From assembly GCA_019694215.1 (NCBI GenBank), contig JAIBCK010000001.1, forward strand, positions 1-64,000: 64,000 nucleotides of DNA, written 5' to 3'. This document shows positions 1 through 64,000 of the stretch, piece after piece. How positions within the stretch are numbered: position 1 is the stretch's first letter; the number at the start of each line of letters is the position of its first letter. The DNA comes from Thermoflexales bacterium (GTDB taxonomy: Bacteria > Chloroflexota > Anaerolineae > J036 > Brachytrichaceae). Both the position numbers and the translations under genes were made by a program. Under the pieces are notes generated by a model that was not told the origin of the DNA, searched no databases, and worked only from the letters and a program-made list of their open reading frames with translations.

Positions 1-32
1 CGGCGGTTCGCCATCAGCCATCAACCGCCTCC

Positions 33-38
33 TATAAT
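33..38 (+). promoter_or_regulatory. -10 box of aminotransferase gene
   Basis: A perfect TATAAT lies 9 nt before the ATG at 48, so transcription would start at or just before the start codon. No Shine-Dalgarno sequence fits between them. The -35 region is not convincing. Confidence 0.55.
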
Positions 39-47
39 CCCGCAGCG

Positions 48-1145
48 ATGACCGACCACATCAGGCTCTTCAATCCCGGCCCCGTCGAGGTGCGCCGCAA
101 AGTCCTCGACGCCCAAACCGGTTGGATGATCAGCCACCGCGGCAAGGCCTTCGAGACACTCTTCGCCCGCATCCAGCTCGGCCTGCGCGCGGTCTTCGAG
201 ACCGAACACCGCGTCTTCGTCTCGACCTCCTCAGGCACAGGGCTGTGGGAAGCCGCGGCGCGCAACTGCGTCGGCGACGACCCGGCCCGCGGCGTGCTGG
301 CCCTGGTCTGCGGCGACTTCAGCGAACGCTGGGCGGATGTCTTCGCCCGCAATGGCAAATACGTCGAAGTGCTGAGCGTGCCACGCGGTCGCGCCAACCC
401 CGTCGACGCCCTCGCCGCCGCGCTGCGCACCCGCGCCACGCCCTTCGATGCGGTGGCCTGGGTGGACAACGAGACCAGCACCGGCGTGCACAACCCCACC
501 CCGGCGCTGGCCGAGGCCATCCGCGCGCTCGCGCCGGATACCCTCACGCTAGTGGACGCCGTGTCATCCGCCGGCGGTGACCGCGTTGCGACTGATGCGT
601 GGGGGCTGGACGTTGTGCTGACCTCGTCGCAGAAGTGCTTTGGCCTGCCGCCCGGGCTGGCCTTTGCCGCGGTCAGCGACCGGGCATTGGCCCGCGCCGC
701 GCAGATCCCCAACCGCGGCTACTACTTCGACTTCATCGAGTTGGAGGCCTTCCTGCGCAAGAACAGCACGCCGAGCACGCCGGCGCTCTCGCTGCTCAAT
801 GCGCTGGACCGCCAGCTGGCCGACATGCAGGCCGAGGGCCTGCCCGCCCGCTACGCCAGGCACGCCGAGATGGCCCGTATGACGCAGGATTGGGCCCTCG
901 AAAACGGCTTTGGCCTGTTCGCGGAGCCGGGCGCGCGCTCAAACACGGTCACCGTCGTCTCAAATGCGCGCGGAATCGACCTCGCCGCGATCAATGCCGG
1001 CCTTGCCCGCGTCGGGATGAGCGTGGCCGAAGGCTACGGCCCGCTCAAGGGCAGCACCTTCCGCATCGCCCACATGGGCGACACCCAACCCGCCGATTTG
1101 CACGCCCTGCTCACGGCGTTCTCCGCCCTTCTGCCCCATGGCTGA
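48..1145 (+). CDS. Class V PLP-dependent aminotransferase
   Basis: A 365-residue protein of the alanine-glyoxylate/serine-pyruvate aminotransferase group (fold type I, class V). The N-terminal NPGP motif is at 9-12, the cofactor-contacting Asp at about 170 (LVDAVSS), and the Schiff-base Lys at about 196 in the TSSQK context. Length is normal for the family. No signal peptide, so it should be cytosolic. Substrate cannot be fixed from sequence; serine, alanine or phosphoserine with glyoxylate, pyruvate or 2-oxoglutarate are the usual choices, and phosphoserine transaminase is a possible alternative. It overlaps the next gene by 8 nt, implying a two-gene unit. The start at 48 is favoured by the TATAAT box just upstream. 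Confidence 0.88.
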   Translation: MTDHIRLFNPGPVEVRRKVLDAQTGWMISHRGKAFETLFARIQLGLRAVFETEHRVFVSTSSGTGLWEAAARNCVGDDPARGVLALVCGDFSERWADVFARNGKYVEVLSVPRGRANPVDALAAALRTRATPFDAVAWVDNETSTGVHNPTPALAEAIRALAPDTLTLVDAVSSAGGDRVATDAWGLDVVLTSSQKCFGLPPGLAFAAVSDRALARAAQIPNRGYYFDFIELEAFLRKNSTPSTPALSLLNALDRQLADMQAEGLPARYARHAEMARMTQDWALENGFGLFAEPGARSNTVTVVSNARGIDLAAINAGLARVGMSVAEGYGPLKGSTFRIAHMGDTQPADLHALLTAFSALLPHG

Positions 1146-1548
1146 CACGATTCACACCGTTTCGTTCGATGTCCGCGATTACGAGTGCGATCTGCAGGGC
1201 ATCGTCAACAACGCGAACTACCAGCACTACTTCGAACATGCCCGGCATCTCTTTCTGCGCAGCCAGGGCGTCGAGTTCGCTGACCTCGCCGCGCGGGGGG
1301 CGAACCTCGTCGTCATCCGCGTCGAAATAGATTATCTCTTTCCGTTGCGCAGCATGGACACCTTCAACGTGGCATCCACTCTGGACCGCGTCTCGCGCGT
1401 GCGCATCGCCTGTCGCCAATCGATCACGCGGGCGGATGGCCGCGCGATTGCCAACGCCGTGGTCGTGATCGCCACCATGGATGCGTCCGGCCGACCCTGT
1501 CGCCTGCCCGCGGAGGTCGAAGCCATCCTCACGCGCCTGGCACCCTGA
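1138..1548 (+). CDS. Acyl-CoA thioesterase, hotdog fold (YbgC/4HBT-like)
   Basis: 136 residues with a single hotdog domain. The family signature runs from about residue 11 to 36: DVRDYECDLQG followed by VNNANYQHYFE, with the catalytic Asp at 18 and the long hotdog helix after it. Such enzymes hydrolyse small acyl-CoA or 4-hydroxybenzoyl-CoA thioesters in the cytosol. The ATG overlaps the 3-prime end of the aminotransferase, so translation is probably coupled. No substrate can be named. Confidence 0.85.
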   Translation: MADTIHTVSFDVRDYECDLQGIVNNANYQHYFEHARHLFLRSQGVEFADLAARGANLVVIRVEIDYLFPLRSMDTFNVASTLDRVSRVRIACRQSITRADGRAIANAVVVIATMDASGRPCRLPAEVEAILTRLAP

Positions 1549-1551
1549 CCC

Positions 1552-2463
1552 TCAGGGTGCGATCAGGTAGCCCAGGCGCACCCGAATCTGCGCGTAAAGA
1601 AAGTCATTGCCCTGCTTCTGGGCGAGGGTGCTGGCCGTCTCGAGGTCCTCGATCGTCGCGGCGCGATCACCCAGGGCCTCGTGCGCGTTTGCGCGAAGAA
1701 ATGGCGGGATGGGGCTGTTCGGCTGAAGCGCCGCGGCGCGGTTTAGGTCGGGCAAGGCGCGCGCCGGTTGCCCCGTCTGCACAAACGCGTCGCCACGATC
1801 GAGCAGGAAATCCACCTCGCCGGTGAGCGCCTGCGCGCGCGCAAAGGATGCCGCCGCCTCGTCAGGGCGCGACTCCGTGAGCAGCGCGCCACGCCAGATC
1901 AGCAGCGTGGTGCTGGTGGGCGTGATCGTCAAGCCGGTCTCGAGCTCGGCCAACGCCTCGGTCGGAGAGCCGCGCCCGAGCGCGCGTAGCGCCGCGTTCA
2001 TGGCGTCCCGGGTCGGGTCCTTGGGAAAGAGCTGGGCGCGAAATAGCCAACCGACAAAGCCCACCAGCGCCAGCGCGCCGATGAGGCTGATGACGATGTT
2101 GCGGCGCCTCAGGCGGCGCAACCGGTCAATGGCCTCGAGGCGCCAGGCGGGCTCATCGCCCTGCACGCTCAATTTCTCGCGCAGCGCGACATAGGCCACC
2201 GGCCCGCCGGCCATCCCCACAACGGAGCCGGCCCTGCGAATGATGCGCGCGCCAAGGTCGTCATAGCGCGCACGCTCCGAGCGCACGTCAACGCCATCGG
2301 CCTCGAGGCTGAGCAAGCCGGCGCGACTGGCGGCAAAATCGCCAAGCCAGGCTTCCACCGAACCCGCGTTGAGACCGCCGATGCCACGTTCCAGCCGTTC
2401 CAGCCGCGTGCGCAAGGCATCCGCTTCATTGAGATCGCCATGGGCCTGTTGGAGTTTCGCCAC
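1552..2463 (-). CDS. Membrane-anchored TPR protein
   Basis: 303 residues starting with GTG. Residues 1-45 look coiled-coil. A single transmembrane helix lies at about 125-143 after a basic RLRRLRRRN stretch. The C-terminal half (about 150-300) consists of tetratricopeptide-like helical repeats with the usual A/G/L spacing (DEAAASFARA, GQPARALPDLNRA, GDRAATIEDLETA). The basic residues before the helix suggest a cytoplasmic N terminus and external TPRs. It probably scaffolds other proteins; partner unknown. A TAGAAT box on the minus strand lies 6 nt before the GTG, which supports this start. Confidence 0.75.
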   Translation of the reverse strand: MAKLQQAHGDLNEADALRTRLERLERGIGGLNAGSVEAWLGDFAASRAGLLSLEADGVDVRSERARYDDLGARIIRRAGSVVGMAGGPVAYVALREKLSVQGDEPAWRLEAIDRLRRLRRRNIVISLIGALALVGFVGWLFRAQLFPKDPTRDAMNAALRALGRGSPTEALAELETGLTITPTSTTLLIWRGALLTESRPDEAAASFARAQALTGEVDFLLDRGDAFVQTGQPARALPDLNRAAALQPNSPIPPFLRANAHEALGDRAATIEDLETASTLAQKQGNDFLYAQIRVRLGYLIAP

Positions 2464-2469
2464 GCGACG

Positions 2470-2514
2470 ATTCTACGCCGGGCATGCGGGCCGGCGCGTT
2501 TCGAAGGTTATAGT
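2470..2514. promoter_or_regulatory. Divergent leaderless promoters, TPR gene and M20 peptidase
   Basis: On the minus strand TAGAAT (2475-2470) is 6 nt from the GTG at 2463. On the plus strand TATAGT (2509-2514) is 6 nt from the ATG at 2521. Each places a predicted +1 at the start codon itself. Confidence 0.55.
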
Positions 2515-2520
2515 CCACGC

Positions 2521-3846
2521 ATGGACTTCCGCCAACACACCGAAGAGACCACCCGCCTGCTGCAGGACCTCCTGCGCTTCGACACGACCAATCCGCCGGG
2601 CAACGAGACGCCGTGCATCGACTTCATCGCGCGAACGCTCGCCCGCGATGGTTTCGAGAGCACGGTCATCGAGAGCGCTCCCGGGCGCGGCAACCTCGTC
2701 ACGCGGTTGAAAGGCGATGGCAGCCTGCCGCCGATCCTGATTTTCGGGCATGTCGATGTCGTGCCAGCCGAGGCGAATCGATGGCAGCGCCCACCGTTCA
2801 GTGGCGACCTGCACGACGGCGTGCTTTGGGGGCGCGGTGCCGTCGACATGAAGAACATGGTGGCGATGGAAATGATGACAATGGCGCTGCTCAAGCGCGC
2901 CGGCGGAACCCTGCGCCGCGACGTGATCTTCATGGCCAATGCCGATGAGGAAGTGGGCGGCGTGTTCGGGGCCAAGTTCATGGTCGAGCAGCACCCCGAT
3001 CTCATCCGGGCGGAGTACGGCATCACGGAGGGCGGCGCGGCCGGGCTCGAGCTGGATGGCAAGAGCTTCTTTGTGTGCAGCACGGGCGAGAAGGGCATGG
3101 CGCGCTTCACAGTGCGCGGCCACGGCAAACCAGGTCACGCTTCGCAGCCGCACATGGACAACCCGATCCTGCCGCTCGCCATCGCGCTGCAGAAGCTGAT
3201 TCAGAAGCCCCTGCCCCTGCACGTCACACGCACGGTGCGCGCCCAGATTGACGCCCTGAGCGCGGAAGTGGGCGGCGAGCTCGGTCGTATGCTTCAGGCG
3301 TTGCTCGATCCGGCCACCCACGATGACGCAATGGCCGAGCTTCCGCTCAGCGATGCCTTCAAGCGCCGGCTGAACGCGACGCTGCGCAACACCGCGACCC
3401 CGACCATCCTCCAGGCCGGGACCAAGATCAACGTCATCCCGGGCGAAGCGGCCGCGCAGGTCGATTGCCGCGTGCTACCGGGCACCACGCCCGAGTCCAT
3501 CGCGGCCGAGGTGCGCGCCGTGGTCGGTGATGCGGTGGAGATCGAGTTTGGCCGTTTTACGGCGGGGCAGGAGTTTGACCCGGCGTCTCCGCTGCTCGAC
3601 GTCATTCGCCAGAGCGTCCGCGAGCACGTCCCCGGCGGCATCGTCATCCCGGGCCTGATCGCCGGGGGCACGGATGCCCGTCACACCAGCAAGATCGGGA
3701 TCAAGACCTATGGCTTTGTGCCGACCCGCTACGAGGGGCCGACCATGGTCGGACTGGCGCACAACCACGACGAACGGATCAGCGTCAACAACCTGATGTT
3801 CGGCACCCAGGTGCTGCACGACGTGGTCGCAAAATTCGCCCGTTAG
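2521..3846 (+). CDS. M20-family metallopeptidase (dipeptidase/deacylase)
   Basis: 441 residues from the ATG at 2521. M20 metal and catalytic residues are visible: GHVDV with His77 and Asp79, AVDM with Asp109, the catalytic and metal-binding pair Glu143-Glu144 in ADEEVGG, and a C-terminal histidine in LAHNHDE. The dimerisation domain sits in the middle (about 190-330). The family hydrolyses N-acyl amino acids, dipeptides or related amides with a two-zinc centre; the exact substrate is open. No signal peptide. An upstream in-frame extension exists but it would run through the promoter, so I use 2521. Confidence 0.9.
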   Translation: MDFRQHTEETTRLLQDLLRFDTTNPPGNETPCIDFIARTLARDGFESTVIESAPGRGNLVTRLKGDGSLPPILIFGHVDVVPAEANRWQRPPFSGDLHDGVLWGRGAVDMKNMVAMEMMTMALLKRAGGTLRRDVIFMANADEEVGGVFGAKFMVEQHPDLIRAEYGITEGGAAGLELDGKSFFVCSTGEKGMARFTVRGHGKPGHASQPHMDNPILPLAIALQKLIQKPLPLHVTRTVRAQIDALSAEVGGELGRMLQALLDPATHDDAMAELPLSDAFKRRLNATLRNTATPTILQAGTKINVIPGEAAAQVDCRVLPGTTPESIAAEVRAVVGDAVEIEFGRFTAGQEFDPASPLLDVIRQSVREHVPGGIVIPGLIAGGTDARHTSKIGIKTYGFVPTRYEGPTMVGLAHNHDERISVNNLMFGTQVLHDVVAKFAR

Positions 3847-3863
3847 ACGGGCCGAAAACGAGA

Positions 3864-3894
3864 CGGAGGATGCCAGACGAACTGACATCCTCCG
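3864..3894. terminator. Hairpin between convergent genes
   Basis: A 9-bp perfect inverted repeat (CGGAGGATG / CATCCTCCG) with a 13-nt loop lies between the stops of the M20 gene and the convergent gene at 3913. There is no T-tract on either side, so it may be an RNA-stability or weak termination structure rather than a classic intrinsic terminator. Confidence 0.4.
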
Positions 3895-3912
3895 AAGACG
3901 TCGCGACAGGGC

Positions 3913-4308
3913 CTACTGCTGTTCCTCGGCCGGCGCCTCGGCGGCGGCCTCCGAGGCCGGGGGTGGCGTGGCCGGCGGCGTTGTGCGCTTGGCCAGGTCC
4001 TCATTCAACTTGCGCAGGGTGTCGACGATGCCCGTTCGCATTTCGCCCACGATTTGCGGGCCGCGGGCGGTCTCCCATGCTTCCTTCGCCTTGGCCTTGG
4101 CCTTGTTCAGTGTCGCATCGGCCTGCGCCGACTCGACGGCCTCATTGACCCGCTTGACGAGCTGCTCCAGGCCCGAGTTGAGCTCCTTCTCGATGCTGCG
4201 GCGCTCGTCGGACGCCCAGGCATTCTTGAGCACCTTGCCCAGGTTCTCGCCCAGACGGTTGAGCTCATCGGCCAGGCTGTTTGTCGTTTGCGGCTTCTGT
4301 TCGGTCAT
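3913..4308 (-). CDS. Conserved helical protein of unknown function
   Basis: 131 residues, nearly all charged amphipathic helix (residues 1-105), followed by a Pro/Ala/Glu-rich low-complexity tail. No membrane segment or catalytic motif. I cannot assign a function. A strong Shine-Dalgarno (GGAGGAAC) 6 nt before the ATG supports the start even though the gene overlaps the end of the upstream hydrolase gene by 44 nt, so the two are probably co-transcribed and translationally coupled. Confidence 0.7.
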   Translation of the reverse strand: MTEQKPQTTNSLADELNRLGENLGKVLKNAWASDERRSIEKELNSGLEQLVKRVNEAVESAQADATLNKAKAKAKEAWETARGPQIVGEMRTGIVDTLRKLNEDLAKRTTPPATPPPASEAAAEAPAEEQQ

Positions 4309-5566
4309 GTTCGAGTTCCTCCGTAATCGTCACAGGGTGATCGACTTCTGTTATACGGACGCTGGAGCGAACCGGTTGCGCGAGGGCGGCTGCCAGCCAG
4401 CCCGCGATGCGCTCGTTGACCTCGGGGCGTGTGATGACCGACAAGTGCGTGGCCTGGCGAACCGCGAAGAGCTCACCGCCGCCCGCGCCTGCGAGCTGGC
4501 GCGCATGGGCGAAGGGCACAGCGCGGTCGGCCGTGCCATGCACGACGAGCACGTGTCGGCCGGCAAGCTCGCGGACCCGGGCAAGGCTATCGTACTCGGC
4601 GATCATGTCGTAGAGTGAGGCCGGGCCGGGCACATAGCCGCGCATGTCGCGCCACTCGCGCCAGAAGGCCCCGACCGTGGCCAGGCGCAGTCCGATCAGG
4701 TTGAGCGGCAGTCCTAGACGCGCACCCTCCTGCACGATGGTGCGCCGCCGGACCGTGGGCAGCCGAATCGGCGTGGAGATGAGCACGACGGCGGAGAGGT
4801 CGGGCGTTTGGCCGGCCAGCCAGGCCACCTGACACCCGCCGAAGCTGATTCCGATCGCGCCGGTGGGGAGCTCGGGGTGCGCCTCGCGCAACCAGGCCAG
4901 TGCCGCACGCGCAGCCGCCTGCGTGTTCGCCACGGTCGTCGGCACCGTTTGGAACGCGCCGTGGCCGGGCGGATCGATGCTGAGCGTGGCCAGCCCGTGC
5001 CGGGCCAGCGCGCGCACGAGCGGGGCCTTGAAACTGCGCCGCGTGTCGCCGGCCCCGCACACAAGCAGCACCACGCCGACGGTCTTGACGGGCGCCATCG
5101 GTGCGACCCAGGTCGCCGGCAATCGCAGGCCGTTCGCGCCAGCAGGATTGACCGCCTCGCGCTGTATGACGAAGGAGGCGACCGGGATTGGCGCAGCCGC
5201 CTCATCTCGCCGGTCGGGCAGCGCCACCGGGATGGCGACCTCGGCCCGCGTGACGGCTTCGATCCGCCAACTCAACGCGCCACGTTCACGACCAACCGCA
5301 AGCGTGGCCAGGCCGAGCTGCACGGGGAACCCAACCCCCAGGCCAAGCAGGGCCGTCAGGCTGAGGGGGAGCGCGTCACCCGGAGCGGTCGCAACAAGGC
5401 ACAGGGCGGCGGCTAGCGCGAAGGACGCAAGGAGAGCCAGCACGGCAGCCGGCCGCAACTGCGCCGTGGCGATGAGCAGACCGGGCAGCCGGGCGACAAT
5501 GGCCACCGCCTGGAGGAGGGTGAGCGCGGTCAGCAGCCCCGTGAGTGGGGCGAGAACAAACGACAT
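4265..5566 (-). CDS. Membrane-anchored alpha/beta hydrolase
   Basis: 433 residues. The first 95 or so contain about three hydrophobic helices. A soluble alpha/beta-hydrolase domain follows from about 150. The predicted triad is Ser241 (GISFGG), Asp347 (GTADRAVP) and His374 (ATHLSV), and the PGHG segment near 200 fits the family. It resembles membrane-tethered esterases; substrate unknown. The reading frame stays open further upstream, but that part would translate the tRNA at 5597-5668, so the ATG at 5566 is chosen. No Shine-Dalgarno is evident. It sits 30 nt downstream of the tRNA and may be co-transcribed with it. Confidence 0.82.
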   Translation of the reverse strand: MSFVLAPLTGLLTALTLLQAVAIVARLPGLLIATAQLRPAAVLALLASFALAAALCLVATAPGDALPLSLTALLGLGVGFPVQLGLATLAVGRERGALSWRIEAVTRAEVAIPVALPDRRDEAAAPIPVASFVIQREAVNPAGANGLRLPATWVAPMAPVKTVGVVLLVCGAGDTRRSFKAPLVRALARHGLATLSIDPPGHGAFQTVPTTVANTQAAARAALAWLREAHPELPTGAIGISFGGCQVAWLAGQTPDLSAVVLISTPIRLPTVRRRTIVQEGARLGLPLNLIGLRLATVGAFWREWRDMRGYVPGPASLYDMIAEYDSLARVRELAGRHVLVVHGTADRAVPFAHARQLAGAGGGELFAVRQATHLSVITRPEVNERIAGWLAAALAQPVRSSVRITEVDHPVTITEELEHDRTEAANDKQPGR

Positions 5567-5596
5567 GACGAGTGGCTCGCGGGTGCCAAGAGGAGA

Positions 5597-5668
5597 TGGG
5601 CCCGGCAGGATTCGAACCTGCAACCCACGCCTTATGAGGGCGCTGCTCTGCCATTGAGCTACAAGCCC
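5597..5668 (-). tRNA. tRNA with CAU anticodon (Met or Ile2)
   Basis: A 72-nt cloverleaf read on the minus strand. The 7-bp acceptor stem is GGGCTTG/CGGGCCC with two G-U pairs, the D-arm is GCTC/GAGC, the anticodon loop is CTCATAA (anticodon CAT), and the T-loop is TTCGAAT with a GCAGG/CCTGC stem. The discriminator is A and no CCA is encoded. A CAU anticodon fits elongator tRNA-Met or, after lysidine modification, tRNA-Ile2. The acceptor stem lacks the unpaired first base expected of initiator tRNA. Identity between Met and Ile2 is not resolved by eye. Confidence 0.93.
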
Positions 5669-5680
5669 GCGTTGGCCACG

Positions 5681-5705
5681 ATTGTACACGGCAGGCTCGT
5701 ATACT
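5681..5705. promoter_or_regulatory. Divergent promoters, tRNA and SGNH lipoprotein gene
   Basis: TACAAT on the minus strand (5686-5681) is placed to start transcription a few nt before the tRNA 5-prime end. TATACT on the plus strand (5700-5705) lies 9 nt before the ATG at 5715. The -35 elements are weak. Confidence 0.5.
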
Positions 5706-5714
5706 CGCCCCCCG

Positions 5715-6608
5715 ATGATGAAGAGGTTCTACACGCTGCTCGCACTGGTGCTCGTCGCCTGTGGTGCCGGCACCCCCACGCCGCCCGCGGCCACGCCGAC
5801 CCGGCCACAGGTCGCCCTGTCCGAGCTGCCCGTCCTGCCCGTCGTCTCGCCTGCCCTGCGTGGGCTGTATCTGGAGGGAGTGCAGGCGGGGAACAATCCA
5901 CGCGCCTTCTCCAAGCTGGGCGATTGCATGACGGACAATCCCGAGTTCCTTGTGCCGCTGTCCGAGGGCCGCTATGAGCTCGGCGCATACGGCGGTCTGA
6001 AGGCGGTGATTGAGCGTTATGCAGATCGGCCAAGCCGGCAGGGAAAGCCCTGGGCGCTGGACGCGTTCGCCTCCCCCAGCCTTTCCGCCGCAGGCGGCTT
6101 CAACGCGGCCGGACCGCTGGACTCGACCTGGGCGGATCCCCAGTGGTGCCTGGCAGGCGAAACGCCGCTTGCTTGCGAGTATCGCGTGGTGCGGCCGAGC
6201 ATCGCCCTGATCATGTTTGGCACGAACGATGTCGCAGCGACGGAGCCGGCCGCCTATCAGGCCTATCTACGGGAGATCGTCGACCAGACCCTGGCGCGCA
6301 AGATCATCCCCGTGCTGCATACGTTTCCAAATCGACCGGAGAACCCGGCCCGCACTGCCGAGCTGAACCAGATCGTGGTCGCCCTGGCTTCGGAGAAAGG
6401 CCTGCCGTTGGTGAATCTCAACCGCGCCTTGAGCGCACTGCCCAACGCAGGCGTTGGCATCACCGATACGACGCACCTCTCCGTGCCGCCGGATGGTCGG
6501 GTGGATGTCTTCAGCGAGGCCAACCTGAAGTACGGCTTCACGCAGCGCAACCTGATCACCTTGCAGGCGCTGGAGGCCGTGCTGCGTGGCGTGGGAGAAT
6601 TGCCGTAG
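5715..6608 (+). CDS. SGNH/GDSL-like hydrolase lipoprotein
   Basis: 297 residues. The N terminus is a lipoprotein signal peptide with lipobox LVAC, lipidated Cys16, then a Thr/Pro-rich linker. SGNH blocks are recognisable: block I as LGDC (69-71 GDC), block III as FGTNDV (about 168-173) and block V as DTTH (Asp251, His254). The nucleophile position in block I carries Cys instead of Ser, so it may be an unusual hydrolase or a non-catalytic binding protein. It should act outside the membrane on a cell-surface glycan or ester. Its stop codon shares one base with the GTG start of the next gene. Confidence 0.72.
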   Translation: MMKRFYTLLALVLVACGAGTPTPPAATPTRPQVALSELPVLPVVSPALRGLYLEGVQAGNNPRAFSKLGDCMTDNPEFLVPLSEGRYELGAYGGLKAVIERYADRPSRQGKPWALDAFASPSLSAAGGFNAAGPLDSTWADPQWCLAGETPLACEYRVVRPSIALIMFGTNDVAATEPAAYQAYLREIVDQTLARKIIPVLHTFPNRPENPARTAELNQIVVALASEKGLPLVNLNRALSALPNAGVGITDTTHLSVPPDGRVDVFSEANLKYGFTQRNLITLQALEAVLRGVGELP

Positions 6609-7774
6609 TGCTCGCCCTGCCCCTGCCGACGCCGCTGCGCGTTCGCGCGACGCCGCGTTTTGCCGGGCGCGGCGTGACGGTCGCCTTCCTCGACTCCGGC
6701 TTCTACCCCCACGCGGACCTGACGCGACCCCGCAACCGCATCCTCGCCCACATCGATGCCACGCGCCCGGTGCCGGTCGAGCGCAAGCGTTTTGCGACGC
6801 CGCGCGTGTCGAGTTGGCACGGGCTGATGACAAGCTGCGTTGCGGCGGGCAACGGATATACCTCCACGCGCACACCTGGCCGGCTGGCCCCGGTCGGGTT
6901 TGACTTCGTCTACCGTGGCCCGGCCGATCAGGCCAACCTCGTGTTGGTCAAGACGGGCAACGTGCGTGGGCGACGAATCGGCGAAGCCGCGATCGGGCGA
7001 GCGCTGCGCTGGGTGATCGACAACCAGCAGGCGTATGGCATCCGCATCGTCAACATCTCGCTGGGCGGCGATCACGTCAGCGATGGGCGGGCAAGCGAGC
7101 TGGACGAGCTGGTGGACCTCGCGTCGCGCCGGGGGCTGCTCGTCGTGGCGGCCATTGGCAACGACGGCGCCCATCAAGTGCGCCCGCCGGCCAGCGCCAC
7201 CGGTGCCATTGCGGTCGGCGGACTGCTCGATCACAACTCGACGGACCCCGAGCGCTGGCAGCTGTGGCACTCGAACTATGGCCCGGGCGAGGCGGGGCTG
7301 CGCAAGCCTGACCTGATAGCGCCGGCCGAGTATCTGGCAGCGCCGATGCTGCCGCGTACGCACACGCACAACGAGGCGCTCTTTCTGTGGCGCCTGGTGC
7401 GGGCGTCGGACCCTGAGCTCGAAGCGCTGATGCAAACCGATTTTGCGATGGCGCGCATCAGCCGGGCCACGGCGCGCCTGCCGTTGGACGAGCTGCGTTG
7501 GGTGATCTGGTCGCGCATGCGCGATGAAAAGTTCGTCCACCCGCACTATCAGCATGTGGATGGCACCTCGATGGCGGCCCCCATCGTCAGCGCGGTGCTG
7601 GCTCAGATGCTGGAGGCCAATCCCGCCCTGCAGCCCCGCGATGCGCGGGAGATCCTGCTCGGCACCGCGGAGCGCCTGCCCCGCGTCGCCGCCGAGAGAC
7701 AGGGCGCGGGCGTTGTGCGGGCGGACAAGGCGGTGGCGGCTGCGCGCAGCCGGCGTCGCGAGGACATCTGGTGA
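6608..7774 (+). CDS. Subtilisin-like serine peptidase (S8), probably cytoplasmic
   Basis: 388 residues from a GTG that overlaps the preceding stop by one base. The triad is intact: Asp29 (FLDSGFYPHADL), His71 (SWHGLMTS), Ser321 (VDGTSMAAP), with oxyanion Asn185 (AIGNDG). It has no signal peptide and no propeptide, so it should be intracellular. About 80 residues (240-315, charged, helical) are inserted between the Asn and Ser blocks. It is followed 4 nt later by an esterase gene and then a series of ATP-dependent ligases, so it may process a peptide made or modified by that cluster. This role is inference. Confidence 0.87.
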   Translation: MLALPLPTPLRVRATPRFAGRGVTVAFLDSGFYPHADLTRPRNRILAHIDATRPVPVERKRFATPRVSSWHGLMTSCVAAGNGYTSTRTPGRLAPVGFDFVYRGPADQANLVLVKTGNVRGRRIGEAAIGRALRWVIDNQQAYGIRIVNISLGGDHVSDGRASELDELVDLASRRGLLVVAAIGNDGAHQVRPPASATGAIAVGGLLDHNSTDPERWQLWHSNYGPGEAGLRKPDLIAPAEYLAAPMLPRTHTHNEALFLWRLVRASDPELEALMQTDFAMARISRATARLPLDELRWVIWSRMRDEKFVHPHYQHVDGTSMAAPIVSAVLAQMLEANPALQPRDAREILLGTAERLPRVAAERQGAGVVRADKAVAAARSRRREDIW

Positions 7775-7778
7775 AAAC

Positions 7779-8498
7779 ATGAATCGACAGTATTTCAAGT
7801 GGCACAGCCCGGCGCTCAGCCGCGACATGGAGCTGCTGGTCTTTGGCCACGCCGGCGCGCGGCTGCTGATCTTCCCGACCTCGAAGGGCAAGTTCTACGA
7901 GTGGGAGGACCGCCACATGATGGACGTGGTCGGCGATCACATCGCGGCCGGCGCCCTGCAGGTCTACTGTGTCGACAGCGTCGATGCCGAGAGCTGGTAC
8001 AACTACGGTGCGCATCCCGGCCAGCGTGGTTATCGCCAGTCACAGTACTTCTGGCACATCGTCAATGAGGTGCTGCCCCTCAGCAATTCGCTCAACAGCA
8101 ACCCGTTTCTGATGTCGGTCGGGGCGAGCTTCGGTGCCTATCACGCGCTGGCGATCGCGCTGAAATTCCCACACCTGTTTGGCCGCGCCATGGGCTTCAG
8201 CGGCATCTACGACATCAAGCGCTTCACGTCCGGCTATTCGGACGACAACGTGTATTTCAACAACCCCGCCGACTTCATCCAGAACGAGAATGATCCGGCG
8301 CGCCTGGCCGCGCTCAGGCGGATGGACATCATCATCGCCACGGGCCGCGACGACCGCATGCGCTCGGACTCCGAGGCGCTGTCGGCGTCGCTGTGGTCCA
8401 AGGGAATCGGCAACGCGCTACGGCTGTGGGATGGCTGGTCGCACGACTGGCCATACTGGGAGCGCATGCTGCGGCTGTACATCGGCGGCCACGACTAG
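7779..8498 (+). CDS. Alpha/beta-hydrolase esterase of the ligase cluster
   Basis: 239 residues, of the putative-esterase (esterase D-like) type. Predicted triad: Ser117 in VGASFGAYHA, an Asp at 191-192 (RDDRM) and His222 in GWSHDWPYW. No signal peptide or membrane helix, so it is cytosolic. The ATG at 7779 lies 4 nt after the peptidase stop, so the two are in one unit. Small esterases of this type are known next to ATP-grasp/GCS2 ligase genes, where they could act as thioesterase, amidase or acyl-transferase on the product. The substrate is unknown. Confidence 0.85.
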   Translation: MNRQYFKWHSPALSRDMELLVFGHAGARLLIFPTSKGKFYEWEDRHMMDVVGDHIAAGALQVYCVDSVDAESWYNYGAHPGQRGYRQSQYFWHIVNEVLPLSNSLNSNPFLMSVGASFGAYHALAIALKFPHLFGRAMGFSGIYDIKRFTSGYSDDNVYFNNPADFIQNENDPARLAALRRMDIIIATGRDDRMRSDSEALSASLWSKGIGNALRLWDGWSHDWPYWERMLRLYIGGHD

Positions 8499-8604
8499 CG
8501 CCCTCGGCAATTTGGCGATCTCGCGGTAAAGTGCGGGGCATCACATCGACGCCAATGGGGACGCGCCAGGACGCCGGGCCGCAGGGGACATGTCGGTATC
8601 AACT

Positions 8605-8621
8605 GGCGCGCGCCGCGCGCC
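8605..8621 (+). promoter_or_regulatory. GC hairpin before the ATP-grasp gene
   Basis: A perfect 7-bp inverted repeat (GGCGCGC / GCGCGCC) with a 3-nt loop ends 3 nt before a GGTGGAGG ribosome-binding site (8625-8632). The 138-nt intergenic space (8499-8636) is the longest gap in the cluster. The hairpin could modulate ribosome access; no T-tract follows, so it is not a terminator. Confidence 0.35.
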
Positions 8622-8636
8622 CATGGTGGAGGATTC

Positions 8637-9560
8637 ATGAAGAAGATCGGAGTCATCGTTGGTCGTGAGTGGTCATGGCCGCCCGCATTCATCGAGGAAG
8701 TCAACGGTCGCAAGGCCGGCGTCACAGCCGAGTATGTCAAGTTGGGGGGCACCCGCATGGCGACGCCGAGCGGCTATGCCGTCATCGTCGACCGCATCTC
8801 GCACGAGGTGCCTTACTACCGGTCCTATCTCAAGAATGCGATGCTGCAGGGCGCGCGCATCGTGAACAATCCGTTCATGTGGACGGCCGATGACAAGTTC
8901 TTTGGCGCAAGCCTGATCACCAACCTGGGCGTGGCCAGCCCGAAGACCGTCGTCCTGCCGAACAAGGACTACGTGCCCGGGATCGTGCACACCGAGAGCC
9001 TGCGCAATTTGGATTACCCGGTGCCCTGGCAGGAGCATATCGACTACCTGGGTGGCTTCCCGGTGGTCCTCAAGGACGCCCATGGCGGCGGGTGGAAGAA
9101 CGTCAGCGTTGTGCGCGGCTGGGATGACCTGTGGAGGGCATACAACGACTCCGGCCTGCTGACGATGGTGCTGCAGGAGTTCATCCAGTGGGACAACTAC
9201 CTGCGCTGCATGTGCATTGGCCAGGATCACGTTCTGGTGAGCAAGTACGATCCAGACAAGCGCCAGTATCTCGCGCACGATCTGACGCCAGCCATGCACG
9301 ATCGAATCGTCGAGGACTCACGCAAGATCGTCCGTGCGCTGGGCTATGACATGAACACGATCGAGTATGCCGTGCGCGGCGGCGTGCCGTATGCCATCGA
9401 CTTCATGAATCCGGCGCCGGACATGGATGTCTATTCGACCGGCAAGGACTACCACCGCTGGTGTGTCGAGAAGATGGCCGACATGTGCATCGACTACGCG
9501 CTCAACCCACAGCCGCAGGTTGCCGAATTCCGCTGGTCGGCGATGTTTGGCGCGCGCTGA
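8637..9560 (+). CDS. ATP-grasp ligase (RimK-like)
   Basis: 307 residues. The ATP-grasp core is visible: Lys146 with a Gly-rich loop (VVLKDAHGGGWKN), an adenine-side Glu at about 181 (LQEFIQWDNYLR), Glu243 (NTIEYAV) and the metal-binding D-x-x-N at 255-258 (DFMNPAPD). Such enzymes join a carboxylate to an amine through an acyl phosphate. A good Shine-Dalgarno (GGAGG) supports the ATG. Neighbours are a second ATP-grasp, a GCS2 ligase and an esterase, so it probably catalyses one step in the synthesis of a small peptide or amide. Substrates cannot be read from sequence. Confidence 0.85.
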   Translation: MKKIGVIVGREWSWPPAFIEEVNGRKAGVTAEYVKLGGTRMATPSGYAVIVDRISHEVPYYRSYLKNAMLQGARIVNNPFMWTADDKFFGASLITNLGVASPKTVVLPNKDYVPGIVHTESLRNLDYPVPWQEHIDYLGGFPVVLKDAHGGGWKNVSVVRGWDDLWRAYNDSGLLTMVLQEFIQWDNYLRCMCIGQDHVLVSKYDPDKRQYLAHDLTPAMHDRIVEDSRKIVRALGYDMNTIEYAVRGGVPYAIDFMNPAPDMDVYSTGKDYHRWCVEKMADMCIDYALNPQPQVAEFRWSAMFGAR

Positions 9561-9601
9561 GCCTCCTCCAACGCACCCTTTCGTCACACGTTTTTCCGGC
9601 C

Positions 9602-10996
9602 ATGACATCACTCAGGCGGGCCATCGAGGCCTATCACTCCCTCCTGACGAACGACGCCGCGCTGGCCCAGGCGACGGCGGCGCAGCTCGACGACCAGCAG
9701 CGGCGACGCGGCCTGTTCTTTGGCGAGCGCGCCATCGCCAGTGTCCTGCGACCGCGCTTTCTGACGACGTCGCAGTACCACTACCTGCAACGTTCCATCG
9801 GCGCGATCCTGCCTGCCTTTGCAAAGGCGGAGGCCGCGGCGCTGCGCGATCCGAACGTGCTTGAGCAGTTCATGCTTTCGGACTGGGAGAAGAGCCTGCT
9901 GGCCTTCGAGCCCGGCTTTTCATCCAGCCCCAACGCGCGGATGGACTGCTTCTTCGTCACCGACGAGGTCGAGACCGGCACCCTGGCGATGACCGAGTAC
10001 AACGCAGAGACCCCCGCCGCGGTTGGCTACACCGATGTGCTCAGCGAGGTCTTCCTCAGCCTGCCAGCGATGGGCGAGCTGCAACGCGACTACGAGCTGC
10101 GCCCCCTGCCCGGCCGCCACCACATGCTGCACGCCCTGCGCGACGCCTTCGCCCGTTCCGGGGTTGGCACACCGGGCGAGGCCATGCGCGTGGTCATCGC
10201 GGACTGGAAGGAAGTGCCGACTTACAGCGAATTCCGCATCTTCCGCGACTACTTCCGAAGCATGGGGGTGGATTGCGTGATCGGCGATCCGCGTCAGATG
10301 CGCTTCGATGGCGAGCGACTCATGGTGGTCGATGAGGACGGCCGGGATTTCCATGCCAACGTCATCTACAAACGCGTGCTTCTGACCGAGCTGGCGACGC
10401 GCAGCCCGGAGAAGCTGGAGCATCCGATCTTCAAGGCGGTCAACGCGCGCAAGGCGGTGCTGTCCAACCCGTATCGCTGCAAGATCCTGCACCAGAAGGC
10501 CAGCCTGGCGGTGCTGAGCGATGAGCGCAACCGACACCTGTTCAGCGCCGCGGAGCAGCGCGCGATCCGGGCCTTCATTCCGTGGACGCGGGAGTTGAGC
10601 GAGCGTTACACCGAATACGAGGGCGCGCGCGTCGACCTGGTGCGCTTCCTGCGCGACAACAAGGACATCCTCGTGCTCAAGCCAAATGATGAGTACGGCG
10701 GCAAGGGCATCGTGCTGGGTTGGACGGTGGACCAGACCGAGTGGGAGCGCAAGATCGCGGAGTATCTCCGCGAAAAGGCAATTGTGCAACGCAAGGTCAT
10801 TATCCCCAGTGAGCCGTATCCCAGCTTCGTTGACGGGCGGGTCGAGGTCTACGATCGCATGCTGGATACCGACCCGTATATCTGGGACAGCCGCTGGACG
10901 AGCGGATGTCTGACGCGGTTGTCGACCGCGGACCTTCTGAATGTCACGGCGGGGGGCGGCTCGACAGTGCCCTCCTTCATCGTCGAAGCGCGCTAG
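9602..10996 (+). CDS. Circularly permuted ATP-grasp protein
   Basis: 464 residues, resembling the COG2308-type circularly permuted ATP-grasp family. In this order the metal-binding acidic cluster comes early (around 115-140, with TEYNAETPA) and the nucleotide-binding Lys and Gly-rich loop come late (Lys360 in LVLKPNDEYGGKG). The ATG at 9602 is favoured over an upstream extension that would overlap the previous gene. No Shine-Dalgarno is obvious. In many bacteria this family is found beside GCS2-type ligases, and is thought to form amide bonds; product unknown. Confidence 0.82.
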   Translation: MTSLRRAIEAYHSLLTNDAALAQATAAQLDDQQRRRGLFFGERAIASVLRPRFLTTSQYHYLQRSIGAILPAFAKAEAAALRDPNVLEQFMLSDWEKSLLAFEPGFSSSPNARMDCFFVTDEVETGTLAMTEYNAETPAAVGYTDVLSEVFLSLPAMGELQRDYELRPLPGRHHMLHALRDAFARSGVGTPGEAMRVVIADWKEVPTYSEFRIFRDYFRSMGVDCVIGDPRQMRFDGERLMVVDEDGRDFHANVIYKRVLLTELATRSPEKLEHPIFKAVNARKAVLSNPYRCKILHQKASLAVLSDERNRHLFSAAEQRAIRAFIPWTRELSERYTEYEGARVDLVRFLRDNKDILVLKPNDEYGGKGIVLGWTVDQTEWERKIAEYLREKAIVQRKVIIPSEPYPSFVDGRVEVYDRMLDTDPYIWDSRWTSGCLTRLSTADLLNVTAGGGSTVPSFIVEAR

Positions 10997-11041
10997 CCGC
11001 GCCGCAGGCCGCAAACCCTATCACAACAGCAGGAGCGACCC

Positions 11042-12157
11042 ATGAAAACCCCCACCTTCAACATCGGCATCGAAGAGGAATACCAAATCGTCGACCCCGA
11101 GACGCGTGAGCTCAAGTCGTACATTACACAGCTGATCGAGGAAGCCGGCAAGATGAAACTCTTCGAGAGCATGAAGCCGGAACTGCATCAATCGATGGTC
11201 GAGGTGGGCACCGAGGTCTGCCAGACGCCGGCCGAGGCACGCCGCGAGCTGGTCAACCTGCGTCGCGACCTGATGGGGCTGGCGGCGCGCAAGGGGCTGA
11301 AGATCGTCTCGGCGGGAACGCACCCGTTTTCCAACTGGATGGAGCAACCCATCACCCCGCTCGAGCGCTACATGGGCGTGCGCTCGGACATGGCCGTGCT
11401 GGCGCAACAGCTGCTGATCTTCGGCACCCACGTCCACGTCGGGATCGAGGATCCGGAAGTGATGATCGACGTGATGAACGTGTCGCGCTATCTCATCCCG
11501 CATGTGCTGTGCCTCTCGACCAGCTCGCCGTTCTGGCTGGGCAGCGACACGGGCCTGAAGAGCTATCGCAGCGTCATCTTCAAGAACTTCCCGCGCTCGG
11601 GCACGGCGCCCGTCTTCAACAGCCACAGCGACTACCAGAACTACGTCAGCATGCTGACCGAGGCCGGGTCCATCCCGGACTCGACCAAAATTTGGTGGGA
11701 TTGCCGGCCGAACAAGAAATACCCGACGCTCGAGTTCCGCGTTTGCGACGTGTGCACGCGCGTGGATGAAGCCGTATGCATGGCGGCCATTTTCCAGGCC
11801 ATCTGCTTCAAGTGCTGGAAGCTGCGCCGCAGCAACATGACCTTCCGCGTCTACCCCACCCACCTGATCGACGAGAACAAGTGGCGCGCAGTGCGATACG
11901 GGCTGGATGGCAAGCTCATCGACTTCGGCAAGAGGCAGGAGCTGCCCGCGCGCGAGCTGATTCGCGAGATGATCGAATGGTTCATCGGCGATGTCATCGA
12001 CGAGCTGGGCAGCCGCAAGGAAATCGAGTATGCGTATCGCATCCTTGAGGAAGGCAGCAGCGCCGACCGCCAGCTGCGCGTGTTCCGTGAGACCGGAAGC
12101 CTCCATGCGGTGGTCGATCACCTGATCCGCGAGACCGAAGAGGGCGTGCTCGGGTAG
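11042..12157 (+). CDS. Carboxylate-amine ligase, GCS2 family (YbdK-like)
   Basis: 371 residues, a glutamine-synthetase-fold ligase of the glutamate-cysteine ligase 2 family. The metal-binding start GIEEEYQ (Glu11-13), the HVHVGI motif with His130 and His132, and [11 protein letters not shown] (Glu231, Arg233, Asp236) are all present. YbdK-type proteins have weak gamma-glutamylcysteine ligase activity; the true substrate here is unknown. A Shine-Dalgarno AGGAG precedes the ATG. It lies 12 nt upstream of a nucleoside kinase gene and completes a set of three consecutive ligases. Confidence 0.9.
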
Positions 12158-12168
12158 CGGGGGACACC

Positions 12169-12792
12169 GTGCGCGAGGAGCCCAGTTTCATCGTCATCGC
12201 CGGCAACATTGGCGCGGGAAAGACCACGCTGGTGAGCCGGCTCGCAAAACGTCTGGACTGGGAGGCGGCGTTCGAGCCGCACGCCGAGAACCCGTATCTG
12301 GAGGACTTCTACGCCGACATGCGGGCGTGGAGCTTCCACTCGCAGACCTTCTTTCTGTCTCGCCGGTTGGAGCAACACCACCGCATCGGGCAACGCACGC
12401 GCCCGGTATTGCAGGATCGCAGCCTGTATGAGGATGCCGAGGTCTTCGCGCGCAACCTGCATGAGCAAGGCAACATGAGTGACCGCGACTGGGCCACGTA
12501 TCACGCGCTGTATCAGACGATGGCGCAGGTGATCCCCGCGCCGAGCCTCGCCATCTACCTGCGCGCGAACGTGCCCACCCTGCTCGATCGCATCGAGCGG
12601 CGCAAGCGCGCCTACGAACAGGCCATTCCGGTCGAGTATCTCGAGCGGCTGAATGGGCTGTACGAACGTTGGGCGAACTCGTTCACCGTGTGTCCTCTGT
12701 TGACGCTGGAGGCAGAGGCCTACGATTGGTACACGGCGCGTGACATCGACCGGATCGCTGCACTCATCCGGGCGCGGCTTGGGCTGACCTGA
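12169..12792 (+). CDS. Deoxynucleoside kinase family protein
   Basis: 207 residues starting with GTG. The P-loop GNIGAGKT is at 12-19, the catalytic DRS motif at 83-85 (QDRSLYED), and the lid arginines follow in the RIERRKRAYE segment near 145. Family members phosphorylate deoxynucleosides with ATP. The gene follows the GCS2 ligase after 11 nt, so it is probably the last gene of the ligase operon. It could be a plain salvage enzyme carried along, or it could phosphorylate a nucleoside-like part of the cluster product; the sequence does not decide. Confidence 0.87.
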   Translation: MREEPSFIVIAGNIGAGKTTLVSRLAKRLDWEAAFEPHAENPYLEDFYADMRAWSFHSQTFFLSRRLEQHHRIGQRTRPVLQDRSLYEDAEVFARNLHEQGNMSDRDWATYHALYQTMAQVIPAPSLAIYLRANVPTLLDRIERRKRAYEQAIPVEYLERLNGLYERWANSFTVCPLLTLEAEAYDWYTARDIDRIAALIRARLGLT

Positions 12793-12809
12793 CGCTGCGG
12801 GACGAGACG

Positions 12810-14018
12810 TCAGACGTTGCGGCCTGTTTCGAGCACATCGCCGCGCGTGACAAACTGTTGCGCGAAGCGCTCCTTGTAGTCGTCGAGCAGCGCGTGCGTG
12901 CGAGCGGCATCCGATGAACGCACGATCAGCCCGGCGTGCCAGGGCTTGTTCATCCGCCACACCACCTCGGGCGCATCAAAGCCGCTCAGATCCGGGTGCT
13001 CCTGTTTGGCGAGGCAGACCAGGATGCCGGCCGTGTCATGGCGCCGCTCGCCCAACGTATAACTTTCACCCTTGGCGTTGGCGATCTCGATGCGCGCCCA
13101 TTCGCGCCAGGGATTGATCCCGGTGGCCTGCTCCAGCATGTCGGCCAGGTTGGCACCGCCCACGCGCGCGGCGATTTCGAGGAAGTAGTACTTCCCATCG
13201 GCGCGGCCACGGATGAACTCGGCATGCGTCGGGCCACGCACCATCCCCAGGTCGCGAAGAAGCTGCTTGTTGAGCGCGAGCAATTGACGGCTTTCCTCGC
13301 CGCTGGGATCCAACGTGGCGCTGGTGAAAACGCCGCCGCCGTGCGACACGCTGAGCGGCGGCGCGCCGTATTTGCTCGCGGTCGCCCACTGCACCTCGCG
13401 CTCCCAGGTCAGGGCGTCAACGTGATAGACATCGCCAGGCACGAAGTGCTCGAGCACATAGTTCGACTGGGCATCGCCGAGGCGCTCGAGGTGCGGCCAC
13501 AGCTCATCCGGGTGCTCGATCTTCTTGATGCCCATCGCGCCGGCCTCGCCGCGCGGCTTGAGCAGATACGGCGGCGCGATGCGGCCCATGAAGTCGCGGA
13601 TCGCATCGTAGTTGATCACGCCGACGAAGGCCGGCACCGCGATCCCCGCCTCGCTGGCCTTGACACGCATGGCGAGCTTGTCGCGGAAGTAGCGCGCCGT
13701 GGTGTCGCCCATGCCCGGGATGCGAAGGTGCTCGCGCAGGGTGGCGGCCGTGTCGACCTCGTAGTCATCGAGCGGCAGGATGCGGTCGATGACGGTACTG
13801 CGTGCGAAATACGAGACGGCGTTGATCACATGCTGTTTGTTGGCCAGGCTCGGCATGTAATAGATGTCGCTCAGGCAGTCGTGCGGCCAATCCCCATCGC
13901 GCCAACGCTCCTCGGTGAGCAGGTACACCCGTGCGCCGAGGCGCTTGAGCTCCTGCATGACGAGCTGGCCTTTGACGGCGCTGCTGATGCACAGAAAGGT
14001 GATGGGTCGTTCAGCCAT
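12810..14018 (-). CDS. ATP-grasp ligase convergent to the ligase cluster
   Basis: 402 residues with a preATP-grasp domain (1-105) and an ATP-grasp core: Lys154 (YLLKPRGEAGAMG), Glu190 (YVLEHFV), Glu281 and the RVGG loop (FLEIAARVGGAN). It resembles amino-acid or peptide ligases of the carbamoyl-phosphate-synthase-like group. A Shine-Dalgarno (AGGAGCG) lies 8 nt before the ATG. It ends 17 nt from the kinase gene, tail to tail. Being a fourth ligase beside three others makes a shared pathway plausible, although it has its own promoter. Confidence 0.83.
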   Translation of the reverse strand: MAERPITFLCISSAVKGQLVMQELKRLGARVYLLTEERWRDGDWPHDCLSDIYYMPSLANKQHVINAVSYFARSTVIDRILPLDDYEVDTAATLREHLRIPGMGDTTARYFRDKLAMRVKASEAGIAVPAFVGVINYDAIRDFMGRIAPPYLLKPRGEAGAMGIKKIEHPDELWPHLERLGDAQSNYVLEHFVPGDVYHVDALTWEREVQWATASKYGAPPLSVSHGGGVFTSATLDPSGEESRQLLALNKQLLRDLGMVRGPTHAEFIRGRADGKYYFLEIAARVGGANLADMLEQATGINPWREWARIEIANAKGESYTLGERRHDTAGILVCLAKQEHPDLSGFDAPEVVWRMNKPWHAGLIVRSSDAARTHALLDDYKERFAQQFVTRGDVLETGRNV

Positions 14019-14120
14019 GATGTCTCGCTCCTGATGCTGCGCGGAAGTCTGTCCGTGATGTTACACGAAATTGTGCCTGGGTGCGGCATTGCGTGTACGC
14101 AGCCTCGCTCCGGGCGAGCG

Positions 14121-15305
14121 CTAGCGCACCGTAACTTCGGCCTGGCCGGTCATCCCCGGCAGCAGGCCGATGCCCCCGCCCGAGCCCGCTGCATCGACGG
14201 CGATCAGAATGGTGAAGATCGCAGCATTGCCCTGTGTCCCCGACGACTGCGGCAGGATGGCGCTGACCCGGCCGTTGAACTCGCGGTCAAAGGGCTTGAG
14301 GCGCAGCGTGGCGGGCGCGCCGACCCGGATCGCGCCAAGGTCGCGCTCGGACAGGTTGCTGCTGCGAAAGACGAGCGCGTCGATCTGCGACAGCGTCACC
14401 ACCGGCGCTGCGCCGGCAGTGGCGCCGACCGCGACGGCGACGTCCTGCACGACGCACGCGCACGGGCTGAGCAGCGTTGCGCGGGCGAGGTTGCGTTCCG
14501 CGCGCGCGACGGCACCCTGCGCCTGGGCCAGCTCGGCGGCGGCCACGCGCTTCTGCTCGACGGTCTGGCTGATCGGTTCCGTCAGCGTGCGCAGGCGGGC
14601 ATCGGCGGACTGGATGTTCGACCAGGCCTGGGCATACTCCTGCGCGCTGGCACCCTTCTGCGCATCGAGGTAGCGCTGATACGCGGCCCGCTCAGACTCG
14701 TAGAGCGCACCCACGTTCGCATCGTTGGACTTACAGGTGGCGCTGCTCGCGCTGAGGCCGCAAGCCGCATCGCGCGAGATCTGCGCCGACCAAAGCTGAT
14801 CGCGGGCCTGGTTCCATGCGCGCTGTGCGAGCTCGATGCCCGACGCCGTTGGGCGTTTGTCCAGCTCAGCGTACGCGGCCTGGGCGGCCGCGAGCGCGGC
14901 ACGGGCTGAATCGATGTCCGCCTGCCGCGATGTCGTCGGTGCCGCGGCCTGGGCCTGGCGGGCCTCAAGCAGGGCGAGCTGCTCGCGCGCCTGCGCAAGC
15001 GCATCCTGCAGGGCCGTGTCGTCGAGCCGGGCAATCAGGTCGCCACGCCCGACGCGCTGGCCGGGCTGAACGGTGACGGTGAGCACGCGCCCGCTGGTCT
15101 CGAAGGCGAGCCCCACCGCCGGCTGCGCCAGCGCGAGCGCGCCATCCACCGCGACGGTCTGCCGGGCCGCGGCGATCGCGGTCGGGAGGGGGATGGGCGT
15201 GGGGACCAGGGTCGGAGCGCCCGGGCGACCCGGTTGTTGGGCGGGCGAGCAGGCGCTCAGGATCAGCACAAGCGAGGCGATGGCAAGTTTTTTGACGTTA
15301 TGCAT
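14121..15305 (-). CDS. HlyD/RND-type periplasmic adaptor lipoprotein
   Basis: 394 residues. A lipoprotein signal ends in the lipobox LSAC (Cys19), followed by a Pro-rich linker. A biotinyl-lipoyl-like half (VGLAFETSGRVLTVTVQPGQ) follows at about 65-95, then a long Ala/Gln-rich coiled-coil hairpin (about 100-270), the second lipoyl half and a beta-barrel. This is the MacA/HlyD adaptor architecture used by ABC exporters. It lies 12 nt downstream of an FtsX-like permease gene, its obvious partner. Confidence 0.85.
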   Translation of the reverse strand: MHNVKKLAIASLVLILSACSPAQQPGRPGAPTLVPTPIPLPTAIAAARQTVAVDGALALAQPAVGLAFETSGRVLTVTVQPGQRVGRGDLIARLDDTALQDALAQAREQLALLEARQAQAAAPTTSRQADIDSARAALAAAQAAYAELDKRPTASGIELAQRAWNQARDQLWSAQISRDAACGLSASSATCKSNDANVGALYESERAAYQRYLDAQKGASAQEYAQAWSNIQSADARLRTLTEPISQTVEQKRVAAAELAQAQGAVARAERNLARATLLSPCACVVQDVAVAVGATAGAAPVVTLSQIDALVFRSSNLSERDLGAIRVGAPATLRLKPFDREFNGRVSAILPQSSGTQGNAAIFTILIAVDAAGSGGGIGLLPGMTGQAEVTVR

Positions 15306-15317
15306 GGGATCTCGATG

Positions 15318-18170
15318 TCAGCGATCGCGCAGGATGCGCACTGCCTTCTGCACGATCACGGGCTGCGTCGCAAGCGCGGCGCTCAGAATCGCGGCCAGGG
15401 TGACCATGATGCAGATCAGCGCCGCCGTGCCGGCGTCGAAGGCCCAGATCAGCGGCGTCTCCTGGCTGAAGCGCTGCCCGTACTCGAAGATGTAGCCGAG
15501 GATGGTCCCCGCGATGATGCCGGCCAGGGCGGCGGCGAGCGTGGTGACGATGGCCTCGCCGATGAAGATCGAACGTAACGTGCGGCGCGATCCGCCAATT
15601 GCCTTGAGCATGCCGATCTCGACGCGGCGGCCCATCACGGCGGTATACATCACCGCGAGCACGCCGAAGACGGCGGTGACCATGCTGAGGCCGGTCAGCA
15701 GCACGGTGAAGATGCGGCCGCGTTCGAGCTCGGCGCGGATGGCCCTGACCGTCTCGGCCGTCACCTCGATGGCGATGCCCTTCTGCCCGGAGAAGACATC
15801 GCGCAGCGCGCGGCTGAGGCCCTCGTCGGAGTAGCCGGCCACGCTGCGGTCGGCCCGCATCAGCACGCGGTTGTAGAGCGCCTCCGTGACGTCCACGCTG
15901 CCGCGGGCAGGATCCCAGCGCAGGGCGCGATACATGTCGATGTTGACCAGCACGCCGGTCTGGCCCTGCTGGGCGTTGTTGCGGTTGCGCGTGATCTCGC
16001 TGTTGAAGCCGGGGATGCGCGCACCGACGGCGATGATCGTGACGATGGTCTCGTGGTCAAAGCCGCTGCCGCGCAGGCGCAGCTGATCGCCCTGCTTGAG
16101 GTCGAGCAGATCGCTCAGGCCGGCCGAGATGACGGCGACGTCGCGCTCGGTCGCGAGGCGACGCAGTGCACGCTCGTCGCCGCTGGCAAACTGGTAGAAG
16201 CCCGGCACCAGCACGGCGCTCAGGTCACCTTGCACGCCGATCACCGTCACCGTCGCCACGCGGACCTGGGCGCGGTCACTGGCATCGCCGCGGTAGTCGG
16301 TCGCGACGGCGGCGGCGTTGGCGATCCCGGGCTGCGCGGCAAGCTCACGCAGGTTGTCGTCCGAGAGCCGCGTGCTCGAGCGGCTGACCGAGCGGAACAC
16401 CCCGCCGATCGTGGTCGCCGTGCCCGGCCGCGCGATGGCATCGGCGCCACGGTTGAAGCGCGAGTCGGTCTCGATATTGGCATCGGTCAGGGCGAGCTGC
16501 GCGGCCAGCAGACAGGGCAGGACGGCTGAGACGACGACCATCAGCGAAATCAGTGAGTTGCGCCCCTTGCCTCGCAGCGCGTAGCTGCCGATGAAGAAGC
16601 CCAGCGCGGGGCTGAAGAGCATAACGATCTTCACCAGGATGCGCTCGAGGGGCGTGGCGACGAAGAGGAAGACCAGCGACATCCCAATCACCATGAGCAG
16701 AAAGGCGATGAAGTAGATCGTGGCCACCGCGCTCAGGTCGCCGAGCGAGAAGAGCAGCGGGAAGACAAACACGACCATCGAGCAGAAGGCGAGCAGGATG
16801 ACGCCTGCGGCGAGCAGGCCATAGTTGGCCTGGCGCTCGCGCAGGCGGCTGAGCTCCTCCAGGGTGGGCTGGTCGGCGGCGGCCGGGTTGAGCACGACCA
16901 TGACCTTGGCATTGGCGGCAGTGCGGGCCGGGCTGATCGTCGCCAGCGCGAGCACCGCCGCAGTGATGGCTGTTGGCGTGAGGACCGCGCGCAGCGTCCA
17001 CTCCGGGCGCACGCCCTGCGGCAGCTGCAGCGCCGCAAGCAGGATCGGTGTGGTGATGGCATCGTTGATCAGCCGGCCGAGGCCCAGACCGATCACCACG
17101 CCGACCACGCCGAGCAGGATCACCTCGACAACGACGGCTTCATACAGGCGATTGCGCGGCGACCCCAGCACGCGCAGGACGGCGAGATCGAATTTCTGCT
17201 CCTGCACAGCGGTCATCATCAACGCATTGACCATCAGCCCGACGATGCCCATGCTGAGCAGGCCATACAGCGTGATAAACGTTTGCTGGAAGACAAACGC
17301 CTGCTGGGTGAGGTCCAACTGTCGATACTTTGGCACTTCGACCAGGTAGTCGGCACCGAGGTTGGCCGCCAGGGCGTCACGCATGCGGACGGCCTGGTCG
17401 CGCGCGCGGCTGACGGCGGCCTTGGCATCCACGCCTGCCTCGGTGTCGCTGTTCCAAACAAAGAGCAGGCGCTCGACCTTGCCGGGCTCGCCCAGCCACG
17501 CCTGTGCGTCCTCGATGCGCAGCAAAGCGTAGTCGCCGCCAGCCTGCGCAAACGGCCCGCTGAAGACGGTATTGCCAAGGCCGCCGACGATGCCGATCCC
17601 GGACACGATGAAGGTGCCGCGTGCGCGGACCGAGCTCGTCCCGGTGACGGCAGCCCGCCCGCTCTGGCGAGGGGCAGGTCGAACATACGAGAGCTGCACG
17701 CTGTCCCCCACCCCGACGCGCAACAGGTCGGCGGCCGATACGGTGAGAAAGACCTGGCCGGGGCCGGGTGGATAGGCGCCCCGGGAGACGGTGATGGCAT
17801 TGAGGGTGTCGCGGGCGGCATCCAGCCCAACGATGCTGATTGACTCCCCCTGCGTCGCATCGAGCGCGCGCCCTTCGGCCTCGCCCTGGATGCGCGGGAG
17901 CACGCTGACGATCTCCGTCGAAAGCGTCTGGGCCAGGTTGCGCGACGCGGCGGGATCGAAAAAGGGCGAACTGGCCGTGTCGGCGCGGCGAATGGAGAGG
18001 TCAAATCCGCCGGTCTGCTGTCCGATGGCCTGCACGGCGAATTGGCGCTGGGTGTCGACGAGCATCAGCAGGGCGCCGACCAGCGCGACACCGACGATCA
18101 GGGCCAGCTGGACGATCACCGTGCGCAGCTTGCGGCGGCGCATGGCGTTAAGGACGTATTTCAGACCCAT
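15318..18170 (-). CDS. FtsX-like ABC transporter permease (MacB/LolE type)
   Basis: 950 residues from the ATG at 18170 (MGLKYVLNAM...). One membrane helix at about 18-40 is followed by a large external domain, then a three-helix FtsX block from about 310, further helices, a second external domain and a C-terminal three-helix FtsX block. This duplicated form is seen in lipoprotein-type and macrolide-type exporters that move substrates from the membrane outwards. No ATP-binding subunit is encoded beside it, so the ATPase must come from elsewhere. The frame is open upstream to 18701, but that part has no transporter-like character. Confidence 0.87.
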   Translation of the reverse strand: MGLKYVLNAMRRRKLRTVIVQLALIVGVALVGALLMLVDTQRQFAVQAIGQQTGGFDLSIRRADTASSPFFDPAASRNLAQTLSTEIVSVLPRIQGEAEGRALDATQGESISIVGLDAARDTLNAITVSRGAYPPGPGQVFLTVSAADLLRVGVGDSVQLSYVRPAPRQSGRAAVTGTSSVRARGTFIVSGIGIVGGLGNTVFSGPFAQAGGDYALLRIEDAQAWLGEPGKVERLLFVWNSDTEAGVDAKAAVSRARDQAVRMRDALAANLGADYLVEVPKYRQLDLTQQAFVFQQTFITLYGLLSMGIVGLMVNALMMTAVQEQKFDLAVLRVLGSPRNRLYEAVVVEVILLGVVGVVIGLGLGRLINDAITTPILLAALQLPQGVRPEWTLRAVLTPTAITAAVLALATISPARTAANAKVMVVLNPAAADQPTLEELSRLRERQANYGLLAAGVILLAFCSMVVFVFPLLFSLGDLSAVATIYFIAFLLMVIGMSLVFLFVATPLERILVKIVMLFSPALGFFIGSYALRGKGRNSLISLMVVVSAVLPCLLAAQLALTDANIETDSRFNRGADAIARPGTATTIGGVFRSVSRSSTRLSDDNLRELAAQPGIANAAAVATDYRGDASDRAQVRVATVTVIGVQGDLSAVLVPGFYQFASGDERALRRLATERDVAVISAGLSDLLDLKQGDQLRLRGSGFDHETIVTIIAVGARIPGFNSEITRNRNNAQQGQTGVLVNIDMYRALRWDPARGSVDVTEALYNRVLMRADRSVAGYSDEGLSRALRDVFSGQKGIAIEVTAETVRAIRAELERGRIFTVLLTGLSMVTAVFGVLAVMYTAVMGRRVEIGMLKAIGGSRRTLRSIFIGEAIVTTLAAALAGIIAGTILGYIFEYGQRFSQETPLIWAFDAGTAALICIMVTLAAILSAALATQPVIVQKAVRILRDR

Positions 18171-18258
18171 GATGGTGAAACGGATGATATCCCCGGCCGT
18201 TGCACGCCGCGCCAATGTGAGCGTCGGGTGAGGTCGGCATGGCGCGCCTGGCCCGCCC

Positions 18259-18286
18259 TTGCGAAATGGGCAAGCTGGGCTACAGT
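18259..18286 (+). promoter_or_regulatory. Promoter of the split amine-oxidase genes
   Basis: TTGCGA (18259-18264) and TACAGT (18281-18286) are separated by 16 nt. Transcription would start near 18293, leaving a leader of about 55 nt that ends with an AAGGAG ribosome-binding site (18336-18341) before the ATG at 18350. Confidence 0.5.
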
Positions 18287-18349
18287 GCCCGGGTCCCGTT
18301 GCGCCGCACGGCGGGGCCGGTTGACCGGGCGGCACAAGGAGAAAGGCGC

Positions 18350-19102
18350 ATGCGAAGGTGGGATCGGCAGCGGTTGGGATTTTGGTTCGCCATCCTGGGC
18401 GGACTGGCGCTGGTGGTGACGGTGCTTGGCATCGGCCTGCAAGCGTCAGGAACGACGAGCCAAGCGCACCCTGGCGCGGTGTTGCGACCGGCCCCTGCCC
18501 CGAGCAGCGCGCGGTTCGGCTATGACCCGCTCTCGGGCGCGGAGCGCAGCACCGCGCTGCAGCTGGCGCAGGCCGATGCCCGCGTGGCGGAAATCCTGTC
18601 AAAAGGCACGCGCAGTGAAGTGCTGGTCGTCGAGCGTCACGAGGAGGACAAGGCCGTCTACGCGGGCGGGAGCTGGGACCGGCGCGCAGACGTGGTGGCA
18701 TATGCCTATGGCAGCGATGTCGCCGTGCGCGTCGTGGTCAACCTGACGCAGGCGCGCGTCGACGCCGTTTCCGCCCGGCAGGGCGATCAGCCTCCATTCA
18801 ACGCCGTCGAGACCGACGCCGCCTTTGCGAGGGCCCTGGCCGACACGAACACGGGACCGCTCATCCGCACTGCCTATGCGAAACGCGCTGGAACCGCGCT
18901 GCGCGATGCAGCCAATGTCCAACGCTACGCGTTCGTCTTCGTGCCGGATGAGGTGCCAGAGGCGACCAGCTCGGAGGCGCGAGCCTGCGGGATTTCCCGT
19001 TGTGCGCTGCTGATTCTGGCCGTCCAGGGCGGCGTGCTCGACACCGCCATCGTCGTCGACTTGTCGCACGACCGGGTGGTGTATGACGGAGGGCAGCACT
19101 GA
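18350..19102 (+). CDS. Probable N2/N3-like part of a split copper amine oxidase
   Basis: 250 residues. A hydrophobic segment at about 10-32 acts as signal or anchor. The exported part resembles the non-catalytic N2/N3 domains of copper amine oxidases: a YDPLSGAER start like the usual DPLT-AEE segment, a RRADVVAYAYGSD strand pair and a GDQPPFNAVE segment like the typical GVQPPL-x-E turn. It contains no copper or quinone site. The stop overlaps the ATG of the catalytic-domain gene by one base, so the two are translationally coupled and likely assemble outside the cytoplasm. The homology call is by eye and only moderately certain. Confidence 0.6.
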   Translation: MRRWDRQRLGFWFAILGGLALVVTVLGIGLQASGTTSQAHPGAVLRPAPAPSSARFGYDPLSGAERSTALQLAQADARVAEILSKGTRSEVLVVERHEEDKAVYAGGSWDRRADVVAYAYGSDVAVRVVVNLTQARVDAVSARQGDQPPFNAVETDAAFARALADTNTGPLIRTAYAKRAGTALRDAANVQRYAFVFVPDEVPEATSSEARACGISRCALLILAVQGGVLDTAIVVDLSHDRVVYDGGQH

Positions 19103-20307
19103 TGCGCCGCGCAACCGCCCTGCTCCTGCCCGCGCTCGCCTTCGCCGCCGCCCTTATCGTGGCCGCCCTCGCACAACGCACTCCCGCGCCCGCCGACGGC
19201 CTGGCCCCACGCGACACGAATGCGCCACTGGCGTGCTCGCCATCGTTCACCGTCGCGATCACCTTCACCAATGGCGCCAACTGGACGTTCTGCTGGGAGA
19301 TGCGGACGAAGGAAGGCGTGGTGTATCGTGATGGACGTTATGCGCCGCCGGGCGGCGCGCCGATCCACATCTTCGCCCAACTCGGCCTGGCGCAGATCTT
19401 TGTGCCATATGACACGGGCTCACCGCGCCTGCATGACATCTCGGACTTCGGCATGGGGCCGACCAGCGTCGTCCTGGATGCGGCCGATTGCCCGGGCGGC
19501 AGCCTGCTCAGCGATGGCCTCAAACTGGTCGTGTGCCAGCAGGTGGTCGGGCACGGGCTGCGGCAGATCAACAACAGTGACAGCTCGCAGAAGGAGGCCC
19601 TGGTGATGTGGAGCTCGTCGCAGATCGGCGCCTACAACTACATCCCGCAGTGGATGTTTCACGATGACGGCACCATCGAGCCGACCATCGGCGCGAGCGG
19701 CAAGCTGCAATACGTCGACACCAACTCCAATTTCGCCGCCTTCGGGTGGCCGCTGGGAGGTGGTCGCTTTGGCCGCAGCCACGTGCACACGATCTACTAT
19801 CGCCTGGACTTTGACATCGGCCCCGCAGGCAACGACGTCGTCGAGCAGTACGAGTTCGGTGGCTCGGGCGGCTTCCTGCGGCGGATCTTCTCGACGACGC
19901 TGACGACCGAGACCGCGGCACAGTTCAGCGCCGAGCGCTTCCGTTTCTGGCGCGTCGTGGACCCGACCGCGACCAATGCGGACGGGCATCCCATCTCGTA
20001 TGAGATCTCGCCGCGGGTCGGCTACGCCCATCGCGTGATCGCCGAGCCGTGGACGCAGAACGACGTCTATGTCACGGAGTACGCGGTCGACGAAATCTGC
20101 GCCACGCACAACGGAAGCAACTGCGGCGGCAGCGGCAGCGATGTTTCGGGCTTTGTCAACGGGCAGACCGTGCACGACCCCGTCGTCTGGGTGGGCGTAA
20201 CCTTTCACCACGTCCCGCGCGATGAGGACGAGGTGGTGATGCCGATGCACTGGGAGAGCTTCCGGCTCTACCCGCGCGACCTGACCGCGGTCAACCCGAT
20301 GCCGTAG
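19102..20307 (+). CDS. Copper amine oxidase catalytic domain, stand-alone
   Basis: 401 residues with a signal peptide (1-25), then only the C-terminal catalytic domain of copper amine oxidases, compared with 600-700 residues for full enzymes. Candidate catalytic base Asp112 (HDISDFGMG, aligned to the usual FDxGEYGLG), the topaquinone-precursor Tyr178 in GAYNY, copper ligands His227 and His229 (SHVHT) and His370 (HHVPRDEDEVVMP) are all present. The usual Asn before the quinone Tyr is Ala, and the Asp/Glu after it is Asn. It would oxidise primary amines to aldehydes outside the membrane if active. Confidence 0.78.
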   Translation: MRRATALLLPALAFAAALIVAALAQRTPAPADGLAPRDTNAPLACSPSFTVAITFTNGANWTFCWEMRTKEGVVYRDGRYAPPGGAPIHIFAQLGLAQIFVPYDTGSPRLHDISDFGMGPTSVVLDAADCPGGSLLSDGLKLVVCQQVVGHGLRQINNSDSSQKEALVMWSSSQIGAYNYIPQWMFHDDGTIEPTIGASGKLQYVDTNSNFAAFGWPLGGGRFGRSHVHTIYYRLDFDIGPAGNDVVEQYEFGGSGGFLRRIFSTTLTTETAAQFSAERFRFWRVVDPTATNADGHPISYEISPRVGYAHRVIAEPWTQNDVYVTEYAVDEICATHNGSNCGGSGSDVSGFVNGQTVHDPVVWVGVTFHHVPRDEDEVVMPMHWESFRLYPRDLTAVNPMP

Positions 20308-20310
20308 CGC

Positions 20311-21090
20311 TCAGCTGGCGAAGGCCTCGGCGACGACGCGGCCCTCCCACTCCTTTGGCGCTCTCAGCTCGAGCAGGTGGGCGAGGGTCGGCGCACTGTC
20401 CAGGATGCTGACCGGGCCGCTCAGGGTGTGGCCGGCGCGCACACCGGGGCCGCTCAGCATCCACGGAATCTGCATGTCCTCGTCCATCTCGGTGCCGTGG
20501 GTGCGGTCGTGGCCGCCATGGTCGGATTGCACGAGCACGTGCGCCTCGGCCGGGAGCGCGTCGAGCAGCGTGCCCAACGCACGGTCTGTCACCGCAACCT
20601 GCTCCAGGTAGCCCTCGCTCATCCAGCCGTAGCGGTGGCCCATCTCGTCGGTCATGCCAAAATAGACGAAGGCGAAATCAAAGGCCTCCCGATTGAGCCA
20701 GGTGGCCGTCCAGTCGGCGATGACCTGATCGCTGCCCGCCTCGTGGCCGTGGTATTTGAAGAGCGAGAGGGCGAGCTTCTCGGGGCGGGCCACGTCGCGC
20801 AGGGCCTCCCAGTTGTAGAACATGGCGCAGCGCCGTCCGTAGCTGTGCGCAAGATCGATCAGCCCCTGCACGGGTCGGGCCATCGGTGTAAACGTGTTGG
20901 TTGTGATGCCATGCCGCTCGGGCGGGACGCCGTGAAAGAGGCTGGTGTGACACGGCAGCGTGATGGACGGCATGACCGTCCGCGCGCGCGCGGTGTGGGC
21001 CGAGCGCGCCCGCAGCGCGCGCAAGCGCGGGCAGTCCGCGGCGTCAATGGCATCCGGGCGCAGCCCGTCGATCGAGACAAGCACCACCAT
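20311..21090 (-). CDS. Type I phosphodiesterase / nucleotide pyrophosphatase family
   Basis: 259 residues of the alkaline-phosphatase superfamily. Metal ligand Asp8 (VSIDGLRPD), nucleophile Thr44 (PSITLPCHTS), a second metal region (FGMTDEMGH) and the C-terminal QSDHGGHD motif are present. It has no signal peptide, so it appears cytosolic, and it lacks the extra domains of larger family members. The substrate, a phosphodiester or phosphonate, is not known. It lies 9 nt downstream of a phosphatase gene in the same unit. Confidence 0.85.
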   Translation of the reverse strand: MVVLVSIDGLRPDAIDAADCPRLRALRARSAHTARARTVMPSITLPCHTSLFHGVPPERHGITTNTFTPMARPVQGLIDLAHSYGRRCAMFYNWEALRDVARPEKLALSLFKYHGHEAGSDQVIADWTATWLNREAFDFAFVYFGMTDEMGHRYGWMSEGYLEQVAVTDRALGTLLDALPAEAHVLVQSDHGGHDRTHGTEMDEDMQIPWMLSGPGVRAGHTLSGPVSILDSAPTLAHLLELRAPKEWEGRVVAEAFAS

Positions 21091-21099
21091 GGCGGCCCC

Positions 21100-21864
21100 C
21101 TAGCTCAGCCGCGCGCGGAGCGCGGCAATGTCGGCGTCCGAAACACCGATGTGGCGGAGGTAGGGCGCGACACCCCCGTGGGCGTTGCGCAGGTGTTCGA
21201 GCGTGCCGGAGGCCGTCACGGGTTTGCATGGCATGTTGGCCTCGAGGTGCGTGCGCTCGGGGGAGCCGACGGCATAGCGCGCCAGGATCTGGTCGTAGAC
21301 CGGCTGCAGGAAGTTGTTGCTCTGGACGTAGTCGTCGACGATGGCCGCCTCGTCGACGTCGGCGAGGTCTTCAAGCATCATCGCAACCAGCCCGGTGCGG
21401 TCCTTTCCCGCGTGGCAATGAAACAGCGCGGCACCCTGGCGCGGTTGCGCGAGCAGCGTCATGGTCGCTGCGATCTCCGGTGCCGCCAAACGTAGCATCT
21501 CGATATTCCACGTCAGCATGGGCGGCCGGGCCCGGTCGACGGCCATGACCTGCTCATTGGTGACGTCCATCATCGACAGGTTGGCGTGCTGGATGCCCAG
21601 GTCGCTGCGCCCGGCGAAGGGGTTGGGATTCGCCTCGATCTCATCGGGCCGGCGCAGGTCGATGACAGTGCTGACCGGGTAGCGGCGAACGGCCTCGATG
21701 CCGTCGGGCGTGAGGCGGGTGAGCAAGTCGGCGCGCACGAATGCGCCGTGGCGCGTCAGGGTGCCGTTGCGACGCGGGAGGCCACCCAGGTCGCGGACGT
21801 TGTAGCAGGCATCGAAGATGATGCGGCGCGTTGTCGTCGCGCCGTGGGTCTGGAGTGAGGACAT
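21100..21864 (-). CDS. Tyrosine-protein phosphatase family protein
   Basis: 254 residues, of the bacterial PTP/lipid-phosphatase type. The P-loop is HCHAGKDRTG with nucleophile Cys150 and Arg156. The N-terminal NVRDLGGLPRRNG motif is typical of this family, and the Lys within the P-loop suggests possible action on phosphoinositide-like as well as protein substrates. Cytosolic. It heads a two-gene unit with the phosphodiesterase. Confidence 0.88.
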   Translation of the reverse strand: MSSLQTHGATTTRRIIFDACYNVRDLGGLPRRNGTLTRHGAFVRADLLTRLTPDGIEAVRRYPVSTVIDLRRPDEIEANPNPFAGRSDLGIQHANLSMMDVTNEQVMAVDRARPPMLTWNIEMLRLAAPEIAATMTLLAQPRQGAALFHCHAGKDRTGLVAMMLEDLADVDEAAIVDDYVQSNNFLQPVYDQILARYAVGSPERTHLEANMPCKPVTASGTLEHLRNAHGGVAPYLRHIGVSDADIAALRARLS

Positions 21865-21870
21865 TCAACC

Positions 21871-21876
21871 TTTATA
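21871..21876 (-). promoter_or_regulatory. -10 box of tyrosine phosphatase gene
   Basis: TATAAA on the minus strand lies 6 nt before the ATG at 21864, predicting a leaderless mRNA. Confidence 0.5.
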
Positions 21877-21960
21877 CCGCACGTACGCGCCCGAGTTCTT
21901 GTGCGGCGCGGCCGCGTTTCGGGTCGGGAAAGATCTGATCGCGTTGCCTTGCGCCCCGCC

Positions 21961-21969
21961 TGCTATACT
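21961..21969 (+). promoter_or_regulatory. Extended -10 promoter of the ABC-2 exporter operon
   Basis: TGCTATACT matches an extended -10 element. Transcription would begin near 21976, giving a leader of about 29 nt before the ATG at 22005, with no obvious ribosome-binding site. Confidence 0.5.
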
Positions 21970-22004
21970 AGAACACTTGTTCGATTCAGCTCGAAACACA
22001 GTCT

Positions 22005-22997
22005 ATGACCCTAAACGCATCCACCCCACCCATCGCCGTGCAAGCGTTGAGCAAAACCTATCAGGTCACGGACCGCGCCGGCGGGTTTGGCGCTGCGGTC
22101 AAGGGCTTCTTCAAGCGCGAATACAAGGATGTCAAGGCCGTGCAGTCGGTGTCCTTCGAGATTGCGCAGGGCGAGATCGTGGGCTTTCTCGGGCCGAACG
22201 GCGCCGGGAAGACGACCACGCTGAAGATGCTGTCCGGCCTGCTGCACCCCAGCGGCGGGAAGGCCAATGTGCTCGGGTTCACGCCCTGGGAGCGCCGCGA
22301 TGGCTTCCTCAAGACGATGACGCTGGTGATGGGCCAACGCAACCGCCTGTCGTGGGACATCCCGGCCGCGGACTCGTTCCTGCTCAACCAGGCCATCTAT
22401 GGCCTGAGCGATGCCGAGTACGCCTCCTCGTTTGGCGAGCTGAACGAACTGCTCGATCTCAAGGAAATCATCCGCAAACCGGTGCGCCAGCTCTCACTGG
22501 GCGAACGCATGAAGTGCGAGCTGGCCGCCGCCCTGCTCCACCGGCCGAAGGTGCTGTTTCTGGATGAGCCGACCATCGGCCTGGACGTCAGCGCGCAGGC
22601 GCGCATCCGCGCCTTCCTCAAGGAATACAACCGTCGCAGCGGCGCGACGATCCTGCTCACCAGCCACTACATGGCGGATGTCACTGCGTTGTGCGAGCGG
22701 ATCATCATCATCCACCACGGCCAGATCAAATACGACGGCGCGCTAAGCGACCTGAGCCGTCGCATCGCGCCCTACAAGCTGATTGGGCTGGACTTCGACG
22801 ACGACACCGTCGTCGACCTAGCGCCGTATGGTCAGCCCGTGACGCGCGAGAACGAGGATGGTATGCAGTATGTCCAGGTGCCCGCAGAAAAGGTCTCCGC
22901 GGTGACTGCGCGCCTGCTGGCCGAGCAGCGCGTGCGCGACCTGACCGTGGCTGATCCGCCCATCGAGGACGTGATCGAGCGCGCCTTTCACGAATAG
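22005..22997 (+). CDS. ABC transporter ATP-binding protein (ABC-2 exporter)
   Basis: 330 residues. Walker A is GPNGAGKTT (around 64-72), the signature is LSLGER, Walker B is VLFLDEPTIGLD, and the H-loop is TSHYMADV. The N-terminal insertion (VKGFFKREYKDVKAV) and long C-terminal tail are typical of ATPases that pair with two ABC-2 type permeases. The two following genes encode those permeases, with 7- and roughly 10-nt gaps. The substrate is unknown; homologues export drugs, lipids or glycans. Confidence 0.92.
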   Translation: MTLNASTPPIAVQALSKTYQVTDRAGGFGAAVKGFFKREYKDVKAVQSVSFEIAQGEIVGFLGPNGAGKTTTLKMLSGLLHPSGGKANVLGFTPWERRDGFLKTMTLVMGQRNRLSWDIPAADSFLLNQAIYGLSDAEYASSFGELNELLDLKEIIRKPVRQLSLGERMKCELAAALLHRPKVLFLDEPTIGLDVSAQARIRAFLKEYNRRSGATILLTSHYMADVTALCERIIIIHHGQIKYDGALSDLSRRIAPYKLIGLDFDDDTVVDLAPYGQPVTRENEDGMQYVQVPAEKVSAVTARLLAEQRVRDLTVADPPIEDVIERAFHE

Positions 22998-23004
22998 GAG
23001 GAGC

Positions 23005-23799
23005 ATGCTGCAGATCTACAAACGCTTCTGGGCGGTGAACTGGGCGGCGCAGTGGCAGTATCGCGCCAACCTGCTCATGTATCTCGCCTACTGGGTGGTC
23101 TCACCGATCGTCTTCCTGGCCGTCTGGTCGAGCATTGCGCGCGCGCAGGGCGACGTGGCCGGACTGAACGCCGGCGACTTCACGGCCTACTACCTGACGT
23201 TGCTTCCGGTGGACATCGTCACAGCCTCGATCACCATTCACATCCTGGCCAGCAAGATTCAGGACGGCACAGTTTCAAACGCTTTGTTGCAACCCGTGCA
23301 CCCGGTCCTGACCAACGTCCTCGTCGACAACGTCGCCTTCAAGGCCCTGCAGCTGGTGCTGTTCGTGCCGATCTGGATCGCGCTGGTGCTGCTTTTTCAA
23401 CCGCCGCTCACCTACACCCTGGGCAGCCTGCTGCTGAGCGTGCCGGTGCTGGCGCTGGGGTTTTTGGCCAACTTCCTGCTCTCGGGCATCATCACCGCGC
23501 TCGCGTTCTGGACCACGCGCGTGTTCGCCATCAACGAGGCGTACTTCATCCTGGCGAACCTGCTTGGCGGATCCTTTGTGCCGCTCGCGATCCTGCCTGG
23601 CCCGCTGCAGGGGCTCGCGCGTCTGCTGCCCATGCAGCTGTGGCTGTACTTCCCCACCCAGGTTGCGCTCAACAGACTGAGCGCCGGTGAGATCGCCTTG
23701 AACACGGCGCTGCTGATGGGCTGGCTGATCGTCCTGTTTATGGTCTTCCGCGCTGTGTGGAACGCGGGATTGAAGCGGTTTTCCGCGGTCGGAGCGTAG
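23005..23799 (+). CDS. ABC-2 type permease, first subunit
   Basis: 264 residues with six hydrophobic segments and little else. A strong Shine-Dalgarno (AGGAGGAGC) directly precedes the ATG. Its size and position between an ABC-2 ATPase and a similar permease identify it as one half of a heterodimeric export channel. Confidence 0.87.
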   Translation: MLQIYKRFWAVNWAAQWQYRANLLMYLAYWVVSPIVFLAVWSSIARAQGDVAGLNAGDFTAYYLTLLPVDIVTASITIHILASKIQDGTVSNALLQPVHPVLTNVLVDNVAFKALQLVLFVPIWIALVLLFQPPLTYTLGSLLLSVPVLALGFLANFLLSGIITALAFWTTRVFAINEAYFILANLLGGSFVPLAILPGPLQGLARLLPMQLWLYFPTQVALNRLSAGEIALNTALLMGWLIVLFMVFRAVWNAGLKRFSAVGA

Positions 23800-23808
23800 G
23801 GGGTGGCC

Positions 23809-24597
23809 ATGCGGCGGATCTTGCGCGTCATCAGCGCCCATGTGCGCGTCAACCTACAGCAGGACCTCGCCTACCGGGTCGACACGCTGGTCAACATCGC
23901 AACGATGATGGCCTGGCTGGGCTATGACCTGGCGAGCATCGCGGTGCTGTTTGGCAGCGCCCAGAACATTAACGGCTGGCTGGCCGGAGACATCATCGTG
24001 CTGCTGGGCGTCTTTCGCATGCTGAACACGCTGATGATGAGCATCGTGTGGCCGAACACCGAGCTCTTCAACCGCGGCATCCGCGAGGGCACCCTCGACT
24101 ATGTCTTCGTCATGCCCGTCAACAGCCAGGCACTGATCAGCATCCGGCGCATCCAGGTATGGCAGGTCGTCAACGTGTTTGTAGCGGCCGCGTTGATTCT
24201 GGCCGGCATCGCGACGTCGGGGACGCCAGTCAGCCTCGGTGAGGCAGTCAGCTTTCTCGTCCTGATGGTCTCCGGGGCCGCGCTGATTTACGCCCTGTGG
24301 ATCGTGCTGATCTCGCTGACCTTCTGGTTCACCAAGTTCGACAACAACGTCTCGCTGCTGCAGGCCCTGATCGACACCGGGCGCTGGCCGGCCTCGGTCT
24401 ATCCGATGTGGATGCGCCTGCTGGTCACCTTCGTCGTGCCGATTGCCGTGGCGACCACGGTGCCCGTCCAGGCGTTGCGGGGCGAGCTCTCGCCCCTCGA
24501 AGCGGTGGGCTACTTCGCGGTGGGCGTGGCCGGGTTTGGGCTCGCGTCGCTGGTTTGGCGGGCCGGGTCCCGGCGCTACAGCGGGGCGTCGTCATAG
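23809..24597 (+). CDS. ABC-2 type permease, second subunit
   Basis: 262 residues from the ATG at 23809, six hydrophobic segments, related in layout to the preceding permease. A GTG 6 nt earlier (23803) with GGAG eight nt upstream is an equally possible start. Together with the two preceding genes it forms a complete three-gene exporter. Confidence 0.86.
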   Translation: MRRILRVISAHVRVNLQQDLAYRVDTLVNIATMMAWLGYDLASIAVLFGSAQNINGWLAGDIIVLLGVFRMLNTLMMSIVWPNTELFNRGIREGTLDYVFVMPVNSQALISIRRIQVWQVVNVFVAAALILAGIATSGTPVSLGEAVSFLVLMVSGAALIYALWIVLISLTFWFTKFDNNVSLLQALIDTGRWPASVYPMWMRLLVTFVVPIAVATTVPVQALRGELSPLEAVGYFAVGVAGFGLASLVWRAGSRRYSGASS

Positions 24598-24649
24598 GGT
24601 GCGCTTGCAGCAACGGCGCGGCGGCCCGGCTCCGCGGGCGGGATTGATT

Positions 24650-24655
24650 GATAAT
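24650..24655 (+). promoter_or_regulatory. -10 box of coiled-coil protein gene
   Basis: GATAAT lies 8 nt before the ATG at 24664, with no Shine-Dalgarno between them. Confidence 0.45.
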
Positions 24656-24663
24656 GGCTGGCA

Positions 24664-25170
24664 ATGGACATTCAGCACCTGCTCCGTCGGCTGGAGGAAA
24701 TTCTCCTTGAAGGCAAGCGCGTCCCGGGCACCAAGATGCGGCTCGTGGACACCGAGCGCTGTTTTCAACTGATCGACCAGATGGTCCTCGCCATTCCCGA
24801 GGAAATCAAGAAGGCGCAACGCATCGAGCAGGAGCACGACCGGATCCTTGCCCAGGCCAAGGAGGAGGCCGATCGCATCCGCGACCTCGCCCGCGACGAG
24901 GCGTCGCGCCTCGCCGATGACACGGCCATCATGTCCATCGCCAACAGTCGTGCTGCGGCGATCGAGGACCGCGCCCGCCAGAGCAGCGAGCGCATGCGCG
25001 GAGAAGCCGATGGCTACGCGCTGGACACGCTCAAGCGGCTGCAGGACGAGGTCGGACAGATCATGACCGTCGTCGGCAACGGCGTCAACAAGCTCGAGCG
25101 CGATGCCGCCGCGCGCGCCGCGGCCAGCGCCGCCGCCTCCGCCGAGTCGGATGAGCAGCCGCCGCTCTAG
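24664..25170 (+). CDS. Coiled-coil protein of unknown function
   Basis: 168 residues. After a short start (1-35) the protein is one long charged coiled coil (about 40-155), with heptad-like EEIKKAQRIEQEHDRILAQ character, ending in an Ala-rich tail. The arrangement recalls F-type ATPase b-subunit or DivIVA-like stalks, but there is no membrane helix and I cannot assign a function. Its last 20 nt overlap the next gene. Confidence 0.7.
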   Translation: MDIQHLLRRLEEILLEGKRVPGTKMRLVDTERCFQLIDQMVLAIPEEIKKAQRIEQEHDRILAQAKEEADRIRDLARDEASRLADDTAIMSIANSRAAAIEDRARQSSERMRGEADGYALDTLKRLQDEVGQIMTVVGNGVNKLERDAAARAAASAAASAESDEQPPL

Positions 25171-27391
25171 CGCCGAAACACGCGCGGTTGCCGCGCTGAC
25201 GGTTTTCGCATTTCTTGTCTTCTGCCTGTACGCGGCCACCACGCCGTTGTTCGAGGCCTCGGACGAGCTGTGGCATTACCCCTTTGTCCAACGTCTGGCG
25301 ACGGGGGGCGGGCTGCCCGTGCAACGTCCCGATCAGACCGACGCCGATGCGCCGTGGCGGCAGGAAGGTAGCCAGCCTCCGTTGTACTACGGGCTGGCGG
25401 CGCTGACCAGCGCGCCGTTCGACGCGTCGAACTGGCGCGAGCTGCGGCGTCTGAACCCGCACGCCGACATGGGCGTGCCGACGCGCGATGGCAATCAGAA
25501 TGCCATCGTGCAGGTCCCCGCGGCAGACTTCCCGTGGACGCGCGCCGCGCTGGCAGTGCGGATGGCACGGCTGGCCTCGGTGCTGCTCTCCACCCTGACC
25601 GTGGTCGCCGGCTATCTGGCCGCGCGCGAGGTCTTCCGCGAGCCCGCGCCGACGCGCCGGCTGCTGAGCACCGCCTTCGTGGCCTCGGTGCCCATGTTCG
25701 CCTACATCAGTGGCGCGATCAACAATGACAATGCGGCGGTTTGCTTTTCGGCGTTAGGCATCTGGTGGGCGCTGCGGCTGATGCGGCTGCGCCGTTTCGG
25801 CCTGCGCGAGGGCGTCATCGCCGGCGCGCTGACCGGGCTGGCGGCATTGAGCAAGGTCTCCGGGCTCGGACTGGCCGGGCTGTTTGCGGCGGCCGGGGCG
25901 ATCGCGGTCTGGCCGACCGAGGGCGGGTTCGGCGCGCGGGTGCGCGCCTGGCTGCGACGGGTGCCGGGGCTGCTCGCCTTCGGGCTGGCCCTGGCGGTGG
26001 TGGCCGCCGTGATCGCGGGCTGGTGGTATGCGCGCAACGCCGCGCTGTATCAGGGCGACCTGCTGGGCTGGAATGCCTTTCTGGACGCGGTCGGCCGGCG
26101 CTCCCCGCAGGCCAATCTCGCGCAGCTGTGGAGCGAGCGCGAGGGCTTCTTCTGGGCGTTCTGGGGGGTGTTTGGCGGGCTGAACGTGATCTACCCCGAA
26201 GGGCTGTATGCCGCGCTGCTGGTCGTCTCCCTGATCGTTGGGGCCGTCTGCGCGGTGGGCCTGATACGGCGCGCATCGGCCGGGGGCACAACCTTCCGTC
26301 AGGCGCTGGCATTGATCGCCTTTGGCGCGCTGGTGCTGGTTGGGTTACTGCGTTGGTCATCGCTCACCCCGGCATCGCAGGGGCGCCTGATGTTCCCCTG
26401 CATCACGGGCTTCGGGCTGGCCTGGGCGTATGCCACGCACGCGCTTGCGACGCGGCTGCGCGCCCGCATCGACGTGCTGCTCACCCTCGGGCTCGCCGCG
26501 CTGACGGCACTCACCCCGTTTACGCTGTTGATCCCTGCCTATGCGAAACCTGATGCGGTCTGGGCGCGCCGATTGGCCATCCCGATCTCGGCGACCTTCG
26601 ACGGCGTGATCGAGCTGGTCGAAGCCGAAGGCGAGCCCGCGGCCACCCCGGGTGGTGAGATCGCCTTGCAGGCCAACTGGCGCGTGATCGCCCAGCCGCC
26701 GATCAACTACAGCATCTTCGTGCACCTGATCGATGGCGACGGCGTGATCATCGCCCAGCGCGACCTCTACCCCGGCAGAGGCAGCCTTGCCAGCAGCGAG
26801 CTCGCGCCAGGTCGGCTGTGGACAGACCGTTATGTATTGCGCGTGCCCGAGCGCGAACGGGCACCGCGCACGTTGCGCTGGCAAATCGGGTTGTATGACG
26901 CGGTCACCGGCGCGCGGGCGCACCTGGCCGATGGCAAAGACCTGGTCCGCTTCGGCGACATCGCCTTGCAGCCTCGCACAACGAACGCCGCCCTGCTCCA
27001 TTTTGAGAATGGCCTCGAACTGGCGGGCTGGTCGCTCGATCCGCCGGGCGCGCTGCCCCGCGGTGGGCCCGCCACTGCCACGCTGCAGTGGCGGGCCACA
27101 CAGGCCGTCGCCGAGGATGTCATCGTCTCGGTGCAGCTGCTCGATGAGCGTGACGGAAAGGCTGCGCAATCCGACCTGGCCCCGGCCAACGCGCCGACAA
27201 AAGGCTGGGGGGCAGGTGCAGCGCGCACCGACACGCGCACGCTCACGCCGCGCGCGGAGGCAACCCCCGGCACCTATCGCGTCATGCTGGTGATGTATCG
27301 ACCGGGCAGCTTTCAACGCATCGCCGCGTATGACTCACGCGGGATCTTCGTCGGCGACCAGATAGAGCTTGGGCGCGTCAGCCTGCGCTGA
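25151..27391 (+). CDS. Polytopic membrane glycosyltransferase-like protein
   Basis: 746 residues. About ten membrane helices lie between residues 10 and 490. The first external loop contains ASDELWHYPF and QPPLYYGLAA, like the acidic and aromatic motifs of GT39/GT-C and DUF2142-type transferases that use polyprenyl-phosphate sugars. The C-terminal 250 residues form two beta-rich soluble modules. The start at ATG 25151 overlaps the preceding gene by 20 nt, so translation is coupled. Donor and acceptor are unknown. Confidence 0.72.
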   Translation: MSSRRSSAETRAVAALTVFAFLVFCLYAATTPLFEASDELWHYPFVQRLATGGGLPVQRPDQTDADAPWRQEGSQPPLYYGLAALTSAPFDASNWRELRRLNPHADMGVPTRDGNQNAIVQVPAADFPWTRAALAVRMARLASVLLSTLTVVAGYLAAREVFREPAPTRRLLSTAFVASVPMFAYISGAINNDNAAVCFSALGIWWALRLMRLRRFGLREGVIAGALTGLAALSKVSGLGLAGLFAAAGAIAVWPTEGGFGARVRAWLRRVPGLLAFGLALAVVAAVIAGWWYARNAALYQGDLLGWNAFLDAVGRRSPQANLAQLWSEREGFFWAFWGVFGGLNVIYPEGLYAALLVVSLIVGAVCAVGLIRRASAGGTTFRQALALIAFGALVLVGLLRWSSLTPASQGRLMFPCITGFGLAWAYATHALATRLRARIDVLLTLGLAALTALTPFTLLIPAYAKPDAVWARRLAIPISATFDGVIELVEAEGEPAATPGGEIALQANWRVIAQPPINYSIFVHLIDGDGVIIAQRDLYPGRGSLASSELAPGRLWTDRYVLRVPERERAPRTLRWQIGLYDAVTGARAHLADGKDLVRFGDIALQPRTTNAALLHFENGLELAGWSLDPPGALPRGGPATATLQWRATQAVAEDVIVSVQLLDERDGKAAQSDLAPANAPTKGWGAGAARTDTRTLTPRAEATPGTYRVMLVMYRPGSFQRIAAYDSRGIFVGDQIELGRVSLR

Positions 27392-27394
27392 GGG

Positions 27395-28252
27395 TCAGGC
27401 CGCACAACGGGCAATTGCGCGCAGCGCCATCTCACGCGCCATCGCAAGGCGGTATTCGGCGCTGCCCATCCAGTCACCCTGCGGCGAGAGCGCGCGCAGG
27501 CCATCCTCGACGGCCGCCGCGGCATGGTCGCGGATCGCCTTCTTCTCCAGGCCAAACTCGGCGAGGTCGAGGCGGATCGGGGTCGCAGCCACGCCACCCA
27601 GCGCCAGGCGGACGTTGCCCGCGATGCCATCCTTGTGGGCCAGCCGCGCGACGGCGCAGACGATGGGGTAATCGCGCGGCGTGCGCGCGACGCGCTCATA
27701 CGCCGCACGGGTATCGCCGCTGGGGATGGGCAGGCGCACTTCGGTGATCAGGGAACCGCCGGCAAGCACGGACGCGTGGTAGCCGAGGAAGGCGCGCAGC
27801 GGCAGCACGCGCTTCTCCACGGCGTCGCCCTTGAGGGAGGCGAGGACGAGCTCGGCATCGCTGGCCAACAGCGCGCAGCCCAACGGTGAAATGCCATCCG
27901 TGGTTGCGAGGATCCCGCCCAACGTGGCACGGTTTCGCAGATTGAGGCCGGACATCGCGCGCGCCGCTTCGCCAAGCGCGCCCCCCAGAAAGCCCTCGCG
28001 CCCGAGCGGCGAATCGATCAGCTGCTGCACGGTCACCATCGCGCCGAGCTTCCAAACCGGACCTTCTTCGGCGATGGCCCCCAGACCGAGGCCGGCCAGG
28101 TCAACCACGCGTTCGATGCGCGGTTGCGGCTCGGCGTTGACCGCGGTGCCGCCGGCCAGCGCCATGGCCCGTGGGCCAAGATCGCGCAGCTGGCGCAGGG
28201 CTTCGAGAAGATCGGTGGGGCGCTGGTAATCCTGAATTGCGGGGTTGGCCAT
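27395..28252 (-). CDS. FAD-binding subunit, xanthine dehydrogenase/CoxM family
   Basis: 285 residues with the two-part FAD domain (LAGGTAVNAEP at about 32-42 and NRATLGGILATTDGISPLG at about 106-124) and the C-terminal CO-dehydrogenase-flavoprotein-type domain. Normally it partners with a molybdopterin and a 2Fe-2S subunit, but neither is encoded nearby. A strong AAAGGAGG precedes the ATG. It is the fourth gene of the Asp23-fakA-degV unit, 24 nt behind degV. It may be an orphan subunit or a stand-alone flavoprotein. Confidence 0.85.
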   Translation of the reverse strand: MANPAIQDYQRPTDLLEALRQLRDLGPRAMALAGGTAVNAEPQPRIERVVDLAGLGLGAIAEEGPVWKLGAMVTVQQLIDSPLGREGFLGGALGEAARAMSGLNLRNRATLGGILATTDGISPLGCALLASDAELVLASLKGDAVEKRVLPLRAFLGYHASVLAGGSLITEVRLPIPSGDTRAAYERVARTPRDYPIVCAVARLAHKDGIAGNVRLALGGVAATPIRLDLAEFGLEKKAIRDHAAAAVEDGLRALSPQGDWMGSAEYRLAMAREMALRAIARCAA

Positions 28253-28276
28253 CGGGGGCCTCCTTTGAGACAGATG

Positions 28277-29128
28277 TTAGGACGGTGAAACCGTGCGGCT
28301 GGAGTAGATCATAAGCCCAACCCCGGCAGGGCCGAGCGCTTCGCTGAGATGGTAGCCGGCCGGCCGCAGACGCGCATCCGCGCCAAAGGGCACGGCAGCC
28401 TGGAGCAGACGGACCAGGCTTCGGGCGCGCGCATCCGGCACCTCTGCAGCGTGAACCACGACTGCCTCCTCAAACGCTTCAAACTCCGCACCAAAGTCAC
28501 GCAGGCGCTCCATCGCGCGATCCATCGAGCGCACCTTCTCCGTGGCGGCCAGCCGGCCATCCTCGAGGGTGATGATCGGCACGACGCCGAGCTTGCGGGC
28601 CAGAACGCCCTGGGCGGGACGCAGCACGCCAGCCCGCGTCAGCGCGGAGTGATCATCGCTGGCGAACGACGCATATACGCGATGGCGCAGCCCGCGCAGC
28701 CGGTCGGCGATTGCGCGGCCGTCAGCGCCCTGCTCGGCCAGCTCGGCCGCGGCACGGACCAGGAACTCCACACCGAGACCGATGTGCTGCGTGTCAATGA
28801 GGGTCACTGCGCGCGAGCCGAGCCAGGGGCCGCACGCCGTGCGGACGCGCGGCACAATGCCCGTGACGCGCGCCGAACTCAGAATGGCAACCAGGGTGTC
28901 GGCGTCGCGGGCCAGCCGCGCGATGCAGGCGTCGACTTCCGCCTGCGGCGGCGGCTCAACCACGCCGTCATCGTGCTCTCGCGCCAGGCCGGGATAGGGC
29001 TGTTCACCCTCGATGGCCACCCGACCCGCACGACGCACCTGATGGCGCAGCACGGTCACCCCGTGCGCGCGGGCCCATTCAATATCGAGCAGCGCAGCGC
29101 TGTCGGTCAGGATGCAGGTCTTTCGCAC
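28277..29128 (-). CDS. DegV family fatty-acid-binding protein (FakB-like)
   Basis: 283 residues starting with GTG. It has the DegV fold markers: CILTDSAALL near the start, LSSARVTGIV where most members have SSxLSGT, and a C-terminal HLSEALGPAGVGL. FakB/DegV proteins bind a fatty acid and present it to the kinase FakA for phosphorylation at the membrane. It lies 9 nt behind fakA, so it is the natural partner. The SSARVTG loop departs from the usual Thr/Ser-Gly pattern that holds the fatty-acid carboxylate. Confidence 0.85.
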   Translation of the reverse strand: MRKTCILTDSAALLDIEWARAHGVTVLRHQVRRAGRVAIEGEQPYPGLAREHDDGVVEPPPQAEVDACIARLARDADTLVAILSSARVTGIVPRVRTACGPWLGSRAVTLIDTQHIGLGVEFLVRAAAELAEQGADGRAIADRLRGLRHRVYASFASDDHSALTRAGVLRPAQGVLARKLGVVPIITLEDGRLAATEKVRSMDRAMERLRDFGAEFEAFEEAVVVHAAEVPDARARSLVRLLQAAVPFGADARLRPAGYHLSEALGPAGVGLMIYSSRTVSPS

Positions 29129-29137
29129 AGCCGCCGT

Positions 29138-30832
29138 CTATTCGATGCCGATGACGAAGTAATAGTGCGGCTGGTTACCCGGGATGACCTCGACGGCCTG
29201 GTCGGGATAGGCGGCGCGGACCTGGTCGGCCATGGCCTCGGCCTGGGCGGCTGTCATGCCATTGCCGAAGTACAACGTAATAAGCTCCCGTTCCGCCGCG
29301 CTGGTCTTCTCCAGCAACGCCATCATCGTGGCTGTCACATCGTCTCCGGCAACCGCAAGCTTGTCATCGATGAGGCCGATGATCTGTCCGTTCGAGACGG
29401 TCACACCGTTGACCGTGACATTGCGCGTCGAGGTGGTGATTTCGCCGGTGGTGACGCGCCGCGCCGCGCTCGACATCGAAGTGGCGTTTTCGTCGGCGCT
29501 GCGCTCGTGGTTGAAGGCCAGCGCCGCGCCGATGCCCTGCGGGATGGTCTTGGTGGGCACGACCTTGATCGGGAAGTCGGCCAGGCTGGCGGCCTGTTCG
29601 GCCGTCATGACGATGTTGCCGTTGTTGGGCAGCAGAATGACGCTCTTCGCGTTGGCCTCGCGGGCGGCGTTGAGCAGGTCTTCAACGCTGGGGTTCATGG
29701 TCTGTCCGCCCTTGACGACGATGCGGACGCCGACATCCTTGAAGGCGCGCTCCAGCCCGTCGCCCGAGGCAACCGCGACGAGCGCGACCTCGGCGGGCGG
29801 ATGGGCCTCGGCCTTCTCGCCCTGCTCGGGGATAAAGGCCTCCGACTGGGCCTGCATGTCCTCGACCACGACATCGCGCAGCGAACCCAGCTTGACGCCG
29901 TAGCTCAGGGCGACGCCGGGATCCGGGACATGCACGTGGACCTTTACGATGCCCTCGTCGCCGAGCACGAGCGGGCACTCGCCCATGGCCTCGATGTCCG
30001 CGCGGATGCGCGCAACGTCCAACGGTTGATCCCTGGGCGCGTAGATCAGATACTGCACGTCGTAGCCGTAGCCGACCTCCACATCGGTTGGCGCATTGCC
30101 GACGGCGGCATGCCCGATGGGCGCGGCGACCTCGCCACCTTCGATCTTCTCGCCATGCACCAGCCGGCGCATGCCATCCAAAATGATGTAGATGCCGTAG
30201 CCGCCCGAGTCGACGACGCCGGCCTCCTTGAGGATCTTGAGCAGGTTCGGCGTTCGCTGTGTGGACTCATAGGCCGCCTGCGTGATGGAATCCATGAACG
30301 CGCGCAGGTCATGGCTGTTGCGCGCGACATATTCGGCGGTCTCGGCCGTCTCGCGGGAGACCGTCAGCATGGTGCCCTCGACCGGCGTGCTCACGCCTTT
30401 GTAGGCGGTGTTGGCAGCCTCGCGCAGGGCGGCCGCAAAGTCCTGCGCGTCCGCCGCTTCCTTGCCTTCCAACGCGCGCGCAAAACCCCGCCAGAGCTGC
30501 GAGAGGATGATGCCCGAATTTCCGCGTGAGCCGCGCAGCGCGCCATTCGACACCGCCTTGGCCACGATGCCCAGGTTGCGTTCGTTGGATTCCGCAATCG
30601 CCGTCCACGCCGAGCGCATGGTGTGCATCATGTTCGTGCCGGTGTCGCCATCGGGCACGGGATACACGTTGTAGGCGTTGACGGCGGCCTCGTTCTGGCG
30701 CAACCACAGGTAGCCGGCCTGGATGAGCTGACGAAGCCGGCGGCCGTCGATGGTGAGGCGCATCCCGGCAGGCGCGGGCGTCGGCACGGATTCATTCCGG
30801 GTCTGCGTTTCGGCGGATTTTGAGGTCTGCAT
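29138..30832 (-). CDS. fakA: Fatty acid kinase catalytic protein FakA (DAK2 domain)
   Basis: 564 residues from ATG 30832. The N-terminal DhaL/DAK2 kinase domain shows NVYPVPDGDTGTNM with the Mg-binding aspartates (near 50-60) and the RGSRGNSGIILSQ nucleotide loop. The middle and C-terminal FakA domains follow, including the DSGGYG and VKVHVHVPDPG segments. It phosphorylates fatty acids bound to FakB, feeding acyl-phosphate into phospholipid synthesis. A TTG 18 nt upstream (30850) could extend it by six residues. The order Asp23-fakA-degV is a classic arrangement. Confidence 0.9.
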   Translation of the reverse strand: MQTSKSAETQTRNESVPTPAPAGMRLTIDGRRLRQLIQAGYLWLRQNEAAVNAYNVYPVPDGDTGTNMMHTMRSAWTAIAESNERNLGIVAKAVSNGALRGSRGNSGIILSQLWRGFARALEGKEAADAQDFAAALREAANTAYKGVSTPVEGTMLTVSRETAETAEYVARNSHDLRAFMDSITQAAYESTQRTPNLLKILKEAGVVDSGGYGIYIILDGMRRLVHGEKIEGGEVAAPIGHAAVGNAPTDVEVGYGYDVQYLIYAPRDQPLDVARIRADIEAMGECPLVLGDEGIVKVHVHVPDPGVALSYGVKLGSLRDVVVEDMQAQSEAFIPEQGEKAEAHPPAEVALVAVASGDGLERAFKDVGVRIVVKGGQTMNPSVEDLLNAAREANAKSVILLPNNGNIVMTAEQAASLADFPIKVVPTKTIPQGIGAALAFNHERSADENATSMSSAARRVTTGEITTSTRNVTVNGVTVSNGQIIGLIDDKLAVAGDDVTATMMALLEKTSAAERELITLYFGNGMTAAQAEAMADQVRAAYPDQAVEVIPGNQPHYYFVIGIE

Positions 30833-30874
30833 AAGGGAAGTTGAATTCAAGAAGTGCGGAGGCTTTGGCTGGGA

Positions 30875-31264
30875 TCAGGCGGGGTGAAGCCGGACGATGT
30901 GAACGTTGACGCTGTCAACGGCGAAGCCGGTGCTGCGCTCGATGCGATACGAAATCTGGTGCTGGACGCTGTCGGCGACAGCCTCCACACGGACGCCGTA
31001 TTCGACAATGAGGTGGGCGTCAACGTTGACGTGCGTGCCATCGTTGCGCTGCGTGATCTTAACATCGAGCCCACGGCGCGGATCGCGGCGGGTGACATCA
31101 AAGCCGGTGTAGCGGGAGGCGATGCCGACCACGCCATAGGTCGAAAGCGCCGCCGTCACCGCCAGGGTGAACACCACTTGCGGGCGGATGATGACGGTGC
31201 CGGCCGGTCCGGTCACGGTGGCGTAGCCGCTGTCACGCGGCGGAGAGGTTGGTTGCTGAGTCAT
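30875..31264 (-). CDS. Asp23/Gls24 family protein
   Basis: 129 residues with the Asp23 fold: an N-terminal GYATVTGPAGTVIIRPQVV strand and helix, GVVGIASR, VNVDAHLIVEYG, and a C-terminal VDSVNVHIVRL strand. Family members associate with the membrane or envelope, and are regularly encoded just upstream of fakA. It heads the minus-strand unit. A GATTAT box lies 5 nt before the ATG. Confidence 0.87.
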   Translation of the reverse strand: MTQQPTSPPRDSGYATVTGPAGTVIIRPQVVFTLAVTAALSTYGVVGIASRYTGFDVTRRDPRRGLDVKITQRNDGTHVNVDAHLIVEYGVRVEAVADSVQHQISYRIERSTGFAVDSVNVHIVRLHPA

Positions 31265-31268
31265 GCGC

Positions 31269-31274
31269 TATAAT
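31269..31274 (+). promoter_or_regulatory. -10 box for rpmB, overlapping the divergent asp23 promoter
   Basis: A perfect TATAAT. Transcription from it would start near 31281, leaving a leader of about 35 nt with an AAGAGGTG site before rpmB. The same bases read on the other strand give GATTAT 5 nt from the asp23-like start, so the element may serve both directions. Confidence 0.5.
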
Positions 31275-31315
31275 CGCTCCCTTGTCAAGCAGATACGACA
31301 AGAGGTGAATGGGTT

Positions 31316-31504
31316 ATGGCGAAATGCTATTTTACTGGCAAAGCGAAGAGCTTCGGCAACAACCGGAGCCACGCGCTCAATGCGACGGGTCGGACCTGGA
31401 AGGCCAACCTGCAGCGCCGCCGCATGATGATCGATGGCCGCATGCAGACTGTCAACGTTTCGGCGAAGGCACTGCGCACGCTGGCCAAGACATCCGGCAA
31501 GTAG
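31316..31504 (+). CDS. rpmB: 50S ribosomal protein L28
   Basis: 62 residues matching L28 along its length: [16 protein letters not shown] start, [16 protein letters not shown] and the C-terminal [12 protein letters not shown]. Position 4 is Cys, but the downstream CXXC partner of zinc-binding L28 is absent, so I infer the zinc-free form. It is monocistronic, with its own promoter and a strong terminator. Confidence 0.95.
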
Positions 31505-31529
31505 TCGATCACCCCTGATCGGCTGAACG

Positions 31530-31564
31530 AATCGGCCCCGCTTCGGCGGGGCGATTTGTTTTTT
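31530..31564. terminator. Intrinsic terminator of rpmB
   Basis: A GCCCCGC/GCGGGGC stem closed by a TTCG tetraloop (31542-31545), extended by further pairs after one bulged base, followed by TTTGTTTTTT on the plus strand. It is a textbook terminator for rpmB and lies between convergent genes. Confidence 0.88.
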
Positions 31565-31581
31565 CGGGCCACCCTGCCCCC

Positions 31582-32700
31582 TCATGCGGGGTCGCCCCCG
31601 GCCGCGCGCTTGCGGAGCTGACCGCACCCCGCTGCGATATCGATGCCGCGGCGCTGGCGAACGGTGTTTGGGATCCCCGCCCGGTCCAGGATCTCGCGAA
31701 ATTGCGCGATGCGCGCCGCCCGGCTGGCCGCACCAACGAAGCCGCTGGTCGGGTTGAGCGGGATGGCGTTGACGTGCGTGAGGTGTCGGCCCTCGCGGCG
31801 CGGGTCGAAGCACCGGCGCACGAAGTCGACCAGGGCCTCGGCCTGCTCCGGGGTGTCGTTCACGCCGTCGATCAGCGCCCACTCCAGGCTGACGCGGCGG
31901 TTGGTCCGCCGCTGATACGCCCCGATCGCGCGGGCCAACGCATCGAGGGGATAGCGCTGGTTGACCGGGAGCATGGTGGCCCGCAGCGCATCCGTCGCGG
32001 CGTGCAGCGAGACTGCCAGATTGACCTGGCTGTCGCGCTCTGCAAAACGCTCGATTCCAGGCACCAGCCCGACCGTCGAGACCGTGATCCTGCGCGCGCC
32101 AAGGCCATAGCCCCCGGCATCCTCGGGGCGTGTGAGCGTGTCGAGCGCGGCCATAACCTGGGTGAAGTTGGCGAAGGGTTCGCCCATCCCCATCAGGACG
32201 AGGTTGCTGAGACGCTCGCCCCGCGCGGCCAGCGCGCGCGACACCCACATCACCTGCTCAACGATCTCGCCAGCGCGCAGGTTGCGCAAAAAGCCCATCT
32301 GACCCGTGGCGCAGAACGAACAGCCCATCGCGCAGCCGGCCTGCGAAGAAATACACGCCGTCCGCCGCTGTCCGTCGTACTCCATCAGCACGACCTCGAT
32401 TTCGGCGCCATCCGGCAGGGCGAGCAGCCACTTGCGCGTCCAACCGTCCGTAGACACCTGCTCGGCGCGCTGGGTGAAGCGGCCCTGCGCAAAGGTCTCG
32501 CCCAGGCGCTGCCGCAACGGCGCCGGGAGATCGGTCATCGCGGCCGGGTCATCGGTGAAGCGCTGATACAGCCAGGTGGAAATCTGGCGGGCGCGAAAAG
32601 GCTTCTCCCCCCAGGCCTCGAGCTGGGTCACCAGCTCCGCGGGCTCGAGGTCATATAGCCCGGGTTGGGGCGTGGCGCGGCCGGTGGCGGTGTCGCTCAC
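31582..32700 (-). CDS. rlmN: Dual-specificity RNA methyltransferase RlmN
   Basis: 372 residues. The radical-SAM cluster motif is CAMGCSFC (Cys123, 127, 130). The MGMGEPFAN glycine motif, the SLHAATD segment and the conserved C-terminal cysteine (AAGCGQL, about 357) that forms the protein-RNA adduct are present. It methylates C2 of A2503 in 23S rRNA and A37 of some tRNAs. The ATG overlaps the stop of the CsoR-type regulator gene by 4 nt. Confidence 0.95.
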   Translation of the reverse strand: MSDTATGRATPQPGLYDLEPAELVTQLEAWGEKPFRARQISTWLYQRFTDDPAAMTDLPAPLRQRLGETFAQGRFTQRAEQVSTDGWTRKWLLALPDGAEIEVVLMEYDGQRRTACISSQAGCAMGCSFCATGQMGFLRNLRAGEIVEQVMWVSRALAARGERLSNLVLMGMGEPFANFTQVMAALDTLTRPEDAGGYGLGARRITVSTVGLVPGIERFAERDSQVNLAVSLHAATDALRATMLPVNQRYPLDALARAIGAYQRRTNRRVSLEWALIDGVNDTPEQAEALVDFVRRCFDPRREGRHLTHVNAIPLNPTSGFVGAASRAARIAQFREILDRAGIPNTVRQRRGIDIAAGCGQLRKRAAGGDPA

Positions 32701-32975
32701 GATTTGGCCGAGCGCTCGAACATCTCCGCGATCTCCTGCAGCACCTTCTCGCGGGCCTCGACATCATCGCCCCGCACCGCATGGGTCACGCACGAGTTCA
32801 AATGATCCTCGAGGATGAGCTGGCTGACCTTGCTCAAGGCCGCCTTGGTCGCATCGATCTGACGGATGATGTCGATGCAGTATTCGCCCTCGCCGGTCAT
32901 GCGCTGGATGGCGCGCACGTGCCCCTCGACGATCTGAAGGCGGCGAACCAGACGCTTCCGGTTTTCCATGTCCAT
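32697..32975 (-). CDS. CsoR/RcnR-type metal-sensing repressor
   Basis: 92 residues, all helical, no DNA-binding HTH, as in this family. The Cys33-His58-Cys62 triad (EYC, EDHLNSC) matches the copper-binding set of CsoR; related family members sense other metals or sulfur species. It would bind a GC-rich operator and release it on ligand binding. No copper exporter lies beside it; the divergent gene is CapA-like and the downstream gene is rlmN. A TACAAT box is 6 nt from the ATG, fixing the start and excluding a long open upstream extension. Confidence 0.9.
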   Translation of the reverse strand: MDMENRKRLVRRLQIVEGHVRAIQRMTGEGEYCIDIIRQIDATKAALSKVSQLILEDHLNSCVTHAVRGDDVEAREKVLQEIAEMFERSAKS

Positions 32976-32981
32976 GCCCTG

Positions 32982-33003
32982 ATTGTACGGGCTGCGCGAC
33001 AAT
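32982..33003. promoter_or_regulatory. Divergent leaderless promoters, CsoR and CapA genes
   Basis: TACAAT on the minus strand (32987-32982) is 6 nt from the ATG at 32975. GACAAT on the plus strand (32998-33003) is 6 nt from the ATG at 33010. The two start codons are only 34 nt apart, so both promoters could be covered by one bound CsoR-type repressor. Confidence 0.5.
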
Positions 33004-33009
33004 GGGGCC

Positions 33010-34668
33010 ATGCGGCGATCCGCGAAGCTGATGCTTGCCCTCGTGGTGGCCGTGGCGGGCTGCGCAACGCCCTCCCCGGTGCCCAGCCCCACGCCCCTGC
33101 CCCCGCCGGCCGCCACGCCGACGCGCAGCGCGCCTGTGGCAACGGCAACCGCCCCCGTGCCGACGCCCACGCCGCTGCCTCCACGGGCGTGGCTCGATCC
33201 GCGCCTTCCCCCGACCCTGCAGGCCACCCTGTCCGAGCGCGTGCGGGCCGCCGCACTCACCCCAACCGCAAACACCCAGGACGCCGACGCGCTGCGGCTG
33301 ACCATCGCCACGACCCTGACCGCCTCGATCGTCGCCACGGAGGTCTTCGCGCTGGCCGCGCCCTTCCTCACGGCGATCGACGGGTTGAGCGCGGGCGAGG
33401 CGCGCGACATGTGGCTGGGGCGCTCCCCCACCCGCACGCTGCTGCTCGACACGGACGTCCTGGCCGCCCTCACGCCAACCCTCGGTTCACCGGGCGCAGC
33501 GCCCAGGGTGCGCCTCACGGAGCGCGCTCAACTCCTCACGGCGACGCTGGCTGCAGGCGCGAACGCGTTTGCACTTCTTCCGTTTGACATGCTGGATGTG
33601 CGCTGGCGGCTGATGACGGTGGGGACGACCAACCTGTTCGAGCGCAGCGCCGACCTGACCGCATACCCCTTTGTGCTGCGCGTCGTCGCAAGCGGGCCGG
33701 CCGCGGGACGGCTCGGCGCGCCGATCAGCAACCGCGACCCCGCGCGGATGGCGGTGGTGGCGATGACCGGTGTGACAGCGCTGGTGCGGGGGACGGCGGT
33801 GCAGATGGTGGCACACGGTGAGACCTGGCCGGGGGAGAAGATCCGGTCCTGGCTGCGCGACGCCGACATCGCACACATCAGCAACGAGGTGTCCTTCAAC
33901 GAGGCCTGTCCCGCGCCGAACTGGTATGAGGGCACGGTGTTCTGCTCGCAGCCCGCCCGCCTGGCGCTGCTCAAGGACGTCGGCACCGACGTGATCGAGC
34001 TCACCGGCAACCACCTGTGGGACTACGGCTGGCGTGCGCTCTCGACGACGCTCACGACCTACGAATCACTGGGCTGGCGGACGTTCGGGGGCGGCCGAAC
34101 GGTCACGGAATCCCTCAAGCCGCTCACGATGACGGTCAACGGCAATCGCATCGCGTTTGTCGGCTGCAACTATTTTGGGGCGAACTGGGCGACCGACGTG
34201 CTGCCGGGCTCGGCGCGCTGCGGGAGCAAGAGCCCGTATCAGTTTGATCTGATCACGCCGACGATCCGCAGCCTGAGCGCACAAGGCTATCTCGTCATTG
34301 CGACGGTGCAGTACGCCGAGGACTACCAGTACGCGCCGACGCCGCAGCAGGTCCGCGACTTCGGCCTGCTGCGCGACGCCGGCGCGATCGTCGTCAATGG
34401 CAGCCAGGGCCACCACGTGCAGGGCTTCGATGTCTCACGGCGCGGCTTCATCCATTACGGCGTCGGCAATCTCTTTTTTGGCGATCAGGAGGGGGCCGGC
34501 ACGCATCAGACCTTCGTCGACCGGCACGTCTTCATGGACGGCCGGTATCTCGGCGTCGATCTGCGCGCCGCCTTCATCGAGAACGCCGCGCAGCCCGTGC
34601 CGATGACACCGGCCGCCAAACAAGCCCTGCTCACCCTGCTCTTCCGCGTGAGCGGGTTCAGCCCGTAA
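33010..34668 (+). CDS. CapA-family lipoprotein (poly-gamma-glutamate synthesis type)
   Basis: 552 residues. A lipoprotein signal with lipobox VAGC (near residue 16-20) is followed by a long Pro/Thr linker to about 60. The second half is the CapA metallophosphatase-like domain: NEVSFNEACP, ELTGNHLWDYG, VATVQYAEDYQ and GSQGHHVQG, with HYGVGNLFFGDQ near the end. CapA proteins take part in gamma-polyglutamate or related surface-polymer formation. The region at 60-250 resembles no domain I recognise. The 3-prime end overlaps the convergent ABC gene by 11 nt. Confidence 0.86.
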   Translation: MRRSAKLMLALVVAVAGCATPSPVPSPTPLPPPAATPTRSAPVATATAPVPTPTPLPPRAWLDPRLPPTLQATLSERVRAAALTPTANTQDADALRLTIATTLTASIVATEVFALAAPFLTAIDGLSAGEARDMWLGRSPTRTLLLDTDVLAALTPTLGSPGAAPRVRLTERAQLLTATLAAGANAFALLPFDMLDVRWRLMTVGTTNLFERSADLTAYPFVLRVVASGPAAGRLGAPISNRDPARMAVVAMTGVTALVRGTAVQMVAHGETWPGEKIRSWLRDADIAHISNEVSFNEACPAPNWYEGTVFCSQPARLALLKDVGTDVIELTGNHLWDYGWRALSTTLTTYESLGWRTFGGGRTVTESLKPLTMTVNGNRIAFVGCNYFGANWATDVLPGSARCGSKSPYQFDLITPTIRSLSAQGYLVIATVQYAEDYQYAPTPQQVRDFGLLRDAGAIVVNGSQGHHVQGFDVSRRGFIHYGVGNLFFGDQEGAGTHQTFVDRHVFMDGRYLGVDLRAAFIENAAQPVPMTPAAKQALLTLLFRVSGFSP

Positions 34669-36514
34669 CCGCGGGCGCGCTGCCGGCCGCCCCGCCGCCG
34701 ATGATCTCCTCGACGCCGCGCTGGCCCTGCTCGTGCGCGTGCAACAGCCGGTAGTACAGCCCCTGCTGCGCGATCAGGCTGTCATGGTTGCCCTGCTCCG
34801 CGATCCGACCGTCGCGCATGACCAGGATGACGTCGGCGTTGCGGATGGTGCTCAAGCGGTGGGCGATGATGAACGCCGTGCGCCCCTTCAGCAGGGTCTT
34901 TAGCGCCGCCTGGATCAGGCGCTCGGTCTGCGTATCAACCGACGACGTCGCCTCGTCCAGGATCAGGATGCGCGGATCGGCCAGCAGCGCCCGCGCAAAC
35001 GAGATGAGCTGGCGCTGCCCGAGCGACAGGCGCCCGCCGCGCTCCTCAACTTCATAGTTGTAACCCTCGGCCAGCGTCGCGACGTATTCATCCAGCCGCA
35101 CGGCGGTGGCCGCGGCCTTGACCTCCTCGTCGCTGGCGTCCAGACGCCCGTAGCGGATGTTGTCGCCGATGCTGCCCGCGAAGATGAACGGATCCTGCAG
35201 CACGAGCGAGATCTGGCTGCGCACCGATTCGAGACCGACCTCGCGCAGGTCATGGCCATCGATGGTGACGCGCCCCTCGGTCGGATCGTAGAAACGCATG
35301 ACCAGGTTGATGAGCGAGGTCTTTCCGGCGCCGGTCGGCCCGACGATGGCCACGGTCTGCCCCGGCTTGACATCGAGGTCGATCCCATCCAGCGCCTTGC
35401 GCTGACCCTGGTCATACGCAAAACGCACGCCCTCAAACCGCACCGCGCCGCTGATGGGTGAGATGCGGCGCGCCCCGGCACGGTCGGCCACCTCCGGCTC
35501 GGTGTCGAGAAACTCAAAGATGCGCTCGGCCGAGGCCATCGCCGCAAGCACCTGTGAGTAGACGCGGCTGAGCGCGCTGACCGGTCCCCAGAAGCGCCAC
35601 AGGTAGTTGACGAAGGCGAAGATCACGCCAAGCGTCAGCGTGCCCGCGGCGACCTCGTGGCCGCCGACGAAGACCAGCAGCGCCGTGCCGGACATTCCGA
35701 CGACTTCCACGATGGGCCAGATCAGGTTGTCGAGCCGGATGGCCCGCACGTTGGCATTGCGATTCCACAGGTTGATGCGGCCGAAGCGCGTGATGTTGTG
35801 CTCCTCGCGCGCGAAGGCCTGCGTCACCCGGATGCCGTTGATGCTCTCGTTCAAGTTGGCGTTCATGTTGGACTGGCTCTTGCGCACGTTGGTCCACGCC
35901 GACTCGATGCGTGTGCGCAGCCGTCCGAAGACGAAGTAGAACGAGGGCGTGATGAGATACGCCACCAGCGCCAGCTTCCAGTTGATGACGACGAGGATGA
36001 CGACGATGCCGACCAACGACAGCCCCTCGGCGATGATCGTCGCCAGACCACCATTGATCAGCTCGTTCATCGCGCCGACATCGCTCGTGACGCGGCTCAT
36101 GATCTTGCCCACCGGCCGGCTGTCGTAGAAGCGCAGCGACAGCTTCTGGATGTGAACAAAGAGCTGGCTGCGCATGTCATACAGCACGGCCTGGCCGATC
36201 TGGCTGATGCGGAACATGCGCAGATACTGTGCCGCCCACGCCAGAAGGCGGAACGTCACCAGCACCCCGACGAGCGTCAGGATCAGACCGAGGTCGCGGT
36301 TCGGCACGCCGCGGTCGATGATCTGCCCGATGATGTACGGCTCCAACAGCGTCGCCAGTGTGCCGACGAAGATGAAGGCGACGACGATGATGAGCGAGCG
36401 CGCGTAGGGCCGCAAATAGCCCATCAGCCGCTTGAAATAGGCGAGGTTGAACGGTCGCTCCTGCGCCTCCTCGTTCAACTCCTCCTCGAATTCTTCGATC
36501 ACAAGTGAGGTCAT
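34658..36514 (-). CDS. ABC exporter half-transporter with LSLGQ signature
   Basis: 618 residues: an acidic N-terminal extension, six transmembrane helices (about 40-330) and a nucleotide-binding domain. Walker A is GPTGAGKT (392-399), Walker B Glu521 (ILILDEATSSVD) and switch His552 (IIAHRLSTI) are canonical, but the signature is LSLGQ (496-500) instead of LSGGQ. This complements the half-transporter at 43170, whose switch His is replaced, so the two may form a BmrCD-like heterodimer. It is the last gene of the six-gene operon and overlaps the acetyltransferase gene by 4 nt. Confidence 0.92.
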   Translation of the reverse strand: MTSLVIEEFEEELNEEAQERPFNLAYFKRLMGYLRPYARSLIIVVAFIFVGTLATLLEPYIIGQIIDRGVPNRDLGLILTLVGVLVTFRLLAWAAQYLRMFRISQIGQAVLYDMRSQLFVHIQKLSLRFYDSRPVGKIMSRVTSDVGAMNELINGGLATIIAEGLSLVGIVVILVVINWKLALVAYLITPSFYFVFGRLRTRIESAWTNVRKSQSNMNANLNESINGIRVTQAFAREEHNITRFGRINLWNRNANVRAIRLDNLIWPIVEVVGMSGTALLVFVGGHEVAAGTLTLGVIFAFVNYLWRFWGPVSALSRVYSQVLAAMASAERIFEFLDTEPEVADRAGARRISPISGAVRFEGVRFAYDQGQRKALDGIDLDVKPGQTVAIVGPTGAGKTSLINLVMRFYDPTEGRVTIDGHDLREVGLESVRSQISLVLQDPFIFAGSIGDNIRYGRLDASDEEVKAAATAVRLDEYVATLAEGYNYEVEERGGRLSLGQRQLISFARALLADPRILILDEATSSVDTQTERLIQAALKTLLKGRTAFIIAHRLSTIRNADVILVMRDGRIAEQGNHDSLIAQQGLYYRLLHAHEQGQRGVEEIIGGGAAGSAPAVTG

Positions 36515-37548
36515 TGAGTCGACTCCTTGGGGGTGTCGTACAACGGCCGTCGGTAGACGACCGTGGTCGAGTGTTCGGTATAGCCGCAGTCGAGATAGAC
36601 GGACAAGGCACCCGTCGCGTTCTCGGTATCGACGTGCAAGGCGGCCTCGGTCATCCCGAGGGCCTGGAACATCTTGAGGCTTTCGACGATCAATGCCCGC
36701 GCCACGCCGCGCCGGCGCTGGTCGCTGCGCGTGCTGATGTCCTCGGTGTAGCCACGGGTGCGGCCGCAGGCCAGGTTCTCGGACTCGTCGATAAAGTTCA
36801 TGACCTGGCCGGCGATGCGGCCCTCGCGGTCAAACGCCACCTTGAACAAGGCCGGAAAGATGTCAGGATCATTCACGCGGCGCAGATAGTCGTCCTCGGT
36901 CGGTGGCGCGAAGCCCCAGTGGTCACGGAACGCCTCGGTATCGAAGTCAAAGCACTGCCGGAACTGGCTGCGGGTCACGGGACGCACAACGAGATCCTCC
37001 GGCAACCTGAAGTCCGGGTAGTTGCCGTCCAGCGGCCGCGTCATCAGGAAGATCCAGCGACAGGCCGTGTAGCCGTGGGCTTCGAGCGCCTCCCGGCGTG
37101 CGGTGTTGCTCTTGAGGCAGAAGGCATCGAGCAAGGTCGCTGTCGCTCCCGTCGCATGGGGGCTTTCGCGGTCCCAGACCTGCGTCAGCCGTTGCGCGCC
37201 GCGCAGCAACCAGGCCTCGATGCCTCGTCCGCGCCAGGCCGGCGAAACCATGATGTACACGCCGAAGACGCGCTCGCCCACCACGGTGTCTCGAAGGTTG
37301 AGCCGAAGCCAGGCGACGATGACGCCCTCGACCGTGATGACGAAGAGATGCCTCGCCGGATCGAAGCCAAACGGGTGCAGGATATTCGCGCGCTGCTGTT
37401 CGACCGTTGTGCGATGGTCTCCGCCATCCGCGACGGCGGCGGCGTTGCTGATCTCCACCATCGTCTCCAGGTCCTTTGCAGGGTCGGCGATACGAATAGC
37501 GAGCCCCGCGATTGCGGGGCGGTCGGTGTCAAAGAATTGGATGGTCAT
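36511..37548 (-). CDS. Tandem GNAT acetyltransferase (mycothiol synthase-like layout)
   Basis: 345 residues with two GNAT domains. The first has a GxGIE-type acetyl-CoA loop (SPAWRGRGIEAWLL, about 104-117). The second has QRRRGVARALIVESLKMF near 285 and the typical DTENATGALSVYLDCGY end. Such tandem proteins acetylate small molecules, including antibiotics or thiols; the acceptor is unknown. It sits inside an operon of drug-exporter-like genes, overlapping the next gene by 4 nt and 1 nt behind the previous one, so a detoxification role is a reasonable inference. Confidence 0.82.
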   Translation of the reverse strand: MTIQFFDTDRPAIAGLAIRIADPAKDLETMVEISNAAAVADGGDHRTTVEQQRANILHPFGFDPARHLFVITVEGVIVAWLRLNLRDTVVGERVFGVYIMVSPAWRGRGIEAWLLRGAQRLTQVWDRESPHATGATATLLDAFCLKSNTARREALEAHGYTACRWIFLMTRPLDGNYPDFRLPEDLVVRPVTRSQFRQCFDFDTEAFRDHWGFAPPTEDDYLRRVNDPDIFPALFKVAFDREGRIAGQVMNFIDESENLACGRTRGYTEDISTRSDQRRRGVARALIVESLKMFQALGMTEAALHVDTENATGALSVYLDCGYTEHSTTVVYRRPLYDTPKESTQ

Positions 37549-37549
37549 G

Positions 37550-39349
37550 TCACTCCTCGCCCGCATCGCGGGCATTCCAGATCTGGCGCATCTCCTCGCA
37601 GCGCGTCAGCAGTTCATCGAGCGTTCCCACATCGTCGAGCGTGCCATCCTTTAGGACCAGGATGCGGTCCGCGCGCTTCAGGGCGGCCCGGCGATGGCTG
37701 ATCGCCAGGGCAGTGTGCGAGCCGACCTGCCCGGACCCGCGCAGGGCATCCCAGCGTTCCCACAACCGGTGCTCGGTCACGACATCGAGCGCGCTGGACA
37801 GGTCATCGAGCACCAGCAGTTCCGCACCCTGCGCATAGGCGCGGGCTGCGGCCGCACGTTGGGCCTGCCCGCCCGACAGGCGCACGCCGCGCGTGCCCAC
37901 CTGTGTCTCAGTACCGTGCTCGAAGGATTCGACATCCTCTTCGAGGACGGCGAGCCAGAGCGCCTCGCGGATGCGCTCTTCAGGTGGGCGCTGGCGGGCG
38001 TCGCTGCTGCCGAGCAGGATGTTGTTGGCCAGGGTGTCGCTGAACAGCCGCGGCACCTGCGGGAGGTAGGCGCTGCGCGGCGGCACGAAGAACGCGGCGG
38101 GATCGGCGATGCGCTCGCCGTTCCAGCGCAGCTCGCCGGATTGGACCGGCAGCAGGCCAAGCAGCGCGCGGACGAGCGTCGTCTTGCCGGCGCCAATGCG
38201 ACCGGTCACCACGGTCAGCGTGTCGCGCGCGAGGGCAAAGTCGATTTTTTCGACCCCGCGGCCCGTCGAGGGATGCAGGCAGGTCAGGCCGCGCACTTCC
38301 AGCGTCTCGAGCCGGTCCCGCGGCGGGGCGATCACGGCCGGCTCCGGTCCGCGCAAGTACAACGGTCGATGCTGCGCAATCGCGACGGGGTCGAGATCGG
38401 GCAGCAGGCCGGCCATACGCTCCACCGCCACCCTGGCCTGGCGCAGCGTGGACACGATGCGCCCGACGAAGACGGTGAAGAACGAGATCGTGGCGAGATA
38501 GTTGACAAACAGCGCGAAGTCGCCGACGGTGAAGGGCTTGGCCAGCCCGGGCTGCATGGCGCTGGCCGCCACGAGCAGGATGAAGCCGGTGCCAAGGCTG
38601 GTGGCGCCATTCCCGATCAGCTCCAACAGCTGCGCGAAGACGCGGTCCTTGATCGCCGCCCCCTTGCGCACTTCGCTGAGCGCCTTGAAGCGCGCGATGA
38701 CGCGCTGCTCCGCGCCACCCACCTGAATGGCCTGGGCCGATTCGAACATCTCGTTCAGGCTGTCCGCGACGGCGCTGTCGGCATCCCGCAGCGCATAACG
38801 GTATTTCTGTACCCTGTGCGCCGCCAGCTGGGCGACCACGGCCACCGCCAGCAGCGGCAGGAAGACGAGCACGGCCATCTCCGCGTTGATTGAGAACAGC
38901 GTGAGCAACGAGAGCGCGCCGAACGCCAGGATGCCGGTCAGGTCGCAGAACCAGCTCAGCAGGTCCTCGATCTGCTTGGCATCGTCGCGCATGACGTTGA
39001 AGACATCGCCGACCGCGCCGGGCAGCGCCAGCGCGCCAGGGCGCTCCATCAGCCTCGCGAAGACGTTCGTGCGCAGCAGCGACACGGTCATGAAGCGATG
39101 CGGCATGTCGGTGAGAAAGCCCATCGCCCGCAGCCCGGTCTGGCCAACCGCGAACGCCACGACCAGCGCGAGGATGCCCTCCGGCGTCAGACCGACCGGC
39201 GCATCGCCGGTGAGTGAATTGAAGAAGGCGCGGTAGAGAAAGCCGGGCACGAGCGGCGAGAGATGAACCAGGATCCAGCTGAGCTGGTCGCCGAGATACA
39301 GCAGGGGCTGGTAGCGGATCAGGCTCCAGATCACGCGCAACGTTTTCAT
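37550..39349 (-). CDS. ABC exporter half-transporter, degenerate Walker B
   Basis: 599 residues: six-helix membrane domain and nucleotide-binding domain. Walker A GRIGAGKT (383-390) and signature LSGGQ (491-495) are normal, but Walker B reads LLVLDDLSS, with Asp516 in place of the catalytic Glu; the switch His552 is kept. This is the degenerate-subunit pattern of heterodimeric exporters. Its immediate upstream neighbour (39346), overlapping by 4 nt, has the complementary non-canonical signature, so the two are very likely partners. Confidence 0.92.
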   Translation of the reverse strand: MKTLRVIWSLIRYQPLLYLGDQLSWILVHLSPLVPGFLYRAFFNSLTGDAPVGLTPEGILALVVAFAVGQTGLRAMGFLTDMPHRFMTVSLLRTNVFARLMERPGALALPGAVGDVFNVMRDDAKQIEDLLSWFCDLTGILAFGALSLLTLFSINAEMAVLVFLPLLAVAVVAQLAAHRVQKYRYALRDADSAVADSLNEMFESAQAIQVGGAEQRVIARFKALSEVRKGAAIKDRVFAQLLELIGNGATSLGTGFILLVAASAMQPGLAKPFTVGDFALFVNYLATISFFTVFVGRIVSTLRQARVAVERMAGLLPDLDPVAIAQHRPLYLRGPEPAVIAPPRDRLETLEVRGLTCLHPSTGRGVEKIDFALARDTLTVVTGRIGAGKTTLVRALLGLLPVQSGELRWNGERIADPAAFFVPPRSAYLPQVPRLFSDTLANNILLGSSDARQRPPEERIREALWLAVLEEDVESFEHGTETQVGTRGVRLSGGQAQRAAAARAYAQGAELLVLDDLSSALDVVTEHRLWERWDALRGSGQVGSHTALAISHRRAALKRADRILVLKDGTLDDVGTLDELLTRCEEMRQIWNARDAGEE

Positions 39350-41118
39350 GCCAGCACCTCCTCCAGCCCGGTGCGGAGCAGCTCCGCGAAGCGCGAGCTG
39401 GCATCTCCCGCCAACGCATCGCGCGGGCCGAACTCGACCACGCGACCCTCATCGAGGATCAGGATGTAGTCGGCGCGCTCGACCGTGGCCAGGCGGTGGG
39501 CGATGACGATGCCCGTCCGCCCCGCCAGCAGCCGATCCACCGCGTGCTCGATGTGCGCCTCGGTGGCGGGGTCGAGCCGCGAGGACGCCTCGTCGAGCAC
39601 GACCACCGACGGATCGCGCAGGAAGATGCGGCCAAAGGCCAGCAGCTGAGATTCGCCCGCGCTGAGCCCCGCCGCGGCGGTCTTGAGCGGCGTGTCCAGC
39701 CCGCGCTCGAGACCCTCCAACCAGGGTCCCAACCCCAGCGCGTCGATCTCGGCACGCACGCGTGCGTCCGGCAGTCCCGGATCAAAGAAGGTCAGGTTGT
39801 CTCGCACACTGGCATGGAAGATCTGGACTTCCTGTGTCACGAGGCCGACGCGTTGTCGAACCCGGGTCAGGTCGAGCGCGCGCAGATCCTGCGCGGCGGC
39901 CAGGCCATCCGGGCTGAGCGAGATGGCACCCTGCTGCGGGTCGTACATCCGCAACAGCAGCTTGGCCAACGTTGATTTGCCAGCACCGGTCCGGCCCAGC
40001 ACCCCGAGCACCTTGCCCGCCGGGAGGCGGAAGCTGACTTCCCGCAGGACGGGTTCGTCCGGGTCATAGTGAAAGCTCACCCGATCAAACACCACCGCGA
40101 GCGGGCCGGCCGCCGACGCAGGGGATGCGGCAGTAGCGGCCGGCGCAAGCGCGCTCTGGATTGCAAACAGTTTCTCGATGCGGATGATCGAGGCGCTGGC
40201 GCGTTGCAGTTCGTCGATCTGAAAGCGGATCTGCTCGATCGGTGCGCGGATGGTCTCGATGTAGGTGTAGATCAGGTAGACCGTCCCGAGCGTCAGCACA
40301 CCCTCACGCCACAGGGCCGAGCCCAGCAGCAGTGAGACCGCCGAGCCGATCGCGAACACCAGCACGGTGATCGACCAGGTGAGCATGCTCATCATCCCGG
40401 CCTTGATCTGATGCGGCATCCATTCCCGCAGGAGGGCATGGAACTGGCGCATGGTGTACGGCAGCGCACCCAGCCCGCGGATGTCCTCGATACCCCCCAG
40501 CCGCTCGCTGACAAAGCCGGCGAACTGCGCGGCGCGGGCGCGCACCCGCAGCCAGTACGGCACGGCCAGCGCGCGCAGCCGGATCAACCCCCACAGCGCA
40601 GCGGCCGCAAAGAGCGTCAGGGCGATGCCGACCCGCCAGTCCTCGCGAAACAGCGCCAGCACAACGGCCAGAAGCAAGAGAAGGTTGCCGATCACCTTGA
40701 TGGCCAGCTGCGAGAAGAAACTCGCGAGCGCCGTCACATCGCCGTCGATGCGCTCGACCAGCTCGCCGGGCGTGCGGGCGTTGTGAAAGCTCATGTCTGC
40801 CGTCAGGCAGTGCAGTGCGAGGTCGGCGCGCAGGGCGTTGGTGGCCGTCCAGCCAACGCTCTCGCCCAGCCAGGTCGAAAGCAGCGTGGCCGCCTGGCGC
40901 GACAGCATCAGGGCGATGAAGCCCAGGGCCAGCCCAACCAGGCTCGCGACGGGCGCGCCGGCCAGGGTGTGGTCGATGAAGGCGCGCACCACCTGGGGCG
41001 CGGCGACCTCCAGCCCGATGCCGATCAGGATCGCAAGCGCCAGCGCGATGACGCGCCCGCGCTGAGGCTGCAGATAGCGTTTCAGCAGCGCAAAGTAACT
41101 TGAAAGCGGGATGTTCAT
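39346..41118 (-). CDS. ABC exporter half-transporter with LSAGE signature
   Basis: 590 residues: six-helix membrane domain (about 20-310) and nucleotide-binding domain. Walker A GRTGAGKS (375-382), Walker B Glu510 (VVVLDEASSRLD) and His541 (IAHRLATV) are intact, while the signature is LSAGE (485-489). In a heterodimer with the 37550 product it would supply the active Walker residues and the weak signature. The gene overlaps both neighbours by 4 nt. Confidence 0.92.
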   Translation of the reverse strand: MNIPLSSYFALLKRYLQPQRGRVIALALAILIGIGLEVAAPQVVRAFIDHTLAGAPVASLVGLALGFIALMLSRQAATLLSTWLGESVGWTATNALRADLALHCLTADMSFHNARTPGELVERIDGDVTALASFFSQLAIKVIGNLLLLLAVVLALFREDWRVGIALTLFAAAALWGLIRLRALAVPYWLRVRARAAQFAGFVSERLGGIEDIRGLGALPYTMRQFHALLREWMPHQIKAGMMSMLTWSITVLVFAIGSAVSLLLGSALWREGVLTLGTVYLIYTYIETIRAPIEQIRFQIDELQRASASIIRIEKLFAIQSALAPAATAASPASAAGPLAVVFDRVSFHYDPDEPVLREVSFRLPAGKVLGVLGRTGAGKSTLAKLLLRMYDPQQGAISLSPDGLAAAQDLRALDLTRVRQRVGLVTQEVQIFHASVRDNLTFFDPGLPDARVRAEIDALGLGPWLEGLERGLDTPLKTAAAGLSAGESQLLAFGRIFLRDPSVVVLDEASSRLDPATEAHIEHAVDRLLAGRTGIVIAHRLATVERADYILILDEGRVVEFGPRDALAGDASSRFAELLRTGLEEVLA

Positions 41119-43160
41119 GCTGCCGCTGCCTCCCAGTCAGCCAGCAGGGCATCGAGGGCGCGTTGCGCCTCGGCATAGTCCTTGGACAGCGCCATTGCGT
41201 TGTGTGGTTCGCCGGCCATGCGCTCGGCCAGCCTGCGCAACGCGGCCTCGCCGGCGGCGATGCGATCCTCGAGCTCAGACAGCCGGGTGGCGCGCGCCTT
41301 CACGGCGTTGTTGGAGGGCCGCCTCTGCACCGACGGCGTCGCAGCGGCGGGGGCCGGCCGCGCAGCCGCGGCACGGGCGGCGGCCTGCGCACGGGCGGCC
41401 TGGCGACGGTTGCGCGCGCCGAGGTACTCGTCGTAGTGTCCGTTGAAGACGTACAGGTGCCCGTCCTCGATGCTCCAGATCTGCTCGGCCAGGCGCCGGA
41501 TGAGATAACGGTCGTGTGATACCAGCAGGACCGTGCCGTCATAGGCTTCGAGCGCCTCCTGTAGCACTTCCTGCGCGCCGATGTCGAGGTGGTTGGTGGG
41601 CTCGTCGAGGACGAGGAGGTTGGCACCATCCAGCGCGAGCAGGGCCAGCGCCAGGCGCGCGCGCTCACCCCCGCTCAGCCCGCTCACGGGCTTGAAGACA
41701 TCCTCGCTGGTGAACAGGTATTTCGAGAGCAGGTAGCGGCCCTGCCCCTCATCCATGCGCCGGCCATCAGCGCGCGCGCGGGCGAGCGTCTGTTCGAGCA
41801 CACTGAGGGCCGGATCGAGCGATTCGTGGGCCTGCGCGAAGTAGCCCACCTTCAGGCTTGCCCCGGTGGCGAGCGTCCCGGACAACGGTTTGATTTCATC
41901 CAGGAGCGTGCGCAGGAAGGTGGTCTTGCCCGAGCCGTTCGGCCCGATCAGCGCCGCCCGCTCGCGGAAGCGCAGCTCGAAGTCATCGGCATCAAAGAGC
42001 GGCGCGCCGGGATAGCCAACCGTCAGGGCCTGCGCGCGCACAACGCTCACACCGCTGCGACGTTCGGCGCGCAGGCTGAGTGTCATCCGCGCCGGAGGCT
42101 GCGGCGGACGCAGACGGGCCAGGCGCCGCTCGGCCTCGTCGAGCCCCCACGGGCGTGTGCTGCCTTCGAGGCGTTCGCTCAGGTCGAGCCATTGCTCATT
42201 GAGCAGCGCCAGCGCCCCCAGCTGCTCGATGACGAGCACGTCACGGGTGAGGCGCTTGAGCTTGCCCTTGGCCCAGGTGACGGGCTTGTCGTTGCCGGCC
42301 TTGACGGCATCGAGGTCGATCTTGATGAGGCGTAGCTCGTTCTCCAGGCGCGCCTTCTCCTGATTGAAGACGAAGACCTGGCGCTGCAGGCGCTCCTCAC
42401 GCTGGCCGAGATACGCGCTGTAGTCGCCGCGGTATTCCTCGATCCGGTTGGGTGCCATTTCCCAGATCCGGTTGACGACGCGGTCGAGGAAGAAGCGGTC
42501 GTGGCTGACCACGACCAGCGCGCCAGGCCACTCGGCCAACGTGCCCTCAAGCCACTCCAGCGAGGCGATGTCGAGGTGGTTGGTTGGTTCGTCGAGGATG
42601 AGCAGGCCGGGGCGTTCGAGCAGCAGGCGCGCGAGCAGGGCGCGAGTCTTCTGCCCGCCGCTAAGCTGGCGCGCCGGGAGCGACCAGAGCGTCTCGTCGA
42701 AGCCAAGGCCTTCGAGCGTGTTCTTGATGCGACGCTCGTAGTCGTAGCCGCCCTGAGCGAGAAAGTCATCGTGCAACGGGCCATATGCCTCGATGGCGTG
42801 GGCGGCCGTTTCCGCGTCGCTGGAGGCCATGTCGGCCTCGAAGGCGCGCAGGCGGCGCTCCTGCTCACGCAGGCCGGCGAACAACGTCATCATCTCATCC
42901 CACACGCTGGCGTCACGGTCGGCGAAAGCGTCGATGGCCTCCTGGCGCAGGTAGCCCACCCGCAGCCCACGGGCGAGGCTGAGCTCCCCCCCGGCCGGCT
43001 TCTCAACGCCGGCGAGAATGCGGATGAGCGAGGTCTTGCCCACGCCATTCGGCCCGACCAGCCCGATGCGGGCACCCTCGGGGACGGCGAGGCTGATCCC
43101 GGCGAAGACATCGGTCGGGCCAAAACTCTGGCTGAGGTTTACGGCGGTCAGCAGCGGCAT
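41115..43160 (-). CDS. ABC-F family ATPase, possible ribosome-protection factor
   Basis: 681 residues, no membrane helices. Two nucleotide-binding domains: Walker A GPNGVGKT (36-43) with LSGGQ (166-170) and GPNGSGKT (about 406-413) with LSGGE (495-499). An interdomain linker of about 110 residues (245-358) carries an insertion around NDKPVTWAKGK, and a coiled-coil C-terminal extension of about 100 residues recalls Uup. ABC-F proteins bind the ribosomal E site; long-linker members can dislodge antibiotics. Its place among drug-type exporters behind an attenuator-like leader favours a resistance role, but a housekeeping Uup/EttA-like role is not excluded. Confidence 0.9.
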   Translation of the reverse strand: MPLLTAVNLSQSFGPTDVFAGISLAVPEGARIGLVGPNGVGKTSLIRILAGVEKPAGGELSLARGLRVGYLRQEAIDAFADRDASVWDEMMTLFAGLREQERRLRAFEADMASSDAETAAHAIEAYGPLHDDFLAQGGYDYERRIKNTLEGLGFDETLWSLPARQLSGGQKTRALLARLLLERPGLLILDEPTNHLDIASLEWLEGTLAEWPGALVVVSHDRFFLDRVVNRIWEMAPNRIEEYRGDYSAYLGQREERLQRQVFVFNQEKARLENELRLIKIDLDAVKAGNDKPVTWAKGKLKRLTRDVLVIEQLGALALLNEQWLDLSERLEGSTRPWGLDEAERRLARLRPPQPPARMTLSLRAERRSGVSVVRAQALTVGYPGAPLFDADDFELRFRERAALIGPNGSGKTTFLRTLLDEIKPLSGTLATGASLKVGYFAQAHESLDPALSVLEQTLARARADGRRMDEGQGRYLLSKYLFTSEDVFKPVSGLSGGERARLALALLALDGANLLVLDEPTNHLDIGAQEVLQEALEAYDGTVLLVSHDRYLIRRLAEQIWSIEDGHLYVFNGHYDEYLGARNRRQAARAQAAARAAAARPAPAAATPSVQRRPSNNAVKARATRLSELEDRIAAGEAALRRLAERMAGEPHNAMALSKDYAEAQRALDALLADWEAAAA

Positions 43161-43169
43161 GAAACACCT

Positions 43170-44945
43170 TTACGCAACGGGCACCGCGTCCATGTCCACG
43201 GTCTCGGCGTGGGCCTGGTCGCGGAACTGCAAGTCAAACAACGTACGATATTCACCGTCCAGCGCATACAGCTCGGCGTGCGTGCCCTCCTCGGCCACGC
43301 GCCCGTCCCGCAGCACGATGATGCGATCGGCCGACATGATCGTGCTCAGGCGCTGGGCGACGACGATGGCGGTGCGCCCGCGCAGTACATCGGCCATGGC
43401 GTGCTGGATGCGCTGCTCGGTCGCCGTGTCCACGGCCGAGGTGGCCTCATCAAGAATGAGCAGGCGCGGGTCCATCAGCACCGCCCGTGAGAGGGCGACG
43501 CGCTGTTTCTGCCCGCCGCTCAACCCCACGCCGCGCTCGCCAACCTTGGTGTCATAGCCCTTGGGAAGGGACGGGACGAACTCATCCACCTGCGCGACCT
43601 GGGCAGCAGCCAGCACGCGCGCGTCGTCGGCCTCGGGCGCGCCAAAGCGGATGTTGTCGCGCAGCGTCGCCGAGAAGAGAAAGCTCTCCTGCGGGACGAT
43701 GCCGATCTGCCGCCGCAGCGCGGCCAGCCCGAGCTCACGCACATCGACGCCATCGACCTTGACCGAGCCGCCGGTCACGTCGAAGAAGCGCGGGACGAGG
43801 TTGATGACCGACGACTTCCCACTCCCGGTGCCACCCAGAATCGCGACGGTCTCGCCGGGCCTGACGGAGAACGTCAACCCTTTCAGCACGGCGCGGTCGG
43901 GGTCGTCGGGGAAGGCAAAGGTGACCTGCTCGAAGTCCACGCGCGCCGGCCCGGACGTCGCCAGCACCCGCGGCCGCGCCGCCTCGCGCACTGTCTCCTC
44001 GGCATCGAGGATCTGAAAGACGCGCGGCGTCGCCGCGGCGGCCTGGCGCGTGAGGTTGGTCAACCAGCCCAGAATGCGCACCGGCCAGATCAGCCCCCAG
44101 ATGTACCAGTTGAACATGAAGAACGTGCCGACGGAGAGCGTCCCCTCCATCAGCCGCAGCGAGCCGGCCAGGATCAGGATGATGAAGATCAACCCGGATA
44201 CGAAGTCCATCCACGGGAAGTACTCGGCCTCGATGCGCGCGCGGTGCACGTTCTTGCTGCGATTTAGCCGATTCTGCAGGTCGAAGCGCGAGCTGGCGTA
44301 GTCCTCACGCGCAAACGCCTTGACCACGCGCACGCCGGCCACGTTCTCCTGCAGCGTTGTGGTGAGCTTGCCCATCTGCTCGCGGACATCCTCCCAGGCC
44401 GGGTCGATGCGCTTGCGGAAGCGCACCACGCCATACAGGATGAGCGGCATGGGCAGCATCACGGTCAGGGCGAGTTGGGCATCGAGCACAAAAAGGATGA
44501 CGATGGTCGAGAGCAGCGCCAGGCCCTCGGTGAGAAGGGTCGAGAGCCCAAACGTGACCAGCTGCTCGACCGAGTCCAGGTCGCTCAACATGCGCGACAT
44601 GATCTGACCGGTCGGCATCGTCGTGTAGTACGAATACGGCAGCCGCTGCAGCTTGCGATAGAGCGCGTCGCGCAGCTCGCGCACCACGTCGGTGCCCAGC
44701 GTTCCCTGCATGACCTGGCGGATGTAGTTGATGACACTGAAGCAGATGGCCGCGCCGATCAGAAGCGCGCAGAACAGCGCCACAGTGGACAGGTCGCCCT
44801 TTGCCACGCCGTCATCGATGGCCACGCCCATGAGGCGCGGCTCCATCTGCGCAAAGAAAAGCGCCAGCAGCGAGAGTGCACCGACCAGCGCGAAGCGCCG
44901 GCGATGAGGCTTGATGAACGGAAACAATCGTTTGATGAATGCCAT
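43170..44945 (-). CDS. ABC exporter half-transporter, switch His replaced by Gln
   Basis: 591 residues, first gene of the six-gene operon. Six membrane helices (about 15-300) precede a nucleotide-binding domain with Walker A GGTGSGKS (371-378), signature LSGGQ (475-479) and Walker B Glu500. The H-loop reads VVAQRLSTI, so the switch His is Gln531. This marks it as the degenerate half of a heterodimer; the LSLGQ subunit at 34658 is its best partner. The start codon lies 8 nt after an intrinsic terminator and has no Shine-Dalgarno in the gap, so its expression must depend on the leader. Confidence 0.92.
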   Translation of the reverse strand: MAFIKRLFPFIKPHRRRFALVGALSLLALFFAQMEPRLMGVAIDDGVAKGDLSTVALFCALLIGAAICFSVINYIRQVMQGTLGTDVVRELRDALYRKLQRLPYSYYTTMPTGQIMSRMLSDLDSVEQLVTFGLSTLLTEGLALLSTIVILFVLDAQLALTVMLPMPLILYGVVRFRKRIDPAWEDVREQMGKLTTTLQENVAGVRVVKAFAREDYASSRFDLQNRLNRSKNVHRARIEAEYFPWMDFVSGLIFIILILAGSLRLMEGTLSVGTFFMFNWYIWGLIWPVRILGWLTNLTRQAAAATPRVFQILDAEETVREAARPRVLATSGPARVDFEQVTFAFPDDPDRAVLKGLTFSVRPGETVAILGGTGSGKSSVINLVPRFFDVTGGSVKVDGVDVRELGLAALRRQIGIVPQESFLFSATLRDNIRFGAPEADDARVLAAAQVAQVDEFVPSLPKGYDTKVGERGVGLSGGQKQRVALSRAVLMDPRLLILDEATSAVDTATEQRIQHAMADVLRGRTAIVVAQRLSTIMSADRIIVLRDGRVAEEGTHAELYALDGEYRTLFDLQFRDQAHAETVDMDAVPVA

Positions 44946-44953
44946 GTTGAGAC

Positions 44954-44990
44954 AAAAAAAGACCGTGAGCGTTATTGGCGCTCACGGTCT
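44954..44990 (-). terminator. Intrinsic terminator in the leader of the ABC/ABC-F operon (attenuator)
   Basis: On the minus strand a 12-bp perfect stem (AGACCGTGAGCG / CGCTCACGGTCT) with the 7-nt loop CCAATAA is followed by seven T. The T-tract ends 8 nt before the ATG at 44945. Such placement, after a leader with an upstream ORF, fits a conditional attenuator. The alternative is a plain terminator for the upstream glgC-epimerase unit. Confidence 0.85.
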
Positions 44991-45024
44991 CGAAAGGCGG
45001 TGTGTTTCGGGTTTGAACCCGGGC

Positions 45025-45159
45025 TCAGCGGCGAGTCTCCTTGTGTGTCGGACGACATCCCGCCAGGCTCCCAGTCGAGATCGGAGCACGGTGCGCAGCG
45101 AAGCGAAGGCGCATGCCTCCCTTGGCAGCGACTACGTTCGGAATCATGCTCAGCATCAT
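45025..45159 (-). CDS. Putative 44-residue leader peptide (upstream ORF)
   Basis: A short ORF with an AGAGAGG Shine-Dalgarno 9 nt before its ATG. It begins MMLSMIPNVVAAKGG, continues basic (MRLRFAAHRAP) and ends CRPTHKETRR. The stop codon lies 34 nt upstream of the terminator stem. There is no signal peptide or known domain. Position and spacing suggest a regulatory leader peptide whose translation state decides termination, as BmrB does for bmrCD. It contains ACCGTG (in the Ala-His-Arg-Ala codons), identical to part of the terminator 5-prime arm and so able to pair with CACGGT in the 3-prime arm. Real translation is unproven. Confidence 0.5.
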   Translation of the reverse strand: MMLSMIPNVVAAKGGMRLRFAAHRAPISTGSLAGCRPTHKETRR

Positions 45160-45216
45160 GTGTTTGGACCTCTCTGTGGATATGTCTCGCGGGTGCGTCT
45201 AACCTTGGACGGGCGA

Positions 45217-45225
45217 ACTATATCA
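45217..45225 (-). promoter_or_regulatory. Extended -10 promoter of the ABC/ABC-F operon leader
   Basis: TGATATAGT on the minus strand is an extended -10 element just after the epimerase stop codon. Transcription would begin near 45210, giving a leader of about 265 nt before the first structural gene. No good -35 is seen, as is common with extended -10 promoters. Confidence 0.5.
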
Positions 45226-45230
45226 CGACC

Positions 45231-45635
45231 TTACGGCTGCGGCGGGCGCTGATACAACTCGATCAGCACGCCACCCGTCGAGCGCGGATGCACGAAGGCA
45301 TAGAGCGTGCCCTCCGGCCGGCGCACAGGTTCGGGGTTGATCATCTCGCCGCCTGCCCGCTGGATGCGCGCCATCGCCGCCTGAATGTCACCGACTTCCA
45401 GGCAGACGTGATGCATGCCCGGGCCATGCTTGGCCAGCCACTTCACGATGCCAGTGTCCTGGCGGGTTGGCTGAAGGAGCTCGATCTCGCTCTCGCCCAC
45501 CGGCAGAAAGGCGATGCGGACGCCCTCGCGCTCGACGTCTTCGACGCGCGCACAGGTCAGGCCCAGGCCGTCGCGGTAGAAGGCCAGCGCCGCATCGAGA
45601 TCGGGCACGGCGATGGCCAGGTGATCGAGTCGCAT
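45231..45635 (-). CDS. mce: Methylmalonyl-CoA epimerase (VOC family)
   Basis: 134 residues. Two VOC beta-alpha-beta repeats with metal-binding residues: His5 (RLDHLAIAV), a central Glu in ESEIELLQP, His in MHHVCLEV and Glu in VLIELYQ. It interconverts the 2R and 2S forms of methylmalonyl-CoA in propionate metabolism. It shares one base with the glgC stop. No mutase genes are nearby. A general glyoxalase-like role is the alternative. Confidence 0.88.
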   Translation of the reverse strand: MRLDHLAIAVPDLDAALAFYRDGLGLTCARVEDVEREGVRIAFLPVGESEIELLQPTRQDTGIVKWLAKHGPGMHHVCLEVGDIQAAMARIQRAGGEMINPEPVRRPEGTLYAFVHPRSTGGVLIELYQRPPQP

Positions 45636-46900
45636 CAGTCAGTCGTCTCGGCGTGGTAGTTCGTCCCGGACTTGATCGAGTCGCCGGTGAAGTCGTCGGC
45701 CTTCAAGTCGCTGCCGATGACGACATTCCGGCCAACCTTAAAACCAGCCGGGATGACCGTGTCCTTGCCGATCACGGTGATGCCCGTCGACACGCCGGCC
45801 TCGACATTGGCCGTGTAGTCGTTGCCATAGCCGACCGTGGCGAACTGCCCCACCCGGACATGTTTGTCGACGATGGCGCGGTCGACGACGGCGCCGGCCT
45901 CGATCACGCAGTCGGTCATGACGATGGAGTAACGCACAACGGCGCCTCTTGCCACCCTGACGCCGGGTGAGAGCACAGAGTACTCAACCGAGCCCTCGAT
46001 CTGGCAGCCGTCGGTGATCAGGCTGTGGCTGACGATCGCGCCGGTGCGGATGTTCACGGGCGGCCGCTCCTCTGACCGGGTGTGGATGACCCAGTCGCGG
46101 TCCAGCAGGTCGAGCGAGGGCTGGTCGGCCAGGAGGTCCATGTGGGTCTCCCAGTAGGACTGGATGGTTCCCACATCGACCCAGTAGTTCGAGAAGGGAT
46201 AGGCAAACACGCGGAAGTTCTCGGCCACCATCTTGGGGATGATGTTCTTGCCGAAGTCGCGCTCACTGTCCGGCGTGTGGGCGTCCTCCGTGAGCACCTT
46301 GAGCAAGGTCTGATAGTTGAAGACGTAGATGCCCATCGAGGCCAGGGTGCCCTTGGGCTGCTTCGGCTTCTCTTCAAACGCCGTGACACGCTGGTTGTTG
46401 TCGGCGATGAGAATGCCAAAGCGCGAGGCCTCCTCGAGCGAGACCTTGAGCGCGGCGACGGTGACATCCGCCTTGTTCTCGGTGTGGAACTGCAGCAGCT
46501 TGCTGTAGTCCATCTTGTAGATGTGATCGGCCGACAGGATCAGCACGTAGTCGGGACGCAGGTTGCGCAGGAAGTCCAGGTTCTGATAGATGGCATCCGC
46601 CGTGCCGGCATACCAGCCACCATCCTTGTGGCCCTGATACGGGTGCAGCAGCGAGACGCCGCCGCTCAGGCGGTCCATGTCCCACGGCGCGCCGGTTCGG
46701 ATGTGGTCCTGCAATGAACGCGGACGGTACTGGGTGACCACCCCGACCGACGTTACGCCGCTGTTCACACAATTCGACAGGGCGAAGTCGATGATGCGGT
46801 ACTTGCCCGCAAACGGCACCGCAGGTTTCGCGCGCTTGTTGGACAATACCGTGAGCCGCGTTCCCCGGCCACCGGCCAGGATCATTCCGACTGTTCGCAT
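45635..46900 (-). CDS. glgC: Glucose-1-phosphate adenylyltransferase
   Basis: 421 residues. The nucleotide-binding start [12 protein letters not shown], the [20 protein letters not shown] effector/catalytic segment, [14 protein letters not shown] and a C-terminal left-handed beta-helix are characteristic. It makes ADP-glucose for glycogen synthesis. An AAAGGGGC site precedes the ATG. It follows the DinG-type gene after 69 nt and may share its transcript. Confidence 0.95.
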
Positions 46901-46969
46901 GATGCCCCTTTGAATGAGTGTTTTTGAGCTGGCGGCGCCGTGGCCGTGTCGGCATTGTAGCCGCCCGAA

Positions 46970-49825
46970 CTACGGTTTTGGCTTTTCGGGGGCAGCCAGC
47001 CACTGCGCCGTCGCCCGCCCCAATCCGGCCAGCGGACCGCGCTGCACGGATGGCCCCGGAAGGGCATTCAGAAAAGCCTGGCCGTAGGTCTTGGAGATCA
47101 CGCGCCGGTCAAAGACCGCGACGACGCCACGATCGCTGCGCGAGCGGATCAGGCGGCCAAAACCCTGGCGAAACTTGAGCACGCTCTCCGGCACGGAGTA
47201 GTCGCTGAACGGATTGTCGAAGGTCTCGCTGCGCGCCGCGAAAATGGGATCGGTGGGCACATCGAAGGGCAGTTTGCAGATCGCGAGTGCGCTGAGCTTC
47301 TCGCCCTGGATGTCGACGCCCTCCCAGAACGAGCGGGTCCCAAGAATGACAGCCTTGCCGCTGGCGCGAAATTGCTCGAGCATCGCCCGTCGCGAGAGGC
47401 CTTCTCCCTGCTCGAAGACTTGAATGCCGTCGCGCAGAAGGGCGGGCGCAATGATCTTGCTGGTGCTGCGCAGCTGCGCGTAGCTGGTGAACAACGCCAT
47501 GCCACGCCCCTGGCTGGCGCGGAAGAAGTCGATCAGGCCGCGTTCGAGCATGGCCTGGTAGCCCTGCTGGTTGGGCTCCGGGATGTCGCTTGCGACATAC
47601 ACCAGCGCGGCCGACTTGAAGTCAAAGGGCGAACCCAATGCGAGCGCGCCGGCATCGCTGGCATCGAGGCGCATCTTGATGTAGTCAAAAGTGGGCAACG
47701 CCTTCCCCGCCGCGGAGGCCGTGCGAATCGTTGCGCTGGTCAACACCACGCCTTCCTTCTGATCCCAGAGGCGCTGGCGAATGAGATCACCGACGTGAAG
47801 GGGGGCCGCGCGCAGGGTCACGCGCAGGCCGCGCCCCCGTCCCGCGCGCGCCGCGTCGGTCTCGGCCCAGTAGATCTGCTTGTCCGTGGGCTTGCTGACA
47901 ATGGCATTGAGCTGCTCGATGGCCTCGGTGGTAAAGCGCAGCGCACCGCTGATCCGGCCCAGGAGCAGCTCCAACCCGTCCACGCCGCGCTCCGACAACT
48001 GCGACAAGCCCGCAAACAACGTATTGAGGCCCTTCGCCACGCCATTCATCTCGGCCAGGAAGGGGTCAAAGGCGCGCTCGACGCGGCCCCAGCCCGGGTT
48101 GCTGCGCAGCCCGCTTGTGATGCGCGTCCGTTGGGCGTAGTCGCCATTCTCGCCGCCGCTCTGATTGGCCAGGAAGTCCTGCAGCTCATCAAAGAACTGG
48201 ATCGCGGTCTGCGAGGCCCGCCCCGCGGACGCCGTCAGTCGGTCGGCCTGTGTCTCGACCGCGCCACTTTGCTCAGGCGGCAAGTGGGCACGCGCAGCTG
48301 CGGCGATGTCCGCCGTGAGGCCCGTAGGCTTGCGACCACCTCGGGCGATCTCACCGAGATTTCGCCCGAGCTCATCGCGGTCGATGGTGAAACCCAGCGC
48401 ATCGGTAGCCGCGGCTTCGAGGTGATGGGCCTCGTCGACGACGAGATACTTGTATTCTGGCAACGCCTTGTTCTCTACAGCAACGTCCGCCAGCAACAGG
48501 GCATGGTTGACGATGACGACGTGGGCGGACTCGGCCAGGCGACGCGCCTGATGAAAGAAGCAGTCCGTCGCGCTGCACGAGTTGCGGTCGCACGAGGGAT
48601 TCTCCGCCGTCAGGTGGCTGAGCGCCATGCGCTCCTGCGGCTGGGGGATGAACAGCTCATCGGTGTCCCCGGTGATCGTGGTGGGCCGCCAGATCAGCAG
48701 CTTGGCCAGCAGCCGCGCCTCCTCGAGCGTGCGGGGTCCGCTCTTGCGGAGGTCATTGATGCGCAGGTCGCAGACATAGCGGCCCTTGCCCTTCATCACG
48801 GTCGCGCGCGCGTCCACCCCCAGCGCGTCGATGACGGCAGGCACGTCCTTGTCCATCAGCTGCTCCTGCAGGTTGATGGTGTTGGTGCTGACAACGACAC
48901 GTTGGCCGTTTTGGATCGCCCACAGCATGGCCGGGATGAGATAGGCCAGGCTCTTGCCCGTGCCGGTGCCCGCCTCGACGATTTCGACGCTGCCTTCGTT
49001 AAACGCCTTCACGACCTGGCGCATCATCTCGAGCTGTTGAGGGCGCGACTCATAGCCCGGGAAGCGTTTGGCCAGCTCACCCGCCGGCCCGAGGGTGGCA
49101 GTCACGGCGTCGGCATCGAGCGGGCGCGTGTCTTCGCGCGCGACAAGCGGCCGCGCTTCCTGGCGCTGGCGCAGGGCAAAGACGCGCGCGCGTTGGGCCT
49201 CCGGGCTCGGCACATCGTGGGGGGCACCTGGCTCCCGCCCGGCCTCCAACGCGTCGCGCCAGAAGCCCGCCAGCCCCCACCCGCTGCGCTCGGCGTGTGT
49301 GGTGATCTCCTCGAGGGCCTCCAGCGGCAGGCGCGCGGCGCGCTCGGCGACTTTGAGATACAGCTGATGGGCGACGCGCGCATCATCGAGCGCGCGGTGC
49401 GTGGCGGGTTCGGTGATGCCGAGCGCTTTGCCCAGCGCCCCCAGCGTATATCGCCCGGCGTGCGGGATGAGGATGCTCGCCAGCTCAAAGGTGTCGATGG
49501 CGGGGTTGGTCGTCAGCACGCGCTGGCGGCGCAGGAAACCCAGGTCGAAGGCGATATTGTGACCCACGATGGGATGCAACCCGCAAACCTTTTGCGTTTC
49601 GCGCAGGGCATACGAGAGCGACGCCCCCTCCCGCGCGACCATGTCGTCGGTGATTCCGGTCAGCTCGACGATCTTGGGCGGAATGGGCCGGCCGGGATCG
49701 ACGATCTGCGAAAACTCCGAGACGATCCTGGGACCCTCAAAGACGACGAGGCCAATCTCGATGATGCTGTCGCGCTCGGGGTCGAGGCCGGTGGTTTCAA
49801 TATCAAGCGATACGAGGGTGCGCAT
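46970..49825 (-). CDS. DinG-family helicase with N-terminal DnaQ-like exonuclease
   Basis: 951 residues. The DEDDh exonuclease domain (1-180) shows Asp8 and Glu10 (SLDIETTG), HNIAFDL and HRALDDARVA. The XPD/DinG helicase part has GTGTGKSLAYL, an iron-sulfur cluster set (YVCDLRIND, CDRNSCSATDC) and the DEAHH box. It should unwind DNA 5-prime to 3-prime and trim ends, in repair or R-loop removal. The fused exonuclease resembles Firmicutes-type DinG, but here the Fe-S cysteines appear retained. Confidence 0.92.
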   Translation of the reverse strand: MRTLVSLDIETTGLDPERDSIIEIGLVVFEGPRIVSEFSQIVDPGRPIPPKIVELTGITDDMVAREGASLSYALRETQKVCGLHPIVGHNIAFDLGFLRRQRVLTTNPAIDTFELASILIPHAGRYTLGALGKALGITEPATHRALDDARVAHQLYLKVAERAARLPLEALEEITTHAERSGWGLAGFWRDALEAGREPGAPHDVPSPEAQRARVFALRQRQEARPLVAREDTRPLDADAVTATLGPAGELAKRFPGYESRPQQLEMMRQVVKAFNEGSVEIVEAGTGTGKSLAYLIPAMLWAIQNGQRVVVSTNTINLQEQLMDKDVPAVIDALGVDARATVMKGKGRYVCDLRINDLRKSGPRTLEEARLLAKLLIWRPTTITGDTDELFIPQPQERMALSHLTAENPSCDRNSCSATDCFFHQARRLAESAHVVIVNHALLLADVAVENKALPEYKYLVVDEAHHLEAAATDALGFTIDRDELGRNLGEIARGGRKPTGLTADIAAAARAHLPPEQSGAVETQADRLTASAGRASQTAIQFFDELQDFLANQSGGENGDYAQRTRITSGLRSNPGWGRVERAFDPFLAEMNGVAKGLNTLFAGLSQLSERGVDGLELLLGRISGALRFTTEAIEQLNAIVSKPTDKQIYWAETDAARAGRGRGLRVTLRAAPLHVGDLIRQRLWDQKEGVVLTSATIRTASAAGKALPTFDYIKMRLDASDAGALALGSPFDFKSAALVYVASDIPEPNQQGYQAMLERGLIDFFRASQGRGMALFTSYAQLRSTSKIIAPALLRDGIQVFEQGEGLSRRAMLEQFRASGKAVILGTRSFWEGVDIQGEKLSALAICKLPFDVPTDPIFAARSETFDNPFSDYSVPESVLKFRQGFGRLIRSRSDRGVVAVFDRRVISKTYGQAFLNALPGPSVQRGPLAGLGRATAQWLAAPEKPKP

Positions 49826-49835
49826 GCGGACGACG

Positions 49836-49841
49836 ATTGTA
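49836..49841 (-). promoter_or_regulatory. -10 box of the dinG-like gene
   Basis: TACAAT on the minus strand lies 10 nt before the ATG at 49825. Confidence 0.4.
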
Positions 49842-49845
49842 ACCC

Positions 49846-50568
49846 TCAGCGCACTTCGAAATTGGCGACAAAGGCAGGCTCGTCATCGAGCGAGACGCGC
49901 ACTTCGTAGCGCCCCCGCTCCAACGGACGTTTGCCCTTCCATTCGGCCACGGCGCTGCCGAAACTTTGGGTTGGCAAGGCTTGTTGTGCCGCGTAGACGA
50001 GGTTGCCATCCCGGAACCAGGCGTGGCGCACGGTCGCGCCGCCCGCCTGGCGGTAATCGAAGAAGACGAGGATGGTCGGGGCCTCCGGCGTAAACGTCGT
50101 CGCAACGCCAGTGGGCAGGCCAGCCCGGTCGATGCCCGTGGCGAGCGCATGAAGCGCCAGGCCACGCTTCGCGGCAGCACCGCCTTCGGATGCCATCGCG
50201 CGGGTGGGTGCCGGGGGCGGTGTCGCGGTGGGGAGTGGCGTCGCGCGCGGCAGCGGAGTCGGCGACGCCGTGATGGCGCTGGCGGTGATCGCTCCAGACA
50301 CACTTTCGTTGATCGCCCGGCCGGCGAAACCATCCAGCTTAAAGCCGTCGACGATGAGGACGCCACCCACCAGCGCGGCGGCGACGATGAGCATGGCCCG
50401 ACCCCACAGCGTCAGATGGTGCGCCCGTTCGTGACCCGCCTTACGCTCAAAGTGATAGTGCTCGCTGCGTGCATGGAGGTGGCTCAGGAAAGACGCAACA
50501 AAAAGCAAGCCCGCAAACGCCGCGAGCAGGAGTGCAATGGGCTCGACGAAGTCACGAAGATGGACCAC
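49846..50568 (-). CDS. Membrane-anchored protein with C-terminal beta domain, function unknown
   Basis: 240 residues starting with GTG. Two membrane helices (about 8-28 and 58-75) flank a His/Arg-rich loop. A Pro/Thr-rich spacer (about 95-120) leads to a beta-sandwich-like C-terminal domain (about 150-240) whose wording (LVFFDYRQAGGATVRHAWFRDG, RGRYEVRVSLDD) resembles external sensing or carbohydrate-binding modules. I cannot assign a function. It is divergent from a two-component system gene pair. Confidence 0.65.
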   Translation of the reverse strand: MVHLRDFVEPIALLLAAFAGLLFVASFLSHLHARSEHYHFERKAGHERAHHLTLWGRAMLIVAAALVGGVLIVDGFKLDGFAGRAINESVSGAITASAITASPTPLPRATPLPTATPPPAPTRAMASEGGAAAKRGLALHALATGIDRAGLPTGVATTFTPEAPTILVFFDYRQAGGATVRHAWFRDGNLVYAAQQALPTQSFGSAVAEWKGKRPLERGRYEVRVSLDDEPAFVANFEVR

Positions 50569-50584
50569 CGGAAGGCTGGGGTAG

Positions 50585-50590
50585 ATTATA
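50585..50590. promoter_or_regulatory. Shared -10 region between the beta-domain gene and the kinase gene
   Basis: On the minus strand this is TATAAT, 16 nt from the GTG at 50568. On the plus strand the overlapping TAGATT/TTATAG bases lie just before the kinase GTG at 50595. One AT-rich element may drive both directions. Confidence 0.4.
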
Positions 50591-50594
50591 GGGG

Positions 50595-52031
50595 GTGGGC
50601 TTCACCGACCAACTTCGCCAATTTTTCGCCGCCAACGAGATCGCCGTTCGCTTCCTGCATGGTCAATCCTTCTTCATTCTGGGTCTGGCCATGGCGGTGC
50701 AATGGCGGCAGCGCAGCCGGCTCGAGCTCGCGCGGGCCCTGCCCTGGGTTTCCGCGTTCGGCCTTTGCCAGGCGGTGGCCATCTGGGCCGCGATCTTCCT
50801 CACCGTCAATGCTTCACACTTCTCACAGGCGACCCTGACGACGCTGCATGGCATCGTCGTGTTGCTGCAGCTGGGGGCGATCATCTCGGTGCTGGGCTTT
50901 GGGTTGCGCCTGAACGAGCCCGTCCTGCCAACGACCACCACGGCACTCTTTCCCTCCCTGGTGGGCGGAATCGGCGCGCTGGGCGTAATCGCCCTGCGCT
51001 TTGTCCAACCCGACCCCGACTTTGCGACAGCCGAAGCATTGCTGCGCAACACCGTGCTGGCCCCGTCCGCCCTGCTCGTGGCCTACGGCCTGCGACAACA
51101 AACGCTGCAGTTGGAGAAGCCGCTGCGCACCGAGCGCTTCACGCGCGCCATGCGCGTGGTCGGCATATCGTTTGCCCTGTTCGCGCTGAGCGACGGCGTG
51201 ATCGCGCCGGCCAGCCAAATTCCGTGGGGATCGGTGTTGAACGAGACGCTGATCGGGGTGCCGATCATCGCCGCGCGCACCGCGATCGCCGCCACGATGG
51301 CGATCTCCTTCTTCATTGCGCTGGACGTTTTTGGCCTGGATGCGGACCGGGTCGCGCAGGCGCTCCGGCAGGCACAGGCGCTTGGGGCGGAGCGCGAGCG
51401 CATCGGACGCGAGCTGCACGACGGCACGATCCAGTCGGTGTATGCGTTTGGGCTGATGCTCGACGATGCGCAGCACGCGCTGCAACAGGTGCGTACCGGT
51501 GAGCCCGAGGTCGCTGAAGCGGGCCTGATCCGTGCCGAACGCCGGATCGGCGACGCCATGGACGGGATGAGCCAGACCATCGCCGACATCCGCCGCTACA
51601 TCTACGACCTGCGCGAGGGCCACGGCAATGAGGACCTTGCGCGCGGGCTGATCGACATCATCGCCGAGTTCCGCATGCGCACGGGATTGGAGGTCACCTG
51701 GCGCGTGGTCGGTCGGCCGGGGCCTTCCTTCAGCGCCGCGCAACGCCATCACGTCTATCAGATCACACGCGAGGCCCTGAGCAACATCGCGCGGCATGCC
51801 CGCGCCAGCGAGATCTCCGTCACGCTGGAGTACGCCTCCGAGTCGAGCGCGCGGACACGCGTGGTGATTCATGACAACGGCGTCGGGCTGACAGACGCCG
51901 TGCGGCGCTCCGGCAGTGGCCTGCGCAACATGCGTGAGCGTGCCCGCATCCTGGAAGGGGCGCTCGAGGTGACCGGCAATGGCGAGGGTGGCACAACGGT
52001 CGCCCTCAGCTTCGAAGGATCGGAAACATGA
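50595..52031 (+). CDS. Membrane sensor histidine kinase, NarL-type partner
   Basis: 478 residues from a GTG. Six to seven hydrophobic helices (about 25-245) form an integral sensor with no large external loop. The HisKA_3 dimerisation box is RELHDGTIQ with His275. The HATPase part has REALSNIARHARA, HDNGVGL and GSGLRNMRERA. It would sense a membrane-related signal and phosphorylate the response regulator encoded 4 nt overlapping downstream. The input is unknown. Confidence 0.88.
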   Translation: MGFTDQLRQFFAANEIAVRFLHGQSFFILGLAMAVQWRQRSRLELARALPWVSAFGLCQAVAIWAAIFLTVNASHFSQATLTTLHGIVVLLQLGAIISVLGFGLRLNEPVLPTTTTALFPSLVGGIGALGVIALRFVQPDPDFATAEALLRNTVLAPSALLVAYGLRQQTLQLEKPLRTERFTRAMRVVGISFALFALSDGVIAPASQIPWGSVLNETLIGVPIIAARTAIAATMAISFFIALDVFGLDADRVAQALRQAQALGAERERIGRELHDGTIQSVYAFGLMLDDAQHALQQVRTGEPEVAEAGLIRAERRIGDAMDGMSQTIADIRRYIYDLREGHGNEDLARGLIDIIAEFRMRTGLEVTWRVVGRPGPSFSAAQRHHVYQITREALSNIARHARASEISVTLEYASESSARTRVVIHDNGVGLTDAVRRSGSGLRNMRERARILEGALEVTGNGEGGTTVALSFEGSET

Positions 52032-52681
52032 ACCGGACCCGCATCATCATCGTCGACGATCACGAGGTCGTTCGGATCGGCCTGCGCACGCTGCTGGCCC
52101 GTCAGCCCGATCTGGAAGTCATCGCAGAGGCCAGCCACGGCCAGGAGGCCGTCCAGCGGGTGCTGCAGCTCCGGCCTGACATCGTCGTGATGGATGTGCG
52201 CCTGATGGGCATGACCGGCATCGAGGCCTGCCGCGAGATCACCACGGCGGCGCCAGGCGTCAAGGTCATCATGTTGACCTCGTATGGCGACGACGCGGTG
52301 TTGTATGACTCGATCGCCGCCGGTGCCAGTGGTTTTGTTCTCAAGCAGTTGGGCAGCGACGATCTGGTCAAGCACATTCGCACGGTCGCCAGCGGGGGTA
52401 GCGCGCTCGATCCGGCCTCCACGACCAAGGTCTTCCAGAAGATGCGCGCCCAGGCCCGCCAGCGCGCAGAGGGCGCGTTTGCCGAGCTGAGCGATCAGGA
52501 GGTTCGCGTTCTCGCCAAGCTGGCCGAAGGGCGCACCAACCGCGAGATTGCCGACGCCCTCTCACTCGGCGAGGGCACCGTGCGCAACTACGTCAGCGCC
52601 ATCTTCGTCAAGCTGCGCGTGAACAATCGCGCCGAGGCGGCGGCCTACGCCACCGCGCACGGGATCAAGGAGTTCGTGTAG
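52028..52681 (+). CDS. NarL/FixJ-family response regulator
   Basis: 217 residues. Receiver domain with the acidic pair at 10-11 (VDDHEVV), phosphoacceptor Asp56 (VVMDVRL), Thr in LTSYG and Lys near 107 (FVLKQL). The LuxR-type HTH at about 155-210 reads LSDQEVRVLAKLAEGRTNREIADAL. It is the cognate partner of the overlapping kinase. Target genes are not evident. Confidence 0.92.
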   Translation: MNRTRIIIVDDHEVVRIGLRTLLARQPDLEVIAEASHGQEAVQRVLQLRPDIVVMDVRLMGMTGIEACREITTAAPGVKVIMLTSYGDDAVLYDSIAAGASGFVLKQLGSDDLVKHIRTVASGGSALDPASTTKVFQKMRAQARQRAEGAFAELSDQEVRVLAKLAEGRTNREIADALSLGEGTVRNYVSAIFVKLRVNNRAEAAAYATAHGIKEFV

Positions 52682-52695
52682 GGGCAGTCGCGCGC

Positions 52696-55371
52696 CTAGC
52701 GTTTGATCTCCACCGTCGCCACCGCTTCAAGCGTGCGCGCGTCGTACCAGACCACTTCGAGCGTGTGCGGGTCGGTCGGCGTGAGGGGAAAGTTCATCGT
52801 CACGTCACAGATGCCATCGTAGATGGCGGCCCCCTTCGGCCAGCTCCACAGCGGCGCGAGGCCCTGCATCGGCTCCTGATCACCCTGCGCGACGAGGCGA
52901 CCGTCGCTGCCGCGCACCCGCAGGCTGTACTTCAGCGAATACGGCGCGTCCGGGCCGCCGGCTGGCAGGCGCCAAATGGCCGAGAAGCACACCTTGCCCG
53001 GCGCCGCGATTGCCCAATCCAGGCGCAGCAGCTCGATGGGCAGCACAGGCGCGAAGCTGCGCAGGGCGATCGTCGTGTCGGGTGCCGCAGGCGCGAGAAC
53101 TTGCGGTCCCAGGAAGGCAAACTGCCGGTCGCCCACGATGACACGAAAGAGTGACGGGCCGACCGGCATCTCACGCGGCAGGACAACCTCGATGTTGCGT
53201 CCGGTGATGGGTGTCTCGATGGCCGCATGGCGCCGCGCGAGCGCAAGCAAGGGCGAACCGGGCAGGCCTTGCGACGGGGCCAGCACCTGCAAGGTGGCGC
53301 CTGGCGGGATGCGGCCCTCCGCCCAACGGAAGGAAACTGCCACCTCTTCGCCCGGCCGGGCGCTCGGGGGATTCACATCGACGGCCTGCAGCTGATACGC
53401 CGCGCCGTCGACAAGCAGGCTGATCGGCCCCTGGTGGGGGAATGGTTGCGTGGCAAAGTCGACGAAGCGGGCTTCGCCCCGGGCGACGGGTCGCAGGCTC
53501 GACACCAGCGCCGCAATCAGGACGATGCAGACAGCCCACGCCAGCCCGCGCGTCAAGCGCTGCCGCATCCTCGCCCACGCCCGGCTGACGGAGCCATGGC
53601 CCCAAACCCAAAGCAGCAGGAACAACACGACCGCAAGCGCCGAGAGGGGTTCCGCAACCGCAGTGGCCGGCGTCCGACCCAGCGACACGGCCACGGTCCA
53701 ACGCCCGGCAGGCAGCGACACGGCCGCCCAGCCCAGACGCGGCGCGGGGCTGATCGCAAGGTCAGAGGGGGTGCCGCCCGCTGCCGGAACAACGCTCGCT
53801 TTCAACCCTTGCCAGTACAGGATCGGAAACGCAAGAGTCGCCCCACCCTCACCCGTCTCCACCGTCCACGCCGCGAGCACGCCTGGTGCTGCCGCCGGGT
53901 CGGCCGCCACGAGCGCGCCGTGCATGACGAGGGGGCGGGTCAGCCCGGTCAGCACCGGTCCGGTCCGCGGCTGCGGAAACGCCGTGGCCGGAAGATATTC
54001 ACCGCGGATGGTCGTACCGACGATGCCGCTCACCCACTCAAAGGACTGGATCTCCTGTGCGATCGAGCCCGCATTGGGTACCGCTTTGCGTTCGTTGGGC
54101 AGGCCGCTCAGCATGCAGGCGCCGAGGGCGATCGCGGTGATCAGCACGGCCAGGCGCTGATCGTCGGGCCGCAGTCGCGCGCCGAGAAAACCCGTCAGCA
54201 CCGCCCCCCACAGCGTTTGGATCGAGAGCAACCGCCACGGGAACTGGGCCAGCGCAAGCGGTGGGATCGCCTTCCACACCGCCTCAGAGGCCGGCGTGAT
54301 CAGAAAGGTCGCCAGCGCAAGCCCGAGCAGGGTCAGCACAACGAAGGCCGCCGAGGTGCGTCCGCGCCGGACGGACCCCATCGCCACAAAGGTCCCGACG
54401 CCGATGCCGAGGACCTGCGCCAGCCCCATCTTGAACGGATTGCGGAAATCATCGACGGCGTAGTCAAAGCGCAGCCCCCCCTGCACGAGGTCGGCCCCGC
54501 GGAAGTGCTGGGCGTAGTTGAAGTAGCCGGAGGTCTGATCCCCCAGTTGTGCGGCGGCGGACTCGCTGAGGGCCGGGTACCAGAACCAGGCGCTCAGCGC
54601 CGCCGCGAGCAGGACCGCCAGCAGGGTGACCGCACAACGCACGCCGATCTCCCGCCAGGACAGTCGCGCGCGGTGGGCTTCGACCAGCATCAGCCCAAGA
54701 TACAGCGCGCAGAACGGCGCGAAGAGCATGGCCGATACGTTGTGCGTCAGGACCAGCCCGGCGACCGCGGCGCTCAGGCCCAACCCGAAGCCGCTCTCGC
54801 GCCGCCACACCCGATCGATGCCGAGCAGGATGAGCGGGAAGAAGATGAAGGCGTAGAACTCCGAGAGCGAATCGCCGCGAACGTAGACGTTGACGAGGTG
54901 AAAGGGCGCGAGCTGATACGCGATGGCCGCCACGACCGCTGCCGAGCCGGGCAGGCGCGGACGCAACCACGCGCGCATGGCAAGGCCGGCCAGCACCATG
55001 CCGAGCGCCTGCGTCACGGCGATGGCGTCGATGAGGTTGATCCCGATCAGATTCAGCAGGGCTGCGCCGTAGTATGGCAGCGAGGCGTAGTAGTGATAGA
55101 AGGGGTAGCCCAGGCCATACGCCCCATCGGCCATCCAGCGGGCCGGGAGTGCCCCGCTGCGGATCTGGCCCATCAACTCATACACGCGCTCGAGCAGAAA
55201 GGCGCTGTCGCCGCCGGCCCGCGTGCTGAGCATGCCGCCGCCGTTCCACAGCCCGGCCGAAGCGGCCAGTCCAACGGCCACGATGATCCACGCGCCAGCG
55301 GAGCGCGCAAACGCCCCGGCGGCATTCTGGGATCGTGACAGGCGGGCATCGACGAGCGCGGAAGCGGACAT
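52696..55371 (-). CDS. Large polytopic membrane protein, glycosyltransferase-like (PTPS-related type)
   Basis: 891 residues. About ten membrane helices between 28 and 440, one or two more near 600-650, and beta-rich external modules in the C-terminal third. The first external loop has GGDSAFLLERV, YGLGYPFYHYYASLPYY, a pattern of membrane proteins annotated as 6-pyruvoyl-tetrahydropterin-synthase-related and thought to be GT-C-like transferases. The acceptor is unknown. It diverges from murI with an almost symmetric -10 element between the starts. Confidence 0.72.
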   Translation of the reverse strand: MSASALVDARLSRSQNAAGAFARSAGAWIIVAVGLAASAGLWNGGGMLSTRAGGDSAFLLERVYELMGQIRSGALPARWMADGAYGLGYPFYHYYASLPYYGAALLNLIGINLIDAIAVTQALGMVLAGLAMRAWLRPRLPGSAAVVAAIAYQLAPFHLVNVYVRGDSLSEFYAFIFFPLILLGIDRVWRRESGFGLGLSAAVAGLVLTHNVSAMLFAPFCALYLGLMLVEAHRARLSWREIGVRCAVTLLAVLLAAALSAWFWYPALSESAAAQLGDQTSGYFNYAQHFRGADLVQGGLRFDYAVDDFRNPFKMGLAQVLGIGVGTFVAMGSVRRGRTSAAFVVLTLLGLALATFLITPASEAVWKAIPPLALAQFPWRLLSIQTLWGAVLTGFLGARLRPDDQRLAVLITAIALGACMLSGLPNERKAVPNAGSIAQEIQSFEWVSGIVGTTIRGEYLPATAFPQPRTGPVLTGLTRPLVMHGALVAADPAAAPGVLAAWTVETGEGGATLAFPILYWQGLKASVVPAAGGTPSDLAISPAPRLGWAAVSLPAGRWTVAVSLGRTPATAVAEPLSALAVVLFLLLWVWGHGSVSRAWARMRQRLTRGLAWAVCIVLIAALVSSLRPVARGEARFVDFATQPFPHQGPISLLVDGAAYQLQAVDVNPPSARPGEEVAVSFRWAEGRIPPGATLQVLAPSQGLPGSPLLALARRHAAIETPITGRNIEVVLPREMPVGPSLFRVIVGDRQFAFLGPQVLAPAAPDTTIALRSFAPVLPIELLRLDWAIAAPGKVCFSAIWRLPAGGPDAPYSLKYSLRVRGSDGRLVAQGDQEPMQGLAPLWSWPKGAAIYDGICDVTMNFPLTPTDPHTLEVVWYDARTLEAVATVEIKR

Positions 55372-55376
55372 GTCAG

Positions 55377-55383
55377 GATAATG
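55377..55383. promoter_or_regulatory. Symmetric -10 element between divergent genes
   Basis: On the plus strand GATAAT (55377-55382) lies 11 nt from the murI ATG. On the minus strand CATTAT (55383-55378) lies 6 nt from the ATG at 55371. The two hexamers overlap in five bases, so one unwound bubble could serve both genes. Confidence 0.45.
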
Positions 55384-55393
55384 CTACCGCACG

Positions 55394-56200
55394 ATGATCG
55401 GCCTCTTTGACTCCGGCCTGGGCGGACTCTCGGTCTGGCGCGCCCTCAAGGCGGCGCATCCCGAGGCGTCGACGCTGTATCTCGGCGATCAAGGCCACGC
55501 GCCGTATGGCCCGCAGCCCCTCGAGCGGGTGCGGGCGCTGACACTGGTCGCGCTCGAGGCGCTGCGCGACGCTGGTGCCACGGCCCTCGTCATCGCCTGC
55601 AACACGGCAACGGCGGCGGCCGCGGACGCTGCCCGCGCGCGCTGGCCGAATACCCCCATCGTCGGCATCGAGCCGGCGCTCAAGCCCGCCGCCGCGCACA
55701 CCCGCACTGGCGTGATCGCCGCGCTGGCCACGCAGGCGTCCTTCGACAGCCCGCGCTTTGCGCTGCTGGCGGAGCGATATGCCAGCGGGGTGCGCCTCCT
55801 CACCCGCGCCTGCCCGGAATGGGTGGCGCTGGTGGAGGCCGGGGACGTAGACGGATCCGCGGCGACCCGCGCCGTTGATGCCGCGGTTGGTCCGCTGCTC
55901 GCGGCCGGGGCCGATCACCTTGTGCTGGGGTGCACCCATTTCCCCTTCCTATCGGACCAGATCGAGGCCGTCGTGGCGACGCAATTCGCACAACGTCCCA
56001 TCACCATCCTCGATCCCGCCCCGGCCGTCATACGCCAGCTGCACCGCGTGGCTGGCGGGTCGCTGACCGGCTGCAGAGCGGCCACGGACCGCTTCATGAC
56101 GACGGGTGACCCGGTGCGATTCGCGCGCACAGCAGCGCGGCTGCTCGATCGCCCCCCCGGAACGTTGCGCGTCGACGGCATCGCCCTCGACATCCCCTGA
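55394..56200 (+). CDS. murI: Glutamate racemase
   Basis: 268 residues. The start FDSGLGGLSV with Asp6, catalytic Cys69 in IACNTAT and the second catalytic Cys in LGCTHFPFL (about 179), plus the YGP loop, are all present. It converts L- to D-glutamate for peptidoglycan. No Shine-Dalgarno; a GATAAT box precedes the ATG by 11 nt. Confidence 0.95.
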   Translation: MIGLFDSGLGGLSVWRALKAAHPEASTLYLGDQGHAPYGPQPLERVRALTLVALEALRDAGATALVIACNTATAAAADAARARWPNTPIVGIEPALKPAAAHTRTGVIAALATQASFDSPRFALLAERYASGVRLLTRACPEWVALVEAGDVDGSAATRAVDAAVGPLLAAGADHLVLGCTHFPFLSDQIEAVVATQFAQRPITILDPAPAVIRQLHRVAGGSLTGCRAATDRFMTTGDPVRFARTAARLLDRPPGTLRVDGIALDIP

Positions 56201-56215
56201 ACACGGGATGCCGCT

Positions 56216-56247
56216 CTAACGGGACACATACACGTTAGGGCGATAAT
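56216..56247 (+). promoter_or_regulatory. Inverted repeat and -10 box upstream of lon
   Basis: CTAACG (56216-56221) and CGTTAG (56233-56238) form an inverted repeat with an 11-nt spacer in the position of the -35 region, followed by GATAAT (56242-56247), which is 10 nt before the ATG at 56258. The repeat could be an operator; it matches neither CIRCE nor HAIR. Confidence 0.4.
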
Positions 56248-56257
56248 GTTCGCTTCC

Positions 56258-58756
<2,499 letters not shown>

Positions 58757-58760
58757 ACGC

Positions 58761-58804
58761 GCGGACCGCCCGTGGCGGTCCGCCGACCGTGGCGGTCCGC
58801 CGAC
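58761..58804. repeat. Inverted and direct repeat after lon
   Basis: GCGGACCGCC (58761-58770) and GGCGGTCCGC (58774-58783) form a perfect 10-bp hairpin with a 3-nt loop. The 17-nt unit beginning CGTGGCGGTCC occurs twice in tandem (58771-58787 and 58788-58804). It may act as a lon terminator, although no T-tract follows. Confidence 0.75.
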
Positions 58805-58922
58805 CGGCGACGGACGACAGAAGACGGAAGCAGGTACGCACGTTTGCGAATTGGCGGGCGCGGGTTCAGCGAAACGCAGGGTCACATCGAGTGCCGCCAA
58901 GGCGCAATTAAATCCGCTAGAG

Positions 58923-59024
58923 CCGGCTTCCGTCGTCGGTCTTCCGTCGCCGGCTTCCGTCGTCGGTCTTCCGTCGCCGGTCTTCCGTCCCCGGTCTCAT
59001 GTCCCCGGGCTTCCGTCCGCGGTC
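58923..59024. repeat. Tandem repeats of a CTTCCGTC-containing unit
   Basis: A 27-nt unit, itself two similar 13-14 nt halves, occurs twice perfectly (58923-58949, 58950-58976), followed by about three diverged half-units. An approximate inverted copy lies at 58803-58831, so a long imperfect hairpin can form. The repeats run into the 3-prime end of the gene at 58997. The rest of the 58757-58996 gap shows no gene. Confidence 0.8.
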
Positions 59025-59413
59025 GGCCTCAACGTATTCCGCGCCGCCTGAATCAACCAGTAGGCGATCAACATGCGGCTGAGCAGCCAGGAGCTCGAGA
59101 ACGAGCCCGCCCCGACAGCGCCACCAAAATTGAGCACGGCCTCGATCACAAACACGGCGGCCCCGATGGCGGCCGTGATTTTCACGCCACGCCGGGCCAG
59201 CAGGCCCAGCGCGAGGTAGATCAGCCCGACCACGATCGTGTGCGTGCCCGCGCCCTGGTCGATGGCAAAGTCCCAGCCCACGACCGCGGCGAGCACGCCG
59301 AAGGCAAGGTTGAGCCCTGCCAGCGCCAGCATGAAGAGGCTGGCTTCACGGAGTGCGGCGGCCGGCGTGGGAGGCGGGACGGGCGTCCCGCCACTGTTGC
59401 GAAAAAAGCGCAT
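58997..59413 (-). CDS. Small four-helix membrane protein
   Basis: 138 residues from the ATG at 59413, next to the tRNA. Four hydrophobic segments (about 25-45, 55-75, 80-100, 105-122) resemble DUF4383-type proteins. Function unknown. The last dozen codons (TLRPTADGSPGT) are read from the tandem-repeat array, so the repeat appears to have invaded or replaced the original C terminus. Confidence 0.65.
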   Translation of the reverse strand: MRFFRNSGGTPVPPPTPAAALREASLFMLALAGLNLAFGVLAAVVGWDFAIDQGAGTHTIVVGLIYLALGLLARRGVKITAAIGAAVFVIEAVLNFGGAVGAGSFSSSWLLSRMLIAYWLIQAARNTLRPTADGSPGT

Positions 59414-59416
59414 GAG

Positions 59417-59488
59417 CTGGGGCGGCTGGATTCGAACCAACGAATGGCGGATCCAAAGTCCGCTGCCTTACCACTTGGCGACGCCCCA
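59417..59488 (-). tRNA. tRNA-Gln (UUG)
   Basis: A 72-nt cloverleaf on the minus strand. The acceptor stem TGGGGCG/CGCCCCA includes the T1-A72 pair, the discriminator is G73, the anticodon loop CTTTGGA gives TTG, and the T-loop is TTCGAAT. T1-A72 and G73 are known glutamine identity elements. CCA is not encoded. Confidence 0.95.
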
Positions 59489-59516
59489 CTGGCGGGCGCT
59501 ATTCTACTTGAGCGAC

Positions 59517-60668
59517 CTACACGCGCTCGCGCGGATCGAACAACCGGGCATGTTCATCCAACGCAAAGCGATCGGTCATCCCGGCGATGTAGTAGCACAC
59601 CGCGCGCGACCGGGGCAGGCCCTTGTATTTCTGCTGCGCGCTGAGCGGCATCATTTCCGGCTCATCCATGAAGGCGGCGAACAGATCCCGCAGCACGCGC
59701 CCTGCCTTGCTGTGCATGCGCAGCACGCGCGGATGGCGGTACATTTTCTTGTAGAGGAAGGACTTGAGCTGGGCGTTCATCTGCTTGCCTTCCTCGGAAA
59801 ACGCGATGACGTTCTGCGGCTGGCGGCGGACGTCATCGACCGAGCGCACGCGCGACTCGGTCAGGTTACGCGTCGACTGATCCACCAGGTCGGTAACCAT
59901 GGTGGCGATGAGTTTGCGAATGACGCGGTGGCGGACCATCTCCTCGAACGGCGTGCCGGGCGCGATGCCGGCAGCCTCAGCCGCGCGACGCGGCCAGGCC
60001 TGTGCCGCAACCTCATCCCAGACCAGCAGGCCGGCGCGCAGGCCGTCGTCGGTGTCATGCGCGTTGTAGGCCAGCTCATCGGCATAGCAGGCGATCTGCG
60101 ACTCGACCGACCCCCGCAGGCCGGTCTCGTAGTCGTGCTCGGCGACGACGTCGTAATCGGTCTCGTGCTTGACGATGCCCTCGCGCATCTCGTAGGTCAG
60201 GTTCAGGCCCGGGAACTCGGGGTAGCGGCTCTCCAGCTCCGTGACGACGCGAAAGCTGTGTTGGTTGTGGTTGAAGCCGCCCTCCGACGCCATTAGCTCG
60301 TTGAGCGTCATCTCACCCGAGTGGCCAAAGGGAGGATGGCCCAGGTCGTGTGCGAGGCAGATGCCTTCGACCAGGTCCTCATTCACACCCAACGCGCGCG
60401 CGATGGTGCGGCCGATCTGCGCCACCTCGAGGGTGTGCGTGATGCGCGTGCGGTAGTAGTCGCCCTCGGTGACGACGAAGACCTGCGTCTTGCCCTGCAG
60501 CCGGCGCCAGGCCGTGGTGTGCAATATGCGCTCGCGATCGCGCTGGAAGGCCGTGCGATACGGCGTTTCGGGGTCTAGGAAGGCGCGGCCGCGGGTGTTG
60601 GCGCTGAGGCAGGCATACGGGGCGAGGGAAAGTGCCTCGATGCGTTCAAGCTCTTGACGGGTTCTCAT
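59517..60668 (-). CDS. dgt: dGTPase-like HD-domain nucleotide triphosphohydrolase
   Basis: 383 residues. HD metal-site motifs: [27 protein letters not shown], and a later Asp in [12 protein letters not shown]. It matches the deoxyguanosinetriphosphate triphosphohydrolase family, which removes triphosphate from dNTPs to balance pools. The size fits the shorter Dgt/SAMHD-like form. It diverges from uvrB, with TAAAAT 6 nt before the ATG. Confidence 0.92.
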
Positions 60669-60674
60669 GCCGGC

Positions 60675-60713
60675 ATTTTAAGGCCACGTATTTCCGAACA
60701 TCCGTTCTATAAT
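60675..60713. promoter_or_regulatory. Divergent leaderless promoters, dgt and uvrB
   Basis: TAAAAT on the minus strand (60680-60675) and TATAAT on the plus strand (60708-60713) each lie exactly 6 nt before their start codons (60668 and 60720). No LexA-like box was recognised between them. Confidence 0.55.
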
Positions 60714-60719
60714 CGCCGA

Positions 60720-62885
60720 ATGCCTGCGCTGACTGTTCACTCCCCCTTTCAACCGACGGGCGACCAACCCAGGGCCATCGACGACATCGTCGCGAGCCTG
60801 AACGGCGGTAACCGCTTCACCACCCTGCTTGGGGCGACCGGCACGGGCAAGACCTTCACGATGGCCAAGGTCATCGAGCGCGTCCAGCGCCCGGCGCTCA
60901 TCATGGCGCACAACAAGACCCTGGCCGCCCAGCTCTACTCGGAGTTCAAGGAGTTCTTTCCCGAGAACGCGGTGGAGTATTTCGTCAGCTACTACGACTA
61001 CTACCAGCCCGAGGCCTACGTCCCACGCATCGATCTGTATATCGAGAAGGACTCGGCGATCAACGATGAGCTCGACCGGCTGCGGCTGGCCGCGACGAGC
61101 AGCCTGCTCAGCCGTCGCGATGTCGTCATCGTCGCATCGGTGTCGTGCATCTACGGCGTCGGCAACCCCGAGGACTACGGGCGCTTCATGGTCAAGCTCT
61201 CGCGCGGCGAGGCGCGGCGGCGCGAGCTCGTCCTGCGCCTGCTGGTGTCGATTCAGTACGAGCGCAACGACGTCACGCTGGGCCGCGGCAAGTTCCGCGT
61301 GCGCGGCGACACCCTCGAGATCCAGCCCGCCTACGCCGAGACGGCGTATCGCATTTCGTTCTTTGGCGATGAGATCGAGCGCATCGTCGAGATCGACACG
61401 CTGACCGGCGAGATTCTGAACGAGCACGAGACGATCGAAATCTATCCCGCCAAGCACTACGTCACGCCGCAGGAGAAACTGCAGCGCGCCATCGGCGACA
61501 TCGAGAAGGAGCTGGAGGAGCGCGTGGCCTGGTTCAAGGCCAACGACAAACTGATCGAGGCCCAGCGCATCGAGCAGCGCACGCGCTACGACCTCGAGAT
61601 GCTGCGCGAGGTGGGCTTCACCTCCGGGATCGAGAACTACAGCCGGCCGTTGGACGGTCGCTCGCCCGGCACCCCACCCTTCACGCTGCTGGATTACTTC
61701 CCGGATGACTTTCTGCTCTTCGTCGACGAAAGCCACATGACGGTGCCGCAAGTCACGGGGATGTACAACGGCGACCAGGCCCGCAAGTCCGTGCTGGTGG
61801 ATTTTGGCTTCCGGCTGCCCAGCGCGCTCGACAACCGGCCGCTCAAGTTCGGGGAGTTCGAGGAGCGCTTCCGCCAGGCCGTGTTCGTCAGCGCCACACC
61901 GGGGCCGTATGAGCGCCAGAACAGCACGGTCGTCGCCGAGCAGGTGATTCGCCCAACGGGGATTGTCGACCCAGAGGTCGAAGTCAAGCCGGCCAAGGGG
62001 CAGGTCGACGACGTCATCGCGCAGATCCGGGCGCGCACGGAGCGCGGCGAGCGCGCGCTTGTCACCACGCTGACCAAGCGCATGGCCGAGGACCTGACCA
62101 GCTACCTGCAGGACATCGGCATCCGGGTGCAGTATCTGCACAGCGAGGTGCAGACCGTCGAGCGGGTCGAGATCCTGCGCGACCTGCGCCGCGGCCACTA
62201 CGACGTCGTGGTCGGCATCAACCTGTTGCGCGAGGGCCTGGACCTGCCCGAGGTGTCGCTGGTTGCGATCCTCGATGCGGACAAGGAGGGCTTCCTGCGC
62301 AGCGAGACGGCGCTGGTGCAGACCATCGGTCGCGCCGCGCGGCATGTCGGCGGCACGGTGATCATGTATGCCGACAAGTACACGGATTCGATGAAGCGCG
62401 CGATCGACGAGACCGCGCGGCGCCGGCAGAAGCAGATCGACCACAACGTCGCACACGGCATCGAGCCGACGACGATCCAGAAGGCGATCCATGACCTGAC
62501 CGAGCGCGTGCGCGTCGAGGAGCGCGGCCCCGGCTACGCCGCGGACGCGGCGCCGGGCGGGACGCGCCTGGCCGACCTCCCGCGCGACGAGGCGCAGGCG
62601 CTGCTGCTGGATTTGGAGAAGCAGATGCAACAGTTGGCCCGCGACCTCGAGTTCGAGAAGGCGGCGATGTTGCGCGACCAGATTCTCGAATTGCGCCAGA
62701 AGGTCATGGACATCGACGAGAACACGCCGGAATGGGAACGCTGGCGCAAGCTCGGCGCGTCGGCGGCGCGCGACAGCCTGAGCGCGGAGCGCGATGCCGG
62801 CGACGCGGGCGACACCGTGACCTATCGCGGTGGGCGGCCCGCAAAGTCGCGGCCGGGTCCGGCGCGCAGCCGCACGCGGAAGTGA
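60720..62885 (+). CDS. uvrB: Excinuclease ABC subunit B
   Basis: 721 residues. Walker [11 protein letters not shown] (near 40), the beta-hairpin [12 protein letters not shown], DEEx-type box [12 protein letters not shown], helicase motif [11 protein letters not shown] and the C-terminal UVR motif ([17 protein letters not shown]) are complete. It verifies DNA damage with UvrA and recruits UvrC. The ATG at 60720 is fixed by the TATAAT 6 nt upstream. Confidence 0.97.
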
Positions 62886-62895
62886 GCGGCACGCA

Positions 62896-62914
62896 TATAA
62901 TCCCGCGCGAGGTG
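62896..62914 (+). promoter_or_regulatory. Promoter and ribosome-binding site of the MIP18-family gene
   Basis: TATAAT (62896-62901) is followed by GAGGTG (62909-62914) 6 nt before the ATG at 62921. This gene has a short leader instead of a leaderless start. Confidence 0.55.
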
Positions 62915-62920
62915 CATTGA

Positions 62921-63286
62921 ATGGACAACAGCAATCCCCCGACCGAGCCTGCGGCGACGCAGAGCGCGCTTCCGGCCGACTTGGAATATGCGGCCATCGA
63001 GCAGACGACCCGCACCGCCCTGCGCGAGGTGTATGACCCCGAGCTGGGCATGAGCGTCGTCGAGCTGGGGCTCATCCGCAAGTTCGCGTGGACGCCGGAC
63101 ACGGTCGAGGTGACCATGATCCTGACCACGCCGTTCTGCCCGTATGGGCCGGCGCTGATCGAGCAGGTCCGCCAGAAATCGCAGGAGGCCTCGCAGCGCA
63201 CAGCCAAGGTCACCATGGGCCTGGAGATGTGGGAGCCCACGATGATGGAGGACCAGGCCGCCGCAAACTGGGGCCTGTACTATTAG
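62921..63286 (+). CDS. MIP18/DUF59 family iron-sulfur assembly protein (SufT-like)
   Basis: 121 residues. The domain spans about 25-105: REVYDPELGMSVVELGLI and the reactive-Cys motif TTPFCPYG (Cys73). Family members mature iron-sulfur proteins or act in phenylacetate-type oxygenase assembly (PaaD); with no paa or suf genes nearby the SufT-like role is more likely. Confidence 0.88.
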   Translation: MDNSNPPTEPAATQSALPADLEYAAIEQTTRTALREVYDPELGMSVVELGLIRKFAWTPDTVEVTMILTTPFCPYGPALIEQVRQKSQEASQRTAKVTMGLEMWEPTMMEDQAAANWGLYY

Positions 63287-63299
63287 CGCGTCCCCCTGG

Positions 63300-63338
63300 A
63301 CCGCCGCATTCCAGTCGGGGTGCGGCGGTTTCTTTTTT
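63300..63338 (+). terminator. Intrinsic terminator after the MIP18-family gene
   Basis: ACCGCCGCA / TGCGGCGGT form a 9-bp stem with a 12-nt loop, followed by TTCTTTTTT. It ends at the stop codon of the convergent transporter gene. Confidence 0.85.
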
Positions 63339-64000
63339 CAGGCGGGCTTCTGCCCGTGGCGCATCCAGGCCACCCCGCCAAAGGCCGCTCGGAGCAGCAC
63401 GCAGATCAGCAAACCTGCCTGGGCCGTGACTCCGGCGCTCACCATCGCCGTCATCACCAGGGGAGCCGAAAAGATCGCCAGATTGATCGCCAGCGACTGC
63501 AACGGCACATAGCCCTCGAAGTTGTCCGGTGGCGCGGTGTCGGTCAACAGGCTGAAGGCCGTGACCTGAAAGAGCACCGTGGCCAGGCCATTCACCGCGC
63601 CCGACAGGAGCACCCAGCCAAGCGATGCGCCCAGCGCAAGCACCAGCGCGTGCAGCGCGAAAACCAGCCCGGACAACGCAAAGAGTCGACCCGTACCCAG
63701 TGCCGCCACCAGGCGCGGCGCGAGGACGCCGACCAGTGCGATGGCCGCCCAGGTGATCGCGGTGTACCAGCCAAAGTCGCTGTTGCTGACGCCGAGGTCA
63801 CGCACCAGCCGCAGGGTGATCAGCGGCGCAGCCGCCGTCTGGGCAAAGTACGCCGCGAAGGTCATGAGGATGTAGGCCAGCGCCGGTCGATGTCTGAGCA
63901 CGCGGCGAACATTGCCACGCCTGGAGGCCTGCTCTGCGGGGGCGGCTGGCCGGGACGCATAGCGCACCTTGCCGAGGATGACCAGGTTGACGATGGCGAA
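63338..64000 (-). CDS. MFS transporter, C-terminal part (cut by window end)
   Basis: The frame stays open to the window edge, so the N terminus is missing; about 220 codons are visible. The visible part begins in a hydrophobic segment, then a charged central loop (RYASRPAAPAEQASRRGN) and about six more helices, which is the second half of a 12-helix major facilitator protein. The substrate cannot be inferred. Confidence 0.8.
   Translation of the reverse strand, partial: FAIVNLVILGKVRYASRPAAPAEQASRRGNVRRVLRHRPALAYILMTFAAYFAQTAAAPLITLRLVRDLGVSNSDFGWYTAITWAAIALVGVLAPRLVAALGTGRLFALSGLVFALHALVLALGASLGWVLLSGAVNGLATVLFQVTAFSLLTDTAPPDNFEGYVPLQSLAINLAIFSAPLVMTAMVSAGVTAQAGLLICVLLRAAFGGVAWMRHGQKPA

Follow-up and report, generated by a model that had tools for sequence, protein, structure and literature searches.

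Do two overlapping genes for exported proteins together make up one copper amine oxidase (CuAO), an enzyme family whose single-chain members occur in bacteria, fungi, plants and animals? The genes lie in the window, the 64,000-nt stretch of Thermoflexales DNA that was analysed, and the first-pass annotation had offered two readings of them: gene fission with reassembly outside the membrane, or a divergent two-component family. The second reading is well supported. The split is present in many genomes, its catalytic domains fall on one side of a single branch of a tree, dN is below dS and no frameshift is involved, and the pair is a real, conserved two-component relative of CuAOs. We consider it probable that gene 1 and gene 2 encode one exported two-subunit CuAO-like enzyme, in which the N2/N3 protein would re-associate with the catalytic domain and Tyr178 would become a topaquinone-type cofactor.

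Domain identity of the two gene products

Gene 1 and gene 2 (Table 1) have base 19102 in common, in agreement with the one-base TGATG overlap that had been claimed for them, and their products of 250 and 401 aa sum to 651 aa, against a claimed combined size of about 650 residues. The sequence AAGGAG precedes the start of gene 1, and a ribosome-binding-site-like GGAGG for gene 2 is located within gene 1, 9 nt 5′ of the gene 2 start. Each predicted model begins with a hydrophobic leader in the form of a helix (residues 7–26 in gene 1, residues 8–24 in gene 2), suggesting that the two products are exported separately.

Table 1. Features of the gene pair in the window; codon positions of active-site residues were derived from residue numbering and the start of the gene.
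Feature	Position	Strand	Basis and remarks
Gene 1: N2/N3 (D2–D3) subunit, 250 aa	18350..19102	+	fold and profile; ATG 18350, TGA 19100–19102
TGATG stop/start overlap, gene 1/gene 2	19100..19104	+	sequence
Gene 2: catalytic (D4) subunit, 401 aa	19102..20307	+	PF01179; ATG 19102, TAG 20305–20307
Asp112, catalytic base by homology	19435..19437	+	alignment; kept in 57/57
Altered cofactor motif Gln-Ile-Gly-Ala-Tyr-Asn-Tyr, residues 174–180, precursor Tyr178	19621..19641	+	alignment
His227-x-His229, first two copper ligands by homology	19780..19788	+	alignment; kept in 57/57
His370, third copper ligand by homology	20209..20211	+	alignment; kept in 57/57

Gene 2 had been described as a catalytic domain alone, and sequence and fold comparisons agree. 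In particular, its product matches PF01179 with E 1.6e-38 (133.1 bits; cut-off 27), and its AlphaFold2 model (pLDDT 86, pTM 0.84) superimposes on AGAO chain 2yx9_A with a Z of 36.1 and an rmsd of 2.5 over 346 residues. The claimed N2/N3 likeness of gene 1 was assessed by fold and profile comparison, because a search of its single sequence against PDB sequences gave no match at E ≤ 10. The predicted model of gene 1 (pLDDT about 95 across most of residues 61–250) has CuAOs as all of its best 50 Foldseek matches listed. Specifically, residues 49–250 superimpose on residues 87–282 of ECAO (Z 10.8, rmsd 3.9 over 181), and the model superimposes on residues 9–193 of AGAO (Z 9.9), in both cases the part that precedes the catalytic domain.

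Profile searches confirmed the likeness of gene 1 to N2/N3 for profiles of its split-gene relatives but not for the single sequence against Pfam. The single sequence gave nothing above cut-off, with PF21994 (AGAO-like_N2) at E 0.6; a diaminopimelate epimerase match (E 0.13) was rejected as chance. A profile built from seven relatives of gene 1 matches the N-termini of single-chain CuAOs with a best E of 4e-10, and a 30-row N2/N3 profile (A5) matches them down to E 1.3e-10. AGAO-like_N2 is reached at E ≤ 0.01 by 4/30 members of the gene 1 family (best 3e-5), the window's gene 1 not being among them. Both products match parts of the NCBIfam primary-amine oxidase model PRK11504/NF008559, in the right order: gene 1 residues 53–179 match model positions 11–131 (E 3.1e-4, 19.3 bits) and gene 2 matches positions 371–627 (97.9 bits), each score being under the curated cut-off of 651.

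Recurrence of the split and origin of its parts

Both genes are present in another genome of the same genus (G001), with a 4-base ATGA overlap, an adjoining permease region as in the window, and identities to the window of 54% for gene 1 and 69% for gene 2. Between the two genomes, Nei–Gojobori dN/dS is 0.45/1.79 for gene 1 (ratio about 0.25) and 0.27/1.30 for gene 2 (ratio about 0.20), so that dN is below dS in both, the ratios being rough because dS is high. A scan of the genome collection with the gene 2 protein (P0002) alone found no relative, and a scan with the catalytic alignment A3 found at least 39 loci, a lower bound because the scan relied on two short peptide patterns. These loci are distributed over Chloroflexota, Proteobacteria (mainly Granulosicoccaceae; also Pseudomonadales and Methylomonas) and Corallococcus.

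Tabulation of the scan loci together with the window, the loci of a Chloroflexota genome sample and L005, with copies of the same locus left out, gave 48 loci with four gene layouts. A search for the same pair in other genomes, proposed with the first-pass annotation, was successful: N2/N3 plus catalytic pairs account for 14 loci, in Chloroflexota and with the window included. The order N2/N3-CatA-CatB, with an extra catalytic-like gene, accounts for 30 loci (L029, L031–L035, L037, L038, L040, L042, L044–L046, L048–L057 and L059–L065), 29 of them in Proteobacteria; N2/N3 is visible in 29 of the 30, and the remaining one, L042, begins at a contig edge. One locus is a permuted fusion, catalytic-TM-N2/N3 in one chain (L039:503-2578, the same locus as L009). 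An alignment (A6) of this fusion with rows of both modules put N2/N3 rows in catalytic columns and was left unused. Three loci (L043, L047 and L005) have a catalytic gene with no N2/N3 found alongside. At another place, the L047 genome has an additional N2/N3-CatA-CatB set, in which the end of the locus truncates CatB. Junctions mostly abut, overlap by 1–4 nt or lie within about 15 nt, with start codons picked nearest the stop; the L004/L058 junction is GTGA. The window is a two-gene case, because in its genome the CatA profile A8 finds gene 2 only, and A8 and A5 together find just the window genes. The three-gene form, the permuted fusion and the altered cofactor motif (Table 1) all go beyond what had been claimed for the locus.

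Two genes are spread over two frames, by decay or sequencing error: the CatA gene of L031 (L031:955-2227), which is the one three-gene locus in a Caldilineaceae genome, and an N2/N3 gene (L074:655-1454), both in − strand coordinates.

P0002 matches 4/99 relatives searched, window included, and within the window's family its matches are confined to its own genus (2/28). Among the 400 genomes of the Chloroflexota sample, A3 matches 38 (10 above 400 bits) and A5 matches 24 (10 above 100 bits), and the same 10 genomes hold the catalytic gene above 400 bits and the N2/N3 gene above 100 bits. These 10 genomes belong to four families, with seven in one. The weaker A3 and A5 matches are mostly inside long single-chain frames, and two genomes (G542 and G633) have weak N2/N3 matches without an A3 catalytic match. 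In the class of Granulosicoccus, 10/369 genomes match (3 above 350 bits), and in Myxococcota 21/195 (10 above 350 bits). No N2/N3 gene was found in the flanks examined of the ten Myxococcota catalytic genes above 350 bits, of which L110 starts near a contig edge, and N2/N3 matches are absent from the whole of the Corallococcus genome. Because these catalytic genes stand without N2/N3, the N2/N3 protein appears to be dispensable for some members.

Two further gene groups came to light in these searches. In Corallococcus CA053C, genes for LodA (PF17990, PF18417; lysine oxidase family) and a LodB-like flavoprotein adjoin the lone catalytic gene (L043:7077-10249); a LodB query gave no match within the flanks examined of the nine other Myxococcota loci, where LodA would fall mostly outside. 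Another set of Chloroflexota loci (L014–L023) has frames of about 400–864 aa with a weak match to the start of PF01179 only, and the readable members are lipoprotein-like single chains in which, by eye, the HxH copper pair seems to be lost.

In a maximum-likelihood tree built quickly from 64 catalytic domains, 22 single-chain and 42 other domains lie on either side of one branch with an SH-aLRT of 100, and the 14 CatA rows form one group with an SH-aLRT of 89. Support values are SH-aLRT only, and the tree has no outgroup. The set omits 15 loci of an already well-represented group (L048, L049, L051–L057 and L059–L064) and pieces shorter than 280 aa, a cut that removes both parts of the L031 paralogue (CatA); the placement of L005 is unsure because its branch is long (2.33). 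Because the tree has no outgroup, it accommodates both a fission and an ancestral unfused state. Under the latter, N2/N3 and the catalytic domain began as independent proteins, whose fusion produced the single-chain CuAOs. We regard this as unlikely; it concerns origin and is compatible with a two-subunit enzyme. The single branch between split-type and single-chain rows would suit it, as would the lone catalytic domains and the reversed-order fusion, both of which show free combination of the modules, but fission fits a tree with no fixed root equally, and single-chain CuAOs span bacteria, fungi, plants and animals.

Active site and cofactor motif

The gate Tyr of CuAOs corresponds in the alignment to Tyr103 of gene 2 (P0002 numbering). 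Tyr103, Asp112, Tyr178, His227, His229 and His370 are all kept in 57/57 catalytic partners, comprising those of the 48 tabulated loci and nine further Myxococcota proteins, and partners with the full six-residue site go down to about 31–35% identity. The gene pair resembles the topaquinone CuAOs AGAO, ECAO and HPAO in its catalytic fold, three His, precursor Tyr, catalytic Asp and gate Tyr, and likewise in the N2+N3 fold of gene 1. It differs from them in having two chains, whereas D2, D3 and D4 are there on one chain, in belonging to a separate clade, and in the motif around the cofactor Tyr. The pair is set apart from ordinary CuAOs because it is not single-chain and does not have T-X-X-N-Y-D/E, with the metal site and catalytic residues kept.

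The CuAO consensus motif is given as T-X-X-N-Y-D/E in the available text of PMC3382800. The window motif, Gln-Ile-Gly-Ala-Tyr-Asn, departs from this consensus, and the usual motif of the split family, present in most split members, is S-x-x-G-A-Y-x-Y. Among the 57 catalytic partners, 39 have Ala immediately ahead of the cofactor Tyr and none has Asn there; two have Asp or Glu immediately behind it, and one has the consensus Thr. Of the 28 single-chain control rows, 26 have residues in this stretch; Asn stands in 23 of them, Ile replaces it in 3, and 25 have the Thr; the rows with Ile in the Asn place are L076, L086 and L093.

The available text of two papers on model enzymes reports the effects of comparable changes: AGAO N381A remains able to make topaquinone, 180-fold more slowly and with kcat lowered to 1/160 (PMC9491219), HPAO N404A has 5–10% topaquinone, and HPAO E406Q has tenfold slower biogenesis (PMC3382800). 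The Ala before Tyr178 does not forbid the cofactor, because AGAO N381A still makes topaquinone, and normal topaquinone chemistry is not assured, because Asn-to-Ala substitution cripples cofactor formation in AGAO and HPAO. Changes that cripple the model enzymes are natural here, and must therefore be tolerated, be compensated, or go with another cofactor.

The last possibility would make the pair a real copper oxidase in which Tyr178 is not converted to topaquinone and contributes instead to a copper/tyrosyl site or another Tyr-derived cofactor, the Asn having been lost since the quinone flip under its control was no longer needed. Replacement of Thr, Asn and Asp/Glu together (kept in 1/57, 0/57 and 2/57) points in this direction, as does the impaired topaquinone formation of the corresponding mutants (PMC3382800, PMC9491219, as far as the accessible text goes). 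But 57/57 partners retain both the gate Tyr and the catalytic Asp, whose role is on substrate bound to the quinone; this fits a quinone mechanism, and Ile is in the Asn place in 3/26 single-chain rows. On balance, we judge a non-topaquinone cofactor to be rather improbable.

A probable two-subunit enzyme and its relatives

In the two-subunit enzyme that we favour, the stop/start overlap would probably couple translation of gene 1 and gene 2, and the two products would be exported separately. The D2–D3 module of gene 1 has a hydrophobic helix at its start and may hold the complex at the membrane; it would most likely dock on D4 outside the membrane as in single-chain enzymes, and reassembly of the two proteins there is plausible. 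D4 would dimerise, and copper on His227, His229 and His370 would drive self-oxidation of Tyr178 to a topaquinone-type cofactor, in a setting altered by Ala in place of the quinone-holding Asn; the cofactor would then convert primary amines oxidatively into aldehydes, releasing H2O2. In AGAO, N3 residues line the substrate channel, and a separate N2/N3 protein could for this reason set access to the site.

CatA keeps the full active site in 0/31 pieces (30 loci; two pieces partial), and the tandem CatB keeps it. CatB proteins of 949–1443 aa have C-terminal adhesion-type domains in 4/4 scanned (L029, L032, L037 and L038), namely He_PIG, TSP3, F5/8 type C or P-domain, and one N2/N3 protein (P0004) has, by eye, a lipobox-like leader; a surface location fits because of these tails and this leader. 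A binding or structural protein on a CuAO fold, with no catalysis, would have precedents in CatA and, by eye, in the single-chain L014–L023 group, and would go with the adhesion-type domains of some CatB proteins, but we consider it very unlikely: the six residues are kept in 57/57 partners down to about 31–35% identity and are lost in the neighbouring CatA, the pattern expected of a selected active site. An ordinary single-chain gene broken by a frameshift, whether from sequencing or from assembly, would account for the one-base overlap and for a combined length of one enzyme. It is ruled out because genomes from several phyla, independent of one another, have the same break, each with a leader ahead of the catalytic domain (the argument that the first-pass annotation had drawn from the second signal peptide) and with a motif and clade that differ from those of single-chain CuAOs.

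CuAOs of known structure were in 2012, according to the accessible text of PMC3382800, all homodimers with D1–D4 along one chain. One position of the dimer may be filled by CatA in three-gene loci. A parallel is the Ni-dependent metformin hydrolase MetCaCb, as described in the available text of PMC11271267, in that active and inactive(-looking) catalytic paralogues are encoded together; it differs in belonging to an unrelated family, and a CatA-CatB complex would be putative and confined to loci other than the window, whose genome has no CatA. A broader proposal, which we put forward tentatively as a possibility, is that the window contains the most basic version of a group of exported multi-subunit copper/quinone oxidases that has been overlooked, one in which N2/N3 would cap or anchor the catalytic part. 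Lacking its Asn clamp, the cofactor might be a freely flipping topaquinone that suits unusual and perhaps polymeric amines, or it might derive from Tyr in some other way. The three-gene form might be an obligate active/pseudo-catalytic heterodimer with half the active sites.

We found no description of split or three-gene CuAOs in the open-access literature searched; the accessible part of a 2025 CuAO phylogeny (PMC12058724) has no mention of Chloroflexi that we could find and uses 'split' for tree branches only. With its recurring split and the changed residue next to its cofactor, the pair may represent a form of this classic copper enzyme that is little known. Natural separation of N2/N3 from the catalytic domain makes the role of N2/N3 addressable by adding or omitting it, loss of the Asn across the family is a natural experiment on making and holding topaquinone, and the CatA pseudo-subunit offers a way to probe cooperation between dimer halves.

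The surroundings of the pair were named by eye. On the other strand, an ABC-type permease-like ORF is located upstream of gene 1 and a phosphodiesterase-like ORF downstream of gene 2. An ATP-grasp-like ORF is located about 4 kb from gene 1 (12810–14018, other strand); none was noticed in the flanks of related loci, where the first 60 residues per ORF were inspected, and a graspetide group co-occurring with copper amine oxidase is mentioned in the accessible text of PMC13097080. Two tRNA genes are located on the − strand of the window, at 5597–5668 and 59417–59488.

Follow-up and report, generated by a model that had tools for sequence, protein, structure and literature searches.

Attenuators of the trp and his type are built from mutually exclusive hairpins, denoted 1:2, 2:3 and 3:4. 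Among resistance ABC genes, the upstream-ORF attenuators that we found experimentally studied in the literature come from Gram-positive model bacteria and pathogens. In Bacillus subtilis, stalling on the upstream ORF of vmlR prevents formation of an anti-antiterminator (PMC9226507), while translation of bmrB is needed for lincomycin-inducible readthrough in bmrBCD (PMC4191407). In the literature searched, outside which most subscription papers lie, we found no description of such leaders or of attenuation in Chloroflexi or Anaerolineae.

We propose that the leader preceding an ABC/ABC-F operon in the window, i.e. the whole 64,000-nt stretch analysed here, is quite probably a cis-acting, ribosome-mediated transcription attenuator that would turn the operon on when initiation or early elongation is slow. 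Conservation across the class and pairings specific to each lineage support the original prediction of an attenuating ORF and terminator ahead of this operon.

The host genome comprises 3.4 Mb in 184 contigs. The leader is found on the minus strand between the methylmalonyl-CoA epimerase gene (45231-45635) and ABC1, and is followed by six minus-strand genes, overlapping or closely spaced (Table 1). The ABC-F protein scores 417.7 bits against the NCBIfam ribosomal-protection-like ABC-F model, whose cut-off is 380; ABC2 is the probable partner half-transporter of ABC1.

Table 1. Leader elements and operon genes, with coordinates in the window.
Feature	Coordinates	Strand	Description
Leader	45225-44954	minus	-10, Shine-Dalgarno site, ORF and terminator, ahead of ABC1
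Extended -10 TGATATAGT	45225-45217	minus	Leader promoter element, read from the sequence
Element 1 UCCACAGAGAGGUC	45167..45180	minus	5' strand of the predicted anti-antiterminator, containing the Shine-Dalgarno site; MFE of the full leader
Shine-Dalgarno GAGAGG of leader ORF	45174-45169	minus	Within element 1; base-paired to the ORF in the MFE of the full leader
Leader ORF MMLSMIPNVVAAKGGMRLRFAAHRAPISTGSLAGCRPTHKETRR	45159 (ATG) to 45025 (TGA)	minus	44 codons
Element 2a GUGCUCCGAUCUCGA	45075..45089	minus	Predicted antiterminator strand within the ORF; seen in the MFE when the leader is cut ahead of the 3' arm
Element 2b GAUCUCGACUGGGA	45069..45082	minus	3' strand of the predicted anti-antiterminator, partner of 45180-45167; MFE of the full leader
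Element 3 UCGAGACCGUGAGCGC	44978..44993	minus	5' arm of the terminator with its flank; partner of element 2a
Intrinsic terminator	44991-44954	minus	Stem 44991-44959, 13-nt arms, 7-nt loop; U7 at 44960-44954
ABC1, ABC exporter half-transporter	43170..44945	minus	591 aa; Pfam PF00664 and PF00005; orthologues found
ABC-F	41115..43160	minus	NCBIfam ribosomal-protection-like ABC-F, above cut-off
ABC exporter half-transporter	39346..41118	minus	Domain match
ABC exporter half-transporter	37550..39349	minus	Domain match
GNAT acetyltransferase	36511..37575	minus	Two Acetyltransf_1 stretches matched; conserved operon member
ABC2	34658..36514	minus	ABC half-transporter

ABC-F belongs to the same operon in G005, G010, G018 and G021: all six operon genes are present in G005, the order ABC1, ABC-F, GNAT, ABC2 is kept in G018 and G021, and G010 shows ABC1, ABC-F and GNAT before its contig ends. 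The order is ABC1, GNAT, ABC2 in G019 and G023, and in L066 ABC2 directly follows ABC1; in G025, G026 and G027 no ABC2 was found in the roughly 7 kb that follow ABC1. Among the relatives examined, G005 alone shares with the window the two extra exporter genes between ABC-F and GNAT (37550-41118). On reading, two further ABC-F loci in the host genome of the window show no obvious leader of this kind.

All parts initially listed for the leader are present in the window: an extended -10, a Shine-Dalgarno site with a 44-codon ORF, and a terminator with seven T that ends 8 nt before the ATG of ABC1 (44945), a gap in which no Shine-Dalgarno site was found. In GC-rich DNA an ORF of 44 codons is unremarkable by itself; it becomes significant because of its conservation in relatives. 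The -10 sequence GTGATATA is matched letter for letter in the same-genus relative G005, where a TTGACA -35 box is present upstream of it, and TTGACA/TATAAT-like boxes stand 5' of the leader ORF in most relatives. Upstream of the -10 in the window we found no good -35 box, and the promoter scan returned no sigma-70-type promoter there. The terminator is the best match in a 9-kb scan, with 13 pairs; the runner-up on the same strand has 9.

In G005 the start of ABC1 is likewise close to the U-tract, at 16 nt, and the leader promoter is preceded by a long palindrome, GGTGTGGCCCGCTCCGGCATACGCCGGAGCGGGCCACACC (L051, about 10180-10220), which is probably a terminator or repeat. In the window, a hairpin with CCCGGGTTCAAACCCG (45003-45020), situated between ORF stop and terminator, resembles a tRNA T-arm; ARAGORN and Rfam find no tRNA at this site and the hairpin is absent from G005, so we rejected it as a tRNA.

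The proposed mechanism involves four segments: 1, the Shine-Dalgarno/start region of the ORF; 2, inside the ORF; 3 and 4, the 5' and 3' arms of the terminator. Pairing 1:2 would constitute the anti-antiterminator, hiding the Shine-Dalgarno site as well, 2:3 the antiterminator and 3:4 the terminator. With fast translation, ribosomes would run past segment 2 to the stop codon, 20-35 nt ahead of the hairpin. With segment 2 then occupied or re-paired with segment 1, the terminator would form and the operon would be off. With ribosomes held at the start or at early codons, segment 1 would be covered and segment 2 free: 2:3 could form before segment 4 is made, letting RNA polymerase enter ABC1 and the later genes. 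We infer that in vivo the leader is transcribed and translated, and that termination and readthrough actually take place.

The leader anatomy (promoter, Shine-Dalgarno site, ORF of 26-47 codons, terminator) recurs in 24 of the 32 ABC1 orthologues whose upstream DNA was read. These 24 leaders comprise the window, 11 Thermoflexales relatives from four genera, 11 loci of f23, f26 and f35, and L066, an Anaerolineae MAG; the Thermoflexales carriers belong to one family, and f23, f26 and f35 are further families of the class Anaerolineae. The canonical leader is missing at the other eight orthologues, namely G013, G015, G020 and five f36 loci. Leader sequences and peptides differ between lineages, and divergence in length and sequence is too great for a single alignment. 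Rfam, at gathering and relaxed thresholds, holds no family that matches the leader, and blastn of plasmids with the leader gave no match; a scan of genome contigs with P0001 returned only two close relatives, L065 and L066. No additional class with the leader emerged from phylum-wide sampling.

The placement of the ORF is what persists. In every one of the 24 leaders, 20-35 nt separate its stop from the hairpin (sd 4.2). This test is not fully blind, the ORF starts having been picked by eye from Shine-Dalgarno sites; L079 has an alternative ORF frame. The distance from ORF start to hairpin ranges from 106 to 168 nt, and in the other two frames a stop falls within 18-36 nt of the hairpin in just 2 of 20 and 3 of 24 cases.

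Each leader contains an ORF segment able to pair either with the Shine-Dalgarno/start region or with the 5' arm of the terminator. The pairings are clearest in G007 and G021, and several can be recognized by eye: in G021, CTGCGCCT of the ORF pairs with AGGCGCAG of the Shine-Dalgarno site or with AGGCGCAG of the terminator; in L076, GGCG(T)GGGCCACA pairs with TGTGGCCCCGCC; in L081, GGAGATGC of the Shine-Dalgarno site pairs with GCATCTCC of the ORF, for which the L080 counterpart, GGAAATG/CATTTCC, represents a compensatory change.

For the window, we obtained the alternative folds that the original prediction had called for. The minimum free energy structure (MFE) of the full leader (-90.4 kcal/mol, z -3.3) combines 1:2 with 3:4, revealing in addition an anti-antiterminator that sequesters the Shine-Dalgarno site of the ORF. 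When the leader is cut before the 3' arm, the MFE contains instead the 2:3 antiterminator, a predicted helix of 14 bp with one bulge and one mismatch between elements 2a and 3, the fold energy being ordinary (z -0.75). Part of element 2a, GUGCUCCGAUCUC, is identical in G005, and element 2b is supported also by the cognate pairing of Shine-Dalgarno site and ORF across lineages. The antiterminator first suggested, between ACCGTG of the ORF and CACGGT of the terminator 3' arm, does not appear: these letters exist, but their pairing is not in the predicted folds, its place being taken by the 14-bp helix between the ORF and the terminator 5' arm.

Taken one by one, duplex energies are mostly near those of shuffles, and the Fisher values of 5e-5 (2:3) and 1e-7 (1:2) combine related leaders that are not independent. 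The window pairings alone fall within dinucleotide shuffles (p=0.19 for 2:3, p=0.25 for 1:2). Because these per-leader tests are individually weak, we used a swapped-partner permutation and masked-ribosome folding. In the former, with partners exchanged among nine lineage groups, each lineage's own partners beat swapped ones: only 30 of 362880 permutations were as good for 2:3, and 7 of 362880 for 1:2. The window's genus contributes little to this result (-0.9 and +1.0 kcal); the case is carried by the relatives.

In the masked-ribosome folding, the ribosome footprint was blocked and partition functions were computed for all leaders as far as the terminator loop. The mean antiterminator probability over the 24 leaders is 0.75 with the ribosome at the start, 0.56 with the leader free and 0.38 with the ribosome at the stop; 20 of the 24 have a higher value at the start than at the stop. 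This start-minus-stop switch, 0.366, lies above all 60 sets with shuffled ORFs (mean 0.165, maximum 0.294), and shuffling the ORF interiors lowers the ribosome-at-start value to 0.53. For the window leader alone, the simulated values are 0.82 free, 0.84 at the start and 0.59 at the stop, a modest switch, since even the free leader favours the antiterminator as long as the 3' arm has yet to be made. Once complete, the terminator prevails at equilibrium in nearly all states, hence the switching must be kinetic. Altogether, the predictions contain three features of a ribosome-mediated attenuator: a terminator upstream of the structural gene, an ORF of conserved placement and a ribosome-sensitive, mutually exclusive antiterminator.

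Would the ribosome respond to the nascent peptide rather than to initiation and early elongation? As in erm leaders, drug-dependent arrest at one particular codon could precede the RNA switch, and some peptide stretches do recur within a lineage: one genus has SGDAVFALPYCAYRPSFVMR, f23 has RAVWxxDPGGGMR, and f35 has VRLRDMxWH and FAGSxD...W. In several ORF pairs pN is lower than pS (pS 0.33 and pN 0.06 for G019/G021; 0.45 and 0.20 for L080/L081; 0.54 and 0.39 for window/G005), values that in some lineages indicate an ORF under purifying selection. A lack of conservation in relatives, which would have counted against the original prediction, does not apply: ORF and terminator keep their placement in all 24 leaders and selection is seen in some lineages, although between the window and G005 peptide and codons are weakly conserved outside the pairing motif. 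Against a peptide sensor, we found no peptide common to all lineages. Apart from MIPN and AHRAPIS, the peptides of the window and G005 have little in common, and AHRAPIS falls on the RNA motif; the TGCTCC motif is read in a different frame in the window than in G007 and G008, which argues that RNA, not peptide, is conserved there. We therefore regard a peptide sensor as possible yet doubtful.

The leaders of f23 and related loci (L074, L066, L075, L076) have a common peptide end near RAVWxxDPGGGMR. The ORFs of L074 and L066 contain an internal GGAGG just before an in-frame ATG-Arg-stop; the Met-Arg-stop ending is also seen in the Thermoflexales genus of G018, G019, G021 and G023. In L076, a tRNA-like stretch ending in GGGTTCGAATCCCATCACCCGCTCC lies about 55-130 nt upstream of the leader ORF, after a likely promoter; given this position between promoter and ORF, tRNA and leader may share one transcript.

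Translational control, in which the hairpin would hide the start of ABC1 until a ribosome on the ORF exposes it, draws on the close spacing in the window, where the stem ends 13 nt from an ATG that has no Shine-Dalgarno site, and on f36 orthologues, which have short upstream ORFs and no clear U-tract hairpin. However, in every leader from beyond the window's genus, 44-179 nt separate the U-tract from the start of ABC1, and stem and U-tract are retained in 24 of 24, making this mode unlikely for the leaders described here. In f36 itself, four of the five loci (L084, L086, L087, L088) have upstream ORFs of 7-10 codons, mostly with sites resembling a Shine-Dalgarno sequence; we found no clear U-tract hairpin at these four, and their ORFs possibly serve a different, perhaps translational, control.

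The hairpin could also be the constitutive end of the glgC-epimerase transcript, with a separate ABC1 promoter downstream, an objection that the original prediction had raised against itself. The epimerase gene, on the same strand, does end 240 nt ahead of the hairpin, and the window leader is without a good -35 box. Still, glgC and the epimerase gene are upstream in none of the 14 relatives examined, the leader being kept with ABC1 in 11 of them, and the gene upstream of the G005 leader (URO-D) is divergent: the hairpin thus belongs with ABC1. With the 8 nt between U-tract and ATG too short for a promoter, and promoter-like boxes before the leader ORF in most relatives, we consider this objection very improbable. 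Least credible of all is amino-acid attenuation by codon starvation, which would share the 1:2, 2:3, 3:4 logic of the trp leader, but the 24 peptides have no common run of one codon or amino acid and the operon encodes exporters and an ABC-F protein, with no biosynthesis genes.

Returning to the ribosome-mediated attenuator, we infer that its natural signal is probably ribosome-targeting antibiotics, by analogy with vmlR and bmrBCD and from the nature of the operon, with its ribosomal-protection-type ABC-F and multidrug-type exporters. We see an even chance that the leaders form a class-wide Anaerolineae attenuator family, in which the Shine-Dalgarno/start region, acting as anti-antiterminator, would read initiation and early elongation directly and so respond to many ribosome inhibitors with no fixed peptide, some lineages having added conserved peptide segments. 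If the proposed attenuator works as described, ribosome-sensing control of operons for drug pumps and ribosome protection would extend well beyond clinical lineages: the same logic would have been separately built in largely uncultured, environmental Chloroflexota, with partners changing together between lineages, and 24 natural variants are available for testing the switch.

Compared with attenuators of the trp and his type, segment 1 is here the Shine-Dalgarno/start region, and there is no regulatory codon run. The vmlR leader, which controls an ABC-F gene, is similarly composed of an upstream ORF, anti-antiterminator, antiterminator and terminator (PMC9226507). However, its ORF is a tripeptide, MIN, placed in a bulge of the first stem-loop with a single-stranded Shine-Dalgarno site, whereas here the ORF has 26-47 codons and its Shine-Dalgarno site lies within the anti-antiterminator; the first gene here is an ABC exporter, and the vmlR host belongs to a different phylum. 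In bmrBCD, a leader ORF and terminator likewise precede an ABC exporter pair (PMC4191407). The bmrB terminator is inside the coding sequence, a property that the present leaders do not share, theirs being past the stop in every case; contrary to bmrBCD, the operon also has ABC-F and GNAT genes. The likeness to vmlR and bmrBCD is one of working logic, and we claim no homology. The logic is thus known and the lineage separate; the leader itself is apparently undescribed, and what appears to distinguish it is a Shine-Dalgarno site built into the anti-antiterminator.
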